From Synechococcus sp. RS9916 (GTDB lineage: Bacteria; Cyanobacteriota; Cyanobacteriia; PCC-6307; Cyanobiaceae), in contig NZ_DS022299.1 in the NCBI RefSeq assembly GCF_000153825.1, positions 832,869-896,868 of the forward strand: a stretch of 64,000 bases of DNA. The letters run 5' to 3'. A program made the position numbers and the translations under genes. Below the pieces are notes generated by a model that made no database searches, had not been told where the DNA came from, and saw nothing but the letters and a program-made list of their open reading frames with translations. The number at the start of each line of letters is the position of its first letter. Position 1 is the first letter of the stretch. Positions 1 through 64,000 of the stretch are shown here, piece after piece.

Positions 1-76
1 GGCAGCTTTGGCAAGGTTGTGGTCACCCCACAGGTGCGGATCTCCCCATCGAGGGCCTGGGCCTGTCAGGACCGGC

Positions 77-364
77 TCAGGTCCGGCGGGATCGCGGGGC
101 TGTCGATGGTGGCCCGCCATTGGCTTTATCGCGCTTGGCGTAGGCCTCCACCACCCGTTGCACGAGGGGGTGGCGCACCACATCGGCCGAGGTGAGCTTG
201 CAGACCGCTACACCTTCCACACCCTCCAGCACCTGGGCAGCCTCCACCAATCCGCTCAGTTGACCGGCCGGTAGATCCACCTGGGTGATGTCGCCTGTCA
301 CCACCATGCGAGAGCGCTCGCCCAGGCGGGTGAGCACCATGCGCATCTGCGCTGGAGTGGTGTT
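77..364 (-). CDS. PhoH-family ATPase, C-terminal fragment (5' part missing)
   Basis: The minus strand reads about 96 residues typical of the C-terminal half of bacterial PhoH-like P-loop ATPases: [15 protein letters not shown], then [13 protein letters not shown], then [15 protein letters not shown], ending at a TGA at 77-79. In intact PhoH proteins an acidic DEAQ-type Walker B segment comes immediately before NTTPAQM. Here that segment is gone: at position 364/365 the sequence switches to the opposite-strand chlH gene. About two thirds of a normal PhoH (roughly 320 residues) is therefore absent, including Walker A. PhoH-family proteins are thought to act on RNA, often with YbeY; that role is family knowledge. 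As it stands the fragment cannot encode a working ATPase. It marks an assembly misjoin or a rearrangement breakpoint. Confidence 0.75.
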
Positions 365-3313
365 CACCCCAAAGCCATCGATGCACTCAAGCGGCTGAAT
401 CGCCCTTACATGGTTGCCCTGCCCCTGGTGTTCCAAACCACCCAGGAATGGGAGGACAGTGATCTGGGCTTGCACCCTGTTCAGGTGGCTCTGCAGATCG
501 CCATTCCTGAGCTGGATGGCGCCATCGAACCCATCGTGCTGTCTGGTCGCGACGATGCCACCGGCAAAGCCCACACCCTGCAGGACCGGGTGGATGCCAT
601 TGCTGAGCGTGCAATCCGCTGGTCGTCGCTGCGCATTAAACCCCGGAAAGACAAAAAGCTCGCCATAACGGTGTTCAGCTTCCCCCCCGACAAAGGCAAT
701 GTCGGTACCGCTGCCTACCTCGATGTTTTTGGCTCCATCCACCGTGTTTTGGAAGAGATGAAGGCCAAGGGGTACGACGTGCAGAACCTGCCGCGTGACC
801 CCAAAACCTTGATGGAAGCGGTGATCAACGATCCCGAAGCCATGCAGGGAGCACCCGAGCTCTCAATTGCTCACCGGATGAGTGTCGAAGAGTACGAGCG
901 CCTGACCCCTTACTCCGAGCGGCTCGAAGAGAACTGGGGCAAGCCCCCCGGCAACCTCAACAGCGACGGGCAGAATCTGCTGGTTTATGGCCGCCACTTC
1001 GGCAACGTGTTCGTCGGCGTACAGCCCACCTTTGGCTACGAAGGTGATCCCATGCGTCTGCTCTATTCCCGCAGCGCCAGCCCTCACCACGGATTCGCTG
1101 CTTACTACACCTATCTCGAGAAGATCTGGAAAGCTGACGCGGTGCTCCACTTCGGAACCCACGGCTCTCTTGAGTTCATGCCTGGTAAGCAGATGGGCAT
1201 GAGCGAAACCTGCTACCCCGATTCACTGATCGGTGCGCTTCCCAACCTCTATTACTACGCAGCCAACAACCCCTCTGAGGCCACCATCGCCAAGCGCCGC
1301 GGATATGCCTCAACCATCAGCTATCTCACGCCTCCTGCTGAAAATGCTGGCCTCTACAAGGGCCTCAAAGAGCTCGGGGAGCTTGTTGGTTCGTACCAAC
1401 AACTACGCGAGGGCGGCCGTGGCGTTCAGATCGTCAACACGATTGTTGAGACAGCCCGTCAGTGCAACCTCGATAAAGACGTCGACCTGCCTGATGACGA
1501 TTCCTCCAGCCTTGATCTGGAAGGACGTGATGCCCTGGTGGGTGCGGTTTATCGCCAACTGATGGAGATCGAAAGCCGGCTCCTCCCTTGTGGCCTGCAC
1601 ACCATTGGCAAACCTCCCACTGCCGAGGAAGCGATTGCCACGTTGGTGAATATTGCCGCGCTTGAGCGTGAAGAAGATGGTCTGCGCTCCCTCCCCGGTC
1701 TGCTGGCTGAAGCCATGGGCCGCACGATCGAAGACATCTACAAAGGCAACGACGAAGGCGTCCTCGCCGATGTCGAACTGAATCGCACGATTACCGAAAC
1801 CAGCCGTGCCGCGATCGGCTCGATGGTGCGTTCCCTCACTGGCCTGGATGGCCGGGTCAACCTTCGCGGGAATTTCGGTTGGCTGATGGATCTGCTCACC
1901 AAGTTCGGCTTCAAGCTGCCCACACCCTGGTTGCGCGCTTGTTGCAACGCTGGTTTCACCAGCATCGACTCCGTTGAGCTGGACAAACTCTTTGCCTATC
2001 TGCGGTTCTGCCTCGAGCAGGTCTGCGCCGACATGGAGATGGAAAGCCTGCTTCGGGCTTTGGATGGTGAGTATGTGCTTCCTGGCCCCGGTGGTGATCC
2101 CATCCGTAACCCTGGCGTGTTGCCCAGTGGGAAAAACATTCACGCCCTTGATCCTCAGGCCATCCCGACACGGGCAGCTGTGGCCGCCGCCAAGGGTGTG
2201 GTCGACAAATTGATTGAGCGCCAGAAGGAAGAGCAAGGCACTTGGCCTGAAACCATTGCCTGCGTTCTGTGGGGCACCGACAACATCAAGACCTACGGCG
2301 AATCACTGGCGCAGATTCTGTGGTTTATAGGAGTGCGCCCTGTGCCCGATTCCCTGGGCCGAGTCAACAAGCTCGAACTGATTCCCCTTGCGGAACTGGG
2401 TCGCCCCCGCATCGACGTGGTTGTGAACTGCTCCGGTGTGTTCCGTGATCTGTTCATCAATCAGATGGCCCTGATCGACCAAGGCGTGAAAATGGCCGCC
2501 GAAGCTGAGGAACCGCTCGAACAGAACTTCGTACGCAAGCACTCCCTTGAGCAGGCCGAGAAGGACGGCACCAGCCTTCGCGATGCTGCCTGCCGTGTGT
2601 TCTCCAACGCCAGTGGGAGCTACAGCTCGAACGTGAACCTTGCGGTAGAGAACAGCACCTGGGAAGAGGAAGGTGAGCTGCAGGAGATGTATCTCTCCCG
2701 CAAGACCTTCGCCTTCAATGCCGACAACCCCGGCGAAATGAATCAGAAGCGCGAAGTGTTCGAGTCGGCGATGAAGACCGCCGATGTCACCTTCCAGAAC
2801 CTCGACTCAGCGGAAATCTCCCTGACCGATGTGAGTCACTACTTCGATAGTGATCCCACCAACCTGATCAAAGGCCTCAGAGATGACGGCAAAGCTCCGA
2901 CGAGCTACATCGCTGACACCACCACTGCCAATGCTCAGGTTCGTTCGTTGAGTGAGACGATCCGCCTCGACTCCCGCACCAAGCTGCTCAATCCCAAGTG
3001 GTACGAGGGCATGCTGGATTCTGGATATGAAGGTGTGCGCGAGGTTGCCAAGCGACTCAACTTCACCTTGGGCTGGAGTGCCACCAGTGGCGCCGTTGAC
3101 AACTTCGTCTACGAAGAAGCCAACGAGACGTTCATCAACGACCCAGAGATGCGCAAGCGTCTCCTGGAACTTAATCCCCACAGCTTCCGCCGCATCGTTG
3201 GCACTCTGCTGGAAGTCAACGGTCGTGGGTACTGGGAAACCTCCGACGAAAACATCCAACAGCTGCAGGAGCTCTATCAAGAGGTGGAAGACAAGATCGA
3301 AGGCGTCGCCTGA
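365..3313 (+). CDS. chlH: Magnesium chelatase subunit H (ChlH), N-terminally truncated by the junction
   Basis: Large subunit of Mg-chelatase, which binds protoporphyrin IX and inserts Mg2+ with ChlI and ChlD, the first committed step to chlorophyll. The reading frame is ChlH-like from [20 protein letters not shown] at 365 to the stop: 982 residues against roughly 1330 for cyanobacterial ChlH. The CobN/Mg-chelatase core is intact, including [19 protein letters not shown] and [20 protein letters not shown] near the middle and [19 protein letters not shown] near the C-terminus. Roughly 350 N-terminal residues are missing because position 364/365 joins to a phoH fragment on the other strand. No good start exists in frame before the ATG at 410, so this copy would not make full-length ChlH. 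Because ChlH is essential for chlorophyll synthesis, a sequence-assembly artefact is more likely than a living lesion. Confidence 0.9.
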
Positions 3314-3369
3314 GTTCAACCCTGGCAACGGATACGTTGACCAGGGTTCCAATGCTTGTCTCGCTTGAG

Positions 3370-3397
3370 GCCTGCTCCCCTTGGAGCAGGCTTTTTT
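3370..3397 (+). terminator. Intrinsic terminator of chlH
   Basis: A perfect 9-bp stem (GCCTGCTCC / GGAGCAGGC) with a CCTT loop is followed by six T residues, 57 bp after the chlH stop. The convergent DCC-protein gene ends inside its T tract. Confidence 0.9.
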
Positions 3398-3806
3398 ATT
3401 CGGAGCCGAGCTGGCACCGATCGCTGCAGAGGGTGTCGAGATCAGCGCGGCCAGTCCATTGCAAACGCTTGGCAGCCCAAAGGACGTAAAGACGATTCAC
3501 CAGGGGCCGCACGACAGGCCATGTGGTGGGGAGGTACAGCCAACCAAGACCGATCAGCCGATACGCCTCTCGAAACACGGCCACGTTGATCAACACAGTT
3601 CCATCTCGGCGGATGGCATGAATGCGAGCCATCGCCTGGCGATAACTGATGCCGGCCCAAGCCTCAGGCTCGTAGTCGGCGGCATCGACATCGACAAACG
3701 CGAGACGTTTGTCTTGATCTCGACGACGCAGAAAGGAGACTTCGCGAAGGCAGAGCGGGCAGCCCCCGTCGTAAAGCACGGTCAATTCCGCCTGAGAAGT
3801 GGTCAC
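3396..3806 (-). CDS. DCC-family (DUF393) thiol-disulfide oxidoreductase-like protein
   Basis: A 136-residue protein whose N-terminus has the hallmark LYDGGCPLC motif of the DCC family (DUF393), with a CxxC at residues 16-19 after a first beta strand, resembling a thioredoxin-like fold. Further family-like segments follow, including a GTVLINVAVFREAYRLIG stretch and a Trp-rich C-terminal part. Members are assumed to be thiol-disulfide oxidoreductases, but substrates are not established. The gene converges on chlH and its stop codon lies within the chlH terminator T tract. It lies 27 bp downstream of folP on the same strand and could be co-transcribed with folP and tpiA. Confidence 0.85.
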   Translation of the reverse strand: MTTSQAELTVLYDGGCPLCLREVSFLRRRDQDKRLAFVDVDAADYEPEAWAGISYRQAMARIHAIRRDGTVLINVAVFREAYRLIGLGWLYLPTTWPVVRPLVNRLYVLWAAKRLQWTGRADLDTLCSDRCQLGSE

Positions 3807-3833
3807 AGCAGACCAAAAAACGATTGAACGGTT

Positions 3834-4682
3834 CTAGCCAATGGGCCAGAGCGCCGAGGCCATCTGGGTGATCTGAACAATCGGAGCCACATCGTGCACA
3901 CGCAGCACAGCCACGCCTGCACCCACAGCCCGCGTACAAACCGCCGCTGTTCCCCACAAGCGCGCCTTCGCACGGGGTTCATCCAGCACCGCTCCGATAA
4001 ATCGCTTGCGAGAAGGGCCCAACAGCAGGGGGACTCCTGGTTGCAGCAACCGCTCCAACTCCTGCAGCAGCTGCAAATTCTGCTCGGTGGTTTTGGCGAA
4101 CCCAAGCCCTGGATCCCAGATCAGTTGATCGCGCTGGACACCAGCAAGTTCCGCACAATCACTGGCCTCTTCCAAGGCCTGCAACACCGACTTCACCACA
4201 TCCGTCCCGTAGTCCGTCAGGCCATCCATGGTCTTGCTGTTGCCACGGCTGTGCATCAACACGAAAGGGCAACCAGCTTCCGCGATCAAAGGAAGCATTG
4301 CGGGATCACGGCGACCTCCGCTCACATCGTTGATCCAATTGGCTCCAGCCTCCAAAGCGGCCTCCGCCACTGGAGCCAAAAAAGTGTCAACTGAGAGCAC
4401 TGCCTGAGGATGGGCAGCACGAATCTGTTGCAAGGCAGGGATTAAGCGACGGATCTCTTCGGCCGCCCCTACTTCCTCCGCTCCAGGGCGGGTGCTCTGA
4501 GCACCGAGATCGAGCACAGTGGCTCCTGCCTTGAGCTGCTTTGAAGCCTGGCGCAGTGCCCGCTCAGGCGTGTTGAACAACCCACCATCGCTGAAGGAAT
4601 CGGGAGTGAGATTGATCACCCCCATCACCGCCGTTGTCTTACCCCATCCTTGTGGCCAGGCACTCAACGGCGGAACAGTCAC
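3834..4682 (-). CDS. folP: Dihydropteroate synthase
   Basis: Condenses p-aminobenzoate with 6-hydroxymethyl-dihydropterin pyrophosphate in folate synthesis (the sulfonamide target). The 282-residue TIM-barrel protein shows the family motifs in order: GVINLTPDSFSDGG near residue 21, DLGAQSTRPGAEEVG, SVDTF, INDVSGG, LMHSRG, WDPGLGFAKTTEQN, GPSRKRFIG and a terminal RVHDVA. The start at 4682 gives a short lead-in before GVINLTPDS, as is usual. It lies 5 bp downstream of tpiA on the same strand, so the two are almost certainly co-transcribed. Length and motifs are complete. Confidence 0.95.
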   Translation of the reverse strand: MTVPPLSAWPQGWGKTTAVMGVINLTPDSFSDGGLFNTPERALRQASKQLKAGATVLDLGAQSTRPGAEEVGAAEEIRRLIPALQQIRAAHPQAVLSVDTFLAPVAEAALEAGANWINDVSGGRRDPAMLPLIAEAGCPFVLMHSRGNSKTMDGLTDYGTDVVKSVLQALEEASDCAELAGVQRDQLIWDPGLGFAKTTEQNLQLLQELERLLQPGVPLLLGPSRKRFIGAVLDEPRAKARLWGTAAVCTRAVGAGVAVLRVHDVAPIVQITQMASALWPIG

Positions 4683-4687
4683 AACCT

Positions 4688-5419
4688 TCAGCCGGCCTGA
4701 TAGTTGGCAATACGAGCAAAGCTCTCAGCCTCGAGAGACGCACCACCGACTAGCACACCATCGATGTCGCTCATCGACATCAGCTCATCAATGTTGCCGG
4801 GTTTGACCGACCCGCCGTACTGAATGATCAGGTCAGGCGAACCCACCCAGCTGCGGATCAGACCACAAATGCGATTCGCTTCACTGCTCTCGCAGGTTTT
4901 ACCCGTCCCGATCGCCCAGATGGGCTCATAAGCCACGATCAGCTTGGCGGGATCAAGTCCTTCCAGCCCCTGCTCAACCTGACGCCGGATCACCCGTTCT
5001 GCCTCTCCGCGGGTGCGCTGCTCATCGCTTTCGCCCACACAAACAATCGGAATCAAGCCGTTGGTCTGCGCTGAACGGGCCCGGTGATTGATTTGCTCGT
5101 CGCTCTCGCTGAAGTATTTACGGGGCTCGCTGTGACCAACAATGGCGTAGCCAACCCCATGTTCAAGCAGCATGGAGGGGGCGATTTCGGCGGTGTAGGC
5201 ACCGTGCCCCTCCCAGTGAACGTTCTGGCTTGAGAGCTCGACGCTGGAGCCTTTGGCGAGCTCAGCCATGGTGGAGATGGCTGTGAACGGTGGAGCCACC
5301 ACCAGATGACGGTCGTTTGGGGTGGCGCTGATCAGAGGCAGAAACGCGGCCATCCATTCCCTGGCCTGGGCACAGGTCATGTGCATCTTCCAGTTGCCAG
5401 CGATCACCGGTTTGCGCAC
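4688..5419 (-). CDS. tpiA: Triosephosphate isomerase
   Basis: Interconverts dihydroxyacetone phosphate and glyceraldehyde 3-phosphate in glycolysis and the Calvin cycle. The 243-residue protein has all signature elements: AGNWKMH with the active-site Asn/Lys at residues 8-13, the catalytic His in [13 protein letters not shown], the catalytic Glu in [12 protein letters not shown] (the mobile phosphate-gripping loop follows), and the phosphate-binding YGGSVKPGN. Length is normal for bacterial TpiA. It is the upstream member of a tpiA-folP pair, with a 60-bp spacer to the S4-domain gene before it. Confidence 0.96.
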
Positions 5420-5479
5420 GCTTGAGACCTCGCACAGTCAGCAGCAGCCAACTTACGTTCTGGCGCGTGTGGTTTGGCG

Positions 5480-5671
5480 TTAAAGCTCTGTGACCTCGGC
5501 CTGATCGCTGCCCAACGTCACACGATCGGCCAGTTGCAACTGGCGGCCACGGCGGGTTTCCACTGAACCGTTGACCTCCACTTCACCTGCTTGGATCCGC
5601 ATCTTGGCTTCACCTCCAGTGGCCACCCAGCCTTGCCACTTCAGGAATTGATCAAGCCGCATGGGCGACAA
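5480..5671 (-). CDS. Small S4-domain RNA-binding protein (YbcJ/RqcP-like)
   Basis: A 63-residue protein consisting almost entirely of an S4 fold: MRLDQFLKWQGWVATGGEAK, then RIQAGEVEVNGSVETRRGRQ and an acidic-hydrophobic tail. The pattern (substrate helix, then GxVxVNGxxETRRGRQL) is typical of one-domain S4 proteins that bind structured RNA, often rRNA or tRNA on the ribosome. It is divergent from the ABC exporter gene, with the starts about 30 bp apart, so the two promoters must overlap. Exact role unknown. Confidence 0.85.
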   Translation of the reverse strand: MSPMRLDQFLKWQGWVATGGEAKMRIQAGEVEVNGSVETRRGRQLQLADRVTLGSDQAEVTEL

Positions 5672-5703
5672 AGCGTGAGAAAGACCATTGATAGTGTGAC
5701 GCC

Positions 5704-7455
5704 ATGCTGAAACAGTCCGAAGCAGGCTTCCGCAGACTGCTGCCGCTGCTGCGTCCCCATCTGCGCCAGTTGAGCCTGGGGCTTGTCTGCATGCTGGTTT
5801 ATGTGGGCAGCTTCCTACTGCTGCTCAATCTTGCGGGTGATCTGTTTCCCGCCCTGGGATCGAAAGACCTCAGCCGCGTCCTTGCCCTGATCGGCCAAGG
5901 CGTCTTGATTTTTGCTGTGCAGAAACTGGCCCAATTTGGGCAGGATTCCCTCCTGGCTGGACCAGCGCTGCAAGTGAGCAAAACGCTGCGAAGCGATTTG
6001 TTCAGCCGTCTCCAAACCGTGGAACTGGGAGCCCTGGAAAAACTGTCGGCCGGTGACCTCACCTACCGACTGACGGAAGACGCGGATCGTGTCAGCGAAG
6101 TTCTCTACAAGTCCGTTCATGACACCCTTCCCAGTGTTCTTCAGCTGATCGCCGTCCTCGGCTACATGCTTTGGCTCGATTGGAAGCTGACAGCGTCGAT
6201 CTTGCTGTTGGCACCGCTGATCATCTGGCTGATCAGCCTGTTCGGAGCCAAGGTGATGGCCGCCACCGAACGCAGCCAGACAAAGGTGAGCGAATTGGCA
6301 GGCCTACTTGGAGAAGCAATCGAAGGATTGCCTCTGGTGCGTGCCTTTGCCGCTGAACCCTGGCTGCAAGGTCGATTTGAAGACGAAATCGATCAACACC
6401 GCAAGGCGCGCCACCGCACTTACAGCCTCGTCGCCCTGCAGCATCCCGTGGTCGGGATGATTGAGGTGGTCGGCCTTTTTTCAGTGCTTGGACTTGCCGC
6501 ATGGCGGATCCAAAGCAATGACCTCAGCATCGCTGGCCTCAGCAGCTACCTCACAGGCCTGGTGGTGCTGATCGACCCCATTGCCCACGTCACCAACAAT
6601 TTCAACGAGTTTCAACAGGGACAAGCGTCCCTGCGCAGATTGCGGCAGATCGAGAGGGAGCCCCAAGAAGCCTCTGATCCATCGCCATCGATCCCCATTG
6701 GCCGTCCCCAAGGACACCTTCAGCTGCAACAAGTCAATTTCGCCTACGACAACGGCAAGCCTGTTCTCCACAACATCGATCTCTCCATCGCTGCAGGACA
6801 AGTGGTGGCTCTGGTGGGTCCATCCGGTGCAGGCAAAAGCACCTTGTTCTCCTTGCTACTGCGCTTCAACACCGCCCAATCCGGCGAAATTCTTCTCGAT
6901 GGAAACAATCTGTCTCAGGTGAAGGCCAGGGAACTACGCCAACAAATGGCGCTCGTTCCCCAACGCACCACTGTTTTTTCAGGCAGCATCGCCGAGGCCA
7001 TCCGCTTTGGACGACCCGCCAGTCAAAGCCAGCTGATGGAGGCCGCCCGTCTGGCCAATGCCCATGACTTCATCATGGGGCTGCCAAAGGGGTATGACAC
7101 CCAGCTGGAGGAACGCGGCACCAACGTGTCCGGCGGTCAGCTCCAACGCATCGCCATCGCCCGCGCTGTGTTGGGAAATCCTGCGGTGCTTCTTCTCGAT
7201 GAAGCGACCAGCGCCCTCGATGCTGAGGCCGAGGCTGCAGTCCAGGTCGGCCTAAGACAAGCCATGCAAGGACGCACGGTATTGGTGATTGCCCATCGTC
7301 TTGCGACTGTGCAGGAAGCCGATCTGATTGTGGTGCTCGATAAGGGCAGGATCAGCGAACAGGGCAGCCACGATCAACTGATGACCAGCAATGGGCGCTA
7401 CCGCGAACTGTGTGAGCGACAACTGATCCGCATGAATGCTCCAACGAACGTCTAA
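5704..7455 (+). CDS. ABC transporter, fused permease/ATPase (MsbA-like exporter)
   Basis: A 583-residue half-transporter. The N-terminal ~320 residues form a type I exporter membrane domain with about six hydrophobic segments. The C-terminal nucleotide-binding domain has Walker A (GPSGAGKST, near residue 372), the signature NVSGGQLQRIAIARA (near 475), Walker B VLLLDEATSALD (near 496) and the switch His in IAHRLATV. Such proteins dimerise in the plasma membrane and export lipids, peptides or drugs; the substrate cannot be told from sequence. It heads a three-gene operon: its TAA overlaps the next ATG by one base. No peptidase C39 domain is present, so it is not obviously a bacteriocin exporter. 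Confidence 0.9.
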   Translation: MLKQSEAGFRRLLPLLRPHLRQLSLGLVCMLVYVGSFLLLLNLAGDLFPALGSKDLSRVLALIGQGVLIFAVQKLAQFGQDSLLAGPALQVSKTLRSDLFSRLQTVELGALEKLSAGDLTYRLTEDADRVSEVLYKSVHDTLPSVLQLIAVLGYMLWLDWKLTASILLLAPLIIWLISLFGAKVMAATERSQTKVSELAGLLGEAIEGLPLVRAFAAEPWLQGRFEDEIDQHRKARHRTYSLVALQHPVVGMIEVVGLFSVLGLAAWRIQSNDLSIAGLSSYLTGLVVLIDPIAHVTNNFNEFQQGQASLRRLRQIEREPQEASDPSPSIPIGRPQGHLQLQQVNFAYDNGKPVLHNIDLSIAAGQVVALVGPSGAGKSTLFSLLLRFNTAQSGEILLDGNNLSQVKARELRQQMALVPQRTTVFSGSIAEAIRFGRPASQSQLMEAARLANAHDFIMGLPKGYDTQLEERGTNVSGGQLQRIAIARAVLGNPAVLLLDEATSALDAEAEAAVQVGLRQAMQGRTVLVIAHRLATVQEADLIVVLDKGRISEQGSHDQLMTSNGRYRELCERQLIRMNAPTNV

Positions 7456-7883
7456 TGGAGACTCCAAACGAGCTCAACCCCGTTGCGGCGAAAACGCCAT
7501 CAACCACGCCTCAACAGCGCTGGGAATACAGGGTGGTGCACATCAACATCAACAACGATTCGCCACCTCAACCATCGACACCGGAGGCAGCCAGCAAAAA
7601 GCTGCAAGGGTCTCTCAGTCCGGAATTCATTAAGCGTGAATTTCCGCAGATGTATCAGAAACAATCAGCGCAGCAGAAGCACCCTGCCGCACAACTGCAG
7701 CATTTTCTCAATCTGCTGGGCAACGAAGGTTGGGAACTGGTGGAGACCAGTCAGGTGGGCGGGTTGTTGATGTTCTTCTTCAAACGACTACTGGTTGTTC
7801 AACCCGACTCCTCAACCGACCAGCCCAACGCTGACGATGGAGATAACGCCGGTAAGATCTCCCAGTCAGACAAGGAATCATGA
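7455..7883 (+). CDS. Conserved hypothetical protein, translationally coupled to ABC exporter
   Basis: A 142-residue protein that I do not recognise with certainty. It has a strand-like core (RWEYRVVHININ near residue 22) and a later LNLLGNEGWELVETSQVGG stretch followed by a hydrophobic LLMFFFKRLLVV segment. The combination WEYRVV ... GNEGWELV resembles DUF4177-like small proteins. The tail after residue 120 is polar and probably disordered. Its ATG shares one base with the ABC-transporter stop (TAATG) and its own stop overlaps the next ATG (ATGA), so the three genes are translated in tandem. No signal peptide is visible. Confidence 0.75.
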   Translation: METPNELNPVAAKTPSTTPQQRWEYRVVHININNDSPPQPSTPEAASKKLQGSLSPEFIKREFPQMYQKQSAQQKHPAAQLQHFLNLLGNEGWELVETSQVGGLLMFFFKRLLVVQPDSSTDQPNADDGDNAGKISQSDKES

Positions 7884-8119
7884 CCAGCTCCGTGCCTTCC
7901 CAGGAACAGAACCCTGTGCTCACCTTTGAGGGCAAGCGCTATGACCTCAATGCATTGCCTGAGGAGCTCAAGGAGTTAGTGCGGGGCATGCAAGTGGCTG
8001 ATGCCCAGCTGCGCATGCACGAAGACACCCTCAAGGTGCTGGCTGTTGGTCGTCAGTCGATGGCGATGCAGCTGAACGAACGGCTTAAGGATGTCACACC
8101 TCTGGGTGATGCCGCCTGA
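7880..8119 (+). CDS. Small conserved protein (DUF6447-like)
   Basis: A 79-residue acidic protein with the core LTFEGKRYDLNALPEELKEL followed by VRGMQVADAQLRMHEDTLKVL. This matches the pattern of a small cyanobacterial family (I think DUF6447). The second half is a predicted amphipathic helix and probably oligomerises. It is the last gene of the ABC exporter operon, overlaps the preceding stop by 4 bp, and is followed by a strong terminator. Function unknown. Confidence 0.8.
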   Translation: MTSSVPSQEQNPVLTFEGKRYDLNALPEELKELVRGMQVADAQLRMHEDTLKVLAVGRQSMAMQLNERLKDVTPLGDAA

Positions 8120-8140
8120 GATCTAACCCCCTGAGCAAGC

Positions 8141-8170
8141 AAAAGCCCCCTGCAATGCAGGGGGCTTTTT
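8141..8170 (+). terminator. Intrinsic terminator after the ABC exporter operon
   Basis: A 9-bp perfect stem GCCCCCTGC / GCAGGGGGC with loop AAT is flanked by AAAA before and TTTTT after, 26 bp past the stop. The symmetric A and T runs could stop transcription from both directions. Confidence 0.9.
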
Positions 8171-8252
8171 GATGGGGCAGTGCTCTGAACGTTGGTCACT
8201 TGTGATCAAGTTGAACAAAATTGAGGCGAATTACATGCGTTATCGGGCCATC

Positions 8253-9608
8253 TCAAGGTTCCTGCACGCTCTGACGCGCTGCTGAGAAATCGTAGGAACG
8301 GGTCAACTGGAAGACCACGGGAGAGAGCATCAGCACGCCAATCAAGTTAGGGAGCACCATTAGGGCATTGAGAATCTCTGCAATAGTCCAAACGATTCCG
8401 CCTGAGGCAACAGCACCGAACACCACCACAGCAACCCAAACAAGCCGGAAGGGTCGAATCGCTTTCACGCCGGCGAGGTACTCAAGGCAACGTTCGCTGT
8501 AGTAGCCCCATCCAAGAATGGTCGTCAGCGTGAAGAAAACGGTACCGAACACAACCACCCAGTTGAAACCAGGGATCCCAGCTCCAAAAGCATCAACAGT
8601 CAAAGAAACTGTTTTTGCACCAGCCACATACTCCGGCTGAGAATACAAGCCACTGATGAGAATCACCAGGGCGGTCATCGAACATATGATGATCGTATCG
8701 ATGAAGGTACCAATCATGGCAACAGAACCCTGCAGCACAGGGTCACCCGGCTTAGCCGCAGCTTGAGCAATGGGTGCAGTGCCCAAACCTGATTCATTCG
8801 AAAACACACCCCGGGCTATACCGCGCTGAATAACCGCTCCGAGAGTGCCGCCAGCAGCAGCCTGACCGGTGAACGCATTGGAAAAAATCAACCCAAATGC
8901 GCCTGGAACCTGATCGATATGAGCGATCAAGATCACCAACGCCCCAATCACATAGACCAGAGCCATCACAGGCACCACCACCTGGGTGACGCGGCCGATC
9001 CTCTCAATACCACCGATCAACACCGCAAACGTGATCACTGCAACGACCACGCCTGTGACGAGGGGAGGAACACCAAAGGAGCTCTGAAGCGCTTCGGCCA
9101 TGGCATTCGCTTGCACACCATTACCGATACCGAAGCCGGCTAACGCTCCAAAAAACGCAAAAACGCCACCCAACCATGCCCAGTTGGAGCCAAGACCATT
9201 GCGAATGAAATACATGGGGCCGCCAACGTGCTCACCCAGCTCATCCACTTCGCGGTAATGAACGGCTAACAACGACTCCGCGTATTTGGTCGCCATGCCC
9301 ACGAGGGCAATCAACCACATCCAAAAAATCGATCCAGGACCACCGACGGCAATTGCCCCGGCCACACCGGCAACATTGCCGGTGCCGATGGTGGCCGCCA
9401 AGGCAGTCGTGAGGCTCTTGAAAGCACTCACATCACCTTCACCCCGACTGTCGCGGATCGAGGCGAACGCTTGACGAAAACCAAAACCAATTCTGAGTAG
9501 GGGCTGAAACTTCAGCCCCACCATCAGATAAACACCCGTTAATCCAATCAGCCAAAGAGTGGGTTGTCCCCACAGGAAGTCATTGACATCAGTGAGCAGT
9601 TTGTCCAA
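8253..9608 (-). CDS. Alanine/glycine:cation (Na+) symporter, AGCS family
   Basis: A 451-residue polytopic membrane protein with about 10-11 hydrophobic segments. Family markers include ALAATIGTGNVAGVAGAIAV near residue 70 (substrate/cation loop), the segment GGPMYFIRNGLG, and GVFSNESGLGTAPIAQAAA, the most conserved stretch of AGCS transporters. Family members couple Na+ (or H+) entry to uptake of alanine or glycine; exact substrate is inferred. Marine location fits Na+ coupling. It is transcribed alone, with a DUF3386 gene upstream on the same strand (45-bp gap). Confidence 0.93.
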   Translation of the reverse strand: MDKLLTDVNDFLWGQPTLWLIGLTGVYLMVGLKFQPLLRIGFGFRQAFASIRDSRGEGDVSAFKSLTTALAATIGTGNVAGVAGAIAVGGPGSIFWMWLIALVGMATKYAESLLAVHYREVDELGEHVGGPMYFIRNGLGSNWAWLGGVFAFFGALAGFGIGNGVQANAMAEALQSSFGVPPLVTGVVVAVITFAVLIGGIERIGRVTQVVVPVMALVYVIGALVILIAHIDQVPGAFGLIFSNAFTGQAAAGGTLGAVIQRGIARGVFSNESGLGTAPIAQAAAKPGDPVLQGSVAMIGTFIDTIIICSMTALVILISGLYSQPEYVAGAKTVSLTVDAFGAGIPGFNWVVVFGTVFFTLTTILGWGYYSERCLEYLAGVKAIRPFRLVWVAVVVFGAVASGGIVWTIAEILNALMVLPNLIGVLMLSPVVFQLTRSYDFSAARQSVQEP

Positions 9609-9653
9609 CGGAGTTCCAACACTTCGGAAAGTATGCCGAAAGCGCTCAGGGGA

Positions 9654-10328
9654 TTAACCCAGGGGCTGTAAGTCTTCAAACAGAAACGTCTGCTCGGAAG
9701 CTTCAGAACCAGCGGAAGCTTCGGTCCTTACGCGCCGAGACGACAACACCCAAGGACCACCCTCACCCAGCGGGGAGAATTGATCCTCAAAGGAGCTGGC
9801 ACCACCCTTGGCCTCACCTGAGGCGGGATCGGAATACTGACTGGAGTAGGTCTTGCTGAGGTAGCCGGCTCCGGTATCGGTGGTGGAACCAGTGTGAATG
9901 GTCACCACTGTGCCGTGGATATGACGGTGAACCATCGTGACCACATCGTTCTTGATGCGGTAGCGGTCACCTGCGCCTTTACCGCCAATGATCACCTCGA
10001 GACCTTCGTCCGTGGTTTCGCCGGCCGTAAAGGTGTTCTCGCCGTGGACCTGATCAAAACTGCGACGCACGCGATGAATGGCGACCTCCCAAAGCTGAGA
10101 GGCAATGGCTTTCTCCACCTCGGGGTCATCAATACCGGCGACTGAAGCCTTCAGATCCGAGCCCACGGTGAAGGTGCCTTCGACGCGACGGTCGCCCTGG
10201 ATCCAGACACAGCGCCCCTGGTAACCACTGAAGCCGGGATCCCAGGTGTAGCGGTTTTCGTAAGCAGCTCGGAATGCGGCACGACAATCGGTACCGGGAG
10301 CAGTTGCGGTGCTGAGGGCCTGGGTCAC
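9654..10328 (-). CDS. DUF3386 family protein
   Basis: A 224-residue soluble protein typical of the cyanobacterial/plastid DUF3386 family. Visible landmarks are CRAAFRAAYENRYTWDPGFSG near residue 15, GRCVWIQGDRRVEGTF, a WEVAIHRVRRSF helix, and DRYRIKNDVVTMVHRHIHGT in the middle. No signal peptide or membrane segment is seen. The role is unknown. It is downstream of carB on the same strand, separated by 30 bp, and could be read through from it. Confidence 0.85.
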   Translation of the reverse strand: MTQALSTATAPGTDCRAAFRAAYENRYTWDPGFSGYQGRCVWIQGDRRVEGTFTVGSDLKASVAGIDDPEVEKAIASQLWEVAIHRVRRSFDQVHGENTFTAGETTDEGLEVIIGGKGAGDRYRIKNDVVTMVHRHIHGTVVTIHTGSTTDTGAGYLSKTYSSQYSDPASGEAKGGASSFEDQFSPLGEGGPWVLSSRRVRTEASAGSEASEQTFLFEDLQPLG

Positions 10329-10358
10329 AACAAAAGCGAACAGATGTTCCTGTCGACC

Positions 10359-13300
10359 TTAATGGCTAACGCCATGCCGATGAACGTCCTGCAACGCGTG
10401 GATGGTGAGACTTTCGGCCTGAAGCGCCGCGATTGCCTCGACTGCAGCACAGGCACCGGCCAGGGTCGTGACCGTCGGAACGGAGTAATCGAGGGCAGCG
10501 CGCCGGATGTAGCGATCGTCGTGAGCGGCTTGACGCCCGATCGGGGTGTTAATCGCCAACTGGATCCCTCCAGAGCGAATTAAATCCTCGATGTTTGGAC
10601 GTCCTTCATGCACCTTCAGCACAGAACTGACCTCCAGACCTGCCTCAGTCAGCACTGCTGCGGTGCCGGACGTGGCCGTGAGTTCAAATCCCAGTTCGAT
10701 TAAACGGCGCGCAACCGGCACGAGGGCCTGCTTGTCGCGGTCATGGGTGGACAGGAACACCCGTCCGGAGGTGGGTAGTGCATCGCCCGCAGCCAACTCG
10801 GCTTTGGCGTAAGCCATGCCGAAATCTTGGGCAGATCCCATCACCTCCCCGGTCGATCGCATCTCGGGGCCGAGCACGGAGTCAGCACCAGGGAAGCGGC
10901 GGAACGGAAGCACCGCCTCTTTCACCGCTTGAAGTGGAGGCTTGGGCTCGTCGGTGAGGCCAACCTCCGCCAGGGTTTCTCCTGTCATCAAACGTGTGGC
11001 GATGCGCGCCAGGGGAACTCCGGTCGCCTTGGCCACAAACGGCACCGTGCGAGACGCACGGGGGTTCGCTTCGATGATGTAGACGATCTCTTCTCCAGAA
11101 GCATCGCGCTGAACAGCGAACTGGAGGTTGATCAAACCCTGCACTTTCAAGGCCACCGCCAGGGCCTCAGTCCAACGACGGATCAGCCCGAGAGCTTGCT
11201 CGCCCAGAGACACGGCAGGCAAACAACAGGCCGAATCACCCGAATGGATACCGGCAGGTTCGATGTGTTCCATCAAACCGCCCACAAGAACTGTGTTTTC
11301 GCGATCACACAGGGCATCAACATCAACCTCGACGGCGTTCTCGAGATATTGATCAATCAGCACCGGATGATCGGGTTCCACTTGAACCGCTTCAACCATG
11401 TAGCGATTCAATTCCTGTTCGTCGAACACCACTTCCATCGCGCGTCCACCGAGCACATAGGAGGGACGCACCACGACCGGATAGCCCACGCGTTCGGCCA
11501 CTGATCGCGCTTCTTCCTCGCTACGGGCTAAGCCGTTGCGCGGTTGACGAATCTCGAGTTCCCGCAGGATCGCCTCAAACTGCTCGCGGTCTTCAGCCCG
11601 GTCGATGGATTCCGGAGAGGTGCCCAGAATCCGCGTTCCGGTGCTGCGCCCTGCATCGCTGCTGAGCCAATCCAACAAGGGCAAGGCAAGCTTCAGCGGG
11701 GTTTGCCCACCGAACTGCACGATCACCCCTTCCGGACGCTCCGCTTCAATCACATTGAGCACATCCTCGAGCGTGAGGGGTTCGAAATAGAGACGATCGC
11801 TGGTGTCGTAGTCAGTCGAGACCGTTTCTGGATTGCTGTTGACCATCACGGTGGCGTAACCGCCGTCCTGAGCCGAGAACGAGGCATGGCAACAGCAATA
11901 GTCGAACTCGATACCCTGACCGATACGGTTGGGCCCACCTCCCAAAATCATCACCTTGCGGCGATCTTCCGGCTGCACTTCGGACGCCATAGGGAGAGCC
12001 TCCAGAGCGCCTGCGCCAGTGAGCCTGCGGACCGGACGCTCATAGGTCGAATAGTGATAGGGCGTGGTGGAAGCAAACTCCGCAGCACAGGTGTCGACGG
12101 TTTTGAACACCGGTGCAATTCCCTGCTGCTGGCGATGCTGCCGCACGCTCAGCTCATCACTGCCAGTCGCCCAGGCGATCTGACGGTCGGAATAGCCCAG
12201 CTGCTTGAGCTGCAGCAAGACATCGGCATCAAGCTGCTCCAGGCTGCGGCCCTTCAGCAGCGAAGCCTCGGCGTTGATCAAGGTGCGGAGCTTGGCGAGG
12301 AACCAGGGGTCGATGCGACTGAGGGCATGAATCTCCGCATCGGTACGGCCTTCGACCATGGCGGCCCGCACCGCCAGGATCCGGTCAGGGGAAGGAGTGC
12401 GAAGACTGCGCTCCAACTCAGCTGCTGGCATTGAAACGTCAGGCCGATCGCAGCCCCATCCGGACAGACCGGTTTCAAGAGAGCGCAACGCCTTTTGGAA
12501 TGACTCTTCAAAGCAACGACCAATGGCCATCGCTTCACCCACCGATTTCATGGCGGTGGTCAGCACAGCCGGGGATCCCCGGAACTTTTCAAAGGCGAAG
12601 CGAGGAATCTTCGTGACCACGTAATCGATCGTGGGCTCGAAGCAGGCCGGAGTCTTGCCTGTGATGTCGTTGAGAATTTCGTCGAGGGTATAGCCAACGG
12701 CAAGCCTTGCGGCGATTTTGGCGATTGGAAAACCGGTGGCTTTACTGGCCAGGGCCGATGAGCGGCTGACCCGGGGATTCATTTCGATCACCACCACATC
12801 GCCATCGTCCGGATTGATGGCGAATTGGATGTTGCTGCCGCCCGTCGCCACGCCGATCTCACGGATGATGGCGATCGATTGATCACGCAGGCGCTGATAT
12901 TCCCTGTCTGTGAGGGTCTGAGCAGGGGCCACGGTGATCGAATCACCGGTGTGGACACCCATCGGGTCAAGGTTCTCGATGCTGCAGACGATCACGACGT
13001 TGTCGACCTGATCGCGCATCACCTCCAGTTCAAATTCCTTCCAGCCCAGTAACGACTGTTCGATCAGAATCTGGGAGACGGGGCTGGCCTCGAGCCCGCT
13101 TTTGCAGATCGCCGCGTATTCCTCAGGGTTGTAAGCGATACCACCCCCGCTCCCGCCAAGGGTGAAGGCAGGTCGAATGATGCGAGGGAAGGTGCCAATC
13201 GCGGCACCAACGGCTTCCGCTTCTTCCATGCTGGAGGCGATTCCGGAAGGGCAGACCTTGACCCCGATCCGCTCCATCGCCTGTTTAAACAGCTGGCGGT

Positions 13301-13682
13301 CTTCCGCCTTCTGAATCGCCGGCAGATCAGCACCGATCAGCTCAACGCCGTACCGTTCGAGCGTGCCGTTTTCCGCAAGCGCCACAGCCAAGTTCAGCGC
13401 TGTCTGCCCCCCCATCGTCGGCAACAGCGCGTCGGGGCGCTCCTGTTCGATCACCCGCGTCACAACCTCTGGGGTGAGGGGCTCGATGTAGGTGCGATCC
13501 GCCAATTCCGGATCCGTCATGATCGAAGCCGGGTTGGAATTCACCAACACAACCTCGAAACCATCGGCACGAAGCGCTTTGCAGGCCTGCGTTCCCGAAT
13601 AATCAAATTCGCAGGCCTGACCAATCACGATCGGACCTGAACCCAGCAGAAGGATGCGACGAAGATCAGACCGCCGGGGCAT
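10359..13682 (-). CDS. carB: Carbamoyl-phosphate synthase large subunit
   Basis: Makes carbamoyl phosphate from glutamine-derived ammonia, bicarbonate and two ATP for arginine and pyrimidine synthesis, working with CarA. The 1107-residue length is normal for cyanobacterial CarB. The duplicated ATP-grasp architecture is clear: the first half begins [20 protein letters not shown] and contains [17 protein letters not shown] and [18 protein letters not shown]. The second half repeats the pattern with [35 protein letters not shown] and [18 protein letters not shown]. The C-terminal MGS-like regulatory domain follows ([20 protein letters not shown], then [13 protein letters not shown]). No frameshift or missing motif was seen. 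Confidence 0.97.
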
Positions 13683-13796
13683 GGGCTTCGAGATTCAGCC
13701 AAACCTGACCAGCCTCCCATGCGGCAGGCCTCTCACCGTTCTCTCCGGGGCCGTCACTCGCTAGCTTTAGGCGATCTGGAAGCAAGTCAGAGGACT

Positions 13797-14432
13797 ATGA
13801 GCGAGCTCCAGCGCCTAAAGGGGCTGCTGCCACCGGAAATGCAGAGCTGGGTGTTCGTGGAGGCTGCAGCTGCGGTGGAACCACCTCTGATCACCCTGGA
13901 AGAGATTGGCCGAGATGAGGTGGAGATTCAGGTGGATCTCGACCAATGGGACAGCCTCGCGCTTGATCACCGCAACCTGCTCTTCTGGCACGAGGTGGGC
14001 CGGGTCCAGAACGACACCATTCCCCGCGATGGCTGGGAAATGGCAGCCCTGGCCATTGGCCTCGGAGGCGCCATCGGCGAACTCTGGGTTCAAGACGGCT
14101 TGCTGCTGATGATGGCCCTTGGTTTGTCAGGCTTCGCCGGTTATCGGCTGTACCTCAAAAACAACTCCGAGAAACGGTTGCAGGACGCCATCGCCGCTGA
14201 CGAGCGGGCCATTGATCTGGCTTGTCGCTTCGGCTACAGCGTTCCCAACGCTTACAAAAGCCTGGGTGGTGCCTTGAAGGAGCTGGTCGAACAGACCCGA
14301 AAGAAGAAGAAACGGAGCTTCTACGAAGATCGTTTGGAAGCGCTGCGCAAGAGCGCCAACAAAGCCAGGGCTGAAATGGCCCAACAGCAGGGATCACGAG
14401 AGTCCGTCACCAGCGAGAACGTTTATGGCTGA
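13797..14432 (+). CDS. DUF3318 domain-containing membrane protein
   Basis: A 211-residue protein starting MSELQRLKGLLPPEMQ, typical of the cyanobacterial DUF3318 family. I chose the ATG at 13797 rather than an upstream in-frame start at 13719 because the family begins at this MSELQRLKGLLP. After a soluble N-terminal region, two hydrophobic stretches (AALAIGLGGAIGELWVQDG and LLLMMALGLSGFAGYRLYL) form a likely membrane hairpin. A basic, coiled-coil-like C-terminus follows (KKKKRSFYEDRLEALRKS). It overlaps rsfS by 8 bp, so the two are probably translationally coupled. Function unknown. Confidence 0.85.
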   Translation: MSELQRLKGLLPPEMQSWVFVEAAAAVEPPLITLEEIGRDEVEIQVDLDQWDSLALDHRNLLFWHEVGRVQNDTIPRDGWEMAALAIGLGGAIGELWVQDGLLLMMALGLSGFAGYRLYLKNNSEKRLQDAIAADERAIDLACRFGYSVPNAYKSLGGALKELVEQTRKKKKRSFYEDRLEALRKSANKARAEMAQQQGSRESVTSENVYG

Positions 14433-14817
14433 GGCCCAGTTTCAAGATCTCGACAGTCAGAAGCTGGCGGAACTCGCCGCAGACGCCTGCGACGACCGCA
14501 AAGCCACCGGCATTGAGCTGATTCGCGTCGACGAAGTCTCGAGCCTGGCGGATTGGATGGTGATTGCCGGCGGTCACACCGACGTTCAGGTGCGTGCCAT
14601 CGCCCGTTCCGTCGAAGATCGACTCGAGGAGGTCACAGGCCGTCTTCCTCTGCGCAAGGAGGGTGTTAACGAAGGATGCTGGGCCCTGCTGGATTACGGC
14701 GAGGTCATCGTGCACATCCTTCAGCCCAGCGAACGCAGCTACTACGACCTCGAGGCGTTCTGGGGTCACGGTGAACGTCGAACCTTCGTAGCGTCGGAGC
14801 TTGATCAGGGACTCTGA
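14425..14817 (+). CDS. rsfS: Ribosomal silencing factor RsfS (Iojap)
   Basis: Binds ribosomal protein uL14 on the 50S subunit and blocks subunit joining under starvation. The 130-residue protein has family landmarks in order: AADACDDRKATGIELIRV, SLADWMVIAGGHTDVQVRAI, then EVIVHILQPSERSYYDLEAFW near the C-terminus. Length is normal. It overlaps the upstream DUF3318 gene by 8 bp and is followed 9 bp later by the CGLD27-like gene, so DUF3318-rsfS-CGLD27-asparaginase looks like one transcription unit. Confidence 0.95.
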   Translation: MAEAQFQDLDSQKLAELAADACDDRKATGIELIRVDEVSSLADWMVIAGGHTDVQVRAIARSVEDRLEEVTGRLPLRKEGVNEGCWALLDYGEVIVHILQPSERSYYDLEAFWGHGERRTFVASELDQGL

Positions 14818-14826
14818 ACTGCGTTG

Positions 14827-15321
14827 ATGGCCAGCATGAGCCCCTGCCCCGTCCCTCCTGAACAACGTCCTCAGGAGGAATTTCAGCAGCTCTGTACGTC
14901 GTGGTTTTTCACCTGGCCCACTGAATCCCAACAGGGCCTGGATAAAGCCCTCCTGATCAGCTGGTTCGGCATTCTTCCTCTCACCGTGCTAGTCGCCAGT
15001 GGGAGCTGGACGTTGCGCAACGATCCGCCGCGACTTCTTGCGGCAGGAGCAGTGGCGGCTTTTGTGCTCCCCATGTTGTTGCTGGTGCGCCAGTGGTTGG
15101 GGTGGAGTTACGTGCACAAGCGCTTGTTGGCCGAACAAGTGGAATACGAGGAATCCGGTTGGTACGACGGCCAGGTGTGGGAAAAGCCCTTGGCATGGCG
15201 TGAGCGAGACATGTTGATGGCCCGCCACGAGGTGCGTCCGATCCTTGGCCGACTCGCGCGGGCGATGGCCTGGACCGCCGGCCTGATGCTGGTGGGGGGC
15301 AGCCTCTGTCAGGCTCTTTGA
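14827..15321 (+). CDS. CGLD27-like (DUF1230) membrane protein
   Basis: A 164-residue protein of the CGLD27/DUF1230 family conserved in cyanobacteria and photosynthetic eukaryotes. Landmarks are the N-terminal PVPPEQRPQEEFQQL with SWFFTWP, then two hydrophobic segments around residues 45-90 and VEYEESGWYDGQVWEKPLAW, the most recognisable family stretch. A final hydrophobic helix lies at the C-terminus. The start at 14827 (ATG) is preferred to TTG at 14824. Plant/algal members are plastid proteins and have been linked to iron or greening physiology; the bacterial function is not known to me. It lies between rsfS and the asparaginase gene. Confidence 0.88.
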   Translation: MASMSPCPVPPEQRPQEEFQQLCTSWFFTWPTESQQGLDKALLISWFGILPLTVLVASGSWTLRNDPPRLLAAGAVAAFVLPMLLLVRQWLGWSYVHKRLLAEQVEYEESGWYDGQVWEKPLAWRERDMLMARHEVRPILGRLARAMAWTAGLMLVGGSLCQAL

Positions 15322-15343
15322 GCATCACAGCGGATCCCGACCC

Positions 15344-16312
15344 ATGGCCCTCCCCTCCAGCCTCGGTGGTGGTTCCTCAACAGCCCTTCCCCCGTTAGAG
15401 GTCCGGCTCAAACGCAGTGGATGCGTCGAATCAGTCCATCGCGTGCATGCGGTCGTCTGTGACCAGCGCGGACGCATCCTGATGCGGGCCGGTCAGGCCA
15501 ACTACGAGACCTTCATTCGTTCAGCGCTGAAGCCCTTTCAAGCGCTTCCCTTTCTCAGCAGTGGGGCGGCAGCCAAGGTTGATTGCGGCGATCGTGGCAT
15601 CGCCATCAGCTGTGCCTCCCATGCAGGCACCCCTGGCCATGCCCGCGAGGCCTTCAAGATCCTCTGGAACGCCGAACTGGAGGCGGATCAACTGCAATGC
15701 CCAGTACCAGCAGGCGCCAGCAGCCCTCTGGAGCACAACTGCTCGGGAAAGCACGCCGCCTTCCTTGCCACCTGCAAAAAAATGGCCTGGCCAACGGACA
15801 CCTACCTGCAGGGGGATCACCCCGTTCAGCAGGAAGTGAATCGCCGGGTTGCCGAACTGCTGGGCCTGCCTGCCGACGAACTCATTGCCGCACGCGATGA
15901 CTGCGGTGCGCCAACCCTGCGTCTTCAGTTGGCCCAGATGGCTTTGCTCTATGCCCATCTCGGGGCCTCGACCCAGGCCGAACTCGAGCAGATCAGTCGG
16001 GCCATGCTGGCTCACCCCCACCTGGTCGCAGGCGAAGGAAAATTCGACACCGAGCTGATGCGACGAGCCCATGGCCAGGTGCTCAGCAAAGGCGGCGCGG
16101 AAGGCATTCAATGCCTCAGCAGGATCGGAGATGGCTTGGGGGTCGCGATCAAGGTTGAGGACGGCTCCCGCCGTGCCAAACAGGCCGTGGCTCTGCACCT
16201 GCTCCGTCAACTCGACTGGCTCACCCCATCTGGCCTCGAAGAATTGGAGGAACAGGTGCTCCTGCTCAACCCGGGCGTGCAGCTGGAGGTGCATGGAGCG
16301 CTGCGCGATTGA
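15344..16312 (+). CDS. Asparaginase (thermolabile L-asparaginase II family)
   Basis: A 322-residue member of the R. etli-type asparaginase family, predicted to hydrolyse asparagine to aspartate and ammonia. The family pattern includes ANYETFIRSALKPFQALP near residue 50, the AISCASHAGTPGHAREAF stretch, LEHNCSGKHAAFLATCKKM (the conserved SGKH segment with a Cys), and ARDDCGAPTLRLQLAQMALL. It also has MLAHPHLVAGEGKFDTELM and the C-terminal KVEDGSRRAKQAVALHLL. This family is unrelated to the EcA-II enzymes. It is the last gene of the rsfS cluster and ends 60 bp before the initiator tRNA gene. Confidence 0.9.
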   Translation: MALPSSLGGGSSTALPPLEVRLKRSGCVESVHRVHAVVCDQRGRILMRAGQANYETFIRSALKPFQALPFLSSGAAAKVDCGDRGIAISCASHAGTPGHAREAFKILWNAELEADQLQCPVPAGASSPLEHNCSGKHAAFLATCKKMAWPTDTYLQGDHPVQQEVNRRVAELLGLPADELIAARDDCGAPTLRLQLAQMALLYAHLGASTQAELEQISRAMLAHPHLVAGEGKFDTELMRRAHGQVLSKGGAEGIQCLSRIGDGLGVAIKVEDGSRRAKQAVALHLLRQLDWLTPSGLEELEEQVLLLNPGVQLEVHGALRD

Positions 16313-16372
16313 AGCTCTGTAATCAGGGACACCGCTGTGTATGATTTGGGGGTCGCAAGCGCGGCGTCACGC

Positions 16373-16449
<77 letters not shown>

Positions 16450-16453
16450 CTTC

Positions 16454-16488
16454 AAAAGCCCCTGGAGCCATCGCTCTAGGGGCTTTTT
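16454..16488 (+). terminator. Intrinsic terminator after tRNA-fMet
   Basis: Stem AGCCCCT / AGGGGCT extended by a partly paired GGAGC / GCTCT region, flanked by AAAA and TTTTT, begins 5 nt after the tRNA CCA. Confidence 0.85.
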
Positions 16489-16529
16489 GATTGGAGCATC
16501 TCCAGTCGCCCCCGGAGGGCGCGGGATGC

Positions 16530-18203
16530 ATGCCACGCACAATGGCCTTCAACAGCAGCATCAGCGTGAACCAACGTCCCTTCGAGGCGATCGTGGTTGG
16601 GTCGGGGGCCACCGGAGGGACTGCCGCTCTGACCCTCGCAGAAGCGGGCATCCGAGTGCTGGTGCTGGAGGCTGGACCACAACTGAGCGTTGGTCAAGCC
16701 CTAGGAAACGAGCCGGGCAACACGATCCGCAGACTGCAAGGTCTGATCGCTGGCACCCATCGTCAACAGGCGCAACACCCCGGCTACTGGAAGCAAAATC
16801 CAGCGCTCTACATCAATGAACAACAGCATCCCTACAGCCACCCACCCAGTCGGCCGTTTCTTTGGACCAGGGGCCATCAAGTTGGGGGACGAAGTCTGAC
16901 CTGGGGGGGCATCACTCTGCGTCTGTCGGATCGGGACTTCAAGGCCGCTGAATCCGACGGCCATGGACCGGTTTGGCCCATCGCCCACCAGGATCTCGAT
17001 CCCCACTACACAGTCCTCGAACAACAGCTAGCGGTGCATGGCCAGCGAGACGGGCTGCTCCAGGTGCCTGACGGATGGGCTACCAAGGCGCTCGCATCAA
17101 CGCCTGAGGAACTGCACTTCGCCACAGCGGTTCAACAGAAGCTGAACCACCCCTGGATGCCATCGCGGGGATTTGAACTTCCCGCCGTTTCCCCGGATAG
17201 TCCCTGGCCCCGATCCAGCAGTCCGGGAAGCACACTCCACGGTGCGTTGGCGACCGGACGCGTTGAACTGTGCAGCGGACAGATGGTCGAACGGCTGCTG
17301 CTGGATCCGGGCCAGGAGCAAGCCACCGGTTTAATCAGCGTCAACCTCAGGGATGGAAGCCGCACCAGGTTTGAAGCGCCCCTGATCGTGCTCTGCGCCT
17401 CCACCATTCAAAGCCTGCGCATCCTGCTGAATTCGGAGGAACAAACCAGCGCAGGGGGATTCAAAGACCCCTCCGGACAACTGGGTCATCGCTTGATGGA
17501 CCATGTATCAAGCTGCCGGTTCTTCTGCGTGCCAGAGCGATCGACGCAGGCCAACCCCGCCCCCCTCTCCGGTGCAGGCAGCTTTTTTCTTCCCTTTGGA
17601 TCCTGTCTGGAGACGGCTGAACCCGTCAATTTCATGCGCGGATACGGTCTCTGGGGAGGCATCAACCGCTTTGATCCTCCGGCAGCAATGCAGCGCCAGT
17701 CGGGATGTCGCCTCGGCTTTCTGATCGGCCATGGCGAAGTGTTGGCCAACGACCGTAACCACGTCAGCCTCTCCGACCGCACCGATGCCTGGGACGTGCC
17801 GATTCCCCACATTGATTGCCAATGGGGACCCAATGAATTGGCCATGGTGAAGCACATGCAATCCACCATGGAAACTGCCATCACCGCCGCTGGCGGCCTG
17901 GTCAAACCACTGCAAGACCTACTGCACATGCCCCTGGTGGAGCCGTTTGTGGCGTCCAGCGCAGCGGTTGGCGATCAAGCTCCGCCTCCTGGTTACTACA
18001 TCCACGAAGTCGGGGGTGCAGCCATGGGAGAAAGCGAAACCACAAGCGTTGTCGACAGCTGGAATCGTCTCTGGCGCTGTCGCAACGTCTTAGTGACAGA
18101 TGGGGCCTGTTGGCCCACCTCTGCCTGGCAGAGCCCAACGCTGACCATGATGGCGATCACCCGCAGAGCCTGCCTGAAGGCGGTCAGGCGCTCGGGCGAC
18201 TGA
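16530..18203 (+). CDS. GMC-family FAD oxidoreductase
   Basis: A 557-residue flavoprotein of the glucose-methanol-choline family. The N-terminal dinucleotide fold is VVGSGATGGTAALTLAEAGI followed by VLVLEAGP, and the FAD-contact stretch VGGRSLTWGGITLRLSDRDF is present. The C-terminal GMC segment has GYYIHEVGGAAMGESE and VTDGACWPTSAWQSPTLTMM, with the family's HxxGG-type active-site region (HEVGGAAMG). I chose the ATG at 16530 because a GGAGG lies 11 nt upstream; 16542 is an alternative. Substrate is unknown (alcohols or polyols in relatives). It ends 20 bp inside the convergent DUF2811 gene. Confidence 0.88.
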   Translation: MPRTMAFNSSISVNQRPFEAIVVGSGATGGTAALTLAEAGIRVLVLEAGPQLSVGQALGNEPGNTIRRLQGLIAGTHRQQAQHPGYWKQNPALYINEQQHPYSHPPSRPFLWTRGHQVGGRSLTWGGITLRLSDRDFKAAESDGHGPVWPIAHQDLDPHYTVLEQQLAVHGQRDGLLQVPDGWATKALASTPEELHFATAVQQKLNHPWMPSRGFELPAVSPDSPWPRSSSPGSTLHGALATGRVELCSGQMVERLLLDPGQEQATGLISVNLRDGSRTRFEAPLIVLCASTIQSLRILLNSEEQTSAGGFKDPSGQLGHRLMDHVSSCRFFCVPERSTQANPAPLSGAGSFFLPFGSCLETAEPVNFMRGYGLWGGINRFDPPAAMQRQSGCRLGFLIGHGEVLANDRNHVSLSDRTDAWDVPIPHIDCQWGPNELAMVKHMQSTMETAITAAGGLVKPLQDLLHMPLVEPFVASSAAVGDQAPPPGYYIHEVGGAAMGESETTSVVDSWNRLWRCRNVLVTDGACWPTSAWQSPTLTMMAITRRACLKAVRRSGD

Positions 18204-18504
18204 ACAGGTCGTTGAGATAGCGCTCGGTCACGGCACGGTCACTGGAACCGTTCTGAAACAGAAAATTGGCGAGAGCCGAACTCATCACCCTGTACTGATC
18301 CCAGGCGGGATGCGTACCGATGAACTCCTTCATGCCGCGATAGAGGACCTCGGGGATCTCGGCCTCGAGGCTCACGTAGGACGTGGCAGGGCTGGATTCC
18401 CCACAAACCTCTTCGGCTTCAGGGGCATCAACACAACTTTCGAGGTGATTTCGGTCCACGCAGCGCCTCGGGCGATCGGTCGTCTTCCCCTCAAATATCC
18501 ACAT
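18184..18504 (-). CDS. DUF2811 family protein
   Basis: About 106 residues. The C-terminal ~65 are a clear DUF2811 domain: YVSLEAEIPEVLYRGMKEF, then HPAWDQYRVMSSALANFLFQ and RAVTERYLNDLF. Most relatives are 60-80 residues, so the N-terminal part before SPATSYVSL may be over-called and the start is uncertain. Candidate starts are ATG 18504 and a GTG about 48 bp further in. The last 20 bp overlap the GMC gene tail-to-tail. Function unknown. Confidence 0.75.
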   Translation of the reverse strand: MWIFEGKTTDRPRRCVDRNHLESCVDAPEAEEVCGESSPATSYVSLEAEIPEVLYRGMKEFIGTHPAWDQYRVMSSALANFLFQNGSSDRAVTERYLNDLFSRPSA

Positions 18505-18707
18505 CAGAGGGGCCTGAGTCAAAGGGTGAGTCGCACCGCCCAACCGAATCAATCGCAAACGAGACTCATTGCCCTGCAAACAGTCTCTGAATCAACGCCC
18601 TCCAACCAGCAGAGGAAGGAAGCAGCGCAGAGTCCTGTCAAGTACCGATCGCTACTAAGCCGGACCAACGACACATTCCCCACATCCCAGCCTTGTCGGA
18701 GAGAACC

Positions 18708-18737
18708 CGTGGAAAAAAGCTGAAGTCCTGTGGAAAA
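18708..18737. promoter_or_regulatory. Pair of DnaA-box-like sites, 21 bp apart
   Basis: CGTGGAAAA (18708-18716) and TGTGGAAAA (18729-18737) are in the same orientation, start-to-start 21 bp, i.e. two helical turns. The complement TTTTCCACA matches the cyanobacterial DnaA-box form. They sit in the 346-bp space between the DUF2811 gene and the cbiX stop, where nothing else was recognised. Confidence 0.4.
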
Positions 18738-18850
18738 CACCTGGATTCAGACCGGCGAAGCGAACTTGATAAGCCCTGCTTATCATGACCAGTCTCGCTG
18801 GACCAGGTCGAGACTGAGACTTTTGAGGTGTTCATAACCCCAGGTTTCCT

Positions 18851-20011
18851 TCAGCTTTCTGTGTCATTAGCTTCACGTTGTTTCGTGGTTTTGCGAAGCG
18901 TGTCTGGCCCCAACGGGTGATCCGCATGCGGATAGGGGTGATGGCCATGGTCGTGGCTGTGGTCATGGGTATGGCCATGGTCATGACCATGCGAGTGGTC
19001 GTGGGAGGAACCGTGATGGTGTCCGCCCCCGAGAGGAATGGGGATGCCATCCGGCTGACAAGCACCGGTGCACTCGCGCTCGCACAGGTCACAACCATCC
19101 GTCAGGCCCTCCACATGGTGATGGTGGCTTTCCTGCGCAAGCCCAACCTCATCCTCAAAGCCGAGCACCTGGGCTCTGTACTTACAGAGGGAGCAATTCA
19201 TGGCCGTTTCACCGCCCAGCACCTCTTCAACGCGCTCGACAAAGGTGTCGAGTACCAGGGGGTGATCGCCGAGATAGGAGGCCGACACGAAATCCACATC
19301 GGGATGATCGGCAGCCACCAAATCCGTGTGCTGGCGGATGCGACTCACCAACACACCTGAAAAAAGGAAGTAGGGGAACACCACGATCCGGCGGAATCCA
19401 AGGCGCACCACATGACGAAGCCCCGGCTCGACCAACGGAAAAGTCACACCGGAATAAACGGTTTCACCCCAACCGAACCCAAAGCCTTCGACGAGCATGC
19501 GGGTGACCTTGGCCACATTGGAGTTGGCGTCCGGATCCGACGAACCGCGCCCCACCACGACAAGCAGGGTTTCCTCCAAGGGCACATCGCTTGGCGACTG
19601 ATCCAAGGCTTCACGAATCCGAGCACCAGCCGCGCCGATCATCAGCCGATCAACGCCCAGCTCGCGGCCGTAGTCGATGGTTAGCCCCGTTTCAGCGCTG
19701 TAGGTGTTCAGCACTGAAGGAATGTCGTTTTTGGCATGCCCTGCCGCAAAGAGCATGGCGGGCACAGCCAGAACCCGTTTTACTCCTTCCTCACGAAGAC
19801 GATCGAGCGAGTCCCGCAGGATCGGCTTGGCGAATTCCAGGTAACCGTGTTCCACCGGCAAGCCCCCCATTCGAGGCCTCAGCCCTTCAGCGAGTCGAGC
19901 GAATTCTTCAACAGCAAGGCGGTTGCGACTGCCATGACCGCAAATCAGGACGCCCACCTCAGCGGGATTGAGTTCAGAGAGGTCCGCGGCCACGGCTTGA
20001 TCACATGTCAA
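18851..20011 (-). CDS. Sirohydrochlorin cobaltochelatase/ferrochelatase (CbiX family) with His-rich tail
   Basis: A 386-residue long-form CbiX. It has two chelatase half-domains: LICGHGSRNRLAVEEFARL with the active-site His, PAMLFAAGHAKNDIPSVL with the second His, then the repeat VVVGRGSSDPDANSNVAKV and VVFPYFLFSGVLVSRI. It inserts Co2+ (or Fe2+) into sirohydrochlorin for cobalamin or siroheme. After residue ~265 are Cys clusters (CSLC and CDLCERECTGAC), followed by a strongly His-rich tail of about 35 residues. Long CbiX proteins elsewhere carry an Fe-S cluster and a His tail, so metal storage or delivery is plausible. It is divergent from the FAD oxidoreductase gene, with 30 bp between starts. 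Confidence 0.9.
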   Translation of the reverse strand: MTCDQAVAADLSELNPAEVGVLICGHGSRNRLAVEEFARLAEGLRPRMGGLPVEHGYLEFAKPILRDSLDRLREEGVKRVLAVPAMLFAAGHAKNDIPSVLNTYSAETGLTIDYGRELGVDRLMIGAAGARIREALDQSPSDVPLEETLLVVVGRGSSDPDANSNVAKVTRMLVEGFGFGWGETVYSGVTFPLVEPGLRHVVRLGFRRIVVFPYFLFSGVLVSRIRQHTDLVAADHPDVDFVSASYLGDHPLVLDTFVERVEEVLGGETAMNCSLCKYRAQVLGFEDEVGLAQESHHHHVEGLTDGCDLCERECTGACQPDGIPIPLGGGHHHGSSHDHSHGHDHGHTHDHSHDHGHHPYPHADHPLGPDTLRKTTKQREANDTES

Positions 20012-20041
20012 GCGACCCTATCGCCAGCGCTGACGCCATGA

Positions 20042-21334
20042 TTGGAGGGTTCCTGCCCTTGGCCGGTGGCCCCCGTTCGCAATCCCCAGGCCGCTGCCGC
20101 CACACCGTCCGGAATTCTCACCCCCTCGTCCTCTGAGGTCGCATCGCTGCTCAACAGCAACTCCCACCACAGACCCCTGAAGATCTGTGGTGGAGGGACC
20201 ACCAGTCGTTGTGCGGCAGAGGCCCACTGGACCGTGGATCTGAGTCCAAAGCTGCGGCAATTGACGGTCGATCAGCAAACCCATCGTGTGCGCTTCGGAA
20301 GCGGCTGGACCATGGGAGAGCTGCAAGGTGAGCTCGCCCAATGGGGCTGCATGGTGACCACGGGCCTATCGGGATTGCCTGGGGTTGGATTTGTGCTCAC
20401 TGGCGGCATGGGTCCCCTCAGCCGCAGCCTCGGACTGGCCATTGATCACGTCCAATCGCTCTCTGGCATTTGGGGTAACGGACAACCCTTTGCACTGAAG
20501 CGAGCCGAACTCAGCGAAGCCTCGGCCAAGCACTCCATTCAGCAATGGACCGCTTTGCTCGGCGCGGCCCCATTCCTTGGGGTTGTGCAGGAGATCGAAC
20601 TGCGAACCCTGCACCTACTGCCTCTGACTGTGGTTCAGGGCTGTGTCGATCCCAACCGCCTGGCTGAGCTGATCACCGCGGCAGAGCACTTTCCGCGTGG
20701 ACTCAGCCTTCAATGGTGCTGGGGCGAAGCCATTGAAGTGATGTTGGTGGCGCGCTGCGATGACCCCAAGGCCGTGGAGACGTTGTCGGACCTGACCAGA
20801 ACGATCCCGCTCAACGATCAACGACAGACCACTGCGGCTGGCCTGCATCAACTTCCAGCCTTCGGCAGCCGTGCCTTCCCGTCAACCCAAGACCTCGTCG
20901 TTCACCAGGAGGTGATTGGATTGCTCGGACCAGGCTGGGGCAAGGCGACTCCCGCACTGCTGCAGGCCTTGAACGCGGCGATGGCCAATCGCCCACATCC
21001 GCGCTGCAGTCTGTCGAACCAGCAACTGGGCGGAGCGGTGGCCGATTGCAGCAGCCAGGTCACTGCCTTTCGCCATCGCGACGCAGAATGGAAACCTTGG
21101 ATCACCGCCAGCTGGCCGCCAGATGATCACAACGCACGGCAGGCAGCCCTGAACTGGTTGGTACGGGTCTGGGAGGAACTGAGTCCCTATTGCCCTGGAA
21201 TCCATCTGGCCCAGCTGCATGACCACCTGCCCTGGCATGGCCGCGAGCTCGAAGCAGCCTTCGGTCCCTGGCTGACGCCATTGCGCCAGCTCAAACAACA
21301 GCTGGATCCGGAAGCTGTGCTGCCCCCGCTCTAG
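20042..21334 (+). CDS. FAD-binding oxidoreductase (PCMH-type)
   Basis: About 430 residues if the TTG at 20042 is used; a downstream GTG or in-frame codon is possible because the first ~20 residues look unstructured. The FAD domain is recognisable by [40 protein letters not shown] and [20 protein letters not shown], the pattern of vanillyl-alcohol-oxidase/berberine-bridge type enzymes. There the GGG-loop binds FAD pyrophosphate. The C-terminal [20 protein letters not shown] is also typical. Substrate unknown. The SulP gene begins 30 bp downstream. Confidence 0.8.
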
Positions 21335-21364
21335 GGAAAAGACCCTGTGAGATACGGTCGGCCG

Positions 21365-22969
21365 ATGACGACCCTTGGTCCCATGCGGCAGTGGTTCAGC
21401 AATCCAGCCAGGGAAATGCTCTCCGGGCTGGTGGTTGCATTCGCAATGATCCCGGAGGCCATTGCCTTCTCCGGCATCGCAGGGGTGGACCCTCAGGTGG
21501 GTCTGTTCGGAGCGTTTTGTCTCTCCATCACGATTGCCTTCGTGGGTGGACGCACGGCGATGATCACGTCGGCCACAGGCTCCACGGCCCTGCTGATGAC
21601 CAGCCTGGTGGCCAGTGGGAATGCCCGCGGCCTTGAGCTTGGTGTGCAAGGCCTTGGCCTGCAATATCTACTTGTGGCAGGCATTCTCACCGGTGTGCTC
21701 CAAATTCTCTGGGGCTATCTGCGCCTGGCCCACCAGATGCGTTTTGTCCCCCAGGGTGTGCTCAGTGGCTTCGTGAATGCCCTAGCCCTGCTGATTTTTC
21801 AGGCACAGCTTCCTCAGCTGGGAATCAATCTGCAATTCGGAGAGCACGGAGACCATGGTGGTCAGTCAGTGCTGGCTGCAGCACAAATTCCGACGGTTGG
21901 ATTGCTGGTGGTCCTGGGCTTAGTGATCATCTACGGACTCCCCAGGCTGACCCGGCTTATCCCCTCCCAGCTGGTGGCAATCGTTGCGCTGACCTTTATC
22001 AGCATCAACCTCCAGAGGATCTTCCCTGAAGCCCAGAATCTGGATATCCCCACGGTCAAAAGCTTGGGGCAACTACCTGGCAATCTGCCGATTCCCAGTC
22101 TTCCTTTCGGGGCCTTATCGGATGGCAAGGTTCCCTTCAGTCTGGCGACATTTAGCATCGTCTTGCCCACAGCCCTGTCGATCTCTCTCGTCGGCCTGAT
22201 GGAGACCTTCCTGACCCAGGACATTCTCGACGACAAAACCGACAGCAACTCCAACAAAAACACCGAAGCCCGCGGACAAGGCATTGCCAACCTGGTGTCA
22301 TCACTGTTCGGCGGCATGGCCGGCTGTGCCCTGGTCGGCCAGTCGGTGATGAACATCGACAACGGTGGCCGCGCTCGCCTGTCGACCCTCTTCTCGGGCG
22401 TGAGCCTGATGGCGATGATTCTGCTGGCTCGGGGCTGGGTGCAACAGATCCCGATGGCTGCTCTGGTGGCCGTGATGATCAGCATCGCTGTCAGCACAGC
22501 CGATATTGCCGGACTTCGCGCCATCCGTCGCATCCCGAAGAGCGATACCGCTGTGATGCTGATGACCTTCGCGGTCACGATGCTCACCACTCCGCACAAC
22601 CTGGCCCTGGGGGTGCTGGCCGGTGTGGCCCTTGCCGCCTTGTTGTTCAGCCGCAAAGTGGCCAAGGTGATTCGCGTTGAGGCTGAAGACATCGCTGCAG
22701 ATCACCGCCGTTATCGCGTCACCGGTCAGCTGTTTTTCGTGAGCAAGGTCTATTTCCTCCAAGGGTTCGACGTGCATGACCACCCCGCTCAGATCACCAT
22801 TGATCTGAGTGCAGTGCACATCTGGGACCAGACCGGTGTCTCCGCCCTGAATCAACTCACGCGAAAACTGGAGCGGGGTGGTTCCAAGGTGACGGTTGAA
22901 GGACTCAACACCGAGAGCCTGAATCTTTTGGAGCGCATCGGCACGCAACCCGAAGGGGCTCACGGTTGA
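21365..22969 (+). CDS. SulP-family anion transporter (sulfate or bicarbonate)
   Basis: A 534-residue membrane protein with roughly 10-12 hydrophobic segments and a C-terminal STAS domain. The SulP signature region is [20 protein letters not shown] with [12 protein letters not shown], and the ion-site TM3 region is [20 protein letters not shown]. The STAS domain begins near residue 440 with [14 protein letters not shown] and has the [16 protein letters not shown] core. BicA and SLC26 relatives carry Na+/bicarbonate or sulfate; the MIPEAIAFS type here differs from the well-studied BicA sequence, so I do not name it bicA. I start at the ATG at 21365. Confidence 0.9.
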
Positions 22970-22987
22970 GCGTCGCGCAGCAGCCAC

Positions 22988-23311
22988 TCAGTTGCTGCTC
23001 TTCGTTCCCTGCTGACAGGTGTTGAGATCGGCCTGCATGCGTTGACGCCGCTGGCGCAATCCTCCGGCGTCAGCGGCCTGATCCAGATATCGGTCGGTGA
23101 CATCCAAACCGATGCCCAGGATCAGACAAAGCGTCTGCAGATCTCCAACCTGCACAGCCCGTTGGCGCGCTCCTTCTCGTAGCACCCCGATCAGGGTCAT
23201 CTTGTTGTTGTAGGTGCTCCGGGCCTCATCCTCTGTCGCCAACGTCAATGGCATCGATCCGAAGCTGATGGCAACGGTGATGAGAACGGCCTGCCAGCTG
23301 CGAGTCGCCAT
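22988..23311 (-). CDS. Secreted hypothetical protein
   Basis: About 107 residues from ATG 23311. The start MATRSWQAVLITVAISFGSM followed by PLTLATEDEA looks like a signal peptide with cleavage near residue 25. The mature part is helical, with LIGVLREGARQRAVQVGDLQ and CLILGIGLDVTDRYLDQAAD, and ends in a short Cys-containing tail. A longer upstream ORF to 23434 would run into the divergent binding-protein gene and is not used. Family and function not recognised. Confidence 0.7.
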   Translation of the reverse strand: MATRSWQAVLITVAISFGSMPLTLATEDEARSTYNNKMTLIGVLREGARQRAVQVGDLQTLCLILGIGLDVTDRYLDQAADAGGLRQRRQRMQADLNTCQQGTKSSN

Positions 23312-23420
23312 GAACAGGTCCCCGAGGCCCTTAAGTCCAGCCTCAAGATGAACGCCATTCAGCATCAACGCCAGGCCTAACAACAGATCTGAGACACTTG
23401 GGGTTGAGGTCAAATTGAGC

Positions 23421-24470
23421 ATGCATTTCCGCACCCTCTCAGGACTGCTGGCGGGTGTTCTGATGCTTCAAGGATGCGCGACCCTCGGAGAGGGAGGGGC
23501 ATCCCGTCTGGGTCTGATTCAGCAACGCAAAAGCTTGCGCTGTGGTGTCAGCGGGAAAATTCCTGGATTCAGTTTTCTGCGGCCCAATGGCAGTTACTCC
23601 GGCCTTGACGTGGATCTCTGCAAAGCCTTTGCCGCTGCCTTCGTTGGCGATGCCACCGCAGTGGAGTACCGGCCTCTGACAGCCCCCGAACGATTTACGG
23701 CATTGCGAACCGGTGAGATCGATCTGCTCTCCCGCAACACCACCTTCAACCTCAGCCGTGACGCCGCAGGGGGCAATGGCGTCAGCTTTGCTCCCGTGGT
23801 CTTTCACGACGGCCAGGGGTTGATCGTCAAAAAGACAAGCGGAATCCGTCAACTCACTGACCTACGCAACCAGAGCATCTGCGTGGGCTCAGGGACCACA
23901 ACCGAGCAAAACCTCAACGACGCCTTGGAAGCACAGGGCATCGCTTACACACCGATCAAATATCAGGACCTCAATCAGGTGGTGGCTGGTTACCTCCAGG
24001 ACCGCTGCAGTGCCATGACCTCCGACCGATCCCAGCTAGCAGCGGCCCGTTCCGGCTTCGCCAACCCCCAAGAGCACGTCATCCTCAACGCGGTGCTCAG
24101 CAAAGAGCCCTTGGCCCCGCTCTCGGTGGGCGGAGACCAGAGGCTCGGAGATGCCATGCGCTGGGTGGTCTACGCCCTGATCACCGCCGAAGAGCTGGGC
24201 CTCACGCAGGCGAATGTGCAGGAACGTCTGGCCAAGGCGCAAAACAACCCACAGATGACCCAACTGCGTCGCTTCCTTGGCGTGGATGGTGAACTTGGAA
24301 CGAAACTGGGCCTCGCTCCTGACTTTGTGGTGCGGGTGATCGAAGCCACCGGCAATTACGGCGAGATCTACAACCGCCACCTCGGCCCCGACAGTGCGGT
24401 GCCCATTCCCCGTGGCCTCAACCAGCTGCATCGCGATGGCGGTGCCATGACCGCTCCACCGTTCCAGTGA
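23421..24470 (+). CDS. natF: Amino-acid ABC transporter substrate-binding lipoprotein (NatF/AapJ-like)
   Basis: Periplasmic capture protein of a polar-amino-acid importer, about 349 residues. Signal and lipobox are clear: LLAGVLMLQGC with the Cys at residue 20. The mature part follows the AapJ/BztA/NatF pattern: SLRCGVSGKIPGFSFL, GLDVDLCKAFAAAFVGDA, ALRTGEIDLLSRNTTFNLSR and, near the C-terminus, GNYGEIYNRHLG. I use the ATG at 23421, not the TTG 6 nt upstream. Its TGA overlaps the ATG of the first permease (TGATG). The symbol follows the Anabaena N-II system and is inferred. Confidence 0.88.
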   Translation: MHFRTLSGLLAGVLMLQGCATLGEGGASRLGLIQQRKSLRCGVSGKIPGFSFLRPNGSYSGLDVDLCKAFAAAFVGDATAVEYRPLTAPERFTALRTGEIDLLSRNTTFNLSRDAAGGNGVSFAPVVFHDGQGLIVKKTSGIRQLTDLRNQSICVGSGTTTEQNLNDALEAQGIAYTPIKYQDLNQVVAGYLQDRCSAMTSDRSQLAAARSGFANPQEHVILNAVLSKEPLAPLSVGGDQRLGDAMRWVVYALITAEELGLTQANVQERLAKAQNNPQMTQLRRFLGVDGELGTKLGLAPDFVVRVIEATGNYGEIYNRHLGPDSAVPIPRGLNQLHRDGGAMTAPPFQ

Positions 24471-25372
24471 TGCTCAAACGCTCGCATCGATGGTTGCTGC
24501 AGCTGGGCATCGTGGTGGTGCTGCTCACCCTCACCGGTGTGCTGATCAACAACCTCGCAGTGAACTTGATTCGCACGGGCTTGGGATTGAGCTTTGAGTG
24601 GCTCAGCCGCCCCGCCGGTTTTGCACTTGCCGAACACCCTCTGCCCTATCGGTCCTCGGACCCCTACGCATGGGCTTTGCTGGTGGGTTGGCTGAACAGC
24701 CTCAAGGTGATCCTGGCTGGGTTGGTGACTGCCACCGTTCTCGGGGTTCTGGCAGGCGCCGCGCGCCGCAGCATTAACCCTCTGCTGCGGCAGCTTGCCG
24801 CGCTGTACGTGGGATTGATTCGCCAGGTCCCTCTGCTGCTGCAGTTGTTGTTCTGGTATTTCGTTGCCCTGCTCGGACTGCCCCGCACCAATCCTTCACC
24901 TCTGGGATCCCTTCTGACGCTTACCAATCAGGGCATTTCTGTGCTGGGGGTGCACCTGAGTGTGGAATTCACCGCAGTGCTTCTGGGACTGAGCGTGTTC
25001 ACCGGTGCATCGATTGCTGAGGTGGTCCGTGGTGGACTCGATTCAGTGCCTCGTGGGCAATGGGAAGCCTTCCGAAGCCTTGGCCTTTCTGAAGCGATGG
25101 GGTTGCGCAGGGTGGTGCTCCCCCAAGCATTGCCAGCCATCCTTCCAGGCCTCACCAGCCAGTACCTGAATCTCGCCAAGAACAGCACGCTGGCTATCGC
25201 TGTCGGCTATGCCGATCTCTACGCAGTCAGCGACACCACCATCACTCAGACCGGTCGAGCAATCGAAGGATTTCTGCTGCTGCTATTCAGTTTTCTGCTG
25301 CTCAATCTGATCATCAACGCCGCCATGCAGCTCTTGAACCGAGCGGTGATCAGCCGTAGGCAGCACTCCTAA
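24470..25372 (+). CDS. natG: Amino-acid ABC transporter permease 1 (NatG/AapQ-like)
   Basis: A 300-residue membrane protein. An N-terminal helix is followed by a periplasmic stretch with ERS-like SDPYAWALLVGWLNSLKV and then the HisM-type permease domain. The EAA loop is EVVRGGLDSVPRGQWEAFRS with LGLSEAMGLRRVVLPQALPA, which contacts the ATPase. The family places this first permease next to its partner, but here a 507-bp DUF308-like gene lies between them. It starts at ATG 24470, overlapping the binding-protein stop by one base. Confidence 0.88.
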   Translation: MLKRSHRWLLQLGIVVVLLTLTGVLINNLAVNLIRTGLGLSFEWLSRPAGFALAEHPLPYRSSDPYAWALLVGWLNSLKVILAGLVTATVLGVLAGAARRSINPLLRQLAALYVGLIRQVPLLLQLLFWYFVALLGLPRTNPSPLGSLLTLTNQGISVLGVHLSVEFTAVLLGLSVFTGASIAEVVRGGLDSVPRGQWEAFRSLGLSEAMGLRRVVLPQALPAILPGLTSQYLNLAKNSTLAIAVGYADLYAVSDTTITQTGRAIEGFLLLLFSFLLLNLIINAAMQLLNRAVISRRQHS

Positions 25373-25398
25373 GCTGCGCCCGAACCCGTCAGCATCCG

Positions 25399-25905
25399 AT
25401 GCTCTCGAAGCCGAAAGTCGCAGCGATCCTGCTCACCGTTGCGGCCGTCGCAGCGATGCTGCTTCCGTTTGTGTCTGCAACCCTGCTCACAGTTGGGCTC
25501 GGTGGCATTGCTTTCGCTGCAGGACTTGGCCAGTTTCTACGCCTCAACGACGCCGAAGGGACTGCTGCAAAGCTGTTCCTAGCCCTTTCAGGCCTGCTGT
25601 ATTGCGGCGCTGCCATCTGGGTGCTGATTGACCCGATCGACAGTGAAATCAGCCTCACCTTGTTCGCTGGCGTTTTGCTGCTGGTGAATGGAGTCATGGA
25701 ACTCGCCGCAGGTGCCAGTGGAGCCGGCCCAGCGAAAGGATTGGTGGTGATCGACGGACTGATCACATCCCTGCTTGGCCTCTTTCTGGTGCTCGAGTGG
25801 CCCAGCGACAGCCTTTGGGCCCTGGGAACCCTCTTCAGCGTGGGGTTGTTCATGACTGCACTCAATCTGTTCCGTGCCGAGCAGGCAACACCTCCGGCAG
25901 CCTGA
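25399..25905 (+). CDS. DUF308/HdeD-like small membrane protein inside the amino-acid ABC operon
   Basis: A 168-residue protein with about six hydrophobic segments, starting MLSKPKVAAILLTVAAVAAM. The spacing of paired helices and the VLIDPIDSEISLTLFAGVLL ... GLITSLLGLFLVLEWP pattern resembles DUF308/HdeD proteins, a family linked to acid resistance in enterobacteria. It lies 26 bp after the first permease gene and its TGA overlaps the ATG of the second permease gene (TGATG). It must therefore be co-transcribed and coupled. Insertion into an otherwise standard Nat/Aap operon is unusual. Confidence 0.75.
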   Translation: MLSKPKVAAILLTVAAVAAMLLPFVSATLLTVGLGGIAFAAGLGQFLRLNDAEGTAAKLFLALSGLLYCGAAIWVLIDPIDSEISLTLFAGVLLLVNGVMELAAGASGAGPAKGLVVIDGLITSLLGLFLVLEWPSDSLWALGTLFSVGLFMTALNLFRAEQATPPAA

Positions 25906-26927
25906 TGCAGGACTGGAAAGCCCTCTGGCGTCACGGACGCCGCCATCCGATCGAGACAGTGATCAGCCTGCTGGTGATTGCCTTGATCTCTTGGGCGATC
26001 TGGGCCAGTGGCAGTTGGGTTGTTCAAGCCGCCGACTGGAGCGTGGTGGGCAGCAACCTGCCCCTGTATCTGAGCGGCAGCTATCCGGAGAGTGAGCGCT
26101 GGCGGCCATGGCTATGGGTTTCTCTGCTGACGGTGCTCACCCTGGTCACGTTGTTGCGACCCACCAAAGGCGGCAGGCTCCGCTGGCTTGAGCTTGCTCT
26201 CCCTTGGTGCTGGATTGGCATGATTCCCCTCGGCTTGGGGTTGCTGGGAGGAGGAATCGCCCTGAGCGCCGTGCCGAGCCGAGACTGGGGAGGCCTCAGC
26301 CTCACCCTTCTCTTGACGGCCTGCAGTGCAGCATTGGCCCTCCCCATCGGTGTGCTGCTCGCGCTTGGGCGCAACAGTGATCTTCCAGTTCTACGGCTCA
26401 GCAGTCGCCTTTACATCGATCTGATGCGCGCTGTGCCATTGATCGCAGTGCTGTTTTTCGGGCAGCTGTTAATCCCTCTCTTTCTGCCCATGCAACTGGA
26501 GATCAACCGCGTGTTGAGAGCCGTCGTGGCGTTCGCCTTATTCGCGGCTGCCTATGTCGCTGAAGACGTGCGCGGCGGCCTCCAGTCCATCCCCTCCACC
26601 CAGACCGAAGCGGCTGCGGCCCTTGGCCTCTCACCGATCCAATCGCTTCGGCTTGTGGTTCTGCCCCAGGCTCTGCGCATTGCCATTCCGGCGCTGACCA
26701 ATCAAGCCATCGGCCTGCTTCAGAACACCAGCTTGATGGCGCTGCTTGGACTGGTGGAATTGTTAGGCATTGGCCGGAGCCTGCTGGCCAACCCCGCCTT
26801 CATCGGCCGACATCTCGAGGTCTATGTGTGGCTGGGCGGCCTCTATTGGATGTTTTGCACCGCCATGGCACTCCTGGCCCGGAGAATCGAACGCGACAGC
26901 CCACCTCTCGGCGGCCACACCGCCTGA
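25905..26927 (+). CDS. natH: Amino-acid ABC transporter permease 2 (NatH/AapM-like)
   Basis: A 340-residue membrane protein starting MQDWKALWRHGRRHPIETVI. The C-terminal permease domain has the EAA loop EDVRGGLQSIPSTQTEAAAA with LGLSPIQSLRLVVLPQALRI. The extra N-terminal helices and long periplasmic stretch are characteristic of the AapM/BztC type. The reading frame extends upstream to 25797, but that part overlaps the DUF308 gene; the ATG at 25905 shares bases with its stop. It pairs with the other permease and the ATPase downstream (15 bp). Confidence 0.87.
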   Translation: MQDWKALWRHGRRHPIETVISLLVIALISWAIWASGSWVVQAADWSVVGSNLPLYLSGSYPESERWRPWLWVSLLTVLTLVTLLRPTKGGRLRWLELALPWCWIGMIPLGLGLLGGGIALSAVPSRDWGGLSLTLLLTACSAALALPIGVLLALGRNSDLPVLRLSSRLYIDLMRAVPLIAVLFFGQLLIPLFLPMQLEINRVLRAVVAFALFAAAYVAEDVRGGLQSIPSTQTEAAAALGLSPIQSLRLVVLPQALRIAIPALTNQAIGLLQNTSLMALLGLVELLGIGRSLLANPAFIGRHLEVYVWLGGLYWMFCTAMALLARRIERDSPPLGGHTA

Positions 26928-26942
26928 ACTCCTTCTTCGTTG

Positions 26943-27695
26943 ATGACGCCCACCATGACGGCTGCGATCACGGCGCACTCAATCTGCAAAAGCTTTGGCA
27001 CAGGTCATCGCGCCCTTGATGACGTGAGCCTCGAGGTGGCCCGAGGAGAGGTGTTGGTGGTGATGGGTCCGTCCGGATCGGGGAAAAGCACCCTGATTCG
27101 CACCTTCAATGGCCTGGAATCCATCGATGACGGTGAGATCGACGTACTGGGGCTACGCCTCAACAGCGACAGCGATCCCCGTCAAATCCAGCGAATCCGC
27201 AAACGGGTGGGAATGGTGTTTCAGCAGTTCAATCTGTTCCCCCATCTCACCATCCTCGACAACATCACCCTGGCCCCGATGCGGGTGCAGAAGCAGGCCC
27301 GCGCTGCCGCCCAAGAAAAGGCGATGCTGCTGCTGGAGCAGATGGGCATTGCAGAACAAGCCAGCAAATATCCAGCTCAACTGAGCGGCGGACAACAGCA
27401 GCGTGTGGCCATTGCCCGAGCCCTGGCCTTGCAACCAGAGGTGATGCTGTTCGATGAACCCACCAGCGCCCTCGATCCTGAGCGCGTCAAGGAGGTGCTC
27501 GATGCCATGCGCTTACTGGCCGACCAGGGGATGACCATGGTGGTCGTGACCCATGAGATTGGGTTTGCACGCGAAGTGGCCGATCGCGTGCTGTTTATGG
27601 ATGCCGGTCGGGTGGTGGAAAGCTCCGATCCAGAACGCTTTTTCACCCAGGCGAAAGAGGAACGCACCCGCCGCTTCCTTCGCCAGATTCACTGA
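26943..27695 (+). CDS. Amino-acid ABC transporter ATP-binding protein (GlnQ/AapP/BgtA-like)
   Basis: A 250-residue ATPase that powers the two permeases upstream. Walker A is [20 protein letters not shown], the Q-loop is [15 protein letters not shown], the signature is [17 protein letters not shown], Walker B is [12 protein letters not shown], and the switch His is in [17 protein letters not shown]. The HLT-ILDN pattern after the Q-loop is typical of polar amino-acid importers. Alternative start: ATG 26955. A hairpin just past the stop separates it from the convergent cyAbrB gene. Confidence 0.92.
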
Positions 27696-27696
27696 T

Positions 27697-27720
27697 AAAA
27701 AAAGGGCAGGAGACCTGCCC
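27697..27720 (-). terminator. Intrinsic terminator of the cyAbrB gene
   Basis: On the minus strand GGGCAGG TCT CCTGCCC is followed by seven T residues, 30 bp past the cyAbrB stop. It may also slow the convergent ABC-operon transcript. Confidence 0.85.
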
Positions 27721-27749
27721 GAGAAACGGAATCAAAAGCGAGGTGACGC

Positions 27750-28115
27750 TCAGTCTTCACCTTCAACAGCACCTTCGGGGATCAAGCGAATCACTTTGCG
27801 GCCCAGCTTGATCTCAAAGTTGTCACCAGGCTTGAGGTCGAGCATCGCTGTATAGGCCTTGCCGATCAACAGGTTGCCATTGCCCTGCACTTTGGCGATG
27901 TAGGAAAGCTTGCGACCACCTTTACCAATACCCGCAGTCCCGGTTCCCAACTCAATCCCTTTGGCATTGAGAAGAGCCTCGTAGAAAGCGGTGAAATTCA
28001 CTCGATCAGAGCCATCCTTTTTCTTGGAGACATATCCGCAGGCCGTCGCGAGCTCAGTCTTGGAGACATCACCCAGATCTTTGACTTTTGCGAGCAATTC
28101 GGCGCCGGTCAGCAT
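27750..28115 (-). CDS. cyAbrB-type transcriptional regulator
   Basis: A 121-residue member of the cyanobacterial AbrB family, whose AbrB-like DNA-binding domain is C-terminal rather than N-terminal. Landmarks are the N-terminal LTGAELLAKVKDLGDVSKTE, then ACGYVSKKKDGSDRVNFTAF, and the C-terminal swapped-hairpin motif GNLLIGKAYTAMLDLKPGD followed by FEIKLGRKVIRLIP. In Synechocystis such proteins control carbon/nitrogen balance and other regulons. The ATG at 28115 fits the family start (MLTGAELL). Convergence with an amino-acid uptake operon is suggestive but does not show regulation. Confidence 0.9.
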   Translation of the reverse strand: MLTGAELLAKVKDLGDVSKTELATACGYVSKKKDGSDRVNFTAFYEALLNAKGIELGTGTAGIGKGGRKLSYIAKVQGNGNLLIGKAYTAMLDLKPGDNFEIKLGRKVIRLIPEGAVEGED

Positions 28116-28231
28116 TGAAGATTGATGCAACCGGCTGGTTATAGCGCCGGGCCACCCTTGTGCAAGAGGTTGTTGTCAATCAAGGGGCAATCTGCGCCTT
28201 CAACGCTACGGAGAGGCCAAAATGCCAAAAT

Positions 28232-28405
28232 TCAGCGTTCACCAGCACCAAGGGTCTGCAGGGCATGCTCAGCAGCCACAAGTTCGCGCTCAGTGTGGAT
28301 CCAGGCCTCATTCCCCAGCGGCAACGTTTCGATCTGATGCGCCAACTTGTGGCGCAGTTGTTCAAGGCGCCGCCGCAGTGATGCGCGGAGATGAACGATC
28401 CGCAA
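28232..28405 (-). CDS. Possible small coiled-coil protein
   Basis: About 57 residues if started at TTG 28405; no ATG fits closely. The sequence has a helix-forming pattern, SLRRRLEQLRHKLAHQIETL, then LGNEAWIHTERELVAAEHAL and a short tail. This is far more protein-like than the other frames in this 390-bp intergenic space, and third-codon composition is G/C rich like neighbours. Family not recognised. The rest of 28131-28523 shows nothing else. Confidence 0.45.
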   Translation of the reverse strand: MRIVHLRASLRRRLEQLRHKLAHQIETLPLGNEAWIHTERELVAAEHALQTLGAGER

Positions 28406-28523
28406 AGGGATCGAACAACAAGGTCCTGGTGCGCAAGCCAAGCCGAACCCCTGTCAATGGACAGTAGCCACTTTGGCACAAGCGTCAAGGTGGACTCACT
28501 AGGGTTTTTTCAAGTCGCACGGG

Positions 28524-29468
28524 ATGGCCATCGTCAGCCTGTTTGTCGAACTGATCCCCAGCCTGGGGCTTGGTCTATGGATCGGTTGGCTGAAGCCTGG
28601 ATGGACAAGGCCCGTGGCCATGCCTCTGGTGCGTTTCGGCGTGCCCATCAGCTTGATGGGACTCCTGCTCAAGGGCGGCATCCACTGGTCGATGGCCATG
28701 AATGCCCTGATCGCCGCATTGGCGATTGGCCTTTGGATGCTGGGGCTGCAAGGACTGCCGAGTGAGGCCAAACCAGTTGATAGCCCAGCCCTGCAGATCG
28801 GCTCCGCGGTGGGCAACACCGCCTATTTCGGCATCCCCGTCGCCCTCGCTTTGCTGCCGAGTCAAGCCCTGCCGATCAGCATCGGCTACGACCTCGGCGC
28901 CACCCTTCTTGCCTGGAGCCTGGGCCCCTTCTGGCTGAAGCAGGAGGCAGGGGGATGGCGCGAACTGATGCGCCACGTGATGAGCAGCCCAGCCACTCGG
29001 GGATTGCTGGCGGCCTTAATCGTGAAGGCGACTCCCTGGAGCAACGCCATTGCCTCCGCACTGTGGCTGCCCTCCCGCATGGTGATTGTGCTGGCCTTGG
29101 TGGTCGTGGGAATGCGGCTCGGATCGATTCAATCTGCTCGTGCCAACGCACCTCATCCGGCAACCCAGCTGGCAAGCCGGTCAGGCAACCAACAACTCCA
29201 TGCGGCCCTGGCCTGCAAGCTGCTGCTGTTCCCCGCCTGGATGTGGCTTCTGTGCAGCCTCCTGTCCCTGGAGCCACTGACCTGTCAAGCCCTGGTCCTC
29301 CAGGGAGCCGCACCGGCCTCCATTTCCATGTTGTTGATGGCGGAGCAAGCCGGTCGGGATGCCGAGCAGGCAGCGTCGCTGCTCCTGCGCAGCACGCTTC
29401 TCGCCCTGGTCAGCGTCCCCCTTTGGTGGCTGGTGCTGATGCAGACCCTTGGAACACCCGGAAGGTGA
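28524..29468 (+). CDS. AEC-family membrane transporter
   Basis: A 314-residue protein with about 9-10 hydrophobic helices and the auxin-efflux-carrier (AEC) pattern. The N-terminal unit has GLWIGWLKPGWTR and MPLVRFGVPISLMGLL. The mid region GSAVGNTAYFGIPVALALLP contains the discontinuous-helix motif (GNTAYFGxP). The C-terminal unit has LVLQGAAPASISMLLMAEQA. AEC proteins carry malate, malonate or other organic anions in bacteria; the substrate here is unknown. Its last 59 bp overlap the end of the convergent alkB-like gene. Confidence 0.87.
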   Translation: MAIVSLFVELIPSLGLGLWIGWLKPGWTRPVAMPLVRFGVPISLMGLLLKGGIHWSMAMNALIAALAIGLWMLGLQGLPSEAKPVDSPALQIGSAVGNTAYFGIPVALALLPSQALPISIGYDLGATLLAWSLGPFWLKQEAGGWRELMRHVMSSPATRGLLAALIVKATPWSNAIASALWLPSRMVIVLALVVVGMRLGSIQSARANAPHPATQLASRSGNQQLHAALACKLLLFPAWMWLLCSLLSLEPLTCQALVLQGAAPASISMLLMAEQAGRDAEQAASLLLRSTLLALVSVPLWWLVLMQTLGTPGR

Positions 29469-30024
29469 GATTGATCCGAGCGGTCTGCACCCGCTTGCGC
29501 ACGGGCAAGGAATGCACCCAATGCTCTTGGCATGGCGGCTTCATCACCAACAGATCACCATCGGCCAGATCAAAGGCATGGCGCTCGGTGCCCTGCCTTC
29601 GCCGCAACTGAAAATTTCGTGTCGCCCCCAACGACAGCGAAGCGATCGGCTGGGAAGGATCAATCTCCGGTTCATCGTCGGCATGCCAGCCCATGCGGTC
29701 ATGACCGTCGCGATAGCAATTGAACAGACAACCGTTGAAACGGGTGCCGCAGTGTTCATTCACCCTTTGCAAGAGCGGCAGAAACCATTGGGGCCATCCC
29801 TGGCCGTGATGGATCACACCGCTGTAGCGGTATGACACGCCAAAGTCCGCCAAAAAAGCAGCGAGCCGAGGGGTGGAGTGGCGCTTGCCGTACACAAGCA
29901 CCTTTGGTTGATCCCAATGCAGCCGCTGCTCCAGCAGAGTCTGCCAATGCCGTGCATCACCGGCAGACAACCAACCGCTGTGCAACGTCCAAGGCAGGCC
30001 CGTCATCGGGGAAGCGCAGAACAA
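29410..30024 (-). CDS. AlkB-family 2-oxoglutarate/Fe(II) dioxygenase
   Basis: A 204-residue protein with the AlkB core. Iron ligands are His114 and Asp116 (GWHADDE) and His171 in EHWVHSLP. The 2-oxoglutarate arginine lies in the RINLTFR motif at 183-189. FNCYRDGHDRMGWHADDEPE and SLSLGATRNFQLRRR are typical of ALKBH2/3-like and cyanobacterial AlkB proteins, which repair alkylated bases by oxidative demethylation. Its 3' end overlaps the AEC gene by 59 bp. Confidence 0.9.
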   Translation of the reverse strand: MFCASPMTGLPWTLHSGWLSAGDARHWQTLLEQRLHWDQPKVLVYGKRHSTPRLAAFLADFGVSYRYSGVIHHGQGWPQWFLPLLQRVNEHCGTRFNGCLFNCYRDGHDRMGWHADDEPEIDPSQPIASLSLGATRNFQLRRRQGTERHAFDLADGDLLVMKPPCQEHWVHSLPVRKRVQTARINLTFRVFQGSASAPATKGGR

Positions 30025-30107
30025 CAGCCACCACGCACAACAACAGTCACCATGCTGAAGCCAGACGCGTGCACCCTGTGGCCCCTGCCAGCGAGCAGCA
30101 CCCCGCC

Positions 30108-31691
30108 ATGATCGAGGCTCTGCTGAAACCGGAGGCCTACCCCCATCCGGTGAGCAGGGTGCAACTGATCGAAACCCACATTTCCTGGGTTCTGCTCACC
30201 GGCCGCTTCGCCTACAAAATCAAAAAGCCGGTTGAGCTGGGGTTTGTACAAACCGGCACGCTTAAACAACGTCTGCATTGCTGCCACGAAGAACTGCGCC
30301 TCAACCGTCGGATGGCGGCGGATCTTTACTGCGCTGTCGTTCCGGTGCTTGGTCCGGCCCGTCGAGCCCGCATCGGCATCACACCGCTTGACCCCACAGC
30401 CACACCCAACGAATCACTGCTGGATGCCGCTGTGCAGATGGTTCAGTTCGAACCCCAGGCTCTGCTGAGCCGCGCGCTGACGAACGGATCCGTCACTCGA
30501 GCCATGCTCACAGATCTGGCATGGACGCTTGGTCTGTTCCATCTGAGAGCCGAAATGGCAGACCCGGACAGTTCCTTCGGGACTCCCGCAGCGGTCTGTG
30601 AACCGGTCATCACGAATCTGAGCGTGCTGGCGCCACTGACGACCCAAGCGGATCAACACGCCGTGCTCTCCCAGCATCGCCAGTGGATCGACCAACAACA
30701 GCAACGACTCCTCCCCCGCTTCACCCAGCGAAAAGAACGCGGAGCAATTCGTGAATGCCATGGCGATCTGCACTGCGCCAACATCCGGCGAGACCGCAAC
30801 GGACGCCTGGAGGTGTTCGATGCCATCGATTTCAATGCCGGCCTGCGCTGGATCGACCCGATCAGCGAAATGGCATTTCTGGTGATGGATCTCAAGATGC
30901 GAGGAGATCCCGGCCGAGGGCTGGAGGTGCTGAACACCTGGCTGGAATGCACCGGGGCCTACGACGGACTCGATCTCTGGCCCTGGTATTCGGCCTATCG
31001 CGCCATGGTGCGAGCCAAGGTCAGCGCGCTGCAAGCCAAAGCCTGCAGGGAACCCGAGCAGCGCCAACAGCTGCTGGGTGAGCTCGACAGCTATCTGCAC
31101 ACTGCATCCTGCTGGGAACAACCTCCACAGGCTGGATTGGTGCTGATGCATGGTCTCAGCGGCAGCGGCAAATCGAGCCTGAGTGGTCAGCTGATTCGTC
31201 CGCTCCAAGCCGTGCGCATCCGCTCGGATCGCGAGCGCTTAAGGGCCTTCAGCGCCTCTGAGGGACAACCAGCCCGATTCAGCGGTGATCGATACGCGGC
31301 AGAGGTGACCCGGTGGTTGTTCCACGATCAGATCCCCTTCTTGGTGAAGCGTTCTTTGCAGAGCGGATATGCCGTGATCGTGGATGCCACATTCCTGCGC
31401 CGCCAGGAGCGCCGCCTGATGACGGACCTCGCCGAAGCGATGGGACGTGCCTGGGCAATCGTGCATTGCAGGTGCACGGACACCACAGCACGCCAGCGGC
31501 TTGAACAACGGCAACGTGAAGGGCTTGATCCATCAGAAGCAGATCAGATCGTGCGCGACCGCCAGCGGCAGTGGCTCGAACCACTGGATGACCGGGAACA
31601 ACGCAGAACCGTGGTAGCTGATGAATTCAGCACGCTGGCAACGGTGCGTGCCGCACTGGCAACCCTGCTCAATCCGCCAGATCGCCGGTAA
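30108..31691 (+). CDS. Fused phosphotransferase-like/P-loop kinase protein
   Basis: A 527-residue two-domain protein. Residues ~1-340 resemble an aminoglycoside-phosphotransferase-like domain: SWVLLTGRFAYKIKKPVELG (nucleotide loop), CHGDLHCANIRRD with the catalytic HGDxxxxN, and VFDAIDFNAGLRWID (metal Asp). Residues ~350-527 form a P-loop kinase: LVLMHGLSGSGKSSLSGQLI (Walker A), then IRSDRERLRAF and IVDATFLRRQERR. Such AAA-kinase fusions are widespread but uncharacterised; small-molecule phosphorylation is likely. The start at 30108 (MIEALLKPE) avoids overlap with alkB; GTG 30069 is possible. Confidence 0.82.
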   Translation: MIEALLKPEAYPHPVSRVQLIETHISWVLLTGRFAYKIKKPVELGFVQTGTLKQRLHCCHEELRLNRRMAADLYCAVVPVLGPARRARIGITPLDPTATPNESLLDAAVQMVQFEPQALLSRALTNGSVTRAMLTDLAWTLGLFHLRAEMADPDSSFGTPAAVCEPVITNLSVLAPLTTQADQHAVLSQHRQWIDQQQQRLLPRFTQRKERGAIRECHGDLHCANIRRDRNGRLEVFDAIDFNAGLRWIDPISEMAFLVMDLKMRGDPGRGLEVLNTWLECTGAYDGLDLWPWYSAYRAMVRAKVSALQAKACREPEQRQQLLGELDSYLHTASCWEQPPQAGLVLMHGLSGSGKSSLSGQLIRPLQAVRIRSDRERLRAFSASEGQPARFSGDRYAAEVTRWLFHDQIPFLVKRSLQSGYAVIVDATFLRRQERRLMTDLAEAMGRAWAIVHCRCTDTTARQRLEQRQREGLDPSEADQIVRDRQRQWLEPLDDREQRRTVVADEFSTLATVRAALATLLNPPDRR

Positions 31692-31744
31692 CAAGCCATA
31701 ACGCCACTGCCTCGAATGCGCAGAACAACCCATAGATTTCGCTT

Positions 31745-32062
31745 ATGGGAGCGCGTATCACCAAAGAGCTGTTTCTCGAACGTGCCCTTCAGCGGTTTGG
31801 GGATCGATTCGATTACACCGGCATTCATTACCGCAGCTACAAGAGCCCGATCAAGATCCGCTGCCGTAAACACCCGGTGCAGCTGATCTGCATCACGCCT
31901 GAAAAGCATCTCCAAACCACCGGTGGATGCCGGCATTGCCTGAGAGAAAAACGGATCGAATCGCTCGAGCGCGAGCTCAACCGTGACGTCGCCAAAGACC
32001 ACCCGACAAACGAGAACGTCGTAGCTACCAAAAAGTCAGAATCCATCCGGATCCGGACGTGA
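31745..32062 (+). CDS. DUF723-like Zn-finger-type protein
   Basis: A 105-residue basic protein with the pattern FLERALQRFGDRFDYTGI, YRSYKSPIKIRCRKHP, then LQTTGGCRHCLREKRIESLE. This is the DUF723-like module often found in homing-endonuclease-related and phage proteins: a Cys-His (CRKHP) followed by a CxxC. The Cys/His spacing suggests a zinc site and nucleic-acid binding, which is inference. Family members occur in multiple copies in picocyanobacteria. It ends with a GTGA overlap onto the next small secreted-protein gene. Confidence 0.7.
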   Translation: MGARITKELFLERALQRFGDRFDYTGIHYRSYKSPIKIRCRKHPVQLICITPEKHLQTTGGCRHCLREKRIESLERELNRDVAKDHPTNENVVATKKSESIRIRT

Positions 32063-32310
32063 GTCTCTTCTCCAACTTCAACGCCAAGATCCTGCTCAGT
32101 GTGGGGGCTTTGGTGAGTGGCGCAATCGTCTTGAGCCCCGTGCAGGCGCAGGCGGGAAGCGTCACCTCAGAGTCGATCTGGGACGAAAACAACGCGCTTC
32201 AAAGAGCCCAGAGTCAGGTGCCGACAGGGCACAGGATCACCAGCGAACGCTGCACTGAAATTGAGGTGCGGGAGAGTTCCCGCTATCGCTGCACAGTCAC
32301 CTACGAATGA
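32059..32310 (+). CDS. Small secreted hypothetical protein
   Basis: An 83-residue protein beginning with GTG at 32059, overlapping the upstream stop by 4 bp (GTGA). The N-terminus has a signal peptide (MSLFSNFNAKILLSVGALVS then GAIVLSPVQAQA), so the mature part is about 53 residues. It contains two Cys (in SERCTEIEVRE and YRCTVTYE) that could form one disulfide. Not recognised. It ends 18 bp before the convergent metA stop. Confidence 0.72.
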   Translation: MSLFSNFNAKILLSVGALVSGAIVLSPVQAQAGSVTSESIWDENNALQRAQSQVPTGHRITSERCTEIEVRESSRYRCTVTYE

Positions 32311-32328
32311 CAGGGCAGCCCATCCTGT

Positions 32329-33222
32329 TCAGCAGTTCAAGCTGACGCGCTGATAGCAGAACCACACCCACTGCTGGAACAGCAGGTTGCGATGTGAACG
32401 CCAGAGGGTCTGGGGATGATCTGCATCGAAGTTTTCCGGCGGGGGCACATCACCACGGGCTTTGTCGCGCTCCATCTCCGCCAGGATCCGACCGGCGTTG
32501 TACTCGGGATGGCCCAAGTGCATCAGCTGACGCTGATCGGTGGTTTCAAAAATGGTGTAGCCCACCTGCTCCCCATGGGCGAGTAAACGCAAACGCCCTT
32601 GGCGCTGCGCGGCCTCCATCGCGGCATCGTCGAGGCCAGCGTGGCGACTCTGGGGGCAGAGGAAAACGTCGTCCTGCGTGCCCATCAAGGCATGACCGGG
32701 CACCAGGCTGCGCAACGGATAAACCCCAAACAGCTTCTGCTCAAAGGCGACCTTGTCGACACCAGCCAGATAGGCCAACGCAAACCCAGCCCAACAGAGT
32801 CCGAGAGTGCTGGCGCAGTTGCGCCGTGCATCGGCGATCAGTTCAACCAGTTCCGGCCAGTAGTTGACCTGTTCAAACCGCAAATGCTCAACCGGAGCGC
32901 CGGTGATGATCAAGCCATCGAGGGGGGCATCCGCTGTGGCCTCCTCCCAGGTCACATACAGCTGATCGAGATGGCTGTTGTCCCAGGTTTTGTAGGAGTG
33001 GGTGGTTAAGCGGATCCAAATCGGCTCGATTTGAAGCGGGGACAACCCAAGGGGATGCAGCAGGTTGAACTCGTACTGCTTCCCCAACGGCATGATGTTG
33101 AGGATGCCAATCCGCAACGGCCGGATGTCCTGGCGTTTCGCCAGCTCAGGTTCGATCCAGGAAATCCGGTTGCGTTCAACCGCGGCGATCTTGTGATAGC
33201 TGCGCGGAAGGATCAGAGCCAT
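32329..33222 (-). CDS. metA: Homoserine O-acetyltransferase, MetA type
   Basis: Activates homoserine for methionine synthesis. The 297-residue protein is a MetA (glutamine-amidotransferase fold) enzyme: catalytic Cys143 in GLCWAGF, with His238 and Glu240 in HLGHPEYNAGR. The acyl-CoA-selecting position after GAP lies in TGAPVEHLRFEQVNYW. The Glu aligns with the residue that is Glu in acetyl-CoA-using MetA and Gly in E. coli succinyl-CoA-using MetA, so acetyl transfer is predicted. That fits the O-acetylhomoserine sulfhydrylase gene lying 12 bp upstream on the same strand. Confidence 0.93.
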   Translation of the reverse strand: MALILPRSYHKIAAVERNRISWIEPELAKRQDIRPLRIGILNIMPLGKQYEFNLLHPLGLSPLQIEPIWIRLTTHSYKTWDNSHLDQLYVTWEEATADAPLDGLIITGAPVEHLRFEQVNYWPELVELIADARRNCASTLGLCWAGFALAYLAGVDKVAFEQKLFGVYPLRSLVPGHALMGTQDDVFLCPQSRHAGLDDAAMEAAQRQGRLRLLAHGEQVGYTIFETTDQRQLMHLGHPEYNAGRILAEMERDKARGDVPPPENFDADHPQTLWRSHRNLLFQQWVWFCYQRVSLNC

Positions 33223-33234
33223 AGGAAATCAGTC

Positions 33235-34590
<1,356 letters not shown>

Positions 34591-35295
34591 CTAGCTGTCA
34601 GCCACCGCAGGGCGACTCCAATCATCGGAGGGTTCTGGCTTGTCGGTATCAGCGAGAGAGGGCATGGTTTCACGCACCAGGGGAGTAAAGCGCGCACGCA
34701 CCTGGGCCCGGAATGTTGATGCGGTCGCCGACTCGAGCACGGGATAGGGCTGCGCGCCTTCCTGCTCGAGCAAATGGCGCCAACGGTTGTTGTCCTGGGC
34801 TTTGCGCTCGGTCAACGCTGCCTTGAAGTCGTAGTTGTGCATCGAGCCACCATCGGCAGCCAGTGACACGGCATCAGCCGCAAGCTCTGCACGAACGGCA
34901 TCAAAACCCTTGGCTTTGAGGGTGTCGGGAAGCCCCAGCACAGGTTGGTAATAGTCGAGCAGACGCAATTCCTCTTCCAACAGGATGGGCCAAGCTCCGC
35001 GTGCCCCCTGCGTCAGGGCAAAACCCTGCTCAGCAGCAGTCATCGCATCCAGATGGAACTGAAGCCAGAGGTAATACGACTTCTCGTTGATGCTCTTCTT
35101 TGCCGCAGCCTTACCGGTCACAATCGCGGGAAGCGCCGCTTCAGCCTTGCGCAGGAACAGACGATCCTCACGCTCAAGGTTCATCGCGCCCCAGCGCTGG
35201 CGGTAATCCCAGAGCTCGGCGTAACGGGCCACATCTTCTGCCGACCAACCAAGGGCCTGCAGTTCATCGGCGCGATGGGTCAGTTCCTTGGCCAC
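34591..35295 (-). CDS. Conserved hypothetical protein
   Basis: A 234-residue soluble, helix-rich protein that I do not recognise. Visible stretches are the N-terminal RADELQALGWSAEDVARYAE and RWGAMNLEREDRLFLRKAE, then KSYYLWLQFHLDAMTAAEQG, which look like an organised helical bundle. The last 40 residues are polar and rich in acidic residues and Pro. No signal peptide, membrane segment or Cys pairs. It lies between metY (27 bp) and the lytic transglycosylase on the same strand. Coding is supported by normal G/C-rich third positions. Confidence 0.75.
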   Translation of the reverse strand: MAKELTHRADELQALGWSAEDVARYAELWDYRQRWGAMNLEREDRLFLRKAEAALPAIVTGKAAAKKSINEKSYYLWLQFHLDAMTAAEQGFALTQGARGAWPILLEEELRLLDYYQPVLGLPDTLKAKGFDAVRAELAADAVSLAADGGSMHNYDFKAALTERKAQDNNRWRHLLEQEGAQPYPVLESATASTFRAQVRARFTPLVRETMPSLADTDKPEPSDDWSRPAVADS

Positions 35296-35315
35296 TCAGC
35301 TCTGTGTGTTTGTGC

Positions 35316-36296
35316 TCATGGCAGCGTAGATGGCGGTTTGCTGTGGGGAAACTCACGCGTGTGCTGATGGGCTGATTCCGGTTTGGTGCGGGCATAGCCC
35401 TCCTCCAGCCACAGGTCACCAGCGGCAGAGGCGTAGTGGATCTGCCAGTGATACAAACCGCGATACGCCAACGGATCACGGTCCAGCAGGGCCGCATAGC
35501 GCAGCACAGCTTCGCCGTAATGGTCGCTGTTGTTGTAACCCCAGAGCCCGCGGCGGATGTCCTTCAAACCACCGCGACGCACCAGATAGCGACCCGCCGC
35601 ATGGATGGCATCCCAAGGATTGCGGATATCGCCCCCCTGACCAATCCCCGGCTCTGCCCAAGTGGACGGAAGAAATTGCATGGGCCCCTGAGCGTTCGCG
35701 ACAGAGACCCCATCGATGCGACCCATGCCCGTTTCCACCAGATTGACCGCCGCCAGGACAGTCCAGGGAATGCCAGTGGCCTTGGCTGAACTGCGGTAAG
35801 CACGCAACAGCTGCTCCTGCGGTGCCGGCTGTTGGATGCGCCAGGCTGGCACCCGAGACGTTGCTGGCCCCCGATGCATGGCCAGAAACTCCCGACGCGC
35901 CGCAATGTGTTGGTCAAACACCCAGCGCCAACGGGGCGCCAACGCGGTTCGCACTGCAGCAGCGCGCTGAGGATCACGGGATAGAACCCGATAAATCACT
36001 TGCTGCTGGTGAGCGAGGGGAGGAATGCGATCCACCGGTACAGCAGGGTCACGAATTGCCGCCTCGAGGGCACCGAGCAGTGCCGCGGTGGCCTGGGGAT
36101 CTTTCTGCAGCAGGGGGTAATGACGCCCTTGGGCCGTACGAGGCAGGGACGGATGACTGGGCAGCTGGGGAACCGCAACAACAACGTCAGCCGGCTCCTG
36201 TTCGGCCTGCAAAGCAATTCGGTGATGCACCACCAACAGCAGAGGGAGAGCCCCAACCGCGGCCAACACAACACACCAACGGCGCACAGCAGTCAT
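35316..36296 (-). CDS. Lytic transglycosylase (SLT family), membrane-anchored
   Basis: A 326-residue protein with an N-terminal signal/anchor helix (residues 8-25), a linker of ~140 residues, and a C-terminal SLT-like domain. The catalytic Glu is E188 in VNLVETGMGRIDGVSVANA, followed by QGPMQFLPSTWAE and the helical AWDAIHAAGRYLVR-type segment (NPWDAIHAAGRYLVRRGG), ending with RGLWGYNNSDHYGEAVLRYA. This matches enzymes that cleave peptidoglycan glycan strands with 1,6-anhydro product. The gene is in a minus-strand run with the DOMON-like and sugar-kinase-like genes. Confidence 0.88.
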   Translation of the reverse strand: MTAVRRWCVVLAAVGALPLLLVVHHRIALQAEQEPADVVVAVPQLPSHPSLPRTAQGRHYPLLQKDPQATAALLGALEAAIRDPAVPVDRIPPLAHQQQVIYRVLSRDPQRAAAVRTALAPRWRWVFDQHIAARREFLAMHRGPATSRVPAWRIQQPAPQEQLLRAYRSSAKATGIPWTVLAAVNLVETGMGRIDGVSVANAQGPMQFLPSTWAEPGIGQGGDIRNPWDAIHAAGRYLVRRGGLKDIRRGLWGYNNSDHYGEAVLRYAALLDRDPLAYRGLYHWQIHYASAAGDLWLEEGYARTKPESAHQHTREFPHSKPPSTLP

Positions 36297-36310
36297 GGCA
36301 CAAGCACGCG

Positions 36311-36895
36311 TTAAAGGGTCAGGAAACTGCGGCGATCATGAAAATCGGCCTGTTCACCAGGATGGGACAACGCCCAGTAGCTCAAAGGTCCATCGCGTTG
36401 CTCCAAAACCGTGGTCAAAGCAATCTCCGGAACCAGTGATGAAGGCCAGAACCCACTCGGGTCCAGTTCAATCGTGCACCGCAATCCACGGGCCACACGC
36501 TGAAGCGAGACCGATGGTGCTACTGCATTGGGCTCAGGCTCTCCCCCCTGGCGGTAGCCACTGAAGCGATACAGATTCCAGTCTCCGGATGGGGACACAT
36601 TCAGTTCCCAATAGACCTGCTGACCAGGAAGCGCCAAAAAGGCCTCGAAGCAGGTGTGCTGCCAGAGCTGATCACGGCGAGACCCAACGTTGCGTGGCTG
36701 ATCCCAGGGCCCAGACAGCTGATCACTCAGGGAACGACGATCGAACGATGGATCAGGCAATAGGCCGTAGCTGAGGATGAAAGGTCCTTGTTCGCGCCAA
36801 ATCAGTTCCGCACTGATGAACAGAGAGGGACCGGTCGCACCGGGGAAGGGCCGTAAACGGCAGACCTGGCAGACCAGCGTGGAGTGGCGTGCCAT
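36311..36895 (-). CDS. DOMON-like domain protein
   Basis: A 194-residue protein with a DOMON-like beta-sandwich pattern: LWQHTCFEAFLALPGQQVYW, ELNVSPSGDWNLYRFSGYR, then CTIELDPSGFWPSS and the C-terminal YWALSHPGEQADFHDRRSF. These stretches (TCFE.F, ELN.SP.GDWN.Y.F, YWAL.H...DFH) recur in bacterial DOMON-like proteins next to other genes; ligand unknown. No signal peptide, so probably cytoplasmic. It sits 15 bp upstream of the lytic transglycosylase gene. Confidence 0.82.
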   Translation of the reverse strand: MARHSTLVCQVCRLRPFPGATGPSLFISAELIWREQGPFILSYGLLPDPSFDRRSLSDQLSGPWDQPRNVGSRRDQLWQHTCFEAFLALPGQQVYWELNVSPSGDWNLYRFSGYRQGGEPEPNAVAPSVSLQRVARGLRCTIELDPSGFWPSSLVPEIALTTVLEQRDGPLSYWALSHPGEQADFHDRRSFLTL

Positions 36896-36917
36896 CGAGG
36901 GGTTCTGTCAGAGGTGG

Positions 36918-38081
36918 TCAGGTGAGCTGCTGCACGAGGGATTCAATGGCCTCGTACTGGTCCTCAATGGACCGCATCAGAGAGAACTGCACAAGGGCAC
37001 GATCGAGATTCTGACCACGCGCCTCAACTTTGAAATAACGATCCCCATCGAGATGGTCGGTGAGAAAGCGGAGACCCAGCTCAAACGGAATCAACCGGAT
37101 GCAGGCCGGTAGGTAAGCCACATCGGCAGGGGAGAGAAAGGAACTTGCAACGGAGAGATATCCCTCGAGAATCGACCGACAGAGATCAAGATCAAAGCGA
37201 ACCTTCGTGAGATCGGTGACGTCCTCCCCCACAGGATTGCAGCAGGATCGCAGGCAATCCCCGATGTCGTAGTGCACCAAACCAGGCTTAACGGTATCGA
37301 GGTCAATCAGCCCCACTGCTTGACCACTGCCTGCATCGATCATCACGTTGTTGATCTTGGGGTCACCATGAATCGGCCGGCGCTGAAGCTCACCGCGCTG
37401 ACAAGCCGCCTCGAGCACATCAGCCCCATCACGCCCATCGGCCACGAACGCCAAAGCTGAAACCAAGCGCGATTCAGTGACTTCACGGGGCTCAGCGCGG
37501 TCCAACCAACGATCAAGCACGCAATCGTAACGGTCTAGATACGCAGGCGTAACGTGGAAGTCCTCAAGCGTGTCAGCGAGCTGGGAAACCGGCAGATCAC
37601 TGATCAAGTGATGGAACATCCCAAGCCCATAACCGACCTCTCGCGCATGCTCTGCATCGCAAACGACGTCATGGGCAATCGCGGCATCGATGTAGGAAAT
37701 CGAACGCCAGAACTGGCCCTCGTGCTCCACCCAATGCCCTTGATCGCTATGCGCAGGGATCACACGAGGTACCTCCCAGCGGCGACCCTGCAGCTCAGGC
37801 AGGCCTGTCGCAATCCGCGCCTCAACATGACTGCCAAGAGCCATCAAATTGCCCATAACAAGGTCTGGGCGGCTGAACACATCGGTGTTCAGCCGCTGCA
37901 TCACAAACGCTTCCGATCCTTCTGCGGTTGCGACCGCGAGCCGCACCAAAAACGTGTCATTGACGTTGCCGGAGCCGATCGGGTGAATCGCGTCGATTTG
38001 CTCAGGCGGATGAAAGCGACCCGCAATGACCTCAAGGTTGCGTCCGGTGCTGGAGGCGGCCAGGGTCACAACGAATCGCAT
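36918..38081 (-). CDS. Sugar kinase-like phosphotransferase (NahK/APH family)
   Basis: A 387-residue protein with the aminoglycoside-phosphotransferase fold. The nucleotide loop is IGSGNVNDTFLV near residue 36, the catalytic loop is RPIHGDPKINNVMID with Asp and Asn, and the metal segment is VGLIDLDTVKPGLVHYDIGD. The DTVKPGLVHYD(I/F)GD string and RYFKVEARGQNLDRALVQF resemble N-acetylhexosamine 1-kinases, so sugar phosphorylation is likely rather than antibiotic resistance. Substrate unproven. Confidence 0.85.
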   Translation of the reverse strand: MRFVVTLAASSTGRNLEVIAGRFHPPEQIDAIHPIGSGNVNDTFLVRLAVATAEGSEAFVMQRLNTDVFSRPDLVMGNLMALGSHVEARIATGLPELQGRRWEVPRVIPAHSDQGHWVEHEGQFWRSISYIDAAIAHDVVCDAEHAREVGYGLGMFHHLISDLPVSQLADTLEDFHVTPAYLDRYDCVLDRWLDRAEPREVTESRLVSALAFVADGRDGADVLEAACQRGELQRRPIHGDPKINNVMIDAGSGQAVGLIDLDTVKPGLVHYDIGDCLRSCCNPVGEDVTDLTKVRFDLDLCRSILEGYLSVASSFLSPADVAYLPACIRLIPFELGLRFLTDHLDGDRYFKVEARGQNLDRALVQFSLMRSIEDQYEAIESLVQQLT

Positions 38082-38157
38082 GCGTCTCAGAACGCAACAC
38101 TGCCGCGGTTGCTACGCGGCTGGGCTGATCAGTGTGCAGATCGTCAGCCGCTCCGCG

Positions 38158-38379
38158 TCATTCCTTGGCCCAGCGCTGGTTGCAGCGGCTGCTGCATTTC
38201 ATCTCGCCATCGGGATAGTCGAAGCCGGCACGGCGAGCATTCTTCTCAACCTCAGCGGGGTTGGAACCGCTGAAAGTGCGCGTCGTTCTGGCCTCAACTG
38301 GGACCAGCAGCACGGAACTCGCGACTGAAGCCAAGGCAAAGGCTTGGACTCCACGGGACAAGACAGATCGCATCGCCAT
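38158..38379 (-). CDS. Small secreted hypothetical protein with Cys pair
   Basis: A 73-residue protein from the ATG at 38379: MAMRSVLSRGVQAFALASVA, with cleavage likely near VPVEA. The mature part is about 45 residues, with SGSNPAEVEKNARRAGFDYP then GEMKCSSRCNQRW, having a CxxxC pair. The FSGSNPAEVEKNARRAGF stretch looks like a conserved small domain. A longer ORF to 38499 would overlap the divergent nuclease gene and is rejected. Family not named. Confidence 0.72.
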   Translation of the reverse strand: MAMRSVLSRGVQAFALASVASSVLLVPVEARTTRTFSGSNPAEVEKNARRAGFDYPDGEMKCSSRCNQRWAKE

Positions 38380-38479
38380 GGCATCACCTTTCAAAAGACC
38401 AAACCCATCATCACCCTGATTCGCCAGGTCCGTTCGCACAAGGCACCATGGAACGACCCTTGACGCCCTGACGACCGCC

Positions 38480-39685
38480 GTGCCTCGTCTGCTCCACACC
38501 GCTGACTGGCAAATCGGTAAGCCCTATCGCTGGATCGACGACCCCGAACGGCGCAGTCGACTGCAGCGAGCACGCATGGAGGCCGTCGAACGCATCATCG
38601 AGCTTGTTGACGAACGCGCGATTGATGCGGTGCTCGTGGCTGGAGACTTATTCGACAGCAGCACCGTGGATGGTGCCCTGGTGATGGAAATTCTGGAGCT
38701 GCTCGGCTCCATCGACACCCCTGTACTGGTGATTCCTGGCAATCACGACCATGGCGGTGCTGGCGGTGTCTGGCGCCGTGCGGATGTGCAACAGGAGATG
38801 CACCAAAGAGCCAACAATCTCCAGTTGCTGCTCAAGCCTGAACCCGTTGGGATCGCCGGGATCACGGTGCTGCCCTGTCCACTCAGGCGTCAACACGAGA
38901 CGTTGAGTCCTGGCGCCTGGCTGGACAATCTTGACTGGGACACCCTTGCGCCTGATCAGGCCCGGGTGGTGCTGGCCCATGGCTCCATTCAGGGCTTTTC
39001 CGCCATTGACTACGACACCGACACACGCGCAGGAACCAATCAATTGCAACCATCCCGCTGGGACAGCGGGGCCTACGACTACCTCGCCTTAGGCGACTGG
39101 CATGCCCTCAAGGCCGTGCCACCGAAGGGTTGGTACCCCGGCACCCCTGAACCAGACCGGTTCCCCTCGAGTGCTGACGATCAGCGCGGCCAAGTGCTGA
39201 TCGCTGAAGTGGAGCGGGGCCAAACACCCGAAGTCGAAGTGGTCAGCACCGCAAGCATGCAGTGGCACAACGAACGAATCCAGTTGCGGGGACGCAACGA
39301 CCTCGAGCGCTTGCAGCAGCAGATCACAACACTCACCAAACGACGGGTGGGACGTGACCTGCTGCGGCTCGAAATCGACGGACAGCTTGGGCTGGACGAT
39401 CACCAACAACTCGAACAAACCCTCAGCCAATTGCGCACCCGCCTGCTTCACCTGCGCGTTCGAGGCCAATGCCACAGGCGACCGGAAGCCGCTGAACTCA
39501 GCACACTTCTGGATCGCTCCGATGCCCCATTGATGGGCAGCATTGCCCGGCAACTGCAGCAAACCCTCGATCAGACGTCCCAAGACCAACGCGACCAAGT
39601 CGCGCTGCTGGAGACAGCGTTATGTGAACTGCATCGCCTCACCGTTGATGCCCAGACGCCTTGTGACAAGGAGATAGCGGCGTGA
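38480..39685 (+). CDS. SbcD/YhaO-like metallophosphoesterase (DNA exonuclease subunit)
   Basis: A 401-residue protein with the Mre11/SbcD-type phosphoesterase motifs: LLHTADWQIGKPYRW (D-x-H variant in TADWQ), VAGDLFDSSTVDGAL, VLVIPGNHDHGG, and a late GDWHALKAV with the last metal His. These bind two metal ions and cut DNA. The C-terminal ~120 residues carry a helical capping/ATPase-binding region. Its stop overlaps the GTG of the ATPase gene by 4 bp, so the two make a complex, as for SbcCD or B. subtilis YhaO/YhaN. Confidence 0.88.
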   Translation: MPRLLHTADWQIGKPYRWIDDPERRSRLQRARMEAVERIIELVDERAIDAVLVAGDLFDSSTVDGALVMEILELLGSIDTPVLVIPGNHDHGGAGGVWRRADVQQEMHQRANNLQLLLKPEPVGIAGITVLPCPLRRQHETLSPGAWLDNLDWDTLAPDQARVVLAHGSIQGFSAIDYDTDTRAGTNQLQPSRWDSGAYDYLALGDWHALKAVPPKGWYPGTPEPDRFPSSADDQRGQVLIAEVERGQTPEVEVVSTASMQWHNERIQLRGRNDLERLQQQITTLTKRRVGRDLLRLEIDGQLGLDDHQQLEQTLSQLRTRLLHLRVRGQCHRRPEAAELSTLLDRSDAPLMGSIARQLQQTLDQTSQDQRDQVALLETALCELHRLTVDAQTPCDKEIAA

Positions 39686-42393
39686 AACTACTCAGCTGCA
39701 GCCTCAACAGCGTTCGCCGCCATGCCGCGCTGAAGCTGGACTTCCATCCAGGTCTGACCCTGATCACAGGCGCCAACGAAAGCGGCAAAAGCTCTTTGGT
39801 GGAGGCCCTGCACCGGACCCTCTTTCTGCGCGGTAACGCCACGGGAGCTCCCTTGCAGCAGCTGCGTTCTCTGCAACACAGTGGGCATCCCCAGGTGACC
39901 CTCACCTTCGAGGCCAAAGGCCGCAGCTGGGTGCTTCAAAAACGGTTCAGCGGCCAGAGCGGTACGACGAGCTTGAGCGGTGCGGGCGAGCCGGCCCGTC
40001 TGGGCAGTGAAGCCGAAGAACAGCTGGCATCGTTATTGGGTGTCGACGAAATCATCGGCAGTCGCCAGGCGGGACGGGTGCTGCCCACCCGCTGGGCCCA
40101 CCTCTGGGTGATGCAGGGAGAAGGAGGTCGCGATCTGCTCAAGCTCGGTGGCGAGCACTACGACCTGCGCAGCCTGATCGACCAACTCGAGCAAGGAGCC
40201 GATGCCGCTCTGCAATCTCCTCTGGATCAACAGCTGCACGACCAGCTGGAGCAATTGGTGTCGGCAAGCCTGACCACGCGAGGGACTCGCCATCAGAGCA
40301 TTCTTTGGCAACGCGAACAGGCTTTAAAAGCCAGTGAGGAGCGCCTTGCCTCCGCCATGGCTGAGCTGCACGACTACGAGCAAGCAAGCACCAGCCTCGA
40401 TGCCCTCGACGATGAACAGCGCCAGCTGGAGCAAACGTGCAAACCGCAGCTGGAGCACGAACAAAACCAGCTCATGGAGGAGCAGCGGCAAGTGGCTCAG
40501 GCCAAGGCCGCACGCCAGTCACTCGAACAGCAGCTCACGCCTCTCAACCAGCGACAACAGCAACTGCACCTGCAACTGCGCCGGCTCCAGGAGACCGAAA
40601 CGACGTTGGCGAACCAACAGCAGCAGAACGTGCGCGTCACCGCAGAACTGGAGCTCCTGCAACGCCTGCTGGTGGAGCAAAGCGAAACCGTGAAGCGGTT
40701 GATGCTTGATCGCGATCAACTCGAGCAGAAGCGCAGCGGCCTGGAACGACGTGGTCAGCAGCTGCGTCGCCTGGAGGAGCGCTTGCAGCTGGAACAACGC
40801 CTCACGCAGCTGGCACGCCAGCAGCAACAGTTGCTGAGCTGGAAACGCCAGCAGAAGGAGATCAGCGAGGCTCTCAGCAGCCTCCGCGCTCCAGAGCCTG
40901 AGGCCCTCGTCAAGCTGCAAAAGCAGACACGCCAACTCGAAGCCCTGGCAATCCGAAGTGATGCCATGGCCTCGGTGGTCACGCTCGAGTGCAGTGATCA
41001 ACAGGTACGCCTCGATGACGCCCCGATGGAGCCAGGAGAGTCGCAGCGACGCATTAGCACCTTCTCCCTGAGCGTGGGGAAAGGCGTCAAACTGCGGATC
41101 GCCCCTGGGGGCGGAGACGGACTGGAGACGATCCATCGCGAGCATCAGACGCTCACACAAACCATCCAAGCGAGCCTCAGCCACTGGCAGGCCACCAGCG
41201 TTGCCGAACTGGAGACCCGTGGCCGGCAACGCATGGAGCTAATGACCCGTCAATCACTGCTCCAGCAGCAAACGCCTGAAATCGATGATCCCAAGATCAT
41301 CCAAGCCGAAGAGGCATCGGCACGCGAACGCCTCGAAAACCTGGAGCAGGAGCTCAAGGATGGCGCTCAGGCAGCGCGTGAAGGGCTTTCGATTCAGGAT
41401 GCAGAGGCCATCCAACAAGCCCTGATCACCTGCCGTCAGCACTACCGCACGACGAACGAACAAAGCCAATCCCTCCACAAGCAACTTGAACAACAGGAGA
41501 CGTTGCTCAAGGGGCAACAACAGCAGCAACAGACTCTGCAATTGCAACGCGAAGCTCTGACGGCAGAAATTCGCAGCCTTGATCAACAGCGCCTCGCGTT
41601 AATTCGCGATCACGGCGATTCGGAACGGATCGCCGCCGACCTCCGTCAGTTGGAGGAACAGATCAGCAACTTGCAGACGCAACTCAACGCGTTGCCCAAG
41701 GCTGATCGCGCCAACAATGGGCCAGAAGCTGCGATCGAACGCCGGCTGAAAGCTGCGCAACAACAGCTCCAGCAACTGCAGGAACGCCTGCAGAGCCTGA
41801 GTTCGGAACGGGGCGCCCTGCGCGAGCGTTGCAACAGCCTGGGTCGCCGGGATCCCTACGCCCATGCAGAGGAAGCTCGCACCCAGCTGGAGCAGGCACG
41901 ACAGGCCCACAGCACCGAAGCGCTGCAGGTGAAGGCACACCAACATCTCCTGCACTTGTTCAACACCGCACGAAGCGACTTGTCGCAGCGCTACACCGCG
42001 CCACTCAGCCGCAGCATTGCCCACTACCTCAGGCCACTGCTAACCCAGCCCGATGCCCTGTGCAGCCTCAGTTATGACGCCAAGAACGGGCTAGGGGACT
42101 TACGTCTCCAACGGGATGGACTCACCCTGCCCTTTGCCAACCTCAGCGGGGGGATGAGGGAGCAACTGAACGCGGCGCTGCGCCTGGCCCTGGCCGACAC
42201 GTTGCGCACGGGCCACGACGGTTGTCTACCGGTGCTGTTCGACGATGCATTCAGCAATACCGACCCAGCCCGTTTACAAGCGGTGTTGTCGATGTTGCGC
42301 CAGGCCGCAGACGACGGACTGCAGGTGGTCGTGCTCAGCTGCGATGGAACCCCTTATCGCGCTGTTGCCGATGCCGTGGTCGAACTGAGCTGA
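39682..42393 (+). CDS. SMC-like ATPase partner of the nuclease (YhaN-like)
   Basis: A 903-residue SbcC/Rad50-like ATPase. Walker A is ITGANESGKSSLVEALHRTL near residue 30. Two long Gln/Glu/Leu-rich coiled-coil arms occupy residues ~180-750, split by a globular insert near 430-480. The C-terminal head has NLSGGMREQLNAALRLALAD (signature) and LPVLFDDAFSNTDPARL (Walker B). A CxxC zinc hook, required for Rad50/SbcC dimerisation, is not seen at the coil apex. The GANESGKSS N-terminus with the missing hook favours the YhaN/AAA_27 type. Translation is coupled to the nuclease gene (GTGA overlap). Confidence 0.85.
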   Translation: MKLLSCSLNSVRRHAALKLDFHPGLTLITGANESGKSSLVEALHRTLFLRGNATGAPLQQLRSLQHSGHPQVTLTFEAKGRSWVLQKRFSGQSGTTSLSGAGEPARLGSEAEEQLASLLGVDEIIGSRQAGRVLPTRWAHLWVMQGEGGRDLLKLGGEHYDLRSLIDQLEQGADAALQSPLDQQLHDQLEQLVSASLTTRGTRHQSILWQREQALKASEERLASAMAELHDYEQASTSLDALDDEQRQLEQTCKPQLEHEQNQLMEEQRQVAQAKAARQSLEQQLTPLNQRQQQLHLQLRRLQETETTLANQQQQNVRVTAELELLQRLLVEQSETVKRLMLDRDQLEQKRSGLERRGQQLRRLEERLQLEQRLTQLARQQQQLLSWKRQQKEISEALSSLRAPEPEALVKLQKQTRQLEALAIRSDAMASVVTLECSDQQVRLDDAPMEPGESQRRISTFSLSVGKGVKLRIAPGGGDGLETIHREHQTLTQTIQASLSHWQATSVAELETRGRQRMELMTRQSLLQQQTPEIDDPKIIQAEEASARERLENLEQELKDGAQAAREGLSIQDAEAIQQALITCRQHYRTTNEQSQSLHKQLEQQETLLKGQQQQQQTLQLQREALTAEIRSLDQQRLALIRDHGDSERIAADLRQLEEQISNLQTQLNALPKADRANNGPEAAIERRLKAAQQQLQQLQERLQSLSSERGALRERCNSLGRRDPYAHAEEARTQLEQARQAHSTEALQVKAHQHLLHLFNTARSDLSQRYTAPLSRSIAHYLRPLLTQPDALCSLSYDAKNGLGDLRLQRDGLTLPFANLSGGMREQLNAALRLALADTLRTGHDGCLPVLFDDAFSNTDPARLQAVLSMLRQAADDGLQVVVLSCDGTPYRAVADAVVELS

Positions 42394-42394
42394 C

Positions 42395-43933
42395 TCAGTC
42401 GAGGGCGGTTTCAATCACATTCATGGCACGCAAATAAGCCGGTGGTTGCGCACTGTCTTGGCTATCGTCGAGTGCGAGATCGTCGCGGATCGACTTGCGG
42501 GCGTTATCGGCGATGACGGCATTGATCAAAAGATCCATCGCCTCCGGCTGATGCAAATTCTGAAGCGCTTCGGCATAACGACGGCTGTGGGTCGGACGCA
42601 CTGATTCCTGGCAATAGGCCGACAGTTCGCGGCTGTCGGTCATCACAGCAAAGGCCACGTCCTTTGTGGATGGCTTGCCGTAGATCGCCATGTAAAGGAG
42701 GTTGACCATCGAGGCGTCATGCACCGGGATCGCATATTTGCGCACGATCTGAGGCCAGTAGCGCAAGGCCTTAAGACCCTCCAATCCCCCTTTACGCAAG
42801 CCCTCAGCTTCGCACCACTCCTCCAGTTCCTCCATCGACACCGGACAGCGCTGGAGCGCGAGCATGCGTGACGCCAACACCTGACCGGCCTGGAAATTGC
42901 GGGTTGGCTTTCCGGACACCGGCAGCATCATGCTGCCCCGAACATCAGCCACCATCGCCGTGAGCTGGGCGAAGGTGTGATCACGAACCTTCTCCATGTC
43001 ACCACCGCGCACCAGTGCAGCTTCAATCCGCTGCACGCCATAGCCCAGTTCGGTCAAGGGAAAGGGCTGACGGTTGTAGAGCCGTTGACGATCGCGGCGA
43101 GCCATCGACACCGTGGCCGCTTGGTCGAGGCACTGGTCAAGAAGAAGAGTCAGAAGCGTGGGTAAAACCCCTGGATTGTCTTGGTGGTAGGCGTACCCGA
43201 ACCCTGCAAACACCGACGACATGTTTTTGGCCGCCTTGATGTACTGCCCCTCAACGTTGTGAACTCCTGGCGAGACCTGGATATTGGGAGACAGACGATC
43301 CAACAGGCGCGCCCCCAACAGCGCAGTGAGTGCATTGGGGTGGCAGAAATTAGCCGTGAAGCTGTCGAGAGGATTGCGCAGGGCCCCATGACGGTGGAAG
43401 CCGGAGAAGAAGGCCAGATTCGGCTCCCGCTCGCACAGCACATACGAGTCGTTGCTGATCGGGTCATGGGTGAATGAACCGGCCAGACAGGCCAGCACCA
43501 CATGGTCACGGCCCAAGTCGCGCCGCAGCTGGCAAGCGAGCTGTAGATCCTCCTCAATGTGATTGCTGTTGGCCGCCAAGACCACCAGCTCGCAATCACG
43601 GATGAGGTCGCTCAGGGTGTTTGGGACCCGCTGGCCAGCCTCGCTGTGAGAGGCCATCTGCTCCAAAACAGCCACATGGTCAGCATCCATACCTTCGCGA
43701 GCGGCATCCGGGAAAGCTCCGAGCAGAGCCCGCCCCGGTCGAGGCGCCAGCATCAGGATGTCGACTGACGCCTGCTGCATCGCGCAGTTGTAGGCGAGGG
43801 ATGCCGGATACAGGCCCACGCTGTAAAAGCCGACGCGCCCATGTTCCAAATCCAGGATGCGCTGCTTGATGCAATCGGCATCGAGGCTGCGGGAAAAAAA
43901 CGCATTGCTGTGGAGCCCGTCCTCAAGCGACAT
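42395..43933 (-). CDS. Conserved cyanobacterial dehydrogenase-like protein (G3P-dehydrogenase-related fold)
   Basis: A 512-residue protein. The N-terminal part reads like a Rossmann-type NAD(P) fold (RVGFYSVGLYPASLAYNCA, ILMLAPRPGRALLGAF, then CELVVLAANSNHIEEDLQL). The middle has VHNVEGQYIKAAKNMSSVFA with GFGYAYHQDN, reminiscent of the Lys-Asn segment of glycerol-3-phosphate dehydrogenase (GpsA). The C-terminal ~180 residues contain KAIYG-like and DSRELSAYCQESVRPTHSRR stretches. I do not know a tested function and do not name it. It ends 1 bp from the nuclease-ATPase stop, tail to tail. Confidence 0.75.
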   Translation of the reverse strand: MSLEDGLHSNAFFSRSLDADCIKQRILDLEHGRVGFYSVGLYPASLAYNCAMQQASVDILMLAPRPGRALLGAFPDAAREGMDADHVAVLEQMASHSEAGQRVPNTLSDLIRDCELVVLAANSNHIEEDLQLACQLRRDLGRDHVVLACLAGSFTHDPISNDSYVLCEREPNLAFFSGFHRHGALRNPLDSFTANFCHPNALTALLGARLLDRLSPNIQVSPGVHNVEGQYIKAAKNMSSVFAGFGYAYHQDNPGVLPTLLTLLLDQCLDQAATVSMARRDRQRLYNRQPFPLTELGYGVQRIEAALVRGGDMEKVRDHTFAQLTAMVADVRGSMMLPVSGKPTRNFQAGQVLASRMLALQRCPVSMEELEEWCEAEGLRKGGLEGLKALRYWPQIVRKYAIPVHDASMVNLLYMAIYGKPSTKDVAFAVMTDSRELSAYCQESVRPTHSRRYAEALQNLHQPEAMDLLINAVIADNARKSIRDDLALDDSQDSAQPPAYLRAMNVIETALD

Positions 43934-43990
43934 CCGTCCGCTGCACGCCCTGGCGCGATGATCCTTTCCACACCCTAGTCAGCGGGTCCG

Positions 43991-44578
43991 ATGAGCCTCA
44001 CCCTCTACGGCGGTCAACGCACCAGAGCATCAATGCCCCGTTGGTTTCTGGAGGAGAAAGGCATCACGTACAACCTGGTGGAACTCGACCTCCAGGCCAA
44101 GCAACACCGGGAACCTGACTATCTAGCCATCAACCCCTTCGGCAAGCTGCCCGCGTTGGTGGACGACAGCCTGGTGGGCCCGGATGGAGGCCCACTCACC
44201 CTGTTCGAAAGCGGCGCAATTCTCCAGCACCTCGCGGATTGCCACAGCGATGACATCCAAACGGCCAGTGAACGGGCGCTGACATCGCAATGGCTGCTTT
44301 TCGCCAATGCCACCCTGGCCATTGCCCTGTTCGTTCCCAGCAATCGCGAACGGGAATTCCCTCGGCTGATGGCCGAACTCAATCAACAGCTGGACCCTGC
44401 CAAGCCCTTGGTGGGCAGGTCATGGGGTGCCGCCGATTGCGCCGTACAGGCCTATCTGGCCTATTTACCAATCTTCTTTCCGGATCTGGACCTCAGCCCA
44501 TACCCGACGATCCAAGCGGTGATTGCTTCAGTGCAGCAGAGACCGGCTTACCGCAAAGCAATGGGCATGCAGAGCTGA
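43991..44578 (+). CDS. Glutathione S-transferase family protein
   Basis: A 195-residue two-domain GST-like protein. The thioredoxin-like N-terminus is SLTLYGGQRTRASMPRWFLE, then INPFGKLPALVDD (cis-Pro loop) and LFESGAILQHLADCHS (gamma-Glu-binding Glu-Ser pair). The C-terminal helical domain has GAADCAVQAYLAYLPIFFP with the family's Asp N-cap motif. The catalytic residue at the N-terminus could be Arg/Ser-type; substrate unknown. It is divergent from the dehydrogenase-like gene (57-bp gap). Confidence 0.87.
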   Translation: MSLTLYGGQRTRASMPRWFLEEKGITYNLVELDLQAKQHREPDYLAINPFGKLPALVDDSLVGPDGGPLTLFESGAILQHLADCHSDDIQTASERALTSQWLLFANATLAIALFVPSNREREFPRLMAELNQQLDPAKPLVGRSWGAADCAVQAYLAYLPIFFPDLDLSPYPTIQAVIASVQQRPAYRKAMGMQS

Positions 44579-44699
44579 TCCAAACGCGACGCAAGATCAA
44601 CTAGGCCACTTTGCTTATGGCACACCCGATAGCAGGGCTCTATGACGTAATGACCAGCAGCAACGTCTCAGCTTTATCGTCATTGATCACGCAACGTCT

Positions 44700-44879
44700 A
44701 TGCAGAGTTCGTCCTCATCCAGCCGATCCTCGGCCACCAGCCCGCAGTTCTGGTCTATCGACCGATCTGGCCGCAGTGCCGAGGCCTTCAGTCGCGGGTG
44801 TCAGACAAGGTCACTGCAGCAATTGATGTTGAACCAGGATGCTCGCCTGCTCCATCGCTGCAGCAATGTGGCCAGCTGA
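44700..44879 (+). CDS. Small Ser-rich protein, 59 residues
   Basis: ATG 44700 to TGA 44877-44879: MQSSSSSSRSSATSPQFWSI followed by DRSGRSAEAFSRGCQTRSL and LMLNQDARLLHRCSNVAS. The N-terminus is Ser-rich, the rest basic with two Cys. It ends 2 bp before the convergent gene, the tight packing seen elsewhere in this genome. No signal peptide. Family not recognised; small size keeps confidence moderate. Confidence 0.5.
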   Translation: MQSSSSSSRSSATSPQFWSIDRSGRSAEAFSRGCQTRSLQQLMLNQDARLLHRCSNVAS

Positions 44880-44881
44880 GA

Positions 44882-45133
44882 TCACTCGACGGCCTCTCCT
44901 TCGACAGTGATTTCAAACTCAATGCCAAAGCGGTGCGCTGTTGCCCTGAAACGACGCGCCAGCTCCACAAAGAGCTTCTTCACCAAGGCATCGTCGAACT
45001 CATAGATCTCGAGATTGGCTGTTTTGGCCACCGCTTGAAGATCTTCGATCAGTTTCTCCACCCGCGGTGCAAACACCTTGCCGAAGCGGGCCCGTTTCTC
45101 TTCCGAACTGTTGAAATCAGGCAGGCCAGCCAT
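44882..45133 (-). CDS. Small conserved hypothetical protein
   Basis: An 83-residue helical protein from ATG 45133: MAGLPDFNSSEEKRARFGKV, then FAPRVEKLIEDLQAVAKTAN and KLFVELARRFRATAHRF, with the C-terminal GIEFEITVEGEAVE. Pattern (short helical bundle, then beta strand) suggests a soluble regulatory or chaperone-like protein; not recognised. The longer ORF to 45433 runs into the divergent stpA gene and is rejected. The intergenic space to stpA (~110 bp) holds both starts. Confidence 0.72.
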   Translation of the reverse strand: MAGLPDFNSSEEKRARFGKVFAPRVEKLIEDLQAVAKTANLEIYEFDDALVKKLFVELARRFRATAHRFGIEFEITVEGEAVE

Positions 45134-45241
45134 CGTCGTGCGGTGAAGACCTCCAGTGTGCCAGCGGTCTGCAGAAGAAATAGAGGAGACTGACCCAACC
45201 CTGCTGGTCGCCAGGGTTGATCGAACCCTGTCTTCAACGTT

Positions 45242-46444
45242 GTGTCGCCCCTTACCCCTGAGCAGCTGCTGGCCGAAATTCAAGGTGCCGCCAACCCCCT
45301 GATCGTTCAAGACCTGGATGGGGTGTGCATGGATCTGGTGAAGGACCCCCTCACCAGATCCCTGGATCGCCGTTATGTGGAGGCAGCGGCGCAGATGCAC
45401 GGTCGTTTTGTCGTGCTGACCAATGGCGAACACGAAGGCAAACGGGGGGTGAATCGACTGGTGGAAGCCGCCCTAGGCGACGTTGACCAAGCAAAGCGTG
45501 AAGGCCTCTATCTTCCCGGTCTCGCGGCGGGTGGCGTCCAACTGCAGGATCACCATGGAGCCCTGTCCCACCCAGGGGTCAGCGATGCGGAAATGGACTT
45601 CCTGGCAGCGCTGCCGGCTCGCATGGAAGCAGAACTTGAGGCCCGCCTTCCAGCCCTGATGCCGCAGCTCAGCCCAGCGCAATTGCAAAGCGAGATTCAA
45701 CAGGCAGTGCTCGACACCCAGGTCTCACCCACCATCAATCTCAACGGCCTGTTTGGCTGTTGCGGCGATGACGTACAACTACAACGTCAGCTGCAGCTGA
45801 TGCTGCAGGAGCTGATGGATGCCCTGCTGAACCTGGCCGAGCAGGCTGGCCTCGGCAGCTCCTTTTTTCTCCACGTTGCCCCCAATCTGGGCCGGGATGC
45901 GGAGGGCCGCGAGCGGCTCAAACCGGCAGAGCCTGGTGATGTGGGCTCGACCGATATCCAGTTCATGCTCCGAGGCGCGATTAAAGAAGCGGGATTACTG
46001 GTGTTGATCAACCAACACATCGCTGCACGCTCGGGGCATGCGCCCTTGGGTGACGATTTCAACGTGCGCAACGCCCCCCGAGACCACCAAGCATTGCTGA
46101 ACCTCTGCATTGACGCGATCCCAGCCGACCAGATGCCGGCGCTGATCGGCGTTGGCGACACCGTTACCTCAACCGCCAGTGCAGATGGTCGAGGTTGGCT
46201 CCGGGGAGGGAGCGATCGGGGATTTCTCACCTTGCTCCAGGAGCTCGGAGAGCGCTACGGCACATCCAACCGGGTGGTTCTGATCGACAGCAGTGGAGGT
46301 GAAGTGGATCGTCCAAGCATGGCGGATGGCAGCTTGACAGGGATCACTGACCCTGAGGATCCCCTGCGCTTCGACGTGGTGATGCCAGGAGGACCGAAGC
46401 AATACGTCGCGTGGTTCCAACAGCTGGCCAAGACAGCCAACTAA
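45242..46444 (+). CDS. stpA: Glucosylglycerol-3-phosphate phosphatase
   Basis: Removes phosphate from glucosylglycerol phosphate to give the compatible solute glucosylglycerol, needed for salt tolerance. The 400-residue protein matches cyanobacterial StpA: the HAD-like nucleophile stretch is LIVQDLDGVCMDLVKDPLTR near residue 22. Other landmarks are FVVLTNGEHEGKRGVNRLV, ISPTINLNG-like SPTINLNGLFGCCGDDVQLQ, and the acidic GVGDTVTSTASADGRGWLRG. GGPKQYVAWFQQLAKTAN closes the protein. Start at the ORF's first codon (GTG region, 45242). The synthase (ggpS) is not in the window. Its 3' end overlaps the next minus-strand gene by 4 bp. Confidence 0.9.
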   Translation: MSPLTPEQLLAEIQGAANPLIVQDLDGVCMDLVKDPLTRSLDRRYVEAAAQMHGRFVVLTNGEHEGKRGVNRLVEAALGDVDQAKREGLYLPGLAAGGVQLQDHHGALSHPGVSDAEMDFLAALPARMEAELEARLPALMPQLSPAQLQSEIQQAVLDTQVSPTINLNGLFGCCGDDVQLQRQLQLMLQELMDALLNLAEQAGLGSSFFLHVAPNLGRDAEGRERLKPAEPGDVGSTDIQFMLRGAIKEAGLLVLINQHIAARSGHAPLGDDFNVRNAPRDHQALLNLCIDAIPADQMPALIGVGDTVTSTASADGRGWLRGGSDRGFLTLLQELGERYGTSNRVVLIDSSGGEVDRPSMADGSLTGITDPEDPLRFDVVMPGGPKQYVAWFQQLAKTAN

Positions 46445-47406
46445 AGCTGGGAACGGGCCACGACCCGCAACATGAAGGGCAATGCGGTGATCGACGGTTT
46501 GCCGCCGCTCACCCAAACCGCCTGATCCTCACTCCAAAGACGCTGGCCGGGAACGATCAGACGGGACTTGGACGCATGGTCGGGAAGGAAAGCAGCGACA
46601 AATCCCTTGGCCTCAACGAAGCGACGAAGATCTGGAAAGAACACCCCGTCGGCCGTTTCCAGCACCTCAAGGCGACCATCGTCCCGAAGTCCATACACAA
46701 TCCTCACATCGGCCATGGTCATCGGCCCATAGACGCCCTTGTACCCGGGAGGCGTGCTGTCGAGAGGAAGCACAAACGCGTGCAAACCACCGATGAACAG
46801 GCGGTAGTCCTGATCGGCTTGCTCGGTTAAGGATCCAAAACCGAAATCCAAAACGCCGTCATGGCGAATCGCAATAAAGGCACGCCCTTCCGCTGCCGCG
46901 CGGTTGCCAGCCCGAACTGTTTGGTCACTCAGTTTGAGATCACCATGGATCACCATGCCCAGGGGTTCCTGAGGGTGGCCCTTCTCAAAGGTGGGGCCGG
47001 TGAAAAACAGCAAAGCCTCGCCATCCTCATTGGCTTCAAACTCCCGGCTCCACCCCCCGAAGAACTGCAGATCGATCCATCGAGGGTCAAGGATGACGCT
47101 GGAATAAGCGATGGTGCGCGTCGTGCCGTTGTCCTCCTCGAGCACCACCGACTGGTCAGACACAAACACCGCAATTTCAGCTCGCGGAGGGGGCAGCACC
47201 GGTGCGGGTGATTCCTTCCTGGGGCCCAGGCCCGGAAAGGATGCTGACGTCGAGTCCAACCTCGAAGTGGCAACAAGAGCCGCCAGCACGCCGAAAGCAC
47301 CGGAGGTCACTGCGATCAGAACCCAGCGAACCCGCGACACCGACAGCACGACGCCCATCCCATTGGAGTCAATGTCGAACTTGGCTTTCGCGCTGTCAAC
47401 AGCCAA
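46441..47406 (-). CDS. Hypothetical membrane-anchored protein
   Basis: A 321-residue protein with one N-terminal membrane helix (VLIAVTSGAFGVLAALVAT, residues ~30-48), a Pro-rich linker, and a ~240-residue extracytoplasmic domain. The domain has beta-rich stretches EIAVFVSDQSVVLEEDNGTT, FIGGLHAFVLPLDSTPPGY, and GLRDDGRLEVLETADGVFF. I do not recognise the family. The translation initiates 19 bp from the divergent arsS start; an internal ATG at 47358 is another possibility. Confidence 0.7.
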   Translation of the reverse strand: MAVDSAKAKFDIDSNGMGVVLSVSRVRWVLIAVTSGAFGVLAALVATSRLDSTSASFPGLGPRKESPAPVLPPPRAEIAVFVSDQSVVLEEDNGTTRTIAYSSVILDPRWIDLQFFGGWSREFEANEDGEALLFFTGPTFEKGHPQEPLGMVIHGDLKLSDQTVRAGNRAAAEGRAFIAIRHDGVLDFGFGSLTEQADQDYRLFIGGLHAFVLPLDSTPPGYKGVYGPMTMADVRIVYGLRDDGRLEVLETADGVFFPDLRRFVEAKGFVAAFLPDHASKSRLIVPGQRLWSEDQAVWVSGGKPSITALPFMLRVVARSQL

Positions 47407-47425
47407 TAGGTCTTCATCACCCAGA

Positions 47426-48421
47426 ATGGCGACAGCCCCGGACTGTGACCTGAGCCCATCTCACGCCAGCTCCACCAGTCAACGCAAGCAAGGATTTCCT
47501 GCGCTGTTCCGAAGTCAGCTGCAGACCTTGCAGGTCAACCTTGGCTACCGCTGCAATCAGAGCTGCAGCCATTGCCACGTGGATGCAGGGCCATGGCGCA
47601 CCGAAATGATGGCAGCGGATCAGGTGGCTCTGATTCCCCAAGTTCTCCAGCACCTGAAGCTCAAGGTGCTGGACTTGACTGGTGGAGCTCCGGAACTGCA
47701 TCCACAATTCCGTGACTTGGTCGCCGCGGCTCGCACCATGGGCGTCGAGGTCATTGATCGCTGCAACCTCACGATCCTGAACGAACCCGAACAGGAGGAC
47801 TTAGCTGACTTTCTTGCCCAGCAGAAGGTGCGGGTGGTGGCCTCGCTTCCTTGCACCGAAGAAGCTCGCGTTGACCGCCAACGGGGACGTGGCGTTTTTG
47901 AACGCAGCATCGAAGGACTCAAGCAGCTCAATGCTCTTGGCTACGGGGATCCAGACGGTGATCTTTGTCTGGATCTGGTTTACAACCCCGCTGGTGCCAA
48001 CCTTCCGCCAGCCCAAGCCCAACTTGAGCAGCACTACCGCCACGCACTTCTCAACGATCACGGCCTTCGCTTCAACCATCTGCTCACGATCACCAACATG
48101 GCGATCGAGCGCTTTGCCAAGGATCTAGAGCGCCAGGGGCAATTGGAGAGCTACCAACAACTGCTGCGGGACGCCTTTCGCAACGAGAACGTGTCGGCGG
48201 TGATGTGCAGGTCATTGATCAGTGTCAACTGGCTTGGTCAGCTGTTCGATTGCGACTTCAACCAGCAGTTGGGACTGGGCTGCCCAGGCAGCGTGAAAAC
48301 CCTTCAAGATTTGCTTCAGGCCACGCCTGACGGACTGGCGGGGCAAACCATTGCGATCGGTGAGCACTGCTTTGGTTGCACCGCAGGAAACGGTTCGAGC
48401 TGCAGTGGAGCCCTCAACTAG
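47426..48421 (+). CDS. arsS: ArsS-type radical SAM protein (arsenosugar biosynthesis)
   Basis: A 331-residue radical SAM enzyme. The [4Fe-4S] binding cysteines are in NLGYRCNQSCSHCHVDAGP (CxxxCxxC), followed by LDLTGGAPELHPQFRDLV. A C-terminal region has CRSLISVNWLGQLFDCDFNQ and GEHCFGCTAGNGSSCSGAL, the Cys-rich end typical of ArsS/DUF3641 proteins. ArsS is thought to add the 5'-deoxyadenosyl group in arsenosugar formation, with ArsM as a partner; no arsM is here. The ATG at 47426 gives a normal length; upstream frame overlaps the divergent gene. Confidence 0.88.
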   Translation: MATAPDCDLSPSHASSTSQRKQGFPALFRSQLQTLQVNLGYRCNQSCSHCHVDAGPWRTEMMAADQVALIPQVLQHLKLKVLDLTGGAPELHPQFRDLVAAARTMGVEVIDRCNLTILNEPEQEDLADFLAQQKVRVVASLPCTEEARVDRQRGRGVFERSIEGLKQLNALGYGDPDGDLCLDLVYNPAGANLPPAQAQLEQHYRHALLNDHGLRFNHLLTITNMAIERFAKDLERQGQLESYQQLLRDAFRNENVSAVMCRSLISVNWLGQLFDCDFNQQLGLGCPGSVKTLQDLLQATPDGLAGQTIAIGEHCFGCTAGNGSSCSGALN

Positions 48422-48448
48422 GGTCAGGCGGATGCGCAGCCAGGTTGG

Positions 48449-48916
48449 ATGAGCACTCCCACAGAGTCAGGACCCGCCCACTGCGGCAGCAAACCCAAGC
48501 GCTTCGCTGTTGGCATTGCACCTCTCGGCACGATCTCGATCGGCATCGTGCCAATGGGAGTTATCTGCATTGGTGTCGTGCCCATGGGGGTGGTGTCCAT
48601 CGGCGTCGTGGCGATGGGCTTGATCAACTTTTGCGTCGTGGGCATGGGGGTTTTAGCCGTCGGGGTCAACACCATGGGGGTATGGACCGCTGGGCCCGTC
48701 AGCATGGGATTGGTGCAGCTCGGTGGCCGCTCGTCATCAGGTGGTCATGACCACCACGGTCACCATGGATCACCTGGAGAGCAGGCACGTGAAGAACTCA
48801 TGGCCTACCCAACAAGAGAAGAGGCTGAGGAAGCAGCCAAACGCGTTGGGTGCGAGGGCGTTCATGCCATGGGCAAGCTCTGGATGCCTTGCGAGCATCA
48901 CCCCGAAACGCATTGA
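48449..48916 (+). CDS. Repeat protein with C-terminal DUF3721 domain
   Basis: A 155-residue protein. Residues ~21-90 consist of short Gly/Met/Val repeats such as SIGIVPMGVICIGVVPMGVV and INFCVVGMGVLAVGVNTMGV, roughly ten (M/L)Gvxx(I/V)G units. These could make a beta-solenoid or membrane-inserted stack. After a Gly/His-rich linker (GGHDHHGHHG), a DUF3721 domain follows: AYPTREEAEEAAKRVGCEGV with HAMGKLWMPCEHH. DUF3721 occurs in picocyanobacteria and carries metal-type Cys/His; function unknown. It is downstream of arsS and faces the Fur-family gene. Confidence 0.8.
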   Translation: MSTPTESGPAHCGSKPKRFAVGIAPLGTISIGIVPMGVICIGVVPMGVVSIGVVAMGLINFCVVGMGVLAVGVNTMGVWTAGPVSMGLVQLGGRSSSGGHDHHGHHGSPGEQAREELMAYPTREEAEEAAKRVGCEGVHAMGKLWMPCEHHPETH

Positions 48917-48926
48917 AGCTGAAGAA

Positions 48927-49379
48927 TCAACGACAGGCAGGGCAAATCCCACGCACGTTGAGCGTTGACTCGATCAGCTGGAAACCGTACTGATTGGCAG
49001 CCGTCTCGCCGGCATGGATCACCGGCGCACTCTCAAATTCCTCGGTACGACCGCAGCGAATGCAGACCAGGTGATGGTGATCGCGGTGGTCACCGGAGAG
49101 AAGCTCAAAACGCCGGCCGGCCTCGCTCAACTCCAGCTCTTGGAGAAACCCCATCTCCACCAGCAGGCGCAGGGTGCGGTAGATGGTGGCGAGGGAAACC
49201 TTCGACTCCTCATCGAGAAGCTGCTGATGCACGTCTTCAGCACTGAGATGGCGCCCTGCACCCATCCGCTCGAACAGTTCCAGGATGCGCAGCCGCTGTG
49301 GAGTCAGCCGACGACCGTCCTGATGAAGGCCGCGTTGCAAAGGTTCTTGTGCCGGTGTCGAAGACGCCCCAGTTGCCAT
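48927..49379 (-). CDS. Fur-family transcriptional regulator
   Basis: A 150-residue regulator starting MATGASSTPA. The winged-helix N-terminus is RLTPQRLRILELFERMGAGR and EESKVSLATIYRTLRLLVEM. Metal sites are the GDHRDHHHLVCIRCGRTEEF block and the last CPAC, giving two CxxC structural zinc pairs. The same block could host Fe, Zn or peroxide-sensing metals, so Fur, Zur or PerR identity is open. A palindromic operator lies just upstream, consistent with self-control. ATG 49379 is preferred to ATG 49403, which lies in the operator. Confidence 0.88.
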   Translation of the reverse strand: MATGASSTPAQEPLQRGLHQDGRRLTPQRLRILELFERMGAGRHLSAEDVHQQLLDEESKVSLATIYRTLRLLVEMGFLQELELSEAGRRFELLSGDHRDHHHLVCIRCGRTEEFESAPVIHAGETAANQYGFQLIESTLNVRGICPACR

Positions 49380-49398
49380 CGACAGCAAATTCGACCTT

Positions 49399-49420
49399 CT
49401 CAATAGTAATCACTAATGAG
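49399..49420. promoter_or_regulatory. Palindromic operator upstream of the Fur-family gene
   Basis: CTCAATAGTAATCACTAATG AG (49399-49420, read without the gap) is a 22-bp imperfect inverted repeat: left half CTCAATAGTAA against the complement of the right half, CTCATTAGTGA, 9 of 11 matching. It begins 20 bp upstream of the start. Size and A+T-rich centre fit a Fur/Zur-type box. Confidence 0.6.
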
Positions 49421-49506
49421 AGCCGATGCCCGAATTCGACACTCCTTCACCCTTGACCGAACCACGGGAGGACACCCTATGGTGCTGTGTCTTTTTTGAT
49501 TAGCCC

Positions 49507-49755
49507 TTGCTGAAAAGTCTGAGCGGATCATGGGACGTACTGATGCGCTGCTTGGCCAGTGCGTTGTTTTTGCTAGCCCATGGACTGCTCGTACTGGAGC
49601 ATGTGGCCATGGGGACAGCCCTGCATGGCGTGGCTGAACTGTTTCTTGCGCCTTGGGCCCTGCGGCACCGCGCTTGGGACATCATCGTAATTGGCGTGAT
49701 CTTCTGCGTGTTTGACCTTTGGGGCACGGTGCGGCTCACTGCACTCTTTGGCTGA
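49507..49755 (+). CDS. Small membrane protein, 82 residues
   Basis: Starts at TTG 49507 (alternative ATG 49540 region, ~12 residues shorter). Two hydrophobic stretches are seen, LMRCLASALFLLAHGLLVL and IIVIGVIFCVFDLWGTVRL, with a short His-containing loop HGVAELFLAPWALRHRA. Probably two transmembrane helices. Family not recognised. It is divergent from the Fur-family gene and overlooked by the operator, so it may belong to the same metal regulon. Confidence 0.62.
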   Translation: MLKSLSGSWDVLMRCLASALFLLAHGLLVLEHVAMGTALHGVAELFLAPWALRHRAWDIIVIGVIFCVFDLWGTVRLTALFG

Positions 49756-49765
49756 TCAGGACACA

Positions 49766-50149
49766 TCACTCCGAAACAGACAGGGTCTCCACCCACCAGC
49801 GCTTCACCACGCCTCCCAACTGATTGGAGTTCTGCGATCGATCGATCGATGGGGTCGTCACCACCGACAGCTGACGACCATTGCGGTGGTAATCGAAGCG
49901 GCAATAACCCTGGCCCGTGCCTGAACATGCCGAAAGGCTGGTCAGTGGGACGCCTGCACGCTGCTGATCCAAATCAAGGGGATGGTGCTGCGGGGATGGG
50001 CGCCAACCTGATCCAAGCAACACCGCATCAGCTTCCAGGATCGGCTGACCAGCACTGAGGGGAACAGCACCACGAGGTTGGGCAACGACGGCACCACCAC
50101 CGATCACACCGAGCAGTGCCAGCGAAAGCGCGAAAAATTTTGAGGCCAT
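49766..50149 (-). CDS. Secreted hypothetical protein with Cys pair
   Basis: A 127-residue protein from ATG 50149: MASKFFALSLALLGVIGGGA then VVAQPRGAVPL, a clear signal peptide. The mature part has LLGSGWRPSPQHHPLDLDQQ and SLSACSGTGQGYCRFDYHRN, with the pattern C(S)GTGQGYCRFDY suggesting a small disulfide domain, and ends GVVKRWWVETLSVSE. I believe it is a conserved picocyanobacterial family of unknown function. A longer ORF reaching 50311 is not used. Confidence 0.75.
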   Translation of the reverse strand: MASKFFALSLALLGVIGGGAVVAQPRGAVPLSAGQPILEADAVLLGSGWRPSPQHHPLDLDQQRAGVPLTSLSACSGTGQGYCRFDYHRNGRQLSVVTTPSIDRSQNSNQLGGVVKRWWVETLSVSE

Positions 50150-50220
50150 ATCAGTGCCGGCAGGTGCCAACCACTCAATAGCTATGGCCTCGACAAGGTG
50201 ACCACGGCGAGAATCAGCCC

Positions 50221-50451
50221 TTAACGGCAGAGATCCTGGTGAAGAACGCGTAACACACGTGTTGCTAAACCCCGGGAGAGCCGACGCGAGACAAGCAGGG
50301 AACAGACCCACTCGAACAGGGGTGGATTGGCAGGATCCTTCGCCAACTGGTCCCTGAGGTGCAGAAACTGCTGCGTTTCCTCACACCCCCGCAGAACATC
50401 GATCAGCTTGTCCTCCGAAACGGGGGACGGTGAGGGAGCAGCGACGGTCAT
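50221..50451 (-). CDS. Small conserved hypothetical protein
   Basis: A 76-residue protein from ATG 50451: MTVAAPSPSPVSEDKLIDVL, RGCEETQQFLHLRDQLAKD and PLFEWVCSLLVSRRLSRGLA. Mostly helical, two Cys, basic C-terminus. No signal peptide. Not recognised. It sits in a run of short minus-strand genes with similar codon use. Confidence 0.68.
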   Translation of the reverse strand: MTVAAPSPSPVSEDKLIDVLRGCEETQQFLHLRDQLAKDPANPPLFEWVCSLLVSRRLSRGLATRVLRVLHQDLCR

Positions 50452-50541
50452 GGCAGAAGACCTCTTGAGTTTCAAGCTATGCCAACAAGCACCTGAAAAA
50501 CCAGTGCCGATGACCAGAAACCATGGTCATCATCGGCCTCC

Positions 50542-50874
50542 TTAGGGCAGGTAAAGGATGTCGTCCCGGCAGCGCTGCAAGGCCTCAAGGACGACAACAA
50601 CATCCTGAGGAGTGCCCGCGTAGGCCAGTCCTTCAGGGGTGACGAGTTGACCAACAGCACTGAGGTGAATGTTGGCTCCAAACCAGGATCCACCTGAGGG
50701 GATGAATGCACGGCATTGCGGCTGACCGGAGGCCGAGATCTTGCGCTCGATCACCCAGCTGCCAACTTGGTCCAACTTGGTGAAGGTCTCCAGGCCAGCC
50801 AGGCATGGGGACGGAAACACCATGCCAGCGAACATCAGCGAAAAAAGACGGAGCATCCACGTCCCTGCAGACAC
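50542..50874 (-). CDS. Secreted hypothetical protein
   Basis: A 110-residue ORF; ATG 50856 (MLRLFSLMFAGMVFPSPCLA) gives a neat 20-residue signal peptide. The mature part has DQVGSWVIERKISASGQPQC, SGGSWFGANIHLSAVGQL and AYAGTPQDVVVVLEALQRC, with two Cys. I do not recognise the family. The arrangement GSWVIER...C...GANIHL looks like a compact beta domain. Confidence 0.7.
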   Translation of the reverse strand: MSAGTWMLRLFSLMFAGMVFPSPCLAGLETFTKLDQVGSWVIERKISASGQPQCRAFIPSGGSWFGANIHLSAVGQLVTPEGLAYAGTPQDVVVVLEALQRCRDDILYLP

Positions 50875-50969
50875 GTGCAGTCAATCTTCGGCACAGTGCC
50901 TTCCAAAGAGAATGGGTCGAAGCGCAATTCTGTGACCTAGCCCCACGGCCCTCCACAGCGATGTGGGGC

Positions 50970-51074
50970 ATGAGTCACGAGAAGAAATTATCGAAAAAAA
51001 ATCCCAGACGGGACCAACCGCCCAGGAGAAACGACTTCGATGTGGGTAAGTTAAACCTTCGCAAAGCTCCTTAA
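50970..51074 (+). CDS. Possible small basic protein, 34 residues
   Basis: ATG 50970 to TAA 51072: MSHEKKLSKKNPRRDQPPRR followed by NDFDVGKLNLRKAP. Very basic, with no hydrophobic segment. Too short to judge on its own; listed because it is the only plausible coding frame between 50.88 and 51.12 kb. Confidence 0.3.
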   Translation: MSHEKKLSKKNPRRDQPPRRNDFDVGKLNLRKAP

Positions 51075-51121
51075 CAATGAGTAAATCTGCTTAGGGCTCC
51101 AAGTCACAAAGGCAAAAGAGG

Positions 51122-51344
51122 CAGGGGAGCTCATGCGACTACAGCCCTCCGTAGGCAGGTCGAGACGCCGGAGGTATTGCCGAAGCGAGCAAAGCCTCAG
51201 CCAGCTAAGTATTTATGCTTATCTCGGGACAAATCGGCTTGCGGCTCGCGCTGGGCACATCGGGCTCCCTAGAAGCGATCCGGAAGGCTTCCGTCTTCCT
51301 TGCGTCGAGCGGGAGGTAGGCCGAGAGGCCTAGCTCCTTTTTTT
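51122..51344 (+). ncRNA. Candidate structured non-coding RNA
   Basis: No convincing ORF occupies this 223-bp stretch, yet it ends in a strong intrinsic terminator. Several hairpins can be drawn: CCTCCG ... CGGAGG (51159-51190 region) enclosing GGC/GCC, GCGAGC pairing with GCTCGC, and CGGAAG-G-CTTCCG. The 5' GGGGAGCT can pair with the 3' AGCTCC. A 66-residue frame (51133-51333) is Arg-rich, ends inside the terminator stem and looks like a shadow. I could not match it to tmRNA, RNase P RNA or SRP RNA. A 6S-like or regulatory RNA remains possible. The 5' end is a guess from the closing pair; the promoter is not identified. Confidence 0.45.
51312..51344 (+). terminator. Strong intrinsic terminator with GAGA tetraloop
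   Basis: GGAG-G-TAGGCC, loop GAGA, then GGCCTA-G-CTCC: ten base pairs with one G/G mismatch, followed by seven T residues. It is the best terminator in the window that does not follow a recognised gene. Confidence 0.85.
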
Positions 51345-51538
51345 GGAATCAACCTCAAACAGACAATCCACTTCTCTGCCCGGCCCTGACGAGAGAGTCC
51401 ACTCGGGTCCCATTTCTAGAGACACATTGATTGCTGGAGATCGCAGAGGTCGACAGACGCGAGCAAGCATCAATCCCTCAGCCTGCCTGGAGGTTTAGCA
51501 ATCAGAGTTTCTCGGGCTACCCGTCTATCCATGCTGTC

Positions 51539-51796
51539 CTAACCGCTGGAGCAGCAATGACGAGCAACGCTGGATGCCCAACTTTTAAGGGGGAACTCAT
51601 CTGAAGATTCCACCGAGACTGAAGCATTCATGCACATCGCCTGTGCAGGAGCACCATGATGAAGATCAGCCGCAATAAATTGAGCCCACATTCGCTCCTC
51701 CTCACCGTCAAATCGGGCCAGCATCGGGGTTGAGTTCAGAAGCGAAACCGTCAGCAGTGATGCGAAAGCCCCCGCTGCTGCTGCTTGCAGATTCAT
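51539..51796 (-). CDS. Possible small secreted protein
   Basis: An 85-residue ORF starting MNLQAAAAGAFASLLTVSLL, which resembles a signal peptide, then RFDGEEERMWAQFIAADLHH and a C-terminus with several Cys (MCMNASVSVESS, ARHCCSSG). Codon use is mildly biased. Not recognised. The stretch 51345-51538 before it shows no gene or repeat I can support. Confidence 0.45.
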   Translation of the reverse strand: MNLQAAAAGAFASLLTVSLLNSTPMLARFDGEEERMWAQFIAADLHHGAPAQAMCMNASVSVESSDEFPLKSWASSVARHCCSSG

Positions 51797-51924
51797 TGCG
51801 CCTTAGACACCTGCATTGATCATTGCCTGAGCACCTTGCATCTCACCACGTGACCAACAGGTGGATCGACTGAGAGTCTGCTGAGCCGGAAAGGAAGGAT
51901 TGAAACCCAGTCAGTTAAAGTCAA

Positions 51925-52128
51925 TTAGTGGACAATCTCGTGAAAGCCAGATGAGTAGGGGTAGCCAAACCCCAGCTCAATCGTTCTCACGACCTCTTCA
52001 GCTTGATAGAGACTGTGCACATGATGGCACTGATGATCAGGATCACAAACCTGATATCCACCACTGGGCAGCCTATAAATCGAGGACCCTCTTGGGGTTA
52101 AAGCAATGAGTTCGTGTTGCAAAGCCAT
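51925..52128 (-). CDS. Small hypothetical protein
   Basis: A 67-residue protein from ATG 52128: MALQHELIALTPRGSSIYRL then GGYQVCDPDHQCHHVHSLYQ and VRTIELGFGYPYSSGFHEI. Soluble, with a Cys/His-rich middle (CDPDHQCHH) that could bind a metal. The pattern looks like a genuine compact protein rather than a random frame, but no family is recognised. The space 52129-52427 upstream holds a hairpin and repeated GCATTAATACC, no gene. Confidence 0.5.
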   Translation of the reverse strand: MALQHELIALTPRGSSIYRLPSGGYQVCDPDHQCHHVHSLYQAEEVVRTIELGFGYPYSSGFHEIVH

Positions 52129-52357
52129 CGTTCTAGACAAGACCCTCTACTTCATGGCCTCGGTCAAGCCAAAGATGAGGTATCGGTCATTACGAAAACA
52201 GACATTCATTCCTCATTTCCCCAGAACTCAGGACATGAATTGAAATCCATCTATCGAGCAAGAGACAACTAGCGGAACAAAAGGCCAATGCCAGTAAGCA
52301 TTAATACCTGCTTCACGATGTCCAAAATTCAGATCTGAGCATTAATACCTTTTGAAA

Positions 52358-52383
52358 GTTTTGTGTGCCTGATGGCACAAAAC
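52358..52383. repeat. Hairpin upstream of a small membrane-peptide gene
   Basis: GTTTTGTGTGCC-TGAT-GGCACAAAAC forms about ten base pairs with a 2-nt bulge. There is no T tract on the plus strand. It lies 45 bp upstream of the 27-residue ORF and could be regulatory. Confidence 0.4.
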
Positions 52384-52427
52384 CGCTGAATCACCCTATT
52401 AAGGTTAAGCAAACACGGAGATTAGGC

Positions 52428-52511
52428 ATGAAGCTCACTCTTCCGGCAGTCCTAATAGGAGCAGCTCTGTACACCTGTTTTCACTTTTTACTAGACGGAT
52501 TATTCGGCTAA
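52428..52511 (+). CDS. Putative one-helix membrane peptide, 27 residues
   Basis: ATG 52428 to TAA 52509 encodes MKLTLPAVLIGAALYTCFHF followed by LLDGLFG. A GGAG sits about 8 nt before the ATG, a good spacing. The sequence is one hydrophobic helix. Picocyanobacteria have many such peptides; function unknown. Confidence 0.4.
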   Translation: MKLTLPAVLIGAALYTCFHFLLDGLFG

Positions 52512-52529
52512 GACGGGTTCAATCCTTGT

Positions 52530-52739
52530 CTAGTCGTGCCCAGCTCGTCTCCCTGAACGTTCTTCTTGAGTCAGATAATCTGTGATCAATGGAGATTGAT
52601 CACCACGTTCAACAGCTAAGATTTCACGCTCAATATTGTCGATGAAAAGTGTGTTGCCATTACGCTTGGCAACCTCTAGCACTCTTTTGAGGCGCTCAAG
52701 CTCTGCGGCAGCAGGGTTTGATTCGCTTTCGTTCAGCAT
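52530..52739 (-). CDS. Small helical hypothetical protein
   Basis: A 69-residue protein from ATG 52739: MLNESESNPAAAELERLKRV, LEVAKRNGNTLFIDNIEREI, ILAVERGDQSPLITDYLTQE, with a basic tail RSGRRAGHD. Strong helix signature and charged surface suggest a soluble coiled protein. The reading frame continues to 52928, but the part before ATG 52739 is not protein-like. Not recognised. The following 900 bp (52740-53639) contains no gene I can support beyond the tRNA-Pro-like repeat. Confidence 0.5.
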   Translation of the reverse strand: MLNESESNPAAAELERLKRVLEVAKRNGNTLFIDNIEREILAVERGDQSPLITDYLTQEERSGRRAGHD

Positions 52740-53061
52740 CGGGCAAGACGGAAGTGGATGGTGTTCTAGCGAATGAACCAGTTGGCAGTCAAAATGACCA
52801 CGACAAGACTTCACGCAAAATTTGGCTAACGATCGATTGACCACGACAACAGAAGATCCGAGCTCAAGTTCGACCCTGTTGACATGGGCTTCGTCGTTTA
52901 GCCGCCGCACTCCAAGCCTGTCGCTCACGCGATCTCCATAGTTCGCTCTTTCGCACAGAAGGCCTCAGACTCGCCAACCCGTTTCCTGTGCGATCAGCGC
53001 CTCAAGCTCTTGAAACAGTGTTAATCGACGCCAATTCGTCGCCGCCCATGCAGACGTAACG

Positions 53062-53163
53062 AAAAACAACCCTGAGGAGAGGCGGCATAAAACAAACCCA
53101 CGACTGACTTTTGATTGAAGCCAGGGCAAAGGGATATGAACCCCGGCATCCTGCTCCCAAGCA
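53062..53163 (-). repeat. Degraded direct copy of tRNA-Pro 3' half plus its terminator (putative distal att site)
   Basis: 53130-53163 matches 61033-61068 of the intact tRNA-Pro gene (anticodon loop through T-arm) with one substitution and two single-base deletions. Weaker similarity extends left: the terminator remnant at 53062-53086 resembles 60965-60989 (both keep CCCTG, GGAGAGGCGGC), and the spacer shares CTTTTGA. Orientation is the same as in the intact gene. The copy cannot form a tRNA. It is the expected left end of an island inserted at the tRNA-Pro 3' end. Confidence 0.72.
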
Positions 53164-53639
53164 ACATCACCACATCAGTGCAACACTGGTGTTCCTCGAG
53201 ACGAAAATGGATCTGAGCGATTGCTGGGTGTGACAGACAGACAGCCCGAGAGGAACGATCAGATGGTCAGCAGCAGCTATCAAGCAATGGCGAGCTCAAA
53301 GCCGCCAAGACCTTCAGCAAGCGGACAGAAGCAAAGCAGCAGAAATGGAGAGCGACTCCGAACGCTTGAGGAGCCTTGGCACTGGAATCGATCAATGCGA
53401 GACCACAGCATCGACTGATACCAGAGAGCAACACGCCACACCGCATCGATTGATTGTGTCCTCGGCTGCAACAAGCCCTAACTGAGCTCAGCAATCCACG
53501 GCAACAGAAACACCTAGAACTGCGTGTCGATGCCCCTGAAGATCAACAAGCGAAAAACGTTGCCAAAAATTGAGAACCATTCACAGAGCGTGCATCAATT
53601 GCAAACGCTGCTATAAATAAATATCACTTTTTACTTGGA

Positions 53640-53867
53640 ATGACTTTTTCTGACGCATATCCAAAAGCCTATATATGCCCTAAGTGCGGCAACCAAGCCT
53701 ACGAAAGCGGACAGATTCGAGTCTCTGGTGGTTTCTGGTCCAGCTTTTTCGATGTCGGCAACAAACGCTTTAACTCTGTCTCGTGCACTCAGTGCGGTTA
53801 CACGGAGTTCTATAAAAGGACTGTTTCTGGGATTCAAAAGGTATTCGACTTCCTTGGTTCAGGCTGA
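53640..53867 (+). CDS. Small Zn-ribbon protein (nucleic-acid-binding type)
   Basis: A 75-residue protein with two CxxC knuckles: YICPKCGNQAYESGQIRVSG and NSVSCTQCGYTEFYKRT. The pattern CPKCGN ... GGFWSSFFDVGNKRFNSVSC ... CGYTEFY is that of the predicted nucleic-acid-binding Zn-ribbon family (COG3478/YpzJ-like, including many bacterial stand-alone proteins). Role unknown. The upstream DNA is A+T-rich (TATAAATAAATATCAC), unlike the flanks, consistent with a foreign origin. Confidence 0.78.
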   Translation: MTFSDAYPKAYICPKCGNQAYESGQIRVSGGFWSSFFDVGNKRFNSVSCTQCGYTEFYKRTVSGIQKVFDFLGSG

Positions 53868-53923
53868 GTTTATGCGTTTGAAAATTAACCCAAATAGTCG
53901 ACAATTATTTACAAGTATCCGCC

Positions 53924-54253
53924 ATGACCGTGAACCAGCTGGTTTGTACCGGGCTAGCCATCGCTTCTGCAATTGGTGCACCAGCCTTAGCCTGGGAGCC
54001 TGGGGAACCGTTCCCGAAGGGTCAATGCGGGCCACAACCTGCAACCATTGGACCGGATGTAACCGTCTGCCAGGCCAAAGACAGTGCAGGCAATCAATAT
54101 TTAAGTGTGAGGTGGTCACACGAGACACCTCCAACATTCGCGGCTGGGCCTTGCTCAAAAGAAAGCAAGCTGCCTACAACAAGTTCGAGTCTTAGTCAAA
54201 AGGGAGCGCGTATGTGGGTCGAGTTTTACTGCAATTGGGTTGATTGGGATTGA
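53924..54253 (+). CDS. Secreted Cys-containing hypothetical protein
   Basis: A 109-residue protein with a signal peptide (MTVNQLVCTGLAIASAIGAP then ALA). The mature part is about 85 residues, with PKGQCGPQPATIGPDVTVCQ, CSKESKLPTTSSSLSQKGA and WVEFYCNWVDWD: four Cys that could form two disulfides. Not recognised. It starts 56 bp after the Zn-ribbon gene on the same strand. The 54254-54482 stretch after it contains nothing I can support. Confidence 0.62.
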   Translation: MTVNQLVCTGLAIASAIGAPALAWEPGEPFPKGQCGPQPATIGPDVTVCQAKDSAGNQYLSVRWSHETPPTFAAGPCSKESKLPTTSSSLSQKGARMWVEFYCNWVDWD

Positions 54254-54482
54254 CTGGAAAGTGAGTCCTCAATCAAGGTTGGCTCTTGATCCTTTCTAGA
54301 TACTTCCAGCTTTCTTCCTCGAAAATCTCATCTGCTTGCTTCTGAAAAAAGTCGGCCTGCATACGGATTGAACACGGGGACAAGAAAGCAACCATCAGTA
54401 GTCAGAACCCAAGCAGTTGAAAATACCAGGGACGGTAGAAGAGCAACAGTATTGCAGCGGCTTGAGGTGCACCTAACTGTAA

Positions 54483-54785
54483 TTGAATGACTGGATAATC
54501 AATAAAAAGTTCCCCAGCCAAACCTCAACCAAAGATCGAAAGAAACCACATACAATTGGCGATCGTGTCAATTCCGCCCAAGCAGACTACCGAGACTCAG
54601 TCTTCTTGGGGCGTCATGGTCCGCTGATCACTTCTTACCTTTCTTGGCAGGAGCTTGCAATCATGCACGGAGGCCATCTGTACAAGCTGGTACGTGGCTT
54701 AAAGCTGGTTACCAAACCCGTTTCGCAACATACTTGCGTTCCTTTTGTTTCTCGAATTATTACAAAGCCAGTAAAACGGAAATGA
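54483..54785 (+). CDS. Possible small basic hypothetical protein
   Basis: A 100-residue ORF in A+T-rich DNA: MNDWIINKKFPSQTSTKDRK, DSVFLGRHGPLITSYLSWQE, and LAIMHGGHLYKLVRGLKLVT. The middle looks protein-like, and GPLITSYLS resembles SPLITDYLT in the small gene at 52.5 kb. No ribosome-binding site is clear and codon use is weak. The opposite-strand ORF over 54635-54883 competes with it. From here to 55032 nothing else was found. Confidence 0.33.
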   Translation: MNDWIINKKFPSQTSTKDRKKPHTIGDRVNSAQADYRDSVFLGRHGPLITSYLSWQELAIMHGGHLYKLVRGLKLVTKPVSQHTCVPFVSRIITKPVKRK

Positions 54786-55032
54786 GCAGACAATGAAGAG
54801 GAGAAGAAATAGCCCGTAAAAGTTAAAAACAACAAACACCAAGATTGCAAAATATAAGCCCAGCAATCAATTTCATGCGACATTCATGATCATCTCCTTT
54901 GTTTCTATTCCCACAGCCATTCTCGCCTGAATCACACCGACCAACCCTCAGCATGGTTCAGCGAGCGCTGATGGTGGATTCGACTTAAAGCTCAACCTGC
55001 TTCAGGAGCTTGTCCAACCTCCATCTTCCTTG

Positions 55033-55260
55033 TTAACGACAACTGCCTACAGACCAGACACTCGCTCGTGGCGGAGCTGGGGGCTGATTGTCGGTGCATG
55101 GATCATTAATATGGGGCAGGTCCTCCCGCTGCCCATGTGATGATCCGGACGGAAATACAATAGATTCAGCCGCCACTCGATCGAAACTGCCCTCTTCGAC
55201 GAGTTCCAATTGATCATCAGTCAGTTCGATGATTGGGGCTTGGGTGTTGAGTTCAGACAT
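55033..55260 (-). CDS. Small leader-peptide-like protein, cassette 1
   Basis: A 75-residue protein from ATG 55260: MSELNTQAPIIELTDDQLEL then VEEGSFDRVAAESIVFPSG and a Pro/Cys tail (NDPCTDNQPPAPPRASVW, ending GSCR). The start resembles RiPP or bacteriocin leaders (ELTDDQLELV), but the processing site reads EEGS rather than GG. Two Cys lie in the C-terminal part. It is preceded by a ~215-bp leader DNA that is nearly duplicated before the double-glycine peptide gene at 58.3 kb. No modifying enzyme or dedicated transporter lies next to it. Function inferred only by position and leader. Confidence 0.5.
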   Translation of the reverse strand: MSELNTQAPIIELTDDQLELVEEGSFDRVAAESIVFPSGSSHGQREDLPHINDPCTDNQPPAPPRASVWSVGSCR

Positions 55261-55482
55261 GGTTTTGAAGTGAGGTAGGTGATTGATGTGTGGGGTGTTT
55301 GTTGCCGCCACGACTCCTTCAAGGTCCCAACCCTTCTGGTGATCCCGAGTGCATGGTTGTGGTGTGGATGCGGGCAAGATCTGGTGAGGTTCTGGTGAAC
55401 GGCTCAAAACCCAGTCACAGCCGTGTTTATGGGTCCCTCCCACCTGCAGGTAAGCAATAAAAGGCCCCACCATGGGCGGGGC
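55261..55482 (-). promoter_or_regulatory. Conserved peptide-cassette leader, copy 1
   Basis: About 205 bp directly upstream of the peptide ATG is close to identical to 58406-58620, including the stretches CACCAGATCTTGCC, CCTTGAAGGAGTCG, CACACATCA and CACTTCAAAACCATG next to the start. The distal end is a terminator-like hairpin GCCCCGCCCATGGTGGGGC (minus strand) followed by CTTTTATTGC. Substitutions between copies are not concentrated at third codon positions, so the DNA is probably untranslated leader or promoter. Long 5' leaders before the ATG suggest RNA-level control. Confidence 0.65.
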
Positions 55483-55628
55483 AGTGATCTGATTTGTTGT
55501 GCCGGGGGATGGATCAGCCACATTCATCGAGGACCGCCCTGCTTTCCCACTCGTTGGTGTTGTATTGCTTTCAGCTCATCGCGTGAGCATCAGGCTCCCC
55601 GGCAGTTCTGTCCAGACAATTAAGCCAA

Positions 55629-56471
55629 TTACATTTCAACTGTATGGCCATTAGTAAACAGCAGATCGTCGAGAGTCACCCCGGCGATAAAGGCTGCCTG
55701 ATCCATATTTTCTGTGTCAACAATTGCCACACCATTCACAAATTGCTCGACAACCCAATCTCCCCACTGTGCCAGTTGACCGTTGTGCGTAAGAGTCAGC
55801 TTGTCACCACTCTCGAAGTCCATAATTCTGTCTCTGTCCTGGGCATTGCCTGTTAGAGCAACTATGAAGTTGTCGGCATGCATGCCACCGTACAGGTCAT
55901 TCTTCCCACCACCACCGGTCAAGACATCTGTACCTTCTCCTCCTTCAAGAATGTCATCGTCCTCTCCTCCATCGAGAAAATCATTTCCCCAGAGGCCAAT
56001 TAAACGATCATCTCCTTTGTTGCCAATAACCCAGTCATCACCTGCTCCAAGGACAACCCAGTCGTTCATGACAGATCCATACACCTTGTCATCTCCTCCA
56101 CCAGTCGAAGTCTTGGTATTGAATTCAGTGAATCCATTCCATAATCCTTCCCCTTCGTGATCTGAATTGAGGTATACAACATCATCTCCACCATATGTGT
56201 TGATATAGCTATTTCCAGATGAGGTAGAAACAAACATATTGGCGTCCTGGCATGTTTGTGGATTCACGAATTTCTTATGCCCAAAGAAGTACTTAACTCC
56301 AGTAACAACTACATCTGCATCCTGCATTTCCTGCTGTTGATTAAGACTTTTGGTATCAACTGCCTCTATTGAGTTTTTGTTGCTGTGTTCACCCATGAGT
56401 GTCTCCAGCGATGGCTGATGACGATTGGAGCGGTTGGCTTGGAGAGCAAGGCCGAACAAAGAGCGTTTCAT
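55629..56471 (-). CDS. RTX-type Ca2+-binding repeat protein
   Basis: A 280-residue protein from ATG 56471. After a polar, possibly processed N-terminal region (MKRSLFGLALQANRSNRHQP, then LNQQQEMQDADVVVTGVKYF), residues ~130-210 carry nonapeptide Ca-binding repeats: GGGDDKVYGSVMNDWVVLGA, GDDWVIGNKGDDRLIGLWGN, and GGEDDDILEGGEGTDVLTGG. These form a parallel beta-roll that folds on Ca2+. The C-terminus (DKLTLTHNGQLAQWGDWVVE ... TNGHTVEM) could be the type I secretion signal. No HlyB/D-type exporter is in the window. Such proteins are usually exported surface or secreted factors. Confidence 0.82.
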   Translation of the reverse strand: MKRSLFGLALQANRSNRHQPSLETLMGEHSNKNSIEAVDTKSLNQQQEMQDADVVVTGVKYFFGHKKFVNPQTCQDANMFVSTSSGNSYINTYGGDDVVYLNSDHEGEGLWNGFTEFNTKTSTGGGDDKVYGSVMNDWVVLGAGDDWVIGNKGDDRLIGLWGNDFLDGGEDDDILEGGEGTDVLTGGGGKNDLYGGMHADNFIVALTGNAQDRDRIMDFESGDKLTLTHNGQLAQWGDWVVEQFVNGVAIVDTENMDQAAFIAGVTLDDLLFTNGHTVEM

Positions 56472-56599
56472 GATTGGAGTTGTGTGATGAATGTCGTGGG
56501 ATCTCTCCCTCCGATGCACTCACCATCGCCGTGATCGCCACCCGCTTCATTGACCTGGCTCAACGCCAGCTGTGATCTTGCTCACAGGTACTTAGAAGT

Positions 56600-56866
56600 C
56601 AGTCACCACCTGGGCTGACAGCGCTTCCAGCCTGTCTTCTGGATGTGGGTCCAGACCTCGATGGCGTTGTGGAGCAGCATCCGCCTGACGACTGGCGCCT
56701 TGCTGCCACGCATTGGTCTGGTTTCCAGCTCGATCCACCTGGCATGAGCTGAAGGGAGCGTCTTGCGGACGCAGGCCCACAGCTGCTTCTGTTCATTCAG
56801 CGACCAGCCTTCCCCGTTCTTCTGCGGGTGACGATCAACAAGGGCCGATCATTCTTGTGCATGGCG
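56600..56866. repeat. Direct repeat A1 (DUF1651 region, copy 1)
   Basis: 267 bp similar to 59963-60233 in the same orientation. The first 133 bp (56603-56735 with 59969-60101) are identical; the rest differs at many positions. It contains the frameshifted DUF1651 gene. Confidence 0.85.
56603..56862 (-). pseudogene. DUF1651-family gene, frameshifted near the start
   Basis: From the ATG at 56862 the frame runs only about 20 codons (MHKNDRPLLIVTRRR...) to a TGA. Read one base later, the same DNA gives the DUF1651 pattern WSLNEQKQLWACVRKTLPSA, HARWIELETRPMRGSKAPV, then AIEVWTHIQKTGWKRCQPRW, matching the intact copy at 60 kb. A G-run near 56842-56846 has one G fewer than the other copy (GGG against GGGG), which explains the shift. 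The upstream in-frame TGA prevents another start, so this copy is likely inactive. Confidence 0.75.
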
Positions 56867-56975
56867 GCGTGATTCACCGAATCCTGAACGCCACTGCAGG
56901 GGCGGCTGATGGTTTTGATTGACCCATGAAAGGGGACGAGTTTTCAGCCACAATGGGACAAGCAGCTCTAGTTGG

Positions 56976-57434
56976 ATGAAGCGCCTACTCGCATTCGGCA
57001 CCGTTGCTCTGGCATTGGCAGCATGTAGCCCTAACCAAAAACCCGTAACGTCGTCTGCTTCAACAAAACCTGTAATCCAAGAGGTCTTCACTAGTTCTGA
57101 GACTTTGAACGGAACTACTCTGAAATACCCAGCAGGCAAACCAGAGTTGCGCCTTTACCGAGTTGAAATCCCAGCCGGAGGAAAGATTCCTCTCCACACC
57201 CATCCAGCTCCAATGATGGTTTACGTGCAAGGTGTGAACTCTGGTTCCCTACTGAATACTCGTATACAACCTGATGGGAGTGAAATCAAGACTGTTTTCG
57301 AGCCTGGCGAGGCATTTGTCGAAGGCGCGAATGAGCCTCATTTCGTCGAAAATGTTGGCAAGAAACCAACAATTATTTGGGTTACAGTTGCTTCAGCCAA
57401 AGGCATGCCGACAACAGAATTTATTGGCGAATGA
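56976..57434 (+). CDS. Cupin-domain lipoprotein
   Basis: A 152-residue protein from ATG 56976. The N-terminus is a lipoprotein signal, MKRLLAFGTVALALAACSPN, with lipobox LAAC. The mature part is a small cupin: IPAGGKIPLHTHPAPMMVYV with two His of the metal site, GVNSGSLLNTRIQPDG, and FEPGEAFVEGANEPHFVENV (GxAFxE...PH). It would sit on the periplasmic or outer-membrane face. Cupins bind metals and sugars or act as isomerases; the role is unknown. A longer ORF from 56919 lacks a start that fits as well. Confidence 0.8.
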   Translation: MKRLLAFGTVALALAACSPNQKPVTSSASTKPVIQEVFTSSETLNGTTLKYPAGKPELRLYRVEIPAGGKIPLHTHPAPMMVYVQGVNSGSLLNTRIQPDGSEIKTVFEPGEAFVEGANEPHFVENVGKKPTIIWVTVASAKGMPTTEFIGE

Positions 57435-57640
57435 ATCTATCAGCGCCGAAATCATCCTCCTTCCGACTCTTGAATGACCCAACAAGCTGGGTAGGACAAG
57501 AATCACTTAGCACTTTGTGGATCACCGCACGGGTAGCCAAAAGGAGGATCACGCTCCCTCCTTTAGCTTCAACCCTACTGAACGAGAGGCCTTTTTGAAG
57601 CACTGAATCAGTAGCGTCGACCCGCATTAGCTCTCACCGC

Positions 57641-57672
57641 ATAGGAGGCGGGTTGCGCCTCCTATAACTTTT
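57641..57672 (+). terminator. Hairpin between cupin and ABM genes
   Basis: Perfect 10-bp stem ATAGGAGGCG / CGCCTCCTAT with loop GGTTG, followed on the plus strand by AACTTTTA. It lies 207 bp past the cupin stop and touches the end of the convergent ABM gene. The T tract is weak, so it may act as a terminator for the plus-strand gene. Confidence 0.5.
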
Positions 57673-58066
57673 AGATCCTGCTGTAACCAAGCTTGGTCGA
57701 GAAAAGTTTAAGCGGCAGCCCAAAAGACTCCATAAGTTTTCTGCAATCACCGCCGACAGTTCCATAGACCTCAACACTGAAGCCATCACCAAGCTCGGCA
57801 TGTTTCTGCAAATACTCCTGCACAGGAGGGTTGGCGACATGGGCACTAAAGGCCTCGTCATTTGCATAGACCTCTGACCACACGAAAGCTTGGGGATCAT
57901 CTGGATCCTGATCAAACGTGTGATGGATCATCCCTGGCTCGGACGCCTGCACGGCTTCGTCCGTCACTCGGGCAAGCTCCAGATACTCGTCAACACAACC
58001 TGGCTTGACGTGGATTCGCGCAAGCAACATGAAGGGCGTGGACTTGTCGAAACTGGCCATTGGCAC
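57671..58066 (-). CDS. ABM-type (YgiN-like) monooxygenase family protein
   Basis: A 131-residue protein; the start is MPMASFDK at 58066 or MASFDK 6 bp inside. It has the antibiotic-biosynthesis-monooxygenase (ABM) pattern: FMLLARIHVKPGCVDEYLEL, EPGMIHHTFDQDPDDPQAFV, VWSEVYANDEAFSAHVANPP and VQEYLQKHAELGDGF. These dimeric ferredoxin-like proteins act on quinones, heme or polyketides, or are methylglyoxal/heme-related. Function here unknown. The C-terminal LKLFSTKLGYSRI extension is unusual in length. Confidence 0.82.
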   Translation of the reverse strand: MPMASFDKSTPFMLLARIHVKPGCVDEYLELARVTDEAVQASEPGMIHHTFDQDPDDPQAFVWSEVYANDEAFSAHVANPPVQEYLQKHAELGDGFSVEVYGTVGGDCRKLMESFGLPLKLFSTKLGYSRI

Positions 58067-58163
58067 TCAATCGATGGTGTGATTTTTTCATGGATCTAGG
58101 TAAATGTCAGCTCATCTGACAAGCGGTTAATGCCGCCAGCACGTCATCACTGGTGCAGGCACT

Positions 58164-58192
58164 AAAAAACCCCACTCGTGGCGGGGCTTTTT
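58164..58192. terminator. Bidirectional intrinsic terminator
   Basis: CCCCACTCGTGGCGGGG can fold, with six A residues on one side and five T residues on the other. On the minus strand it ends the transcript of the peptide gene 34 bp upstream. Confidence 0.75.
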
Positions 58193-58225
58193 GCCTCTTC
58201 TCTTCGATCAGAAGGTGGTCGTCAT

Positions 58226-58405
58226 TCAACCAACAACGTAATCACCAATGGTGGGACCACCCGCTCGTTGCATCGTGCGGTTTACGGGGCCAGCAGGCGT
58301 GAAGTCAGCGACACCATTGACGAGATCCTTCAAGAATCCGCCGCCTTGCACGGCCTCCAGGTCGTCTTCGTTGATGGTTTGAGCGTCGAAAGTTTGAGTG
58401 GTCAT
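58226..58405 (-). CDS. Double-glycine leader peptide (bacteriocin/RiPP-like), cassette 2
   Basis: A 59-residue protein, ATG at 58405 to TGA at 58226-58228. Leader: MTTQTFDAQTINEDDLEAVQ then GGG at 21-23. Residues INEDDLEAVQGG match the double-glycine leader pattern (acidic, LEAVxGG) of bacteriocins and of peptides exported by C39-peptidase ABC transporters. Cleavage after GG would leave about 37 residues, GFLKDLVNGVADFTPAGPV and a Gly-rich end GGPTIGDYVVG, without Cys. The leader resembles Ebf-type secreted peptides of Synechococcus elongatus in having a GG motif, but the core is not recognised. Leader DNA upstream is nearly identical to cassette 1. No C39 transporter is in the window. Confidence 0.72.
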   Translation of the reverse strand: MTTQTFDAQTINEDDLEAVQGGGFLKDLVNGVADFTPAGPVNRTMQRAGGPTIGDYVVG

Positions 58406-58620
58406 GGTTTTGAAGTGAGTTGAGTGAGTGATGTGTGGGGTGTTGCCCCCTCGACTCCTTCAAGGTCACAGCCCTTCTGGTGATCCCCAGTGCATGGATG
58501 TGGTGTGGATGCAGGCAAGATCTGGTGAGGTGCTGGTGAACGGCCCAGAACCCAGGCACAGCCTTGTTTATGGGTCTCCTCCTCCTGCAGATAAGCAATA
58601 AAAAACCGCTCGTGTGGCGG
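58406..58620 (-). promoter_or_regulatory. Conserved peptide-cassette leader, copy 2
   Basis: The counterpart of 55261-55482. From the minus strand: terminator-like CCGCCACACGAGCGGTTTTTT at its distal end, then TATTGCTTATCTGCAGGAGG, the shared CACCAGATCTTGCC and CCTTGAAGGAGTCG stretches and CACTTCAAAACCATG at the peptide start. About nine in ten positions match copy 1 over ~205 bp; one 3-bp gap is needed. The rest of 58621-58825 shows no gene. Confidence 0.65.
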
Positions 58621-58825
58621 GGCGGTGACAAAGGTTTTTTTAATTACATCCAGTTTTATCTGCCTCAGATTAATAGCACTCAATCAACCCAGGAATTGGA
58701 GGGAGGCTTGTGAGATTCTTGGCGATAAATAAAACCAGCTCAGGATAAGTAGTCACGCTTGGGAAGGCATATTCCGACTGACCAGCCATATGACTTGCTT
58801 AGATATTTTGATTTTTAATGTGTGC

Positions 58826-59908
58826 CTATATGAGGTAGCAACCTGCATAAAACCCATTCCCTGGTTTTTTGCTGCAAAACCACTCTTTGTTAAAGTTATC
58901 ATATTCAATCTTTGCCTTCCCTCCAAGGGCGTCCACGCAGTCACCCCATTGGTGTAAAAATCCCATGGGCATCCATTCGTATGCCCAGCCTGGAGGGCAA
59001 GCATCATGCACGCGCACATCTCTGTTGCTTGGCGTTGATGTCAGAGCATTAATCACAGGTAGTTCCTGAACTGCTTTGCGTTGCTCCGTTGTACTTGCAC
59101 CACCAAAGCGAACTTTTAGGTCTGCTGAAACTCTTGTGTCGAATGCTTCATCATGAGAGATGTTCACTCCAGCAGTTAAACCATTGCTGATCTCATAAGC
59201 CAGACGTCCGAGCACGCCTGAACCATCAGCAGTTCCAAGATCACCATGTTGGTAGTAGTAACCAACAGAAGCATTCAGCTCAGGGGTGATGAAATAACCA
59301 ATATCAAGCCCGTAGGTATTGAGTGCACCTCCCTTATAAAACCAGTTCAGAAGTTGCTCAGTATCACCAACTGGAAGCAAGGCATAAGTATCAAAGTTCC
59401 AATTATTGGAGACGGCTTCTGCATTGACTGTGACCTGCTGGAAGAATGCACTCTTCTCTGTGCCGCTAACAACGATGCCTGTATCGGTCCCGCCTGTATT
59501 CATTGGGCGGCTGTCATAACCAGCATTCAGCCCGTACATCCAAGAGCGATCGCCGTTCAGCCAGCGATAACCAAGACGGGTAGACGTGCTGATGCTGGCT
59601 CCAGCCACATCTGTGTTGATGATGCTGCTATAGCCCTCACGATCAGCGAAATTGACGTTGGCGAGCGCGTCGAGGAACCAAACGCTGTTGTCGTTGACCT
59701 TCAAGGGCAAGAACCCACCGATGCCTGCTTGATTAGGCGTGCCAGCACCCTGCAGTGCTCCTTGGACGCCAACCCGTGGTTTGACGATGTCCTTGAGCTG
59801 AATGCTCATCACGCCAAGGTCTTCTGCGCTGCCGTCCTGTGCTTTCAGCGGGAGTGGGGAGATGCCAACAGCGGAGGCAAGAAGCCCAATGGACAGTCGG
59901 CGGAGCAT
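58826..59908 (-). CDS. Inverse-autotransporter-like outer-membrane barrel protein with Cys-rich C-terminus
   Basis: A 360-residue secreted protein (MLRRLSIGLLASAVGISPLP signal, cleaved near KAQ). Residues ~45-285 read as a beta barrel similar to the inverse autotransporter domain: GVQGALQGAGTPNQAGIGGF, SVWFLDALANVNFADREGYS, STSTRLGYRWLNGDRSWMYG with LNAGYDSRPMNTG, and GYFITPELNASVGYYYQHGD. In intimin-like proteins Ig-like passengers follow the barrel. Here only a ~70-residue C-terminal part remains with several Cys (ACPPGWAYEWMPMGFLHQWG, CVDALGGKAKIEYDNFNKEW, FCSKKPGNGFYAGCYLI), probably disulfide-bonded at the cell surface. Confidence 0.72.
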   Translation of the reverse strand: MLRRLSIGLLASAVGISPLPLKAQDGSAEDLGVMSIQLKDIVKPRVGVQGALQGAGTPNQAGIGGFLPLKVNDNSVWFLDALANVNFADREGYSSIINTDVAGASISTSTRLGYRWLNGDRSWMYGLNAGYDSRPMNTGGTDTGIVVSGTEKSAFFQQVTVNAEAVSNNWNFDTYALLPVGDTEQLLNWFYKGGALNTYGLDIGYFITPELNASVGYYYQHGDLGTADGSGVLGRLAYEISNGLTAGVNISHDEAFDTRVSADLKVRFGGASTTEQRKAVQELPVINALTSTPSNRDVRVHDACPPGWAYEWMPMGFLHQWGDCVDALGGKAKIEYDNFNKEWFCSKKPGNGFYAGCYLI

Positions 59909-59962
59909 GGATCAGGCGTCACTCCGCGCATGATGCCGAGCTTTGATTAATTGCGCTTGCAG

Positions 59963-60233
59963 CAGTCATCACCACCTGGGCTGACAGCGCTTCCAGCCTG
60001 TCTTCTGGATGTGGGTCCAGACCTCGATGGCGTTGTGGAGCAGCATCCGCCTGACGACTGGCGCCTTGCTGCCACGCATTGGTCTGGTTTCCAGCTCGAT
60101 CGACTTGGCGTGAGCTAAGGGCATCGCATTCCGATAGCAGACGATCAGCTGCTCCTGCTCCTTCAGCAACCAGCCCTCCCCGTTCTTCTGGGGGTGACGA
60201 TCAACAAGGGGCCAGTCTTCATTGGGCATGGCG
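59963..60233. repeat. Direct repeat A2 (DUF1651 region, copy 2)
   Basis: 271 bp, the partner of 56600-56866 and 3.36 kb away in direct orientation. The first 133 bp of overlap are identical. It carries an intact DUF1651 gene. Confidence 0.85.
59969..60229 (-). CDS. DUF1651-family small protein (intact copy)
   Basis: An 86-residue protein from ATG 60229: MPNEDWPLVDRHPQKNGEGW, LLKEQEQLIVCYRNAMPLAH, and ETRPMRGSKAPVVRRMLLHN ending in GWKRCQPRW. The pattern (GW ... R.MR....RR.L...A...W..L...GW..C.P.W) fits DUF1651, a small family abundant in Prochlorococcus and marine Synechococcus, whose function is unknown. A longer ORF to 60271 is possible. Its 3' half is identical in DNA to the broken copy at 56.7 kb. 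Confidence 0.78.
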   Translation of the reverse strand: MPNEDWPLVDRHPQKNGEGWLLKEQEQLIVCYRNAMPLAHAKSIELETRPMRGSKAPVVRRMLLHNAIEVWTHIQKTGWKRCQPRW

Positions 60234-60354
60234 CCATGGTCGGAGTGAACCCCGGGCACCGTTTCCAACAAAGAGTTCTGACCGCCTGCTGCAAACCTAT
60301 CGCTGACGGATCCCAGGTCGATGGCTATGCCGTAATCAGCTCTCTAGCTGCTCG

Positions 60355-60549
60355 ATGGATCTCTCGCACATGTCAGGTTTCGTCCTGATCGTGATTGGTG
60401 CAGTGGTATTCGTGACTGCGGTAATGCTTACCGCCTTCTGGGTGAGCGAGGCGGCTTTAGAGGCGATTAAGCAACGTGTCCAGGGCAAGCTGAACAACAT
60501 GAGGCAGTCATTGCCGCGCATCTCGGTTCATCGCCGCAAAGCGGCATAG
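60355..60549 (+). CDS. Small membrane protein, 64 residues
   Basis: MDLSHMSGFVLIVIGAVVFV then TAVMLTAFWVSEAALEAIKQ: one N-terminal transmembrane helix, then a basic helical tail (RVQGKLNNMRQSLPRISVHR). The amphipathic, basic C-terminus suggests membrane association on the cytoplasmic side. Not recognised. The gene lies close to the tRNA-Pro terminator end of the island. Confidence 0.6.
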   Translation: MDLSHMSGFVLIVIGAVVFVTAVMLTAFWVSEAALEAIKQRVQGKLNNMRQSLPRISVHRRKAA

Positions 60550-60764
60550 TTGCAACCCTTGCTCAGTCTTCGTTGCAGGCGACGGCAAGCGCCAAGTCGA
60601 GATAGAGGCGTTGCGCGATGGCCAAGAACTCATGCCTGTCTTTCACCTCGATGGTTCTCACTCGGGGCAATAAAACCGCTGCCTCCAGAGAAGCACAAGC
60701 TGCGCCCCAGCACCACGATCAGCGTCTGGTGATGTCCCCATGGCGGGGGACAGCGTGCAGCTAA

Positions 60765-60947
60765 TCAGTAGGCCCGCTTCTTTTTGATGATATCTCTTGC
60801 GACATCTTCTGGTAGCTGGGGTTCATGGATTTGAACCCCTTGGTTTTCCTGCAACAGGCGAACGTAACGCCGTTGTTTGCGGTCACTCAAGCCTGCTGCA
60901 GTGATCACTACCAGTGGTCTTGTGCTCTCACCACACCGTGACCACAC
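60765..60947 (-). CDS. Possible small basic protein, 60 residues
   Basis: ORF 60947 to 60765: MWSRCGESTRPLVVITAAGL, SDRKQRRYVRLLQENQGVQI, and HEPQLPEDVARDIIKKKRAY. The C-terminal 40 residues look helical and protein-like, the first part less so. It contains the palindrome GGGGTTCA/TGAACCCC, and its tRNA-like 13-mer makes an origin from tRNA-flanking DNA possible. Low confidence. Confidence 0.33.
   Translation of the reverse strand: MWSRCGESTRPLVVITAAGLSDRKQRRYVRLLQENQGVQIHEPQLPEDVARDIIKKKRAY
60818..60839. repeat. Palindrome sharing 13 nt with the tRNA-Pro T-arm
   Basis: GGGGTTCA-TGGATT-TGAACCCC has an 8-bp perfect stem. GGATTTGAACCCC (60827-60839) is identical to the T-arm/T-loop part of tRNA-Pro at 61036-61048, in the same orientation. 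Confidence 0.5.
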
Positions 60948-60964
60948 ACGCCTTTGCGAGCAAT

Positions 60965-60988
60965 AAAAAACCGCCCTGGGAGAGGCGG
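60965..60988 (-). terminator. Intrinsic terminator of tRNA-Pro
   Basis: On the minus strand CCGCCTC-TCCCA-GGGCGG is followed by TTTTTT, 36 bp beyond the tRNA 3' end. A degraded copy lies at 53062-53086. Confidence 0.85.
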
Positions 60989-61023
60989 CCGAGAAGCCAG
61001 TTAGTTACTGGCTTTTGAAGGAG

Positions 61024-61097
61024 TCGGGGTAGAGGGATTTGAACCCCCGGCATCCTGCTCCCAAAGCAGGCGCGCTACCAAACTGCGCTATACCCCG
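61024..61097 (-). tRNA. tRNA-Pro (TGG anticodon)
   Basis: A 74-nt cloverleaf: acceptor CGGGGTA / TACCCCG, D arm with TAGCGCAGTTTGGTAGCGC, anticodon stem CCTGC/GCAGG enclosing TTTGGGA (anticodon TGG, plus-strand 61061-61063), and T arm GGGGGTTCAAATCCCTC. Discriminator A; CCA is not encoded. It is the intact right end of the 53.1-61.0 kb island. Confidence 0.95.
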
Positions 61098-61173
61098 GAA
61101 CCCCAACTCTAGCGGTCGATGGGCTGCCAAGACCAAGGCATCTCCCTAGCCTTGCAATGAATGAGAGCAATGG

Positions 61174-61557
61174 ATGGCCAGCGCCTGGAGCCCCGGAGCC
61201 GTTGCCGCACTGCGAGAGAGGCATGACCTTCCCTTCGTGCGCACTGATGCCGAGGGGCTTGTAGTGGAGTTCAATCGCCGGTTCAGGGAGATCTATGGCT
61301 GGGACGATGCGCTGATTGGCCAATCGATCGGCGCCATCCTGCCCAAAGAGTTCAGAGATCAGCACCACAGCGGCTTCTCCCGCTTCAAGCTCACGGAAAC
61401 CTCGAAACTGATTAGTCACCCACTAGAGCTGGCCACCATCTGCAGCGATGGCACCAGTGTGCGCAGTGAGCACTACATCGTCGCTGAAAAATCTGCAGCC
61501 AGCTCCTGGAGCTTTGCCGCCACCCTGCGCCCGCTGGAAGGGCCCCATGCCTGCTGA
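61174..61557 (+). CDS. PAS-domain sensory protein
   Basis: A 127-residue protein that is nearly all a PAS domain: LPFVRTDAEGLVVEFNRRFR, IYGWDDALIGQSIGAILPK, then FRDQHHSGFSRFKLTETS and AATLRPLEG. The ligand is unknown. Its last 11 bp overlap the start of the histidine kinase gene, so it is translationally coupled and probably supplies a separate sensor input to the kinase. Start ATG 61174. Confidence 0.82.
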   Translation: MASAWSPGAVAALRERHDLPFVRTDAEGLVVEFNRRFREIYGWDDALIGQSIGAILPKEFRDQHHSGFSRFKLTETSKLISHPLELATICSDGTSVRSEHYIVAEKSAASSWSFAATLRPLEGPHAC

Positions 61558-62767
61558 ACAGAACCCTGGACGGAGCCCTGGGGATCAGGAACTCCTAGCT
61601 CAATTACGTCAGTCGCTTGGGTTATTGCGCGTGGCCTTCGACAGCACCGATGAGGTGATGGTGATTGCAGATCACAACATGCGTATTCGTTGGGCCAACC
61701 AAAAAGCAGCTGATTGCTTTGGTGAAGGAATCACCGCTCTGCTTGTTGGTCAAACAATCGATCAATGCATTCAATGGCAACCGTGGATTGAGCACAGACG
61801 GCCATCTGATGACAACAGCCCTGCCCAAAAACCATTCCATGAACTCATTCTTGAGCAATCAGAAGGTGAGCACAAGCTACGGATCGGTCGCAAAAATCAA
61901 CAGATCGAAGAAGGAGCGTTCTTTCCAGGACGATTGACATGGCGACAGATCACCAGCATGTCAGAGGCGTTTCACTTGATCATCATCAGAGATCTAGACC
62001 CCATCGAACAAAGTCTTGATCGCCAAAGAAGCTTCATTCAATCGTTGGCCCATGAACTGCGCACCCCTCTCGCCTTACTCACCGGTAACCTGAAGCGTTT
62101 AGACCGGTTGTTAGAGACATCCAGCAGAGCACAAACAAAGCTTGAATCAGCACAGCAGGAAACCGATCGTGTTAAACGACTTGTCGATAAACTGATGTTG
62201 CTGTCGGACCTCGAGACAGGTCGCTATCCCTGGAACTGGGAGGTTCTGCCCTTACAGACAGCATTGAAAGACTGGCAACAATCGCTCTCTAAAAAAAAGC
62301 AAACACATTTACACATTCGTGTGAATTCTCAAAACGCACTGATTCGCATTGATCGTCAAGCATTTCATCTCGTCTTGGATCAACTATTTGAAAACAGCCT
62401 GCAATTCAGCGATGGGCAAGCCACTGTGTCAATCGAAGCAGAAGTCACAAAGGATGCGATCAAACTGCTGTACCAAGACTCAGGCCCCGGACTTCGAGAT
62501 ACCGATCAGGATCAAATCGCCACCATTTTTGACCGCTTTCAACGACTGGAACAACACCGCAAAGCCCACCGCGCAGAAGGAGGTGGTTTGGGTCTCGCGC
62601 TGGCCAAGGAACTGATGGAAGGAATGGCAGGCACTCTCCAGCTCGCGAGCCCCCCGCACCAGTCAGAGCGACCTTGCGAAGGGACACAATTCTCCATTGG
62701 GTTTCAAAGGCAAATCTCCCGTCATCAGGCTGAACCCGACGATCGAGGCTGCTCCCCCGTCACATAG
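61547..62767 (+). CDS. PAS-containing sensor histidine kinase
   Basis: A 406-residue soluble kinase from ATG 61547. Residues ~20-140 are a PAS-like sensor (LRVAFDSTDEVMVIADHNMR, IRWANQKAADCFGEGITAL). The DHp box is IQSLAHELRTPLALLTGNLK with the phospho-acceptor His169. The catalytic domain has LDQLFENSLQFSDG (N box), DSGPGLRDTD (G1) and GGGLGLALAKELMEGM (G2). No membrane segment is seen. Its last 43 bp overlap the end of the convergent response regulator, so the three genes form a compact signalling locus. Confidence 0.9.
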   Translation: MPAEQNPGRSPGDQELLAQLRQSLGLLRVAFDSTDEVMVIADHNMRIRWANQKAADCFGEGITALLVGQTIDQCIQWQPWIEHRRPSDDNSPAQKPFHELILEQSEGEHKLRIGRKNQQIEEGAFFPGRLTWRQITSMSEAFHLIIIRDLDPIEQSLDRQRSFIQSLAHELRTPLALLTGNLKRLDRLLETSSRAQTKLESAQQETDRVKRLVDKLMLLSDLETGRYPWNWEVLPLQTALKDWQQSLSKKKQTHLHIRVNSQNALIRIDRQAFHLVLDQLFENSLQFSDGQATVSIEAEVTKDAIKLLYQDSGPGLRDTDQDQIATIFDRFQRLEQHRKAHRAEGGGLGLALAKELMEGMAGTLQLASPPHQSERPCEGTQFSIGFQRQISRHQAEPDDRGCSPVT

Positions 62768-63180
62768 CGCGTGAGCAGGCGGGGTAAACGCTCAAACAAT
62801 TGAGGCTTCAGGACGTAATCACTCGCTCCGGCATCGAGCACGCGCTGGCGGTAACTCGAATCACCATGCGCTGTCACGACCACCACAGGAATCGAGGATC
62901 GCTGCTCTCGCAGAGCATCCAGGCATGCAAAGCCGTCCATGACCGGCATCATCAGATCCAAAAGGATCAAGGCCACAGGCCGCTGTTGAAGGAGCGCCAT
63001 CAGCTCGGCACCGTTGTCACAAAGCACAGGGTCGACACCGAGATCCTTTAGTTCTTCCTCCAGAAGAGTCCTGAGTCTTGGATCGTCGTCCACGACAGCG
63101 ACGGAGACCGTGCGGTTCAGCGTGGTGCGATCCTCCACAACACGGAACACCAGTGCACTTTCATCTTGACCCAAGGTCAA
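62725..63180 (-). CDS. Response regulator, receiver-only
   Basis: A 151-residue protein with one receiver domain and no output domain. The acidic pocket is VAVVDDDPRLRTLL (residues 31-33), the phospho-acceptor is Asp75 in LILLDLMMPVMDG, the Thr is at 103 (VVTAHGD) and the Lys is at 125 (DYVLKPQ). CheY-like single-domain regulators relay phosphate to partners. It converges with the kinase and overlaps it by 43 bp. A tRNA-Lys gene lies 20 bp upstream of the start. Confidence 0.9.
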   Translation of the reverse strand: MTLGQDESALVFRVVEDRTTLNRTVSVAVVDDDPRLRTLLEEELKDLGVDPVLCDNGAELMALLQQRPVALILLDLMMPVMDGFACLDALREQRSSIPVVVVTAHGDSSYRQRVLDAGASDYVLKPQLFERLPRLLTRYVTGEQPRSSGSA

Positions 63181-63200
63181 AGACGGCGCAGTTAAAAAAA

Positions 63201-63272
63201 TGGGTCGCCTGAGATTCGAACTCAGGACCAGCCGGTTAAAAGCCGGATGCTCTACCGCTGAGCTAGCGACCC
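63201..63272 (-). tRNA. tRNA-Lys (TTT anticodon)
   Basis: A 72-nt cloverleaf: GGGTCGC acceptor, GCTCAGCGGTAGAGC D arm, anticodon loop CTTTTAA (TTT), and CTGAGTTCGAATCTCAG T arm; discriminator A, no encoded CCA. A run of seven T residues follows on the minus strand. Confidence 0.95.
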
Positions 63273-63408
63273 TTCCAGAACCTTGGCGTTACGCCTGGGA
63301 TCAGGAGTGCTCTTGGCACCAAGGAAACGTATCACCCGGTGCCACCCTCTTCCAAGCAGTGTTCACGGCTGAGAAGCGCAACAATCCATGCCAAGGCCCT
63401 CTGCCGTC

Positions 63409-63954
63409 ATGAAGATGCACGATGACTCACCCCATTCCTGGCCAGAGCCTCAGATTTCACCCAATGCATGGGTGGCTTCCAGCGCGGTGGTGATCGGCGA
63501 TGTGCAAATGGCTGACGGCAGCAGTCTCTGGCCAACAGCCGTCGCCCGCGCGGATCTAGCCAGCATCACGATTGGCGAAGGCAGCAACGTGCAAGACGGC
63601 GCTGTCTTGCATGGCGATCCAGGGGAACCCGTCACGATTGGGCGACACGTAACCATCGGACACCGGGCCGTGGTTCATGGGGCGACCCTGAAAGAGGGTT
63701 GCCTGATCGGCATCGGTGCCATCGTCCTAAATGGGGTGACCGTGGGAGAAGGAGCCCTAGTTGCCGCAGGCGCTGTGGTCACCAAAGACGTCCCACCCCG
63801 CACCTTGGTGGCCGGCATCCCGGCCCAGGTGAAGCGGGAATTCAGCGAAGAATTGGCGCAAAAGCAGATTCAGCACGCCATTCGCTATCGCGAATTGGCA
63901 CAGGTGCATGCCACCCGAGTGCAGCCTGAAATGCTGCAAAACCAAACGAGCTGA
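63409..63954 (+). CDS. Gamma-carbonic-anhydrase family protein (left-handed beta helix)
   Basis: A 181-residue LbH protein. Hexapeptide-type repeats run through the centre: VVIGDVQMADGSSLWPTAVA, ARADLASITIGEGSNVQDGA, VLHGDPGEPVTIGRHVTIGH, and GIGAIVLNGVTVGEGALVAA. His residues for a Zn/Fe site are in VLHGD (with ...GHRAVVHG). Family includes PaaY-like and carboxysomal CcmM N-terminal domains; whether it is active carbonic anhydrase cannot be told. ATG 63409 is preferred over the upstream start at 63388. Remaining bases 63955-64000 hold nothing I can call. Confidence 0.88.
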   Translation: MKMHDDSPHSWPEPQISPNAWVASSAVVIGDVQMADGSSLWPTAVARADLASITIGEGSNVQDGAVLHGDPGEPVTIGRHVTIGHRAVVHGATLKEGCLIGIGAIVLNGVTVGEGALVAAGAVVTKDVPPRTLVAGIPAQVKREFSEELAQKQIQHAIRYRELAQVHATRVQPEMLQNQTS

Positions 63955-64000
63955 AGCAACGATTCCGCTGAAGGCTGCGTGGTCTTTAAGATCGTTGGGA

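Follow-up and report, generated by a model that had tools for sequence, protein, structure and literature searches.

The interval 51125-51344 on the plus strand of a 64,000-nucleotide stretch of Synechococcus sp. RS9916 DNA (the whole stretch analysed, here termed the window) probably harbours a small RNA (sRNA) gene, a diverged paralogue within a family that, judged from sequence comparison, would consist of metal-linked, stand-alone sRNAs acting in trans in three genera of marine picocyanobacteria. A narrower claim concerns the window copy itself, which reads as a diverged, operator-free paralogue with a putative transcript. The observation that initiated this work, a structured stretch at 51122-51344 ending in a terminator with a GAGA loop, was confirmed: a covariance model (R2) derived from eight copies in other genomes, with the window and its own genome excluded, yields one match at E<=1 in the window, which covers the full model (1-232 of 232) with 31.2 bits and E=3.1e-7. 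The borders of this match are near-identical to those originally given, an agreement that was not built in. The features are compiled in Table 1.

Table 1. Features of the RNA element and its terminator (window coordinates).
Feature	Position	Strand	Basis
Whole RNA element, diverged family member	51125-51344	+	Sole R2 match in the window
5' domain, P1 remnant GGGAGC with GCCCTC	51125-51149	+	R2 alignment; weakest portion of the match
Helix P3, GGC with GCC	51154-51169	+	R2 alignment
Central conserved motif TAAGTATTTATGCTTA; counterpart in sister copies CTAG..TTAATGCCTAA	51206-51221	+	Alignments
Hairpin P4, GGAAGGC-TTCC-GTCTTCC	51282-51299	+	Fold; corresponds to family helix 6
Conserved linker TTGCGTCGAGC from P4 to terminator, candidate seed	51300-51310	+	53 of 64 distinct full copies have TGCGTC here
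Intrinsic terminator P5: 11 pairs, GAGA loop, seven T	51311-51344	+	Sequence, fold, terminator scan, family helices 7 and 8
Terminator 5' arm: GGGAG, then G, then TAGGCC	51311-51315 (GGGAG), 51317-51322 (TAGGCC)	+	
Terminator loop GAGA	51323-51326	+	
Terminator 3' arm: GGCCTA, then G, then CTCCT	51327-51332 (GGCCTA), 51334-51338 (CTCCT)	+	
Terminator T run	51338-51344	+	

As to the terminator, its GNRA loop and its run of seven T residues had been described correctly, whereas the stem is not a plain 10-bp helix, but has 11 pairs interrupted by one G-G mismatch. The isolated fold of the 223-nt stretch (-94.7 kcal/mol, z=-2.0; 4 of 200 shuffles equally good) is only moderately better than that of shuffled sequences, and within 50000-53000 the terminator scan returned six terminator-like sites, with 3.4 expected. 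Given this modest fold and the abundance of terminator-like sites nearby, the evidence of the original prediction is weak by itself, and it is the homology detected by profile hidden Markov model (HMM) and covariance models that raises the stretch above chance level. Folding also suggested a long-range pairing between the P3 region and the linker. No sigma-70-like promoter was found within 50000-53000, and inspection by eye of the family copies revealed no convincing -10 element. The element occupies a gap, and the two short candidate genes that flank it, at 50542-50874 and 51539-51796, are encoded on the opposite strand.

The RNA family is missing from the Rfam library: a covariance search with 4227 families, including 6S RNA, tmRNA, RNase P RNA and SRP RNA, gave nothing overlapping the stretch, either at the gathering score or at a relaxed threshold of E up to 5, and thus the element had rightly been set apart from the standard RNAs. 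The view that the stretch holds no credible open reading frame also stands. There is a 66-residue ATG frame (51133-51333), and hence, very improbably, a short protein gene might be considered, but the frame has no Pfam match at E<=0.01 and is not conserved among homologues, since a tblastn search of 63 copies returned, beyond the window copy, only three fragments with E of 0.015 or worse. The median family copy is open across 53% of its length.

Plain sequence comparison reveals little of the family. BLASTN with the window sequence against 60 genomes plus 31 of the genus found only a paralogue in the own genome at E<=0.01 (C1:294726-294780; 78% identity over 55 bp, E=8e-6) and nothing at this threshold in 30 congeners; short matches in 22 other genomes (E 0.04-1) were taken for chance. 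A pattern scan of 99 genomes with the terminator 18-mer gave exact matches only in the own genome, at two places, and elsewhere stayed near the reversed control. The window element and the own-genome paralogue fold alike across about 90 nt, and their pairing is kept in 93.2% of 44 cells. A covariance model of these two copies, R1, which comprises the 3' part only, reached five copies in other genera that share a longer architecture (L062, L063, L064, L068 and L079). R1 also matches simple GGCTGAGGGGCC-loop terminators (L065, L066 and L078), and the terminator alone was therefore rejected as evidence.

Starting from one of the other-genus copies, BLASTN found matches in 19 of 400 Cyanobiaceae genomes. 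An HMM of 16 copies, all from another genus (g5), matches the window at 51203-51343 (E=1.1e-4) and the own-genome paralogue with E=6e-18. Applied to the whole own genome, R2 recovers the window copy (E=1.3e-5) and the second copy, now extended to C1:294548-294786 (E=5.9e-18); a further site, C1:1403694-1403881 (E=0.02), possibly represents a third copy. As a control, R2 was run on 39 other loci (117,647 bases) and gave a single match at E<=1, with E=0.21.

The family architecture comprises a 5' hairpin P1 with a nested P2, followed by P3, the central motif TTAATGCCTAA, P4 and the terminator P5. Covariation in relatives, which the original prediction had proposed as a check, turned out to be strong. 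Among 65 distinct rows, double changes occur in 33 of 38 pairs and in 195 cells (59 in shuffles), 88.9% of cells are paired (80.1% in shuffles), and none of 500 shuffles reaches any of five covariation measures; these counts come from an alignment that was fitted to the model and includes the window copy, and they are inflated by orthologues at the same site. Slid controls are lower, with 37.7-57.0% of cells paired. P4 is paired in 94.3% of cells, with double changes in all six of its pairs, and P1 and P2 show double changes in 6/6 and 5/6 pairs, respectively. The weakest helix is the one assumed to form in the central motif (72.6% of cells). The linker hexamer TGCGTC is frequent between P4 and P5, whereas upstream of P4 it is found at only 2 of 10,623 positions. 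The P3 and P4 loops seemed to change in concert, but with identity in 3 of 26 distinct loop pairs this did not reach significance (p=0.07). Homology, covariation and the position between candidate genes thus lend good support to an independent structured RNA gene, as initially proposed, while the attribute "orphan" has to be dropped, since the stretch is part of a multi-copy family, of which one genome holds nine members.

At E<=0.01, R2 detects the family in 29 of 400 Cyanobiaceae genomes and 3 of 59 genera. Model R3, which includes the window copy, finds it in 33 of 400 genomes of the same three genera. Within the own genus, R2 matches 11 of 31 genomes (E<=0.1) and R3 13 of 31 (E<=0.01); stricter filters apply in searches of more than 40 genomes. 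The 400-genome searches scored five candidates per genome, and the copy numbers that they give, up to five, are lower bounds. A fuller scoring of genome G273, which we take to be strain CC9605, gave the nine copies at E<=1e-13, of which six measure 233-269 nt; most family copies are about 200-270 nt long. One recurrent site, in g5, lies between panB-like and HemW-like genes and another adjoins endonuclease III and a ferredoxin gene (all named by their reading frames), and the remaining sites vary in location. A scan of genome contigs added two matches, in Synechococcus sp. MU1642 and in a metagenome-assembled genome (MAG), the latter being included among the 66 aligned matches. Phage and plasmid records contained no match to the window copy or to a sister copy, and two pattern scans of viral contigs were also empty; thus, nothing suggests that the element belongs to a phage or plasmid.

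Several copies have conspicuous neighbours. The repeat CCGCCTGTGCGCTGA beside some of them was considered as a target-site duplication and rejected, as it can be read as the terminal part of short genes (...GWRRCPPPVR), which by name are presumably DUF1651 genes. Copies L068, L106, L181, L182, L183 and L185 start at or after the 3' end of short genes with a common C-terminus, e.g., ...AIEAWETMRKTVWRR or AIKAFETMRLTGWERT, such that the RNA overlaps or follows them. In another subgroup (L162, L165, L166, L168, L171 and L173) the element is preceded by a further conserved hairpin resembling a terminator, GTTCCCGAGGAGTGGGCTCTTCGGGAACCTTTTTTT, and by an inverted repeat, GATGTATCC...GGATACATC, with small changes, which together may perhaps represent another small RNA in tandem. 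Finally, two family copies are followed, at a distance of about 400-630 nt, by a Cyano-1 RNA gene (RF01701; located at L062:1987-2051 and L079:2205-2268).

The link to metals derives from a 15-bp Zur/Fur-type palindrome in the sister copies, with the consensus TGAGAAYGATTMTCA, mostly 22-23 nt before a TTAATGC motif. The cyanobacterial Zur box has been published as NTNANAATGATNATCATTNTNAN (PMC9337993). Searched with one mismatch in four genomes, the box pattern gave 26 strand-wise matches, in which palindromic places count twice, versus 4 with the reversed pattern; all four of the latter fall in G020, where the real pattern, with 6 matches, hardly exceeds the control. Outside the RNA copies, boxes lie beside a ZnuA gene in G273 (PF01297), beside zinc-type ABC genes in G010 (AztB/AztC-like, below curated cut-offs) and in G020 (by reading), as well as beside genes for a ZIP protein (PF02535), COG0523/CobW-type proteins (PF02492, PF07683) and ferritins (PF00210). 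Porin-like genes, again by reading, adjoin some of them. Some boxes, namely L231, L243 and L236, have no metal gene in view; going by the reading frames, L231 falls within a GMP-synthase-like gene and L243 within a polysaccharide-export-like one. As a predicted set, the boxes fit a zinc regulon of Zur, with the ferritins leaving Fur possible. In G273, the RNA copies at C1 1388989 and 1432602 and a box-plus-motif remnant at 1412577 lie within 90 kb (about 1.39-1.48 Mb), a region that also has boxes at the genes for ZnuA, a CobW_C protein and a ferritin.

An operator matrix was derived from 17 protein-gene places, leaving out L229, L244 and L245 (RNA copies or a remnant) as well as L231; it is partly circular, since the pattern that located its boxes had been modelled on the RNA copies. 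The scan covered 66 copies, i.e., 63 of the 66 model matches and three G273 copies, omitting L116 (a duplicate of L097), the second L189 copy, the 40-nt L172 piece and the G273 copy 998084. In 26 of these 66 copies, from 16 genomes, the best site scores at least 8.8, and all 26 sites lie at element positions 70-98; many of these copies are orthologues or sister copies, and the independent events are fewer. In the window, 2 of 63,979 positions reach that score, and therefore about 0.4 such sites would be expected by chance. The remaining 40 copies score below 8.8, including the window copy (-3.8 bits at its best site) and the eight copies at the panB site. Among 24 of the 26 boxes (two identical to a third were dropped), the half-sites pair in 135 of 168 cases, and in 103 of 119 in the protein-gene boxes, compared with 94.3% in helix P4. 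Position 4/12 pairs poorly in both sets (14 of 24 RNA-copy and 8 of 17 protein-gene boxes), and thus the palindrome behaves as a protein-binding site in DNA rather than as an RNA stem.

An operator inside the element raises the question of where transcription starts, as its internal location in the sister copies would allow a shorter transcript. It is quite conceivable, if not the reading we favour, that only about 75-110 nt are transcribed, with the operator and the central motif representing promoter DNA and the RNA consisting of P4, linker and terminator. The position of the operator at 70-98, mostly 22-23 nt upstream of TTAATGC, fits such an arrangement, as does the success of R1, which finds the family with the 3' part only. 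On the other hand, covariation is seen in P1 and P2, which lie on the 5' side of the operator, and argues for the long form; a clear -10 element is missing.

How much of this applies to the window copy is a separate matter. With its 31.2 bits it ranks 57th of 66, the best copy reaching 238.7 bits. It keeps P3, a diverged central motif and, in this order, the P4 hairpin, the linker with TGCGTC and a terminator with the GAGR loop of the family. The nested P1/P2 hairpin with GCGGGCGAGGGAACCCGC or a variant is lacking, as P2 is missing and P1 persists as a remnant only. Since the operator is absent, the metal link is not directly applicable to this copy, and with both P2 and the operator lost, the window copy is probably constitutive, otherwise controlled or decaying. 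That it is a decaying duplicate without function we regard as rather unlikely. The low rank, the absent operator and the lack of a congener match by BLASTN at E<=0.01 would agree with decay; yet the P4 hairpin, the linker and the terminator have been preserved, and the differences between the two own-genome copies mostly keep pairing.

Across the window, the highest-scoring Zur/Fur-type box (TGAGAACCATTCACA at 53571-53585, with 16.9 bits against 8.8 for the runner-up) precedes by 54 bp a gene for a Zn-ribbon protein (53640-53867, plus strand, PF09855), which is a candidate metal-regulated gene. The second-best site (51343-51357, 8.8 bits) starts at the end of the terminator T run and is probably due to chance. 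A gene for a Fur-superfamily regulator (48927-49403, minus strand, PF01475) is located 1.7 kb from the RNA; the closest solved relatives of its product are Fur and PerR, and zinc regulators score lower. A direct repeat, AGCATTAATACCT, at 52297-52309 and 52338-52350, 41 bp apart, resembles the family motif TTAATGCC.

Among described RNAs, the Yfr2 family, which we take to be identical with Cyano-1 (RF01701), is likewise a multi-copy, trans-encoded sRNA of picocyanobacteria, but the element matches neither RF01701 nor any other Rfam model. The Fur-controlled sRNAs RyhB, PrrF (which is duplicated) and IsaR1 resemble the family in its proposed mode of action, namely a metal-sensor operator, a short terminated RNA, an exposed linker and several copies. 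They differ in that Rfam scans reveal no sequence relation, the box of the family is largely found at zinc genes and the window copy has no box. The nearest published candidate, compared by its description, is Yfr103, an abundant non-coding RNA of CC9605 and other marine picocyanobacteria. CC9605 is reported to have seven Yfr103 paralogues of 290-328 nt with strongly conserved structure, which accounted for 55.2% of the mdRNA-Seq reads from the Gulf of Aqaba that mapped to this strain; homologues occur in several marine Synechococcus, in RCC307 and in five Prochlorococcus strains, and the genes have an associated palindrome between -29 and -58 relative to the start (Hou et al. 2016, PMC5069720). 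An identity of our family with Yfr103, which would make the window copy one more strain's instance of an RNA already described, appears doubtful. The host group, the multiple copies, the conserved structure and a gene-associated palindrome are shared, and adding a leader of about 57 nt to the six G273 copies of 233-269 nt would give 290-326 nt. However, G273 has nine copies rather than seven, and the Yfr103 palindrome, as positioned by its authors, would fit the operator only with a far shorter transcript. Our searches detected the family in 3 of 59 genera, while Yfr103 is reported also from Prochlorococcus and RCC307; when R3 was run on ten genomes of other genera, which may include Prochlorococcus, nine had no match below E=0.25 and the tenth, presumably RCC307, gave E=0.034.

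For the family as favoured here, a multi-copy set of trans-acting sRNAs, the following mode of action can be envisaged. The copies would be transcribed as stand-alone sRNAs, and zinc-bound Zur would silence those that carry a box. Upon scarcity of zinc (or iron), the boxed copies would be released and help to save the metal. The UGCGUC linker might then pair in trans with mRNAs bearing GACGCA and lower their expression. More tentatively, Zur-controlled, multi-copy, trans-acting sRNAs could form the repressive arm of a zinc-sparing response, in which Zur would activate genes indirectly by silencing the RNAs, while the window copy would have escaped from Zur control. In the open-access literature we found no Zur-regulated sRNA of marine picocyanobacteria, and one study reportedly ties Zur to the RNA-mediated control of a ribosomal protein in E. 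coli.

Marine Synechococcus flourishes where zinc is very scarce. The RNA family, with its multiple copies and with Zur-type boxes in 16 of the genomes examined, represents a concrete and testable candidate for a factor in metal scarcity, and if the family should prove to be Yfr103, the boxes would be the first hint at how Yfr103 is regulated.

What the first reader, a model, noticed from the sequence alone, without database searches (positions are those of the whole stretch)
58226..58405. A 59-residue double-glycine peptide that annotation would probably miss
The ORF is shorter than many gene-caller cut-offs but has a textbook leader (acidic, LEAVQGG) and a 37-residue, Gly-rich, Cys-free core. 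It is followed by a terminator. Double-glycine peptides in Synechococcus include secreted biofilm-related peptides, so a signalling or bacteriocin role is a reasonable guess.
Basis: partly seen in the sequence, partly recalled or inferred. Interest (0 to 1): 0.7.

Follow-up and report, generated by a model that had tools for sequence, protein, structure and literature searches.

The report
Secreted-peptide gene with shared upstream switch
A marine cyanobacterium carries a small gene for a probably exported peptide, one of about a dozen such genes that all sit behind the same roughly 160-base control region; that region precedes scores of other secreted proteins in related strains, which suggests they are switched on together.

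Summary
Window 58226-58405 (minus strand) encodes a 59-aa precursor with an acidic 22-aa leader ending LEAVQGG, a Cys-free 37-aa core and a strong terminator. The motif alone is weak evidence, but homologues show that the gene is real: close paralogues and one orthologue-like copy keep frame and GG site, with dN/dS 0.29-0.55. The genome has two C39 peptidase-ABC exporters, neither in the window.

The larger finding is upstream. The ~160 nt before the start codon is a repeated module: 21 copies in this genome, present in 13 of 31 genomes of the genus (up to 35 copies) and in three other genera. It carries CACCAG repeats spaced 11, 22 and 23 bp and a near-invariant TGTGAyCTTGAAGGAGTC block. It shows no coding signal, no supported RNA fold and no TANNNT -10 box.

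Of about 115 distinct copies, about 77 precede GG precursors (short-leader or Nif11). Most others precede small Sec-type proteins or larger proteins with type-I-secretion-like C-termini. Three genus genomes lacking a short C39 exporter carried only non-GG cargo in the copies examined.

Best reading: a C39-exported, unmodified peptide in a co-regulated secreted-protein regulon; its final activity is undetermined. The peptide kind is known; the module appears undescribed in the literature held here.

The parts
58226..58405 (-). 59-aa double-glycine precursor peptide gene
   Evidence: paralogues and orthologue-like copy with GG and frame kept, dN/dS 0.29-0.55
58340..58405 (-). leader MTTQTFDAQTINEDDLEAVQGG (hydrophobic I, L, V at -12, -7, -4; GG at -2, -1)
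   Evidence: nearly unchanged in other copies, one of which has an unrelated core
58229..58339 (-). core peptide, 37 aa, Cys-free; shares a P..GP.N......GGPT.GD-like pattern with eleven other full-length genes in four genomes
   Evidence: alignment A1; distribution
58403..58563 (-). conserved upstream module (161 nt, ends at the ATG)
58477..58538 (-). CACCAG repeats: 58538-58533, 58527-58522, 58505-58500 (CACCAC), 58482-58477; spacing 11, 22, 23 nt
   Evidence: spacings 11, 22, 23 dominate over 107 copies; 11-nt variability period
58453..58470 (-). near-invariant TGTGACCTTGAAGGAGTC block, candidate core promoter (inferred)
   Evidence: TGTGAyCTTGAAGGAGTC exact in 73 of 107 copies; no TANNNT at any fixed place
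58164..58192 (-). intrinsic terminator of the peptide gene
   Evidence: -16 kcal/mol, z -3.4, U6 tail
58595..58623 (-). terminator-like repeat at the 5' edge of the unit; with 58159-58187 it forms direct repeats 436 nt apart
   Evidence: D2
55255..55422 (-). second copy of the upstream module in the window
   Evidence: D1, 82% over 211 nt
55033..55260 (-). decayed second GG peptide: MSELNTQAPIIELTDDQLELVEEG..., GG changed to EG and frame running on
   Evidence: compare intact copy at genome 1360326 (ELVEGGSFER)

Best explanation
The gene encodes a small, probably unmodified peptide made as an inactive precursor. A C39 peptidase-ABC exporter cuts the acidic leader after GG and exports the 37-aa core. 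It is one unit of a dispersed family. Each unit is a portable module (upstream control region, ATG, leader) joined to a variable core and closed by a terminator. The upstream region most likely acts in DNA as an activator-dependent promoter: CACCAG repeats one or two helical turns apart would bind a regulator (OmpR/PhoB-like spacing), next to a core promoter without a normal -10 box. This would switch on a whole set of secreted proteins together. The mature peptide most likely acts outside the cell on neighbouring cells, as an interference or recognition peptide. Shown: ORF, selection on it, paralogy, the shared module and its cargo bias, the presence of exporters. Inferred: export, cleavage, promoter mechanism, activity.
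For: ORF and leader. In-frame paralogues and orthologue-like copy under purifying selection. Two short C39-ABC exporters, one in a cluster with a second ABC protein, an outer-membrane efflux protein and, nearby, a LanM. Module found 21 times in this genome and in 13 of 31 genus genomes, and in 17 of 400 family genomes from 4 genera. Among about 115 distinct copies, about 61 precede short GG precursors, 16 Nif11-GG precursors and about 20 Sec-like proteins (hand-corrected). Larger cargo ends in type-I-like ...YEVLA/YAVLA/EVMA tails or carries RTX repeats. ATG at a fixed place. CACCAG spacing 11, 22, 23. No covariation, no coding period. All seven genomes with at least 7 copies have a short C39 exporter, against 7 of 18 without the module (Fisher one-sided p 0.007). 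G002, G003 and G020 lack one, and the eight copies examined there precede only non-GG cargo.
Against: There is no expression, TSS or mass-spectrometry evidence. No adjacent immunity gene was found, which weakens a classical bacteriocin reading. The exporters are unlinked to the window. The regulator is unknown, and the promoter is inferred only from the absence of a -10 box and from repeat spacing. The exporter association over all module-bearing genomes is borderline (one-sided p 0.04; two-sided 0.07); it counts partial and incomplete genomes and ignores phylogeny. Some cargo (59-74 aa proteins in G012 and G016) has no obvious export signal. The AlphaFold model is low confidence (pLDDT 56).
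Confidence: 0.6

Rival explanations
1. The peptide is an EbfG-like matrix or adhesion component that promotes aggregation or biofilm instead of acting on competitors; multiple copies raise dose and variety.
For: EbfG1-4 of S. elongatus are GG peptides exported by a C39 transporter and needed for biofilm (PMC4997328). No immunity gene is present here. The module also precedes Sec and type-I-like secreted proteins, as expected of a surface or matrix programme.
Against: EbfG precursors are 9-10 kDa, in one operon beside pteB. This one is 6 kDa, monocistronic and unlinked. The core family is found in only 4 of 400 family genomes by full-length match, a patchiness more typical of interference or recognition peptides.
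Confidence: 0.27
2. A classical class II (possibly two-peptide) bacteriocin with its own immunity.
For: Leader matches the class II pattern; weak sub-threshold hits to Bacteriocin_IIc and lactococcin G-beta models.
Against: All hits are far below curated cut-offs. No second peptide or membrane immunity ORF in the transcription unit: the terminator starts about 33 nt after the stop, and the next gene is an ABM-domain protein.
Confidence: 0.12
3. The upstream module is a structured 5' UTR (cis-regulatory RNA) and not a DNA promoter/operator.
For: It is conserved up to the ATG, lacks a -10 box and contains a GGGGnnnnnnCCCC hairpin and an AAGGAG stretch.
Against: Covariation is almost nil: 1 of 30 predicted pairs with a double change, and top mutual-information pairs are mostly not base pairs. 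Spacing is helical. No Rfam match near threshold.
Confidence: 0.2
4. The peptide copies are decaying repeats spread by recombination, with no current function; similarity is due to gene conversion.
For: Several copies are damaged (EG at 55033-55260, premature stop at 1374905, GG to GC or AG at 1047220 and 1053219). Leaders and upstream DNA are nearly identical.
Against: dN/dS 0.29-0.55 and an in-frame indel in the 58226 group. Module and GG cargo stay together across genera.
Confidence: 0.08

Closest known systems
EbfG1-4 / PteB, Synechococcus elongatus PCC 7942 (PMC4997328)
   Same: Small cyanobacterial GG precursors, Cys-type C39 exporter needed, no modification enzyme reported as needed
   Different: EbfG are 9-10 kDa, one operon beside pteB; here single dispersed genes with a shared upstream module, unlinked exporter and a shorter core
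Prochlorosins / Nif11 (N11P) precursors of picocyanobacteria (PMC10783134)
   Same: Many dispersed precursors, conserved leader with variable core, GG cleavage; same genome has Nif11 precursors and LanM; the upstream module precedes Nif11 precursors in relatives
   Different: Leader 22 aa instead of about 65 aa Nif11 domain; no Cys, so no lanthionine possible
Cyanobacterial GG precursors of Wang et al. 2011, 'Other' class (PMC3140520)
   Same: Short precursor with GG leader; some unannotated; C39 exporters
   Different: Their search looked around exporter clusters; this family lies far from exporters and is marked by its upstream module
CCRG-2 family RiPP (NF033456)
   Same: Short leader ...LTxDQLxAxSGG; genes such as MTNTELTLDQLQAISGG lie in the same arrays
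   Different: 58226 does not reach that model at all; a related leader in the set scores 15.2 against a cut-off of 24

Membership tests
Double-glycine (C39-processed) precursor peptides | GG at -2/-1 with hydrophobic residues at -4, -7, -12 in an acidic leader | tested here: met
   (V-4, L-7, I-12); leader charge
Double-glycine (C39-processed) precursor peptides | C39-ABC exporter in the same genome | tested here: met
   two short-type exporters above the Peptidase_C39 cut-off
Double-glycine (C39-processed) precursor peptides | cleavage after GG and secretion of the core | not testable with these tools
   needs mass spectrometry of supernatant
Class II bacteriocin (PF10439, TIGR01847, NF038034) | score above curated cut-off | tested here: not met
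   16.3/27.1, 12.9/15.7, 15.8/37 bits
Class II bacteriocin (PF10439, TIGR01847, NF038034) | adjacent immunity gene or partner peptide | tested here: not met
   terminator right after the gene, neighbour is an ABM protein
Prochlorosin / Nif11 precursor | Nif11-type ~65-aa leader and Cys in core | tested here: not met
   22-aa leader, no Cys; no Nif11 hit
CCRG-2 RiPP | score above NF033456 cut-off | tested here: not met
   no hit for 58226
EbfG biofilm peptides | 9-10 kDa precursors co-transcribed beside a C39 exporter | tested here: not met
   6 kDa, monocistronic unit, exporters about 0.57 and 0.95 Mb away
EbfG biofilm peptides | core sequence homology | not tested
   EbfG sequences not at hand; the paper reports no homologues of mature EbfG in other cyanobacteria

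The most novel reading that the evidence does not exclude
The ~160-nt module defines an undescribed secretome regulon of marine picocyanobacteria. One regulator, through helically phased CACCAG repeats and a promoter lacking a -10 box, would control dozens of small exported proteins that leave by three different routes (C39/GG, Sec, type-I C-terminal signal). Module-bearing units would spread and swap cargo by recombination.
Probability: 0.4. Interest if true: 0.78.

Novelty: new variant of a known kind. Interest (0 to 1): 0.55.

Why it matters
Most exported proteins of marine Synechococcus are uncharacterised and many are lineage-specific (PMC4949707). A shared upstream module that marks exported cargo gives a sequence handle for finding such proteins, including unannotated ones, and makes their common control testable by finding one regulator and one condition. 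It also offers a way to ask how GG-peptide repertoires diversify: the upstream region and leader stay fixed while the core changes.

Tried and rejected
Rfam: only sub-threshold Trp_leader hits driven by the terminator hairpin. Coding function of the upstream region: no open frame shared by all copies and no 3-nt periodicity. RNA fold: no covariation. A conserved -10 box upstream of or within the module: none at a fixed position; the CATAAA stretch upstream is absent in diverged copies. Single-sequence search of genome contigs found nothing, so relatives came from whole-genome searches. AlphaFold of the precursor: pLDDT 56, not used, no fold search made. The module core was not found in viral contigs. 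The consensus string was not found in any paper on these organisms in the held library, and the most relevant RiPP survey does not mention upstream regions. In one search (117 rows) the regular expression mislabelled a few Sec-like proteins as short GG (L125, L140, L164) and one GG as 'other' (L170), and two rows (L037, L101) are truncated repeats of units already counted; the counts quoted are corrected by hand.

Full report
Observation. The ORF is present as described, on the minus strand. Leader: 22 aa, pI 4.05. Core: 37 aa, 3.79 kDa, near neutral, Cys-free, 19% Gly. About 33 nt after the stop comes a strong terminator stem with U6 (-16 kcal/mol). A chance control shows that a loose GG-leader motif is common in random ORFs of this composition (6.1 expected, 7 seen). 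A motif with a strongly acidic leader is not (0.17 expected, 1 seen: this ORF).

It is a gene. The genome (2.66 Mb, one contig) has paralogues at 1357956 (88% aa identity) and 64555 (71%). At 1561550 the same leader carries an unrelated core. A relative, G012 (contig length identifies it as Synechococcus sp. UW105), has a full-length orthologue-like copy. Pairwise dN/dS over the full-length group is 0.29-0.55, and the one indel removes a whole codon. More distant members in G000, G017 and G024 share the core pattern P..GP.N......GG.T.G(D), with some deviations. By full-length match this core family is found in 4 of the 400 family genomes sampled.

Export machinery. Two short C39-ABC transporters exceed the Pfam cut-off (genome 1838292 and 1467830). 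The second lies with a second ABC protein, an outer-membrane efflux protein and, nearby, a LanM-type synthetase. A long-type transporter has only a sub-threshold C39 domain. No Cys in the 58226 core means no lanthionine. Which exporter handles it is unknown.

The upstream module. BLAST between units showed that roughly 110-220 nt upstream of the ATG stay 84-95% identical between genes whose leaders and cores differ. An alignment shows conservation running to the ATG. The module occurs 21 times in this genome (E <= 1e-4), in 13 of 31 genus genomes, and up to 35 times in one. In 400 family genomes it appears in 17, from four genera. Named relatives include Synechococcus WH7803, UW105, UW140, AG-673-A03, AG-679-A04 and Prochlorococcus sp. 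MIT 0701. An exact core string was absent from viral contigs.

Cargo. Of about 115 distinct copies with enough flank, about 61 precede short GG precursors, 16 Nif11-leader GG precursors, about 20 proteins with a hydrophobic Sec-like N-terminus, about a dozen other or larger proteins, and 6 no ORF (hand-corrected). The start codon is normally at the same distance. Several larger cargo proteins share a C-terminal ...GADLI.GEPNQGMDPYQAQ..YEVLA-type tail. One is an RTX protein ending ...VADSLAF and one ends ...SDVLF. These look like type-I C-terminal secretion signals; that assignment is inference from known type-I signals. In other genera the cargo is again GG-type or nearly so (L167, L169, L170). 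A few small cargo proteins have no visible export signal.

Exporter match. All seven genus genomes with seven or more copies have a short C39-ABC gene, against 7 of 18 genomes with no copy (one-sided Fisher p 0.007; all module genomes 10/13, one-sided p 0.04, two-sided 0.07). The three module genomes lacking such an exporter (G002, G003, G020; two of them incomplete assemblies) carried only Sec-like or type-I-like cargo in the eight copies examined. Phylogeny was not corrected for.

How the module may work. Over 107 copies CACCAG recurs with successive spacing 11 (80 cases), 22 (64) and 23 (63), and variability follows an 11-nt period. These are one and two helical turns, as in tandem half-sites of OmpR/PhoB-family regulators (own knowledge). 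TGTGAyCTTGAAGGAGTC follows, almost invariant. No TANNNT hexamer occurs at a fixed place in or 90 nt upstream of the module, so a canonical promoter is unlikely. The extended TGTGAyCTT may serve as a weak -10 that needs an activator (inference). RNA structure gets no covariation support, and there is no coding signal.

Unit structure and spread. Terminator repeats of 29 nt flank the 58226 unit at 58159-58187 and 58595-58623, with a third copy at 55454-55482 next to the second module. The units could recombine through these and through the 160-nt module. Leader and upstream DNA are nearly identical while cores vary, and at 1561550 the same leader has another core. This fits cassette duplication and core swapping. 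Copies also decay: 55033-55260 has EG for GG, 1374905 has a premature stop, 1047220 has GC and 1053219 AG.

Function. Shown: gene, selection, paralogy, module, exporters. Inferred: cleavage and export (likely), co-regulation (likely), activity (open). I favour action on neighbouring cells (interference or recognition), because cores are variable and strain-patchy. An EbfG-like surface or matrix role is nearly as plausible, because there is no immunity gene and the module groups many kinds of exported protein. Overall confidence 0.6 covers the precursor/export/regulon reading with an extracellular role; the precursor status itself is about 0.9.

Novelty. The peptide is a new family of a known kind (GG precursors), below every curated model cut-off tested. 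The module was not found in the literature held here, which lacks most subscription journals, so prior description elsewhere is possible.

Noticed in passing
55033-55422: A second module copy followed by a decayed GG peptide (EG instead of GG), just downstream of an RTX-repeat protein gene (55629-56519, minus).
   Followed up: partly
58826-59908 (minus): 360-aa protein with a signal peptide and beta-barrel-like sequence, no Pfam family above cut-off; upstream neighbour of the peptide unit.
   Followed up: no
L120, L122-L124, L086, L088, L098, L099, L139, L183, L185, L191: A family of 50-87 aa Sec-like proteins (MSxKSLFxYxLSLTLGIxxVTHAKxQLIEQ...) found behind the module in several genomes; function unknown.
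   Followed up: partly
L082, L085, L087, L114, L188: Otherwise dissimilar 250-305 aa proteins sharing a C-terminal GADL(I/V)xGxxNQGxxPYQAQxxxYxVLA tail, which looks like a type-I secretion signal; L190 (227 aa) has a partial version (NQGMDPNQAREYEVMA).
   Followed up: partly
G000:C1:1366373 and 1367134 (L015): Two identical 64-aa GG peptides (also identical in G017), each followed by a Nif11-like 90-aa precursor: a recent tandem duplication shared with another genome.
   Followed up: no
G000:C1:1360326-1360683 (L014): Two different GG peptides in tandem behind one module; the second keeps only the last ~25 nt (CACTCAACTCACTTCAAAACCATG) before its ATG.
   Followed up: no
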